Source of the DNA: Planctomycetaceae bacterium
GTDB taxonomy: Bacteria > Planctomycetota > Planctomycetia > Pirellulales > Pirellulaceae
Length of the DNA stretch: 15,434 bases
Direction: 5' to 3'
NCBI GenBank assembly: GCA_007129635.1
Contig: SKVE01000476.1
Location: 1 to 15,434, forward strand
The translations under genes and the position numbers were made by a program. The first letter of the stretch is position 1; every line of letters begins with the position of its first letter. The notes below the pieces were generated by a model. That model saw nothing but the letters and a program-made list of their open reading frames with translations. It did no database searches and was not told where the DNA came from. Of the stretch, positions 1 through 15,434 are shown piece after piece.

Positions 1-76
1 GGAGACCTTCGGTCGGCGGTTTCGACGGGGTCGGAGACCCTCGCCGAACGCGGTAGATTATTTCCTGCGAGTTGCG

Positions 77-424
77 TTAGATGGCCTCCGAGCCTCGCTC
101 GCCCGTGCGGATGCGGATGCAATCTTCCAGCGGCAGCACGAAGATCTTGCCGTCGCCGATCTCACCCGCCTCGCCGGTTCGCCCCCCCTTGAGGATCGCG
201 TTGATCGTCGGTTCGACGAACTCTTCATTGACCGCGATTTGCAATTGGACCTTCCGCAACAGGTTGACCGTCAACTCGCGGCCTCGATATACCTCGGTCT
301 GCCCTTTCTGACGCCCGAAGCCCTGGCAGTCCATCACGGTCAGACGCACGACCTCGACTTCGCTTAACGCCTCTTTGACGGCTTCCAGTCGATTGGGCTG
401 GATAATGGCAATAATCAGTTTCAT
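77..424 (-). CDS. glnB: Nitrogen regulatory protein PII (GlnB/GlnK family)
   Basis: A 115-residue PII protein, the usual family length (about 112). PII trimers sense ATP/ADP and 2-oxoglutarate and control ammonium transport and nitrogen-assimilation enzymes in the cytoplasm. Visible landmarks are the N-terminal KLIIAIIQPNRLEAVKEAL strand-helix, the T-loop from about residue 37 (GFGRQKGQTEVYRG), and the C-terminal signature GKIFVLPLEDCIRIRTGERG. Aligned to E. coli GlnB, position 51 is Leu rather than the uridylylated Tyr, and position 49 is Arg rather than the Ser phosphorylated in cyanobacteria; Tyr46 is kept. The ATG is preceded by GAAGGA at 432-437, seven bases away. It follows the SNF2 gene on the same strand after a 180-base gap, so it is probably transcribed separately. 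No amtB or glnA neighbour is visible. Family call is secure; choice between glnB and glnK is not. Confidence 0.95.
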   Translation of the reverse strand: MKLIIAIIQPNRLEAVKEALSEVEVVRLTVMDCQGFGRQKGQTEVYRGRELTVNLLRKVQLQIAVNEEFVEPTINAILKGGRTGEAGEIGDGKIFVLPLEDCIRIRTGERGSEAI

Positions 425-491
425 AGAAAATGTCCTTCAAAGGTTGATTACCAATCGGGGCTCGCGTGGAATCCCACCCGGATGCTTTCGT

Positions 492-516
492 AACCCGAAG
501 CGTCAGCGAGGGAATC
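492..516. repeat. Planctomycete-type interspersed intergenic repeat (NPKRQRG/SLTLRVT element)
   Basis: The stretch starting AACCCGAAGCGTCAGCGAGG translates as NPKRQRGNP on the plus strand and PSLTLRVT on the minus strand. From memory these peptides recur in many spurious short ORFs of Pirellula/Rhodopirellula-type genomes, which marks a short dispersed intergenic repeat. It lies in the gap between the SNF2 gene and the PII gene. Only one copy is seen in this window, so its repeat nature rests on recall and not on the sequence itself. Confidence 0.5.
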
Positions 517-542
517 CAGGCCAAGCGGCAATTCAAAATCTA

Positions 543-560
543 ACGCCCTGCTGCAGGCGT
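543..560 (-). terminator. Possible terminator hairpin after the SNF2 gene
   Basis: ACG-C-CCTG-CTG-CAGG-CGT forms a seven-pair stem with a one-base bulge and a three-base loop. It starts 45 bases past the SNF2 stop codon. Read on the minus strand it is followed by TTAGATTTTGAATT, a weak T-rich tail. This is a plausible but unproven intrinsic terminator; the same sequence could also be part of the adjacent interspersed repeat. Confidence 0.35.
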
Positions 561-604
561 CACAACCCCCGACTCGCGTTGGTCGCCGGTCTGTCCGAGT
601 CGGC

Positions 605-3952
<3,348 letters not shown>

Positions 3953-3978
3953 AGATGAACTTTCCTAGGATGAACCAG

Positions 3979-4002
3979 ACGCTGAAAGGCTCCGCCCAGC
4001 GT
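3979..4002. other. Hairpin between fhcC and the SNF2 gene
   Basis: ACGCTG (3979-3984) pairs with CAGCGT (3997-4002), and an inner GGC/GCC pair closes a TCC loop with an AAA bulge. It lies between the fhcC stop and the ribosome-binding site of the SNF2 gene. There is no following T-run, so it is not a standard terminator; it might act in mRNA processing or attenuation, or be incidental. Confidence 0.3.
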
Positions 4003-4027
4003 TGACGATAGGAATCGAGGGCATCGA

Positions 4028-4855
4028 TCAGGAAGCGGCTGCGAACCGCATGAAAATTTCGCCTCGGCCACCTTCGAGCAGGTCGCCATGATACATGAAG
4101 TAGCTGGCCGCCAACAGCTCGTCAGGCATCGAAAAACCGGTCTGCATCAGATGCCGAACCAGCAACCGCAGCGCGATCGGCTGGCATCGGCAAGCGTAGC
4201 GAAAACTGGGCAACACGGGTGGCGGTTTTTGGCCCAGCAGCACCAGCGTGCCGCGATGCATCCCGGCCCCATGCCGGATGCCGCATTCCCCCAACACCAG
4301 CACGGTTCCGGCCAGCATATTGAAGCCTACCAGATCGCCCACCTGACCACCGATCGCGACCAATCCGCGACGCATGGTGTGCCCGACTTCGTTGCCGGCA
4401 TCTCCATCCACCAAGATCTGGCCACGCGTCATGCCGCGAGCGCTGCCTCGATACGCGGCGCCGACCAAATGGCCCGCTCGGCCATGCACGTGGATGTGAC
4501 CGCCGTGCATTTCGGCCCCCAGCCAATCGCTGACGTCGCCGTCGACGACGATCTGGCCGCCCGTCATTTCGCTGCCCACGTGCCGCCCCGCGTTGCCCAG
4601 CACACGCATCCTTCCCGATGCCATCTGGGCGCCGATCCAGTGCACGCCGGCCAGATCCCCCTGCCAGTGAACCGTCGCGTCGGAGGCATCCCCCGAGACT
4701 TCAAAAAAATCACCTACACATACTTGGACGTTGCCGTGAAAGATCTCCAGGCGCTCGATCTCTGCGACCGATTTGTCCCGTAACCGATCGGGCGTGATGC
4801 CCTCGACCTCCAACGGAACCTGGGAACCCGTGTGCAAGCGTAACCGCAAAACCAT
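4028..4855 (-). CDS. fhcC: Formylmethanofuran dehydrogenase / formyltransferase-hydrolase subunit C
   Basis: A 275-residue protein built of tandem right-handed beta-helix repeats of the form G-x-x-M-x-x-G-x-I-x-V-x-G-x-x-G (for example GSEMTGGQIVVDGDVSDWLG and GAEMHGGHIHVHGRAGHLVG), the hallmark of FmdC/FwdC/FhcC and the related glutamate synthase alpha C-terminal domain. In H4MPT-linked C1 metabolism, subunits A-D together release formate from, or attach it to, a methanofuran-type carrier; C is a structural scaffold for the complex. I chose the ATG at 4853-4855 because it has AAGGA seven bases upstream and the N-terminus VLRLRLHTGSQVPLEVEG fits the family; a TTG at 4889-4891 would add 12 residues without support. 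The A, B and D subunits are not in the window, so this gene stands apart from any fhc cluster. It is divergent from mobA. Alternative: a lone GXGXG-repeat protein of the same fold. Confidence 0.85.
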   Translation of the reverse strand: MVLRLRLHTGSQVPLEVEGITPDRLRDKSVAEIERLEIFHGNVQVCVGDFFEVSGDASDATVHWQGDLAGVHWIGAQMASGRMRVLGNAGRHVGSEMTGGQIVVDGDVSDWLGAEMHGGHIHVHGRAGHLVGAAYRGSARGMTRGQILVDGDAGNEVGHTMRRGLVAIGGQVGDLVGFNMLAGTVLVLGECGIRHGAGMHRGTLVLLGQKPPPVLPSFRYACRCQPIALRLLVRHLMQTGFSMPDELLAASYFMYHGDLLEGGRGEIFMRFAAAS

Positions 4856-4862
4856 GTTCCAA

Positions 4863-4867
4863 TCCTT
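4863..4867 (-). promoter_or_regulatory. Ribosome-binding site fixing the fhcC start
   Basis: AAGGA on the minus strand, seven bases before the ATG at 4853-4855. It supports that codon over the upstream in-frame TTG at 4889-4891, which has no comparable site. Confidence 0.65.
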
Positions 4868-4943
4868 GTGCGGTAAGGCCGGAATACGCAAAAATAACTA
4901 GCATCATGTTAACGAAATGATCCGGTGGCGACTAGGGGCGACC

Positions 4944-4949
4944 AAGGAG
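4944..4949 (+). promoter_or_regulatory. Ribosome-binding site fixing the mobA start
   Basis: AAGGAG, eight bases before the ATG at 4958-4960. It decides for this ATG over the upstream in-frame GTG at 4925. The promoters of both mobA and fhcC should lie in the shared intergenic 4856-4957, but no convincing -35/-10 pair stands out there. Confidence 0.7.
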
Positions 4950-4957
4950 TAATCACC

Positions 4958-5581
4958 ATGCAAGTGGGCGGAATCGTCTTGTGCGGCGGACAGAGCCGTC
5001 GCATGGGCACCTCGAAAGCCATGCTGCCCTTCGGGCCAGAACCGATGCTGCAACGCGTCGTGCGGTTGCTGGGCCACGTGGTGCAGCCGTTGGCCGTGGT
5101 TGCCGCTCCCGGTCAGGAGCTTCCTCCGTTGGACTCGCAGATCCTAATCGTCCGCGATCGGCAGCGTGGCCGCGGCCCGCTTGAGGGCCTGCGCTCCGGC
5201 TTGGTCGCCCTGCAACCGGTCTCCGATGCCGCCTTTGTCACCGGCTGCGATGTGCCCCTGCTCCAGGCCGGTTTCATCCAGGCGATGATCCAAGAATTGG
5301 GCTCCCACGAGATTGCGGTGCCCATCGACGGCCAGTTTTTTCACCCCCTGGCGGCCGTATACCGCACCCGAATTATACGCAAAATCGACCATCTTCTCGG
5401 TCAAGCCATTTACAAACCGCGCCTGCTGTTCCATGAAGTTCCCACCTGCCAAGTGCCCGTAGATCGCCTAAGCCTCGCAGACCCCCGTTTGTTATCACTG
5501 ATCAATGTGAATCGAAGAGAAGACTATTTGGCCGCGTTGGCCGAGGCTGGATTCGAGCCACCCGCCCATTTTTCGTTCTGA
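4958..5581 (+). CDS. mobA: Molybdenum cofactor guanylyltransferase
   Basis: A 207-residue NTP-transferase-fold protein that would join GMP from GTP to molybdopterin to make molybdopterin guanine dinucleotide (MGD), the cofactor of DMSO-reductase-type enzymes and formylmethanofuran dehydrogenase. Visible motifs are the nucleotide-binding signature LCGGQSRRMGTSKAMLPFG (residues 8-26, with Lys20), GRGPLEGL (71-78), the metal-binding TGCDVPLL (95-102) and the late INVNRREDY (182-190) that corresponds to the family NxNTPEDL. Length matches MobA (about 190-210). The ATG at 4958 has AAGGAG upstream. It stands divergent to fhcC, whose enzyme family uses MGD, which gives the pair a shared theme. A CTP-dependent MocA-type transferase is the main alternative, but the overall match favours MobA. 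Confidence 0.88.
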   Translation: MQVGGIVLCGGQSRRMGTSKAMLPFGPEPMLQRVVRLLGHVVQPLAVVAAPGQELPPLDSQILIVRDRQRGRGPLEGLRSGLVALQPVSDAAFVTGCDVPLLQAGFIQAMIQELGSHEIAVPIDGQFFHPLAAVYRTRIIRKIDHLLGQAIYKPRLLFHEVPTCQVPVDRLSLADPRLLSLINVNRREDYLAALAEAGFEPPAHFSF

Positions 5582-5719
5582 GGCCTTGCTTTCTGCAAAA
5601 TGGGGGGTGGGGTATTCTTTTGGAATCGGTTAGGATGAAAGTAGACGATGTGGTCCTGGCCGGGGCTCGAAACGAACCGATGCCGGGATTCGAAAGACGA
5701 AAGATTTTTTTGAAATGGA

Positions 5720-5726
5720 AAGGGAG
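5720..5726 (+). promoter_or_regulatory. Ribosome-binding site before a GTG start
   Basis: AAGGGAG seven bases before GTG at 5734-5736. It selects this GTG, which begins directly with a lipoprotein-type signal peptide, over the upstream in-frame TTG at 5620. Confidence 0.6.
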
Positions 5727-5733
5727 AACGACA

Positions 5734-6003
5734 GTGAAGCGGTTTTGGACTCTTGTCATGGTATCCGCCCTATTTTCCGCCGGTTGCACCCCCCCGCCTG
5801 CTGCTACGGTCAGTATCGATTCGACCGATGGTCCGCCGAGCACGACCACCGACGCCTGGCACACGACCACCGACGCTTGGGATACGACCACCGATGCCTG
5901 GAGCACGACCACCGACGCCTGGGATACGACCACCGACGCCTGGGATACGCCGACCGACGTTTGGGGCACGACCATCGACGACGACGGCTTTGGCGACCCC
6001 TAA
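5734..6003 (+). CDS. Small predicted lipoprotein with heptapeptide TTTDAWx repeats
   Basis: An 89-residue protein of no family I recognise. It starts at GTG with a good ribosome-binding site. Residues 1-17 form a short signal peptide (KR then a hydrophobic run to LFSAG) ending at Cys18, a plausible lipobox (F-S-A-G-C), so the mature protein may be lipid-anchored. After a Pro-rich linker come about six heptads reading TTTDAWx, then a degenerate one (TPTDVWG) and the acidic tail IDDDGFGDP. The mature part is low-complexity, Thr/Asp-rich, with one Trp per heptad and one Cys only. It lies 152 bases after mobA in the same direction and ends facing the FAD oxidoreductase gene. The repeat keeps other frames open too, but only this frame gives a signal peptide plus ribosome-binding site. 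Function unknown; a surface or periplasmic spacer or metal-binding peptide is conceivable. Confidence 0.65.
   Translation: MKRFWTLVMVSALFSAGCTPPPAATVSIDSTDGPPSTTTDAWHTTTDAWDTTTDAWSTTTDAWDTTTDAWDTPTDVWGTTIDDDGFGDP
5842..5982 (+). repeat. 21-bp in-frame tandem repeat, about 6.7 copies
   Basis: Units begin at 5842, 5863, 5884, 5905, 5926 and 5947, with a 15-base partial unit at 5968. The consensus opens ACGACCACCGACGCCTGG plus three variable bases. The fourth and fifth units are identical, the others differ by one to several bases, and the sixth is the most diverged. Each unit encodes one TTTDAWx heptad of the lipoprotein. Expansion by slippage or unequal crossing-over is the simplest origin. 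Confidence 0.9.
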
Positions 6004-6047
6004 TCGCCCGGCCAGGTATTTCTTGGTGGAATCGGCGGGACGGGGTC

Positions 6048-6121
6048 GATCCCGTAGGGGATCGCAGCCATTAGCCGGTGGTCGAGCGAAGCGACACCAC
6101 CGGACCACCGGACCACCGGAC
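6048..6121. repeat. Hairpin-rich dispersed repeat between convergent genes
   Basis: GATCCC (6048-6053) pairs with GGGATC (6058-6063) across a four-base loop. CCGGTGGT (6075-6082) pairs with ACCACCGG (6096-6103). The 8-mer ACCACCGG then occurs three times in tandem (6096-6119). The block separates the convergent lipoprotein and FAD oxidoreductase genes and ends a few bases from the oxidoreductase stop. I recall the central GGTCGAGCGAAGCGACACCA segment as a frequent intergenic element in planctomycetes. It could serve as a bidirectional transcription stop, though no T-run follows either hairpin. Confidence 0.5.
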
Positions 6122-6124
6122 CTT

Positions 6125-8911
6125 TTACGGCAGCAGATGCAGACCGTCGACGACGACGTAGCCGTCGGTGTCGGTGTTGGCGATACGGATGGTGGAGCGC
6201 TCGTCCAGTGGAAACGATCCTAAGCTGATGAATCGGCCGTCGAGGGGCGGGGCGAGCCGCTGATTGATGTGGACGGTGGTTTCGCCGTCGACGTGTGAGA
6301 TCGTGACCGGGACGTTGGTCGCTCGGTTGTCATACGCCACGTAGGCCAAGCGGACTTCGAAGCGGCCGGTGACTCCCGGGTGGAATTCCAACCAGGCATC
6401 CCCTTTGTCTTGGTTGTTGTCGTGCATGTAACCGTACACCAGATACTTGCCCCCGAACGTCGACTCGACCCAAACTCCCTTCGCAGCCGCCTGCTGATCG
6501 TCCAGGAATACGCCCGGTAGATCGGGACGCGGGTCATCGTGCCGTGGGCCAACCAATTCGCTTCTACGTTGGATCGCTTGCAGCACATCCTGCGATTCCT
6601 GGTACAGACGGATCTCGCAAACGGCCGTCGGGCGAGCGAACACGAAGCGGACACGATCCGTGGTGACGGTTTCCAGCGGTACGACGTACCGACGCTGGTC
6701 CAGTCGCGTGATCCGGCCGACTGGTTCCCACCCGCCGCTGCGATGCGTTTCGATCCGCACCGGGACCGCCCGTTGTTCGAAGGTGATGTGGGCGACGTTT
6801 ACCGATCGCGGCTGCTCGAATGCCAGAGCGATCCAGTGCGGCGCCTGGCCATCGGCAAGCCAGGCGTTTCGGTCGTCGCCCAGCACCCGGCTCAGGCCGT
6901 TGACCACCTTCGGCGCCGACATCCCTTCGGCGGCGGACGAGGCAGACACGGCGGCGGACCGAGCGAGATCGGCGGGGTCCTCATTGCGCACCCCGAGCAG
7001 ATAGCACCCGTCCTTTAACAATGTTTGCTGCAGGCTGGTCAAGTGCCGTTGGTAGACGCCTGCGGGAGTCGTCTCGTGCGTTACCGCGATCGCAGCGGCT
7101 GTGCCGACGGCCTGGCCCATGGCCAGGCAGGGCCGCATGACGCGGGTTCCGCCCATGGCGATGTGCGTGGCCGAGTGGCAGCGGCCAGCCATCATCAGGT
7201 TGTTGATGTTTCGCGAGTACAGCGTGCGGTACGGGATGCTGACTCGTCGACCACCATAGACGTGGATACAGTCGTTGCCCGCCACCCAGAAACCTTCCGG
7301 GTGATGGAGGTCCGGCCCCCAGTCGGTAAAGGCGATCGTGTCGTCGTGGACCACGCGTTGATCGTAGTCCCGTTGGCTCATCACATACGGCCCCATCAAT
7401 CGTCGACTCTCGCGGACGCCGGGCACGAAGTTCAACCAGACGAGTTCCCGGTGGGCGTTTTTCTTTCGAGTGGCCGGGTTGTGGTTCTTGGCATAGTTCC
7501 AGAGTCCCAGATTGATCCTCAGCAGCTCGTCGCGGATGGGTTCGGCATCGGCCACGGTATCCCGCATCCCACCGTATTCGACCCACCAGCGGCGGACGAC
7601 CGCGCCGTCGGGATCGTCGCCCGGATTGCGGCCTCGGCCACGCGCCGGCCGGTCGAAGTTTTCGGGCCTGCGGACGTCGGGCAAGCGCCGATGGTCGCCG
7701 CGCGGTTGAAAATCGGCGTCCTCGCGCCACAGGTACGCCCATTCGGGGCAATCGAAGGGAACGGGGTGGTCGCGGGTGACGATTTCCGCCTGGTACAGCG
7801 AATTGCCTTGCGTGCGTGGCGTGGGCTGCACCGGGGCAAGGGTTTCGCCGAATTCGTCACGAGCCTCCTCGCCCACGCGGTATTCCGCTCCGGCATAGTA
7901 ACCGATCCAGGCATGCCCCGTCGTGTCGAGGAACACGGGTGCCCGGAACGCCAGGCGTTGGCCCGTCCGCACGTCGACCGCCAGCACGGCCTCGATCTCG
8001 CCCGGCTGGCCCGACTGGCCGGGCTCCAACGGTTCTGCCGCCGCGCCCTTCATGCGAACGCCGATGGCCCGTGTATGGAGAAACAGCCCGATGTGCGGCT
8101 CGGCGCGGACGATCGCTTCCATCCATTGCGAGTCAGCATAGCGATTCCAGCCTTGCGGCGTGGGAAAGAACTCTTCGCACAACCCGGTCACGTTGACTCG
8201 GTCCGGTGGACTGCCCAGATAGCCCATCGGCGGAACACGGATCTCCGAGGAACTGTTGCCGCCCACCACCGGCCGGTCTTGAATCAAGGCCACACGCACC
8301 CCGTGGCGCGCGGCGGCCACGGCGGCGCCCAACCCGCTGGGGCCAGCGCCCACGACGACCACATCGAACGGGTCCAGCTCCTGGACCTTACGAGACACGC
8401 CGCCGAATTTCACCCGTTGCGCGGCCAAGTCGTCGGGCTGATCGGCCGGTTGGAACCCGTCGCCCGCCAGCACCACGGCATCCACACGACCCCACCAGCC
8501 GGTCAAGTCCTGGATGCGGAGTTCGACCTGACCTTGCGGCAGATCGAACGTTCCAGAGTGTTGCCAGCGCCAAGCGTCATCCGAGGCGCGTCCCAATTCG
8601 CTTGACGATCGACTGCCGACCAGAACGCGGAATCGGCCGGGGCTATGGCTGGGCAGCCAATCGCGACAACGCACCCACAAGTGGTACTGGCCCGCAGCGG
8701 GAATCTTAACATGTGTGACGGCATCGTCGACCGGTCGTCCCAGACCGGTGGCCAACAGATAGACCGATCCCATGGTGTCGACATGCTGCGTATCACGTCG
8801 CCAACCGCCAACGCAGTCAAAGCTCTCCGCCTCGACCCAGATCGGCTGCGGAACTTCGGCAGCACCGGCGACCGAAACCAACAGCACCAAAACAAGAACC
8901 GCACCTTGCAT
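6125..8911 (-). CDS. Secreted FAD-dependent oxidoreductase with carbohydrate-binding-like and golvesin-type domains
   Basis: A 928-residue protein with an N-terminal signal peptide (cleavage likely near AGA-AEVP). Next comes an accessory beta domain (about 20-155, beginning IWVEAESF as in CBM-like modules), then an FAD_oxidored-type domain with the Rossmann motif FDVVVVGAGPSGLGAA (GAGPSG at 188-193) and VGGNSSSE (216-223). A discoidin-like beta domain follows (about 665-785), and a C-terminal golvesin/xanthan-lyase-type domain (about 795-928, with GGKYLVYGYMHDNNQDKG, NRATNVPVTISH and DGYVVVDGLHLL). Proteins of this build are numerous in planctomycetes and usually thought to act on complex sugars outside the cytoplasm; the substrate is unknown. 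The ATG at 8909-8911 has AAAGGGA seven bases upstream; an in-frame GTG at 8929 would add six residues in front of the signal peptide. The gene lies 125 bases after the hemerythrin-like gene. Confidence 0.85.
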   Translation of the reverse strand: MQGAVLVLVLLVSVAGAAEVPQPIWVEAESFDCVGGWRRDTQHVDTMGSVYLLATGLGRPVDDAVTHVKIPAAGQYHLWVRCRDWLPSHSPGRFRVLVGSRSSSELGRASDDAWRWQHSGTFDLPQGQVELRIQDLTGWWGRVDAVVLAGDGFQPADQPDDLAAQRVKFGGVSRKVQELDPFDVVVVGAGPSGLGAAVAAARHGVRVALIQDRPVVGGNSSSEIRVPPMGYLGSPPDRVNVTGLCEEFFPTPQGWNRYADSQWMEAIVRAEPHIGLFLHTRAIGVRMKGAAAEPLEPGQSGQPGEIEAVLAVDVRTGQRLAFRAPVFLDTTGHAWIGYYAGAEYRVGEEARDEFGETLAPVQPTPRTQGNSLYQAEIVTRDHPVPFDCPEWAYLWREDADFQPRGDHRRLPDVRRPENFDRPARGRGRNPGDDPDGAVVRRWWVEYGGMRDTVADAEPIRDELLRINLGLWNYAKNHNPATRKKNAHRELVWLNFVPGVRESRRLMGPYVMSQRDYDQRVVHDDTIAFTDWGPDLHHPEGFWVAGNDCIHVYGGRRVSIPYRTLYSRNINNLMMAGRCHSATHIAMGGTRVMRPCLAMGQAVGTAAAIAVTHETTPAGVYQRHLTSLQQTLLKDGCYLLGVRNEDPADLARSAAVSASSAAEGMSAPKVVNGLSRVLGDDRNAWLADGQAPHWIALAFEQPRSVNVAHITFEQRAVPVRIETHRSGGWEPVGRITRLDQRRYVVPLETVTTDRVRFVFARPTAVCEIRLYQESQDVLQAIQRRSELVGPRHDDPRPDLPGVFLDDQQAAAKGVWVESTFGGKYLVYGYMHDNNQDKGDAWLEFHPGVTGRFEVRLAYVAYDNRATNVPVTISHVDGETTVHINQRLAPPLDGRFISLGSFPLDERSTIRIANTDTDGYVVVDGLHLLP

Positions 8912-8918
8912 CGCTACG

Positions 8919-8925
8919 TCCCTTT
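8919..8925 (-). promoter_or_regulatory. Ribosome-binding site fixing the FAD oxidoreductase start
   Basis: AAAGGGA on the minus strand, seven bases before ATG 8909-8911. No such site precedes the alternative GTG at 8927-8929. Confidence 0.55.
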
Positions 8926-8970
8926 CCACAAAGCATCGATCCTCGCAAAAACCGACCTACCTGGTACTCT

Positions 8971-9007
8971 TGCCCGTGTTCCGCTCACGACGGGCAGGAG
9001 TGCCCGT
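8971..9007. other. Three-arm inverted repeat (TGCCCGT / ACGGGCA / TGCCCGT)
   Basis: TGCCCGT occurs at 8971-8977 and 9001-9007, with its complement ACGGGCA at 8990-8996. The middle arm can pair with either side: the tight hairpin has a GGAG loop, the other a 12-base loop. It sits between the hemerythrin-like stop and the oxidoreductase start. The tight hairpin could end transcription of the upstream gene, though no T-run is present. I also recall GGGCAGGAGTGCCC as a dispersed planctomycete element. Confidence 0.4.
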
Positions 9008-9036
9008 TCTACCGGAATGTTGCCGATCGACGGGCG

Positions 9037-9498
9037 TCAGATGGGCCGGCCGGCCTGAGCCAGAAGCTGCTCTTCGTTGCGCCGATGATTGACCAAGCGG
9101 CGCTCGAGCCCACGGTACTGGTGGTCGATGTCGTCCCAAGTCGAAGCCGGACAGATCGTCGTTCCCGCCAGCTCGTGCAGGTGGTCCAACTGGTCGAGCA
9201 ACTCGGGATGCTCGGCATTCAACTCCTCGAACCGTACTCGCAGCTCCGGACGACACTGCGACAAAGCCGACAGATGCCGTTCATCTTCCTCTAAATCGAA
9301 CAGGTTCCGCAGCTTGCAGGCCAATTCGTTCAGCATCTGGGGAACATCTTCGATCGGGACGGCTGGCTGATGATAGTGTTCATCCACATCAGCCTCGGCA
9401 ATGTCCTCCAGAAGAGTGCCCAATTTGCACAACAAATCGTGCAAGGCGGTTCGCAAGCCCGCCAATTCGCGATCGATCCTTTGACTTTTGTTGCTCAT
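9037..9498 (-). CDS. Hemerythrin-like hypothetical protein
   Basis: A 153-residue, all-helical, soluble protein with many acidic residues. The arrangement LRNLFDLEEDERHLSAL (63-79), then LNAEHPELLDQLDHLHEL (93-110), then NHRRNEEQLL (137-146) matches the spacing of HHE/hemerythrin-like helices seen in planctomycete hypothetical proteins. Possible iron ligands are His75, His97, His138 and Glu142/143, but the His expected just before the first acidic cluster (in the position of Asn65/Phe67) is missing, so a complete di-iron site is doubtful. The ATG at 9496-9498 has AGGGGG six bases upstream; an in-frame TTG at 9621 would add 41 residues of poor quality. It lies between the epimerase and FAD oxidoreductase genes on the same strand. 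If metal is bound, oxygen or redox sensing is possible; otherwise function is unknown. Confidence 0.6.
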   Translation of the reverse strand: MSNKSQRIDRELAGLRTALHDLLCKLGTLLEDIAEADVDEHYHQPAVPIEDVPQMLNELACKLRNLFDLEEDERHLSALSQCRPELRVRFEELNAEHPELLDQLDHLHELAGTTICPASTWDDIDHQYRGLERRLVNHRRNEEQLLAQAGRPI

Positions 9499-9592
9499 CC
9501 TACACCCCCTTGAAAAACTGGCTTGTCGCCCGTGTCTCGTTCGTAGGAAACCGACACAACACCATCCTGACGCAACTCCGTGCCCATTTGTT

Positions 9593-9621
9593 AATTTTCG
9601 CCAATTTCTTCCCGATGTCAA
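9593..9621 (-). promoter_or_regulatory. Possible sigma-70-like promoter for the hemerythrin-like gene
   Basis: On the minus strand TTGACA (9616-9621) is followed after 17 bases by AAAATT (9593-9598), a poor -10 match. It is about 95 bases before the start codon, in the 182-base gap after the epimerase gene. The -35 is perfect but the -10 is weak, so this is tentative. Confidence 0.25.
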
Positions 9622-9680
9622 ATTTGCCGTCGTTCAGGGCCCCCTTGCGTCAAATCCACCGTGAAAACGGAGCCCGTTGC

Positions 9681-10838
9681 CTACTGGACAGAGAACTTGT
9701 GGATCGTCAATTCGTGGTACTTTTCACCCGGTCTTAGGACGGTCGATGGGAAATGGGGGCGATTGGGCGAATCAGGGTAGTGCTGTGTTTCCAAGCAGAA
9801 TCCGTGATAAGGACCATAGGGTCTGCCGCTGCCCTGGAAACGATCGGACAGGAAGCTGGCCGTGAAGAATTGGACACCTGGTTGAGTCGTAAAGACTTCC
9901 ATCACGCGGCCCGTGGGCGGATGGACCACTCGAGCCGCAAACGAAAGCCGTTGGTCCGTCGGCTTGTTCAGCACATAGCAGTGATCGTAGTTCTTGTCCT
10001 CGACCCGATCGATCCGCTCGCCGATCCGTCGCGGTTGTCGAAAATCCATGACGGTCTCCTCGACCGGTCGGATTTCGCCGGTGGGAATCTTCTGCTGGTC
10101 GGCGGGCAGATACGCGTCGGCGTTCAAGGTCAGGACATGCCCGAGGACCTCGCCTGCGTGGGCGCCGCCCAGATTCCAGTAGGCGTGATTTGTCAGGTTC
10201 ACCACCGTCGGTCGATCGGTGACTGCCCAATACTCCATCCGCAAATGGTTGTCGTCCGTCACTTCGTACAGCACGGTGACATCCAGGTTGCCTGGATAGC
10301 CTTCGTGCCCATCGGGGCTGGTGTGTGTCAGCCGTACGCCGACCGCTTGATCGCGTTGGACCGGTTCGGCTTTCCACAGCAGACGTTGGAAGCCCTCGCG
10401 ACCACCGTGGATGTGATGAACGCCTGCGTTCGGCGTCAGTTCGTAACGGACGTCGTCCAGCCGAAAGCTGGCGCCGGCGATCCGGTTGGCGTAACGGCCG
10501 ACGACCGATCCGAACAGCGGGTGTCCGCGTAGATAATCTTCGCTGGTGTCCAAATACAGGGTCACATTGTCCATGCGTCCGTCCCGGTCGGGGACCTGGA
10601 CCGACGTGAGCGTCGCTCCATAATTCATGACCGTCGCCCGCATGCCGGACGCGTTGGTCAACGTGTAAAGCTCGATGGGCGAACCGTCCGGCATCTGACC
10701 GAAGTCGGACTTCTGGACGCTGGCCTTCGACGGTTCCGTGATATCGGCCGCCGAGTTCGCTGCATTGGCTGCCCACGCAAGGATTCCGATCATTCCCACG
10801 ATCCACCATCGATTGCATTGTCGCTGGATCATTTCCAT
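9681..10838 (-). CDS. galM: Exported aldose 1-epimerase (mutarotase)
   Basis: A 385-residue GalM-family enzyme that interconverts alpha and beta anomers of glucose, galactose and similar aldoses. Residues 1-30 form a signal peptide (basic start, WWIVGMIGILAWAANA core), so the enzyme is likely periplasmic or secreted, unlike E. coli GalM. Catalytic landmarks are present: GRYANRI (114-120), HHIHGG (141-146), the general-acid His218 in NHAYWNLGG, Asp285, and the general-base Glu350 in GFCLETQHYPDSPNRPHFPS. The domain runs to the end with RPGEKY. The ATG at 10836-10838 has GAAGGGA eight bases upstream. It follows glgC after 68 bases on the same strand and may be co-transcribed with it, suggesting a glucose-handling unit, although one product is exported and the other cytosolic. 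Confidence 0.92.
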   Translation of the reverse strand: MEMIQRQCNRWWIVGMIGILAWAANAANSAADITEPSKASVQKSDFGQMPDGSPIELYTLTNASGMRATVMNYGATLTSVQVPDRDGRMDNVTLYLDTSEDYLRGHPLFGSVVGRYANRIAGASFRLDDVRYELTPNAGVHHIHGGREGFQRLLWKAEPVQRDQAVGVRLTHTSPDGHEGYPGNLDVTVLYEVTDDNHLRMEYWAVTDRPTVVNLTNHAYWNLGGAHAGEVLGHVLTLNADAYLPADQQKIPTGEIRPVEETVMDFRQPRRIGERIDRVEDKNYDHCYVLNKPTDQRLSFAARVVHPPTGRVMEVFTTQPGVQFFTASFLSDRFQGSGRPYGPYHGFCLETQHYPDSPNRPHFPSTVLRPGEKYHELTIHKFSVQ

Positions 10839-10906
10839 CTTGCTGGTCCCTTCAAAAAATATCGATCCTTATCCTTGAAAACCATCGCACCCGTCGCGGA
10901 GACGTA

Positions 10907-12154
10907 TCAGGGTGCCCGCTGTAGCATCTCCGACAGATTGTCCACTTTCGGAATCACGACGATACCCTTGTCGGTAATCTTGAAACCGCGTTGGCGATCC
11001 TTCTCCAAATCGTAGCCGATATCGGTGTGTTCGGGGATTTCGATATCCTTGTCGATGATCGCGCGGCGGATTCGGCAATACCGTCCCACTTTGACGTTAT
11101 CGAACAGCAGCGAGTCGTGGATTTCGCTGAAGCTATTGATGCGCACCTGCGGCCCGAGGATCGAGCCGTGCACGGTCCCCCCGGACACGACACAGCCGGA
11201 ACAGACGATGCTGTCCAGCGCCTGCCCGATCCGCTGAGAATGATCGCCGCCGCGAAAGACGAACTTCGGCGGCGGAAGCACTCGCTGGTAGGTGCGAATG
11301 GGCCATTGTTCGTCGTACAAGTTGAATGCCGGTTCGACCGACACCAGATCCATATTCGCGGCATAGAACGCGTCTAACGTCCCGACATCTCGCCAGTACG
11401 TCGGCCGACCGGTCTCGTTGTGAAAAGAAAAAGCATAGACACGATGGCGATCGATGATCGCCGGGATGATATCGCGTCCGAAATCGCGTTTGCTGTTTGG
11501 GCGGTTGGCGTCTTCCAGCAATTGTTCGAACAGGAAATCGGCTCGAAACACGTAGATCCCCATCGATGCCAGGCAGTACTGTTCGTCGCCGGGAATCGGC
11601 TTGGGATGCTCGGGTTTTTCCTCGAACCCGATCACACGGTGCGAAGCGTCGATTTCCATGATGCCGAATTGTCGAGCCGCCTCTTCCACCTGGACATGAA
11701 AGACGCCGATGGTCACATCCGCATCGCGTTCGATGTGGCTGTTCAGCATCCGGGCATAATCCATCTTGTAGATGTGGTCGCCGGCCAGAATCACCACGTA
11801 TTGCGGGTTCTCTTTTTCGATCGTGTAGATGTTTTGGTAGACGGCATCGGCGGTGCCCTCGTACCAACCTCGATCAATGCGCTGTTGGGGTGGGACGATG
11901 TCGATGAATTGGTCCAGGTCTCGGCAGAAGAAACGCCGCCAGCCGAGATCGATATGGCGATCCAGACTCATCGATTTGAACTGAGTCAACAGCAGCATGC
12001 GCATCAGGCCGCTGTTCAGGCAATTCGAGAGCGTAAAATCGATGATCCGGTACGCGCCGCCGAACGGGACCGCCGGCTTGGCTCGATCTCGCGTCAAAGG
12101 CTCCAGGCGTTCTCCTCGCCCGCCGGCCAGGATGACCGCCAAGGTGTCTTTCAT
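10907..12154 (-). CDS. glgC: Glucose-1-phosphate adenylyltransferase
   Basis: A 415-residue ADP-glucose pyrophosphorylase making ADP-glucose and PPi from ATP and glucose 1-phosphate, the committed and regulated step of bacterial glycogen synthesis in the cytosol. Visible are the pyrophosphorylase signature LAGGRGERLEPLTRDRAKPA (9-28), PFGGAYRIIDFTLSN (30-44), WYEGTADAVYQN (97-108), GDHIYKMDY (125-133), and FEEKP (177-181) with Lys180 in the place of the glucose-1-phosphate lysine. The C-terminal half is a left-handed beta-helix (GSILGPQVRINSFSEIHDSL and on). Length matches the family. The ATG has GGAGG eight bases upstream. It lies 94 bases after the broken asparagine synthetase gene and 68 bases before galM. 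No glgA or glgB is in view. Confidence 0.96.
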   Translation of the reverse strand: MKDTLAVILAGGRGERLEPLTRDRAKPAVPFGGAYRIIDFTLSNCLNSGLMRMLLLTQFKSMSLDRHIDLGWRRFFCRDLDQFIDIVPPQQRIDRGWYEGTADAVYQNIYTIEKENPQYVVILAGDHIYKMDYARMLNSHIERDADVTIGVFHVQVEEAARQFGIMEIDASHRVIGFEEKPEHPKPIPGDEQYCLASMGIYVFRADFLFEQLLEDANRPNSKRDFGRDIIPAIIDRHRVYAFSFHNETGRPTYWRDVGTLDAFYAANMDLVSVEPAFNLYDEQWPIRTYQRVLPPPKFVFRGGDHSQRIGQALDSIVCSGCVVSGGTVHGSILGPQVRINSFSEIHDSLLFDNVKVGRYCRIRRAIIDKDIEIPEHTDIGYDLEKDRQRGFKITDKGIVVIPKVDNLSEMLQRAP

Positions 12155-12188
12155 GGTGCCGACCTCCGTTTCTGCGGTAGCGGGAACG

Positions 12189-12232
12189 GGTTGATGGCAG
12201 GCCGCAACATGCGACCAACGCCGTCATCAACC
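12189..12232. other. Inverted repeat between asnB and glgC
   Basis: GGTTGATG (12189-12196) pairs exactly with CATCAACC (12225-12232) across 28 bases. It lies just after the asparagine synthetase stop and before the glgC ribosome-binding site. It could be a terminator stem, an operator or chance; there is no T-run. Confidence 0.3.
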
Positions 12233-12248
12233 GATTGCATTGTACCCG

Positions 12249-12797
12249 TTAAACCGGGGCCGCTGGAAGATGCCCATCGCACCAGCGCTGAAGCCATAGT
12301 TCCAAAACCAACAGGCTCCACAAAGGATAAGCGAAATTGGCCGATCCGGACTCGTGACGTTGGACCATCTGTCGAACCACGTCGGGACGGAAATAGCCCC
12401 GCTGGACGCTGGTGGAACCCAGCAGCACATCATGGGTCAACTCCTTCAGATCGTGGCGGAACCAGTCCTCGATCGGCACGCCGAATCCCATCTTTTTCCG
12501 CGTCCAGATCTCTCGGGGCAACAGATGGCCAAACGCGGCTTGCAACAAGCGTTTGCCACGTCCCCTTCGATACTTCAAATGGCTGGGTAACGAAGCGGCG
12601 AACTCGACCAGCCGGTAGTCCAAAAACGGTTGACGGCATTCCAGCGAATGGGCCATCGAGGCGATATCGACCTTGGTCATCAGGTCACAGGGCAGGTACG
12701 TGGTCAGATCGGTCAACGAAAAGGCAGTGACCGGATCGCGTCGATCACAGCGGGCATAGGCTTGCTGGAGAAAAACGGCCGGGTGTTCGTCTGGCAC
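12249..12797 (-). CDS. C-terminal fragment of interrupted asparagine synthetase
   Basis: A 182-codon open frame starting at a GTG inside the parent gene. It carries the end of the synthetase domain (PCDLMTKVDIASMAHSLEC, KKMGFGVPIEDWF). No ribosome-binding site precedes the GTG, and the 20 codons upstream to the TGA (12798-12857) also encode family sequence, so independent expression is unlikely. It is a remnant of the gene spanning 12249-14186 and not a separate gene. Confidence 0.5.
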   Translation of the reverse strand: MPDEHPAVFLQQAYARCDRRDPVTAFSLTDLTTYLPCDLMTKVDIASMAHSLECRQPFLDYRLVEFAASLPSHLKYRRGRGKRLLQAAFGHLLPREIWTRKKMGFGVPIEDWFRHDLKELTHDVLLGSTSVQRGYFRPDVVRQMVQRHESGSANFAYPLWSLLVLELWLQRWCDGHLPAAPV

Positions 12798-12857
12798 GGT
12801 GCGGCGGAATTCGTCGGTGTACAGTTCCGCACGCTGCGAATCCTTGAAGATCCCGAT

Positions 12858-12860
12858 TCA
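12858..12860 (-). other. In-frame TGA at a conserved Trp position of asnB
   Basis: Minus-strand codons read CGT TAT CTG GAT TGA ATC GGG ATC TTC: R-Y-L-D-stop-I-G-I-F. One base change from TGG (Trp) explains it. TGA is used as the normal stop of mobA, glgC and the SNF2 gene here, so the code is not reassigned. Confidence 0.9.
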
Positions 12861-14186
12861 ATCCAGATAACGCTGCAAAGGCGGCGTACGCAGCACTTCA
12901 CAGAATCGCTTTAAACGCCGCAGGGCGGACTTTTGGCGAGTCGAGGAAGGCAGCGACTGCCAGAATCCAGCCCCAAACACGACTCGCAGCGGCCAAAATC
13001 GATCCAATCCAGCCGCCAAAGCAACCGCCTGGTATCGAGGATAGCCGGCGAATAACTCGTCGCCCCCATCACCACTGAGCGCCACCGTCACATGTTCGCG
13101 AGTCCGCTGGGAAACATACCACGTCGGGATGGCCGAACTGTCCGCAAAGGGCTCGTCATAGTGCCAGACAAGCTGCGGCAGGATCTCCATCCCGGCCGGC
13201 GTGACCTGGAATTCATGGTGCTCGGTCTTCAGATGCTGAGCCACGCGTCGAGCATAATGCGTCTCGTCGTATTGCGCGATGGGAAACCCGATCGAGAACG
13301 TCTTCATCGGCCGCTGCATCTTCTGCTGGGCGATGGCGACGATCAACGACGAATCCACCCCCCCCGACAAAAAGGCGCCTAACGGTACCTCGCTCTGCAA
13401 TCGCATGGCGACCGACGATTCCAGCAGCTCACGCAAACGCTCGCAAGCCTCCGGTTCGTCGATCGAAATCTCCTGCTGAAAATCGGGCTCCCAGTACGAT
13501 TGGACTCGCAGTCGATCGCCGTCATACTCCGCCAGATGCCCCGGCGGTAACTTGCTGATCCCACGAAAAATCGTACGCGGATGAGGGACGTACTGGTAGG
13601 TCAGGTACTGATCCACAGCCGTGGGGTCCACATCGCGAGCCACCCCGGGGATCTCCAGCAGGCTCTTCAATTCGCTGGCAAAGGCCAGACGCCCCGGTTG
13701 CTGCAGAAAATACAGGGGTTTTTTCCCCAGACGGTCGCGTCCCAGCACCAGCCGCCGACGAGGCCGATCCCAGATCGCGATGGCGAACATGCCATTGAAG
13801 TGGCGGAAACAGTCCAGGCCCTCGTCCTCGTACAGATGGACGATCGTCTCGGTATCGCTGCGAGTCCGGAAGCGGTGGCCGGCGCCTTCCAGCCGATGAC
13901 GCAGTTCCAGGAAGTTGTAGATCTCGCCGTTGAAGACCACCCACACCGTGTCGTCTTCGTTGGACAGCGGTTGACGGCCGCCGCCGACATCGATAATCGA
14001 CAGGCGGCGAAATCCTAACGCCACACCCGGCACCGACCCGTCCGGCGACTGGCACTGGTACTCGCTCTGATAAGTGCCTTCGTCGTCCGGTCCTCGGTGC
14101 CGCAAAACGTCCGTCATCCGCTGCAGCACCGGCGGATGGATCGCCCTGTCAGGATCGCTCCAGATCGCGCCGGTGATGCCGCACAT
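12858..14186 (-). CDS. N-terminal fragment of interrupted asparagine synthetase
   Basis: The 442-codon part before the in-frame TGA, with the complete glutaminase domain (Cys2 nucleophile) and the ATP-binding PP-loop of the synthetase domain but without its last third. Made alone it could hydrolyse glutamine but would probably not fold into an active synthetase. Listed separately because automated callers will report it as its own gene. Confidence 0.55.
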   Translation of the reverse strand: MCGITGAIWSDPDRAIHPPVLQRMTDVLRHRGPDDEGTYQSEYQCQSPDGSVPGVALGFRRLSIIDVGGGRQPLSNEDDTVWVVFNGEIYNFLELRHRLEGAGHRFRTRSDTETIVHLYEDEGLDCFRHFNGMFAIAIWDRPRRRLVLGRDRLGKKPLYFLQQPGRLAFASELKSLLEIPGVARDVDPTAVDQYLTYQYVPHPRTIFRGISKLPPGHLAEYDGDRLRVQSYWEPDFQQEISIDEPEACERLRELLESSVAMRLQSEVPLGAFLSGGVDSSLIVAIAQQKMQRPMKTFSIGFPIAQYDETHYARRVAQHLKTEHHEFQVTPAGMEILPQLVWHYDEPFADSSAIPTWYVSQRTREHVTVALSGDGGDELFAGYPRYQAVALAAGLDRFWPLRVVFGAGFWQSLPSSTRQKSALRRLKRFCEVLRTPPLQRYLD

Positions 14187-14248
14187 GTGCCCTCCGTGCA
14201 AACGCCCGTTCCCGCCCGAAAAACGCCCGATGCGTTGTACCGGGGGGG

Positions 14249-15010
14249 CTAGGCGTCGGTGGCGTCCTCGGAGCCATCCTCGTCCGATTCCGGCGTTTCG
14301 GACGACGAATCGTCGGTCACGCGGACCGGAGGCGTCAGGATCGCCTGGTCCTGATCGCTGGGAGCATCCTCCGATGCCGGTTCGGGGACCTCGGCCGCCG
14401 CCGGCTTCAGCGTTTCCATCTCACTCTTCACGGCTTGCTGAATCTCCGGCATCAGGTCGGCTTTGATTTGCTCGGGCAACGTCGCCTTGGCCTCTTCCAA
14501 CGCCTTCTCGATGGCACTGTTCAAGCTGGCGATCGTGTTTTGCAGCTTCGATTCGTTGTCGGTCTTTAGCTGAGCCACCTGCTCCTGAATCTGCTTGTCC
14601 AACCGCTCAGCTTCGGAATCAACGTGAGCCGTCGCCTCCTCACGCATCTTGATAATCTCCTCGGCGGTCATTTTGGCCAACTGCTCCATCTCGGCGCCGA
14701 TCATCTTCTGCGTCTCGTCGCTCAGCTTAGCCAACTGCTCCTTGACATAGGCCTCCAACTTCTCCGATTCCTGAGCCACCTGCTGCTCGGCAGCCAACTG
14801 AAGCTCCGTCTTGGCCTCGCCCATCTGTTGCTGAAGATCCGCATCCAGCTTTGCATTCAATTCGCGACTGACTTGGCCATAAACCTCGTTGCGGATCTGA
14901 GCTCGACGCCGCTGACCGACACGAGGAAACAGCAACTGACCGTAGACGGTGTCACCGACAATCGCGACACCCAAAATCGCAAGGCAACAGATTGTGAAAT
15001 AACGGCTCAT
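14249..15010 (-). CDS. Exported coiled-coil protein with acidic tail
   Basis: A 253-residue protein of no family I recognise. Residues 1-24 form a signal peptide (MSRYFTICCLAILGVAIVGDTVYG). After a basic patch (RVGQRRRAQIR) residues about 45-200 are a long charged coiled coil rich in Glu, Lys, Gln and Ala with heptad-like spacing (for example LEAYVKEQLAKLSDETQKMI). The last 50 residues are Pro/Ser/Asp/Glu-rich and strongly acidic, ending SEDATDA. This looks like a periplasmic or surface-attached filament or spacer, or a protein interacting with a basic partner. The ATG is preceded by AGAGGGG. It is followed after 62 bases by asnB on the same strand. A signal anchor instead of a cleaved signal peptide is possible. 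Confidence 0.75.
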   Translation of the reverse strand: MSRYFTICCLAILGVAIVGDTVYGQLLFPRVGQRRRAQIRNEVYGQVSRELNAKLDADLQQQMGEAKTELQLAAEQQVAQESEKLEAYVKEQLAKLSDETQKMIGAEMEQLAKMTAEEIIKMREEATAHVDSEAERLDKQIQEQVAQLKTDNESKLQNTIASLNSAIEKALEEAKATLPEQIKADLMPEIQQAVKSEMETLKPAAAEVPEPASEDAPSDQDQAILTPPVRVTDDSSSETPESDEDGSEDATDA

Positions 15011-15184
15011 GGCACCCCTCTCGTTTGTAGCTTACTGCAGGCAATCGCGGTGAAGAATCGCACGACGCGATCAACATGCCGCAAATACTACCTACTTTCC
15101 CAATTTAACATGAGAAACGCCACAAGTGAATAGTCAGCCCGCCAGAACCTTCGTTTTTTTGGTAGACTGTACCGATTGCAGCAA

Positions 15185-15434
15185 TCAGTTCGACGAAGCC
15201 ATCAAGGCTATTTGCAGCCGATCCAAGATTTGCAGCGCTCCACGATAGCCAATCTGGAGAACATCTTTATCTCCGCTGTGACTGCACAAGGGACGGCCGG
15301 CACAAACCAACGGGATGCCCAACCGCTGGGCGGTGCGGCACGCATCCCGGTTGGCGATCAGCAGATCGGGTCGAGTCGCCGGGATTTGATCGAGCAGATC
15401 GCTGAATTGCAAGGCCTGGATGACCGGGGTTCGA
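15185..15434 (-). CDS. Nitrogenase component 1-like protein, C-terminal part (NifN-like), runs off the right edge
   Basis: An open frame continuing past the window edge; only about 83 C-terminal residues are seen, with no start. The order R-P-D-L-L-I-A-N-R, then AQRLGIPLVCAGRPL, then IGYRGALQILDRLQIAL follows the C-terminal pattern of the nitrogenase component 1 family (NifD/K/E/N and relatives), where a residue stretch DLLIGNS is followed by RLGIPLvR.GFP and GYRGa. It is closest in feel to NifN, the FeMo-cofactor scaffold subunit, but the usual GFP-x-x-DR is altered to GRPLCSHSG. The codon at 15412 that an ORF caller would take as a start is an internal TTG. If NifN, the organism may carry nif genes just outside the window; a non-nitrogenase relative is also possible. 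Confidence 0.5.
   Translation of the reverse strand, partial: RTPVIQALQFSDLLDQIPATRPDLLIANRDACRTAQRLGIPLVCAGRPLCSHSGDKDVLQIGYRGALQILDRLQIALMASSN

Follow-up and report, generated by a model that had tools for sequence, protein, structure and literature searches.

An in-frame TGA interrupts an asparagine synthetase gene in a draft planctomycete genome, and the question raised by this locus is whether the codon is recoded or is an ordinary lesion. The window, that is, the whole stretch of DNA analyzed here (15,434 nucleotides), is the entire contig C30 of a draft assembly (G000) of 5.01 Mb in 1022 contigs, which is 63.56% complete and 2.27% contaminated. Read directly from the sequence, the minus-strand codon at positions 12860-12858 is TGA and forms codon 443 of a frame that runs on the minus strand from an ATG at 14186 to a TAA at 12249 (645 codons plus the TAA). 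This TGA is the sole inner stop, with 442 sense codons upstream and 202 downstream. When the frame was aligned with that of the congener G002, all 645 codons were collinear, with 0 gaps. The reading frame and this alignment confirmed the first-pass annotation, which had described a TGA at a Trp codon of a gene with no frameshift and no other stop. The features are the following.

12858..12860, minus strand: in-frame TGA, codon 443, seen in this assembly alone, with TGG in 109/109 loci of other genomes
12249..14186, minus strand: asparagine synthase (glutamine-hydrolysing) frame with one interruption; TIGR01536; PF00733, PF13537 and PF13522
12861..14186, minus strand: the 442 codons ahead of the TGA, with the entire glutaminase domain (PF13537, residues 60-177) and the first half of the synthetase domain (PF00733, profile positions 2-174 of 354)
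12249..12857, minus strand: the 202 codons past the TGA, with the second half of the synthetase domain (PF00733, profile positions 201-354, in the piece 12249-12797)

The identity of the protein was examined on the frame read through the TGA. It scored 513.9 bits against TIGR01536, far over the cut-off of 267.1, and thus belongs to the asparagine synthase family (TIGR01536 / PF00733 plus PF13537). It also aligned over nearly its full length with orthologues from Pirellulaceae and other planctomycetes. TIGR03108 (XrtA/PEP-CTERM system amidotransferase) gave a higher score, 650.6 bits, but one below its own cut-off of 816.9, and for this reason asparagine as the exact substrate is tentative. The gene had earlier been called one for a housekeeping enzyme; the asparagine synthase family assignment held, and the housekeeping label is likely but unproven, given the higher score of TIGR03108 below its cut-off. 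A product ending at the TGA covers less than a complete synthetase domain, reaching only position 174 of the PF00733 profile. Two alignments with solved structures did not extend to residue 443 and gave no information on the structural part played by this Trp.

The first-pass annotation had held that the TGA would be of interest as stop codon readthrough if it were common in relatives. The codon was compared in orthologous loci from two collections. The locus search covered 60 genomes including that of the window and retrieved 30 loci, one of them the window's own; the second collection supplied 80 loci from relatives with planctomycete titles (Pirellulaceae, Planctomycetaceae, Rhodopirellula, Thermoguttaceae, and others; one was titled only "bacterium"). 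Nine pairs of loci were identical between both collections. The codon 443 column held TGG in all 109 orthologous loci from other genomes, representing 100 distinct reading-frame sequences, and TGA in none of them. Among these, the three congeners carrying TGG were G002, with 98% amino acid identity (631/645 residues), G001, with 93%, and G003, with 83%. At the protein level, Trp occupied the column in 120/120 database proteins (the best 120 of 7999), including one with 97% identity (P0002), in a list that admits lengths 0.55 to 1.75 times that of the query and therefore favors full-length proteins. The window gene thus departs from its family by a single TGA of its own, where the examined relatives have Trp. 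Conserved stop codon readthrough, with TGA in 0/109 loci and in 0/120 of the best of 7999 proteins, is refuted, and what made the codon potentially interesting did not survive the comparison.

The count of 109 omits four loci of the window's own genome (L001 to L004). Two of them, L002 and L004, are the window gene with its TGA, and the other two, L001 and L003, are paralogues with CTG and CGG, respectively, at the same column. Also left out were the stop-flagged matches of G013 and G032 and some weaker flagged matches; four further stop-flagged loci (L009, L012, L014, and L028) had no inner stop once aligned. In a separate case, a metagenome draft of Planctomycetota bacterium isolate Dive96_bin4.48 (L042), a lone in-frame TAG was found at query position 450, seven codons past the position of the window TGA, with no further inner stop before position 630. 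Differing in both codon and position, it does not argue for a conserved site, but it does show that lone stops occur in metagenome-type assemblies.

The comparison of asnB with G002 gave 68 synonymous and 15 nonsynonymous differences. The resulting dN/dS of 0.064 was the third lowest among the ten genes of the window, the other nine ranging from 0.041 to 0.305. No inner stop was found in the aligned parts of these nine genes, either in the window or in G002; the names used for the neighbors are our own readings of the sequences, made without family searches. By these comparisons, asnB was strongly constrained until very recently, or is so still. Relaxed selection or an older pseudogene was considered and was ruled out by the dN/dS of 0.064 and the absence of gaps relative to G002. 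The lack of decay elsewhere in the gene is predicted by an error or a fresh mutation, but by readthrough as well.

Private nonsense mutations or consensus errors occur in metagenome-assembled genomes. The window gene matches such cases in its single, one-base, unconserved lesion and its otherwise intact frame, and no departing feature was found in it. A stop would result from 3.8% of the single-base substitutions possible across the ten genes of the window. If consensus error rates of 1e-5 or 1e-6 per base are assumed, about 1.7 or 0.17 false nonsense codons, respectively, are expected per 5-Mb assembly, and each genome can be expected to carry a handful of isolated lesions, whether genuine or artifactual. 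G000 showed no overall surplus of in-frame stops, which speaks against an assembly generally full of errors: an inner stop was present in 1/68 rows among the matches listed (56 of 63 sulfatase and 12/12 PSD1 matches), where the rows are Pfam matches and not genes, one gene on C335 gives two rows, and stop-free frameshifts would escape. The source of that row was a frameshifted sulfatase gene (L154, G000:C335:1800-3383), a second isolated lesion in this assembly that is in keeping with an ordinary origin of the TGA. In G002, none of the matches listed had an inner stop (18/18 PSD1 matches and the listed part of 99 sulfatase matches). Asparaginyl-tRNA synthetase (TIGR00457) scored over its cut-off in G001, G002, and G003 and not in G000; given the incompleteness of G000, we draw no biological conclusion from the missing match.

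We consider it highly probable (about 94%) that the TGA is a private one-base difference from the TGG of the relatives, found in one fragmentary draft assembly, and not a recoding signal. Two routes to it, an error and a very recent nonsense mutation, had been named in the first-pass annotation, together with functional readthrough. Both routes stand; the readthrough, of interest only if relatives shared the TGA, lost that basis, the codon being present in 0/109 loci. The TGA may be a wrong consensus base, either a sequencing error or a minority-strain base taken up during assembly, to which we give about 55% of the probability of this reading. The other 45% or so goes to a very recent nonsense mutation in the sampled strain. 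A consensus or strain-mixture error is thus slightly more likely than a recent mutation, the 55:45 split being a matter of judgment. If the base is real, RF2 would release the chain at codon 443, leaving a product of 442 residues that has the glutaminase domain but only half of the synthetase domain, so that amide transfer should fail. An intact paralogue, 640 residues long and encoded on contig C966, may then substitute for it. The first-pass annotation had named as its own refutation relatives that all carry TGG together with a second intact asnB in the same genome. As far as the comparison reached, both were found: TGG in 109/109 loci and, as the second copy, this paralogue, which at about 40% identity is not a duplicate. 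A match on C725 of G002, a possible orthologue of the C966 paralogue, has a similar identity to the query (41%). The genome of the window also contains a third, weak family member, on C88 (53.4 bits).

Any recoding of the codon has to be reconciled with the way this genome uses TGA elsewhere. The RF2 gene (prfB) was found in L150 (G000:C773), where it scored 455.6 bits (cut-off, 370). On the minus strand near position 2446, by our reading, CTT TGA C stands at the junction of the upstream frame with the main frame, which follows at +1; we take this position to be the known autoregulatory programmed frameshift site of prfB. The bare motif CTTTGA was seen 2 times in the prfB locus versus 1.3 expected by chance, so it is the position of CTT TGA C that counts. 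Within the window, TGA terminates 5/9 neighboring genes and lies inside just one of the ten genes. The genome gave 16 tRNA-family matches plus a tRNA-Sec, a low number that fits its low completeness. ARAGORN found 17 tRNAs in 15 loci (an input that left out L144 and L145, which lie within the tRNA cluster of L135), and only the tRNA-Sec bears the anticodon UCA. No tRNA-Trp was recovered from G000, about 36% of which is missing, by ARAGORN or by pattern search. The one tRNA-Trp found in each of the three congeners is identical in sequence among them; its anticodon is CCA, the anticodon stem has 5 bp, and positions 9 and 24 are A and G, respectively (positions read by us). That UGA has been reassigned to Trp in this lineage has only the Trp position of the TGA on its side, which is also the likeness to the UGA Stop-to-Trp codes of Mycoplasmatales, Hodgkinia, and others, as given in PMC8629427. 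Here, in contrast to those codes, RF2 is present with its CTT TGA C, TGA is a stop, and the internal TGA is a single case in ten window genes; the CCA anticodon of the congeners' tRNA-Trp also speaks against reassignment, to which we attach a practically negligible probability. The exclusion of reassignment in the earlier annotation is upheld by RF2, by the neighbors ending in TGA, and by the UCA anticodon being confined to tRNA-Sec among the 17 tRNAs. That tRNA-Sec (L153, G000:C585, positions 1501-1598) scored 66.6 bits against a cut-off of 47; of the selenocysteine insertion machinery, at least the tRNA is encoded in this genome. Its presence was the reason for considering selenocysteine at the UGA, which was rejected because Trp, and never Cys, occupies this position in 120/120 proteins (the best 120 of 7999), and which we regard as extremely remote. 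Folding around the TGA, compared with shuffled sequences over 64 and 47 nucleotides, gave z values of -1.12 and +0.83, respectively, no clear gain over the shuffles; these values refer to free energy only and not to a SECIS model.

Two further explanations take the TGA as real and the gene as still useful. In one of them, readthrough confined to this strain would produce a useful full-length enzyme, the TGA being decoded as Trp by a near-cognate tRNA-Trp, or by some suppressor or misreading tRNA encoded in the unassembled third of the genome, in a very young, strain-specific event. The TGA does replace Trp, the residue that near-cognate misreading would insert, the downstream frame is intact, and the gene is under purifying selection. 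Among the stop codons of enteric bacteria, moreover, UGA leaks most, with a frequency of at least 1e-2 to 1e-3 according to PMC4989110; ordinary leakage of this kind would give traces of full-length enzyme, as a background and not as a mechanism. The replacement of a Trp codon by UGA is also the common point with the near-cognate readthrough described in PMC13092985, where a 4-bp anticodon stem and the changes A9C/G24A of tRNA-Trp are tied to the reading of UGA. The congeners' tRNA-Trp, in contrast, has neither the 4-bp stem nor the A9C/G24A changes reported there, the TGA is absent from all 109 loci of other genomes, RF2 is present, and no suppressor was found among the 17 tRNAs of a genome that is about 36% incomplete and whose own tRNA-Trp was not recovered. 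There is no positive evidence for readthrough in this strain alone, and we judge it very improbable. In the other explanation, the gene would be split into two polypeptides, the second started from a GTG at 12797. A 182-amino-acid frame with this start does exist and covers the second half of the synthetase domain, but it is devoid of residues 444-463, and a stop at codon 443 was found in 0/109 loci; such a split is very improbable.

The TGA is present in the sequence, a recoding reading is unsupported, and the case is ordinary. No account of readthrough of an asparagine synthetase stop codon was found in the portions of the literature that were accessible, and the literature search found nothing on premature stops in metagenome assemblies. 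Had the relatives shared the TGA, this would be a case of readthrough in a biosynthetic enzyme. As it is, the finding is of little consequence except for annotation, where this assembly's gene is best flagged as interrupted or uncertain and its TGA kept out of any tally of recoding. When a lone in-frame stop is met in a fragmentary metagenome assembly, the congeners should be checked before readthrough is claimed.

Some observations concern the structure of the contig itself. Positions 1-80 and 6000-6104 of the window match repeats of about 50 to 80 bases at many places in three congener genomes, among the part of the candidates that was scored. The contig starts inside one of these repeats (1-80), which may explain the contig break. 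The gene region at 6117-8937 lies on a separate contig, C1106, in G002, and on C174 of G002 the counterparts of window positions 571-6006 and 9018-9637 are about 10 bases apart. The segment 6117-8937 could be either an insertion in this lineage or the result of a repeat-mediated misassembly of the window. Between positions 5818 and 5985, the sequence has a 21-base period with about eight units, within a small frame (5620-6003) that, by our reading of the sequence, looks like a lipoprotein.
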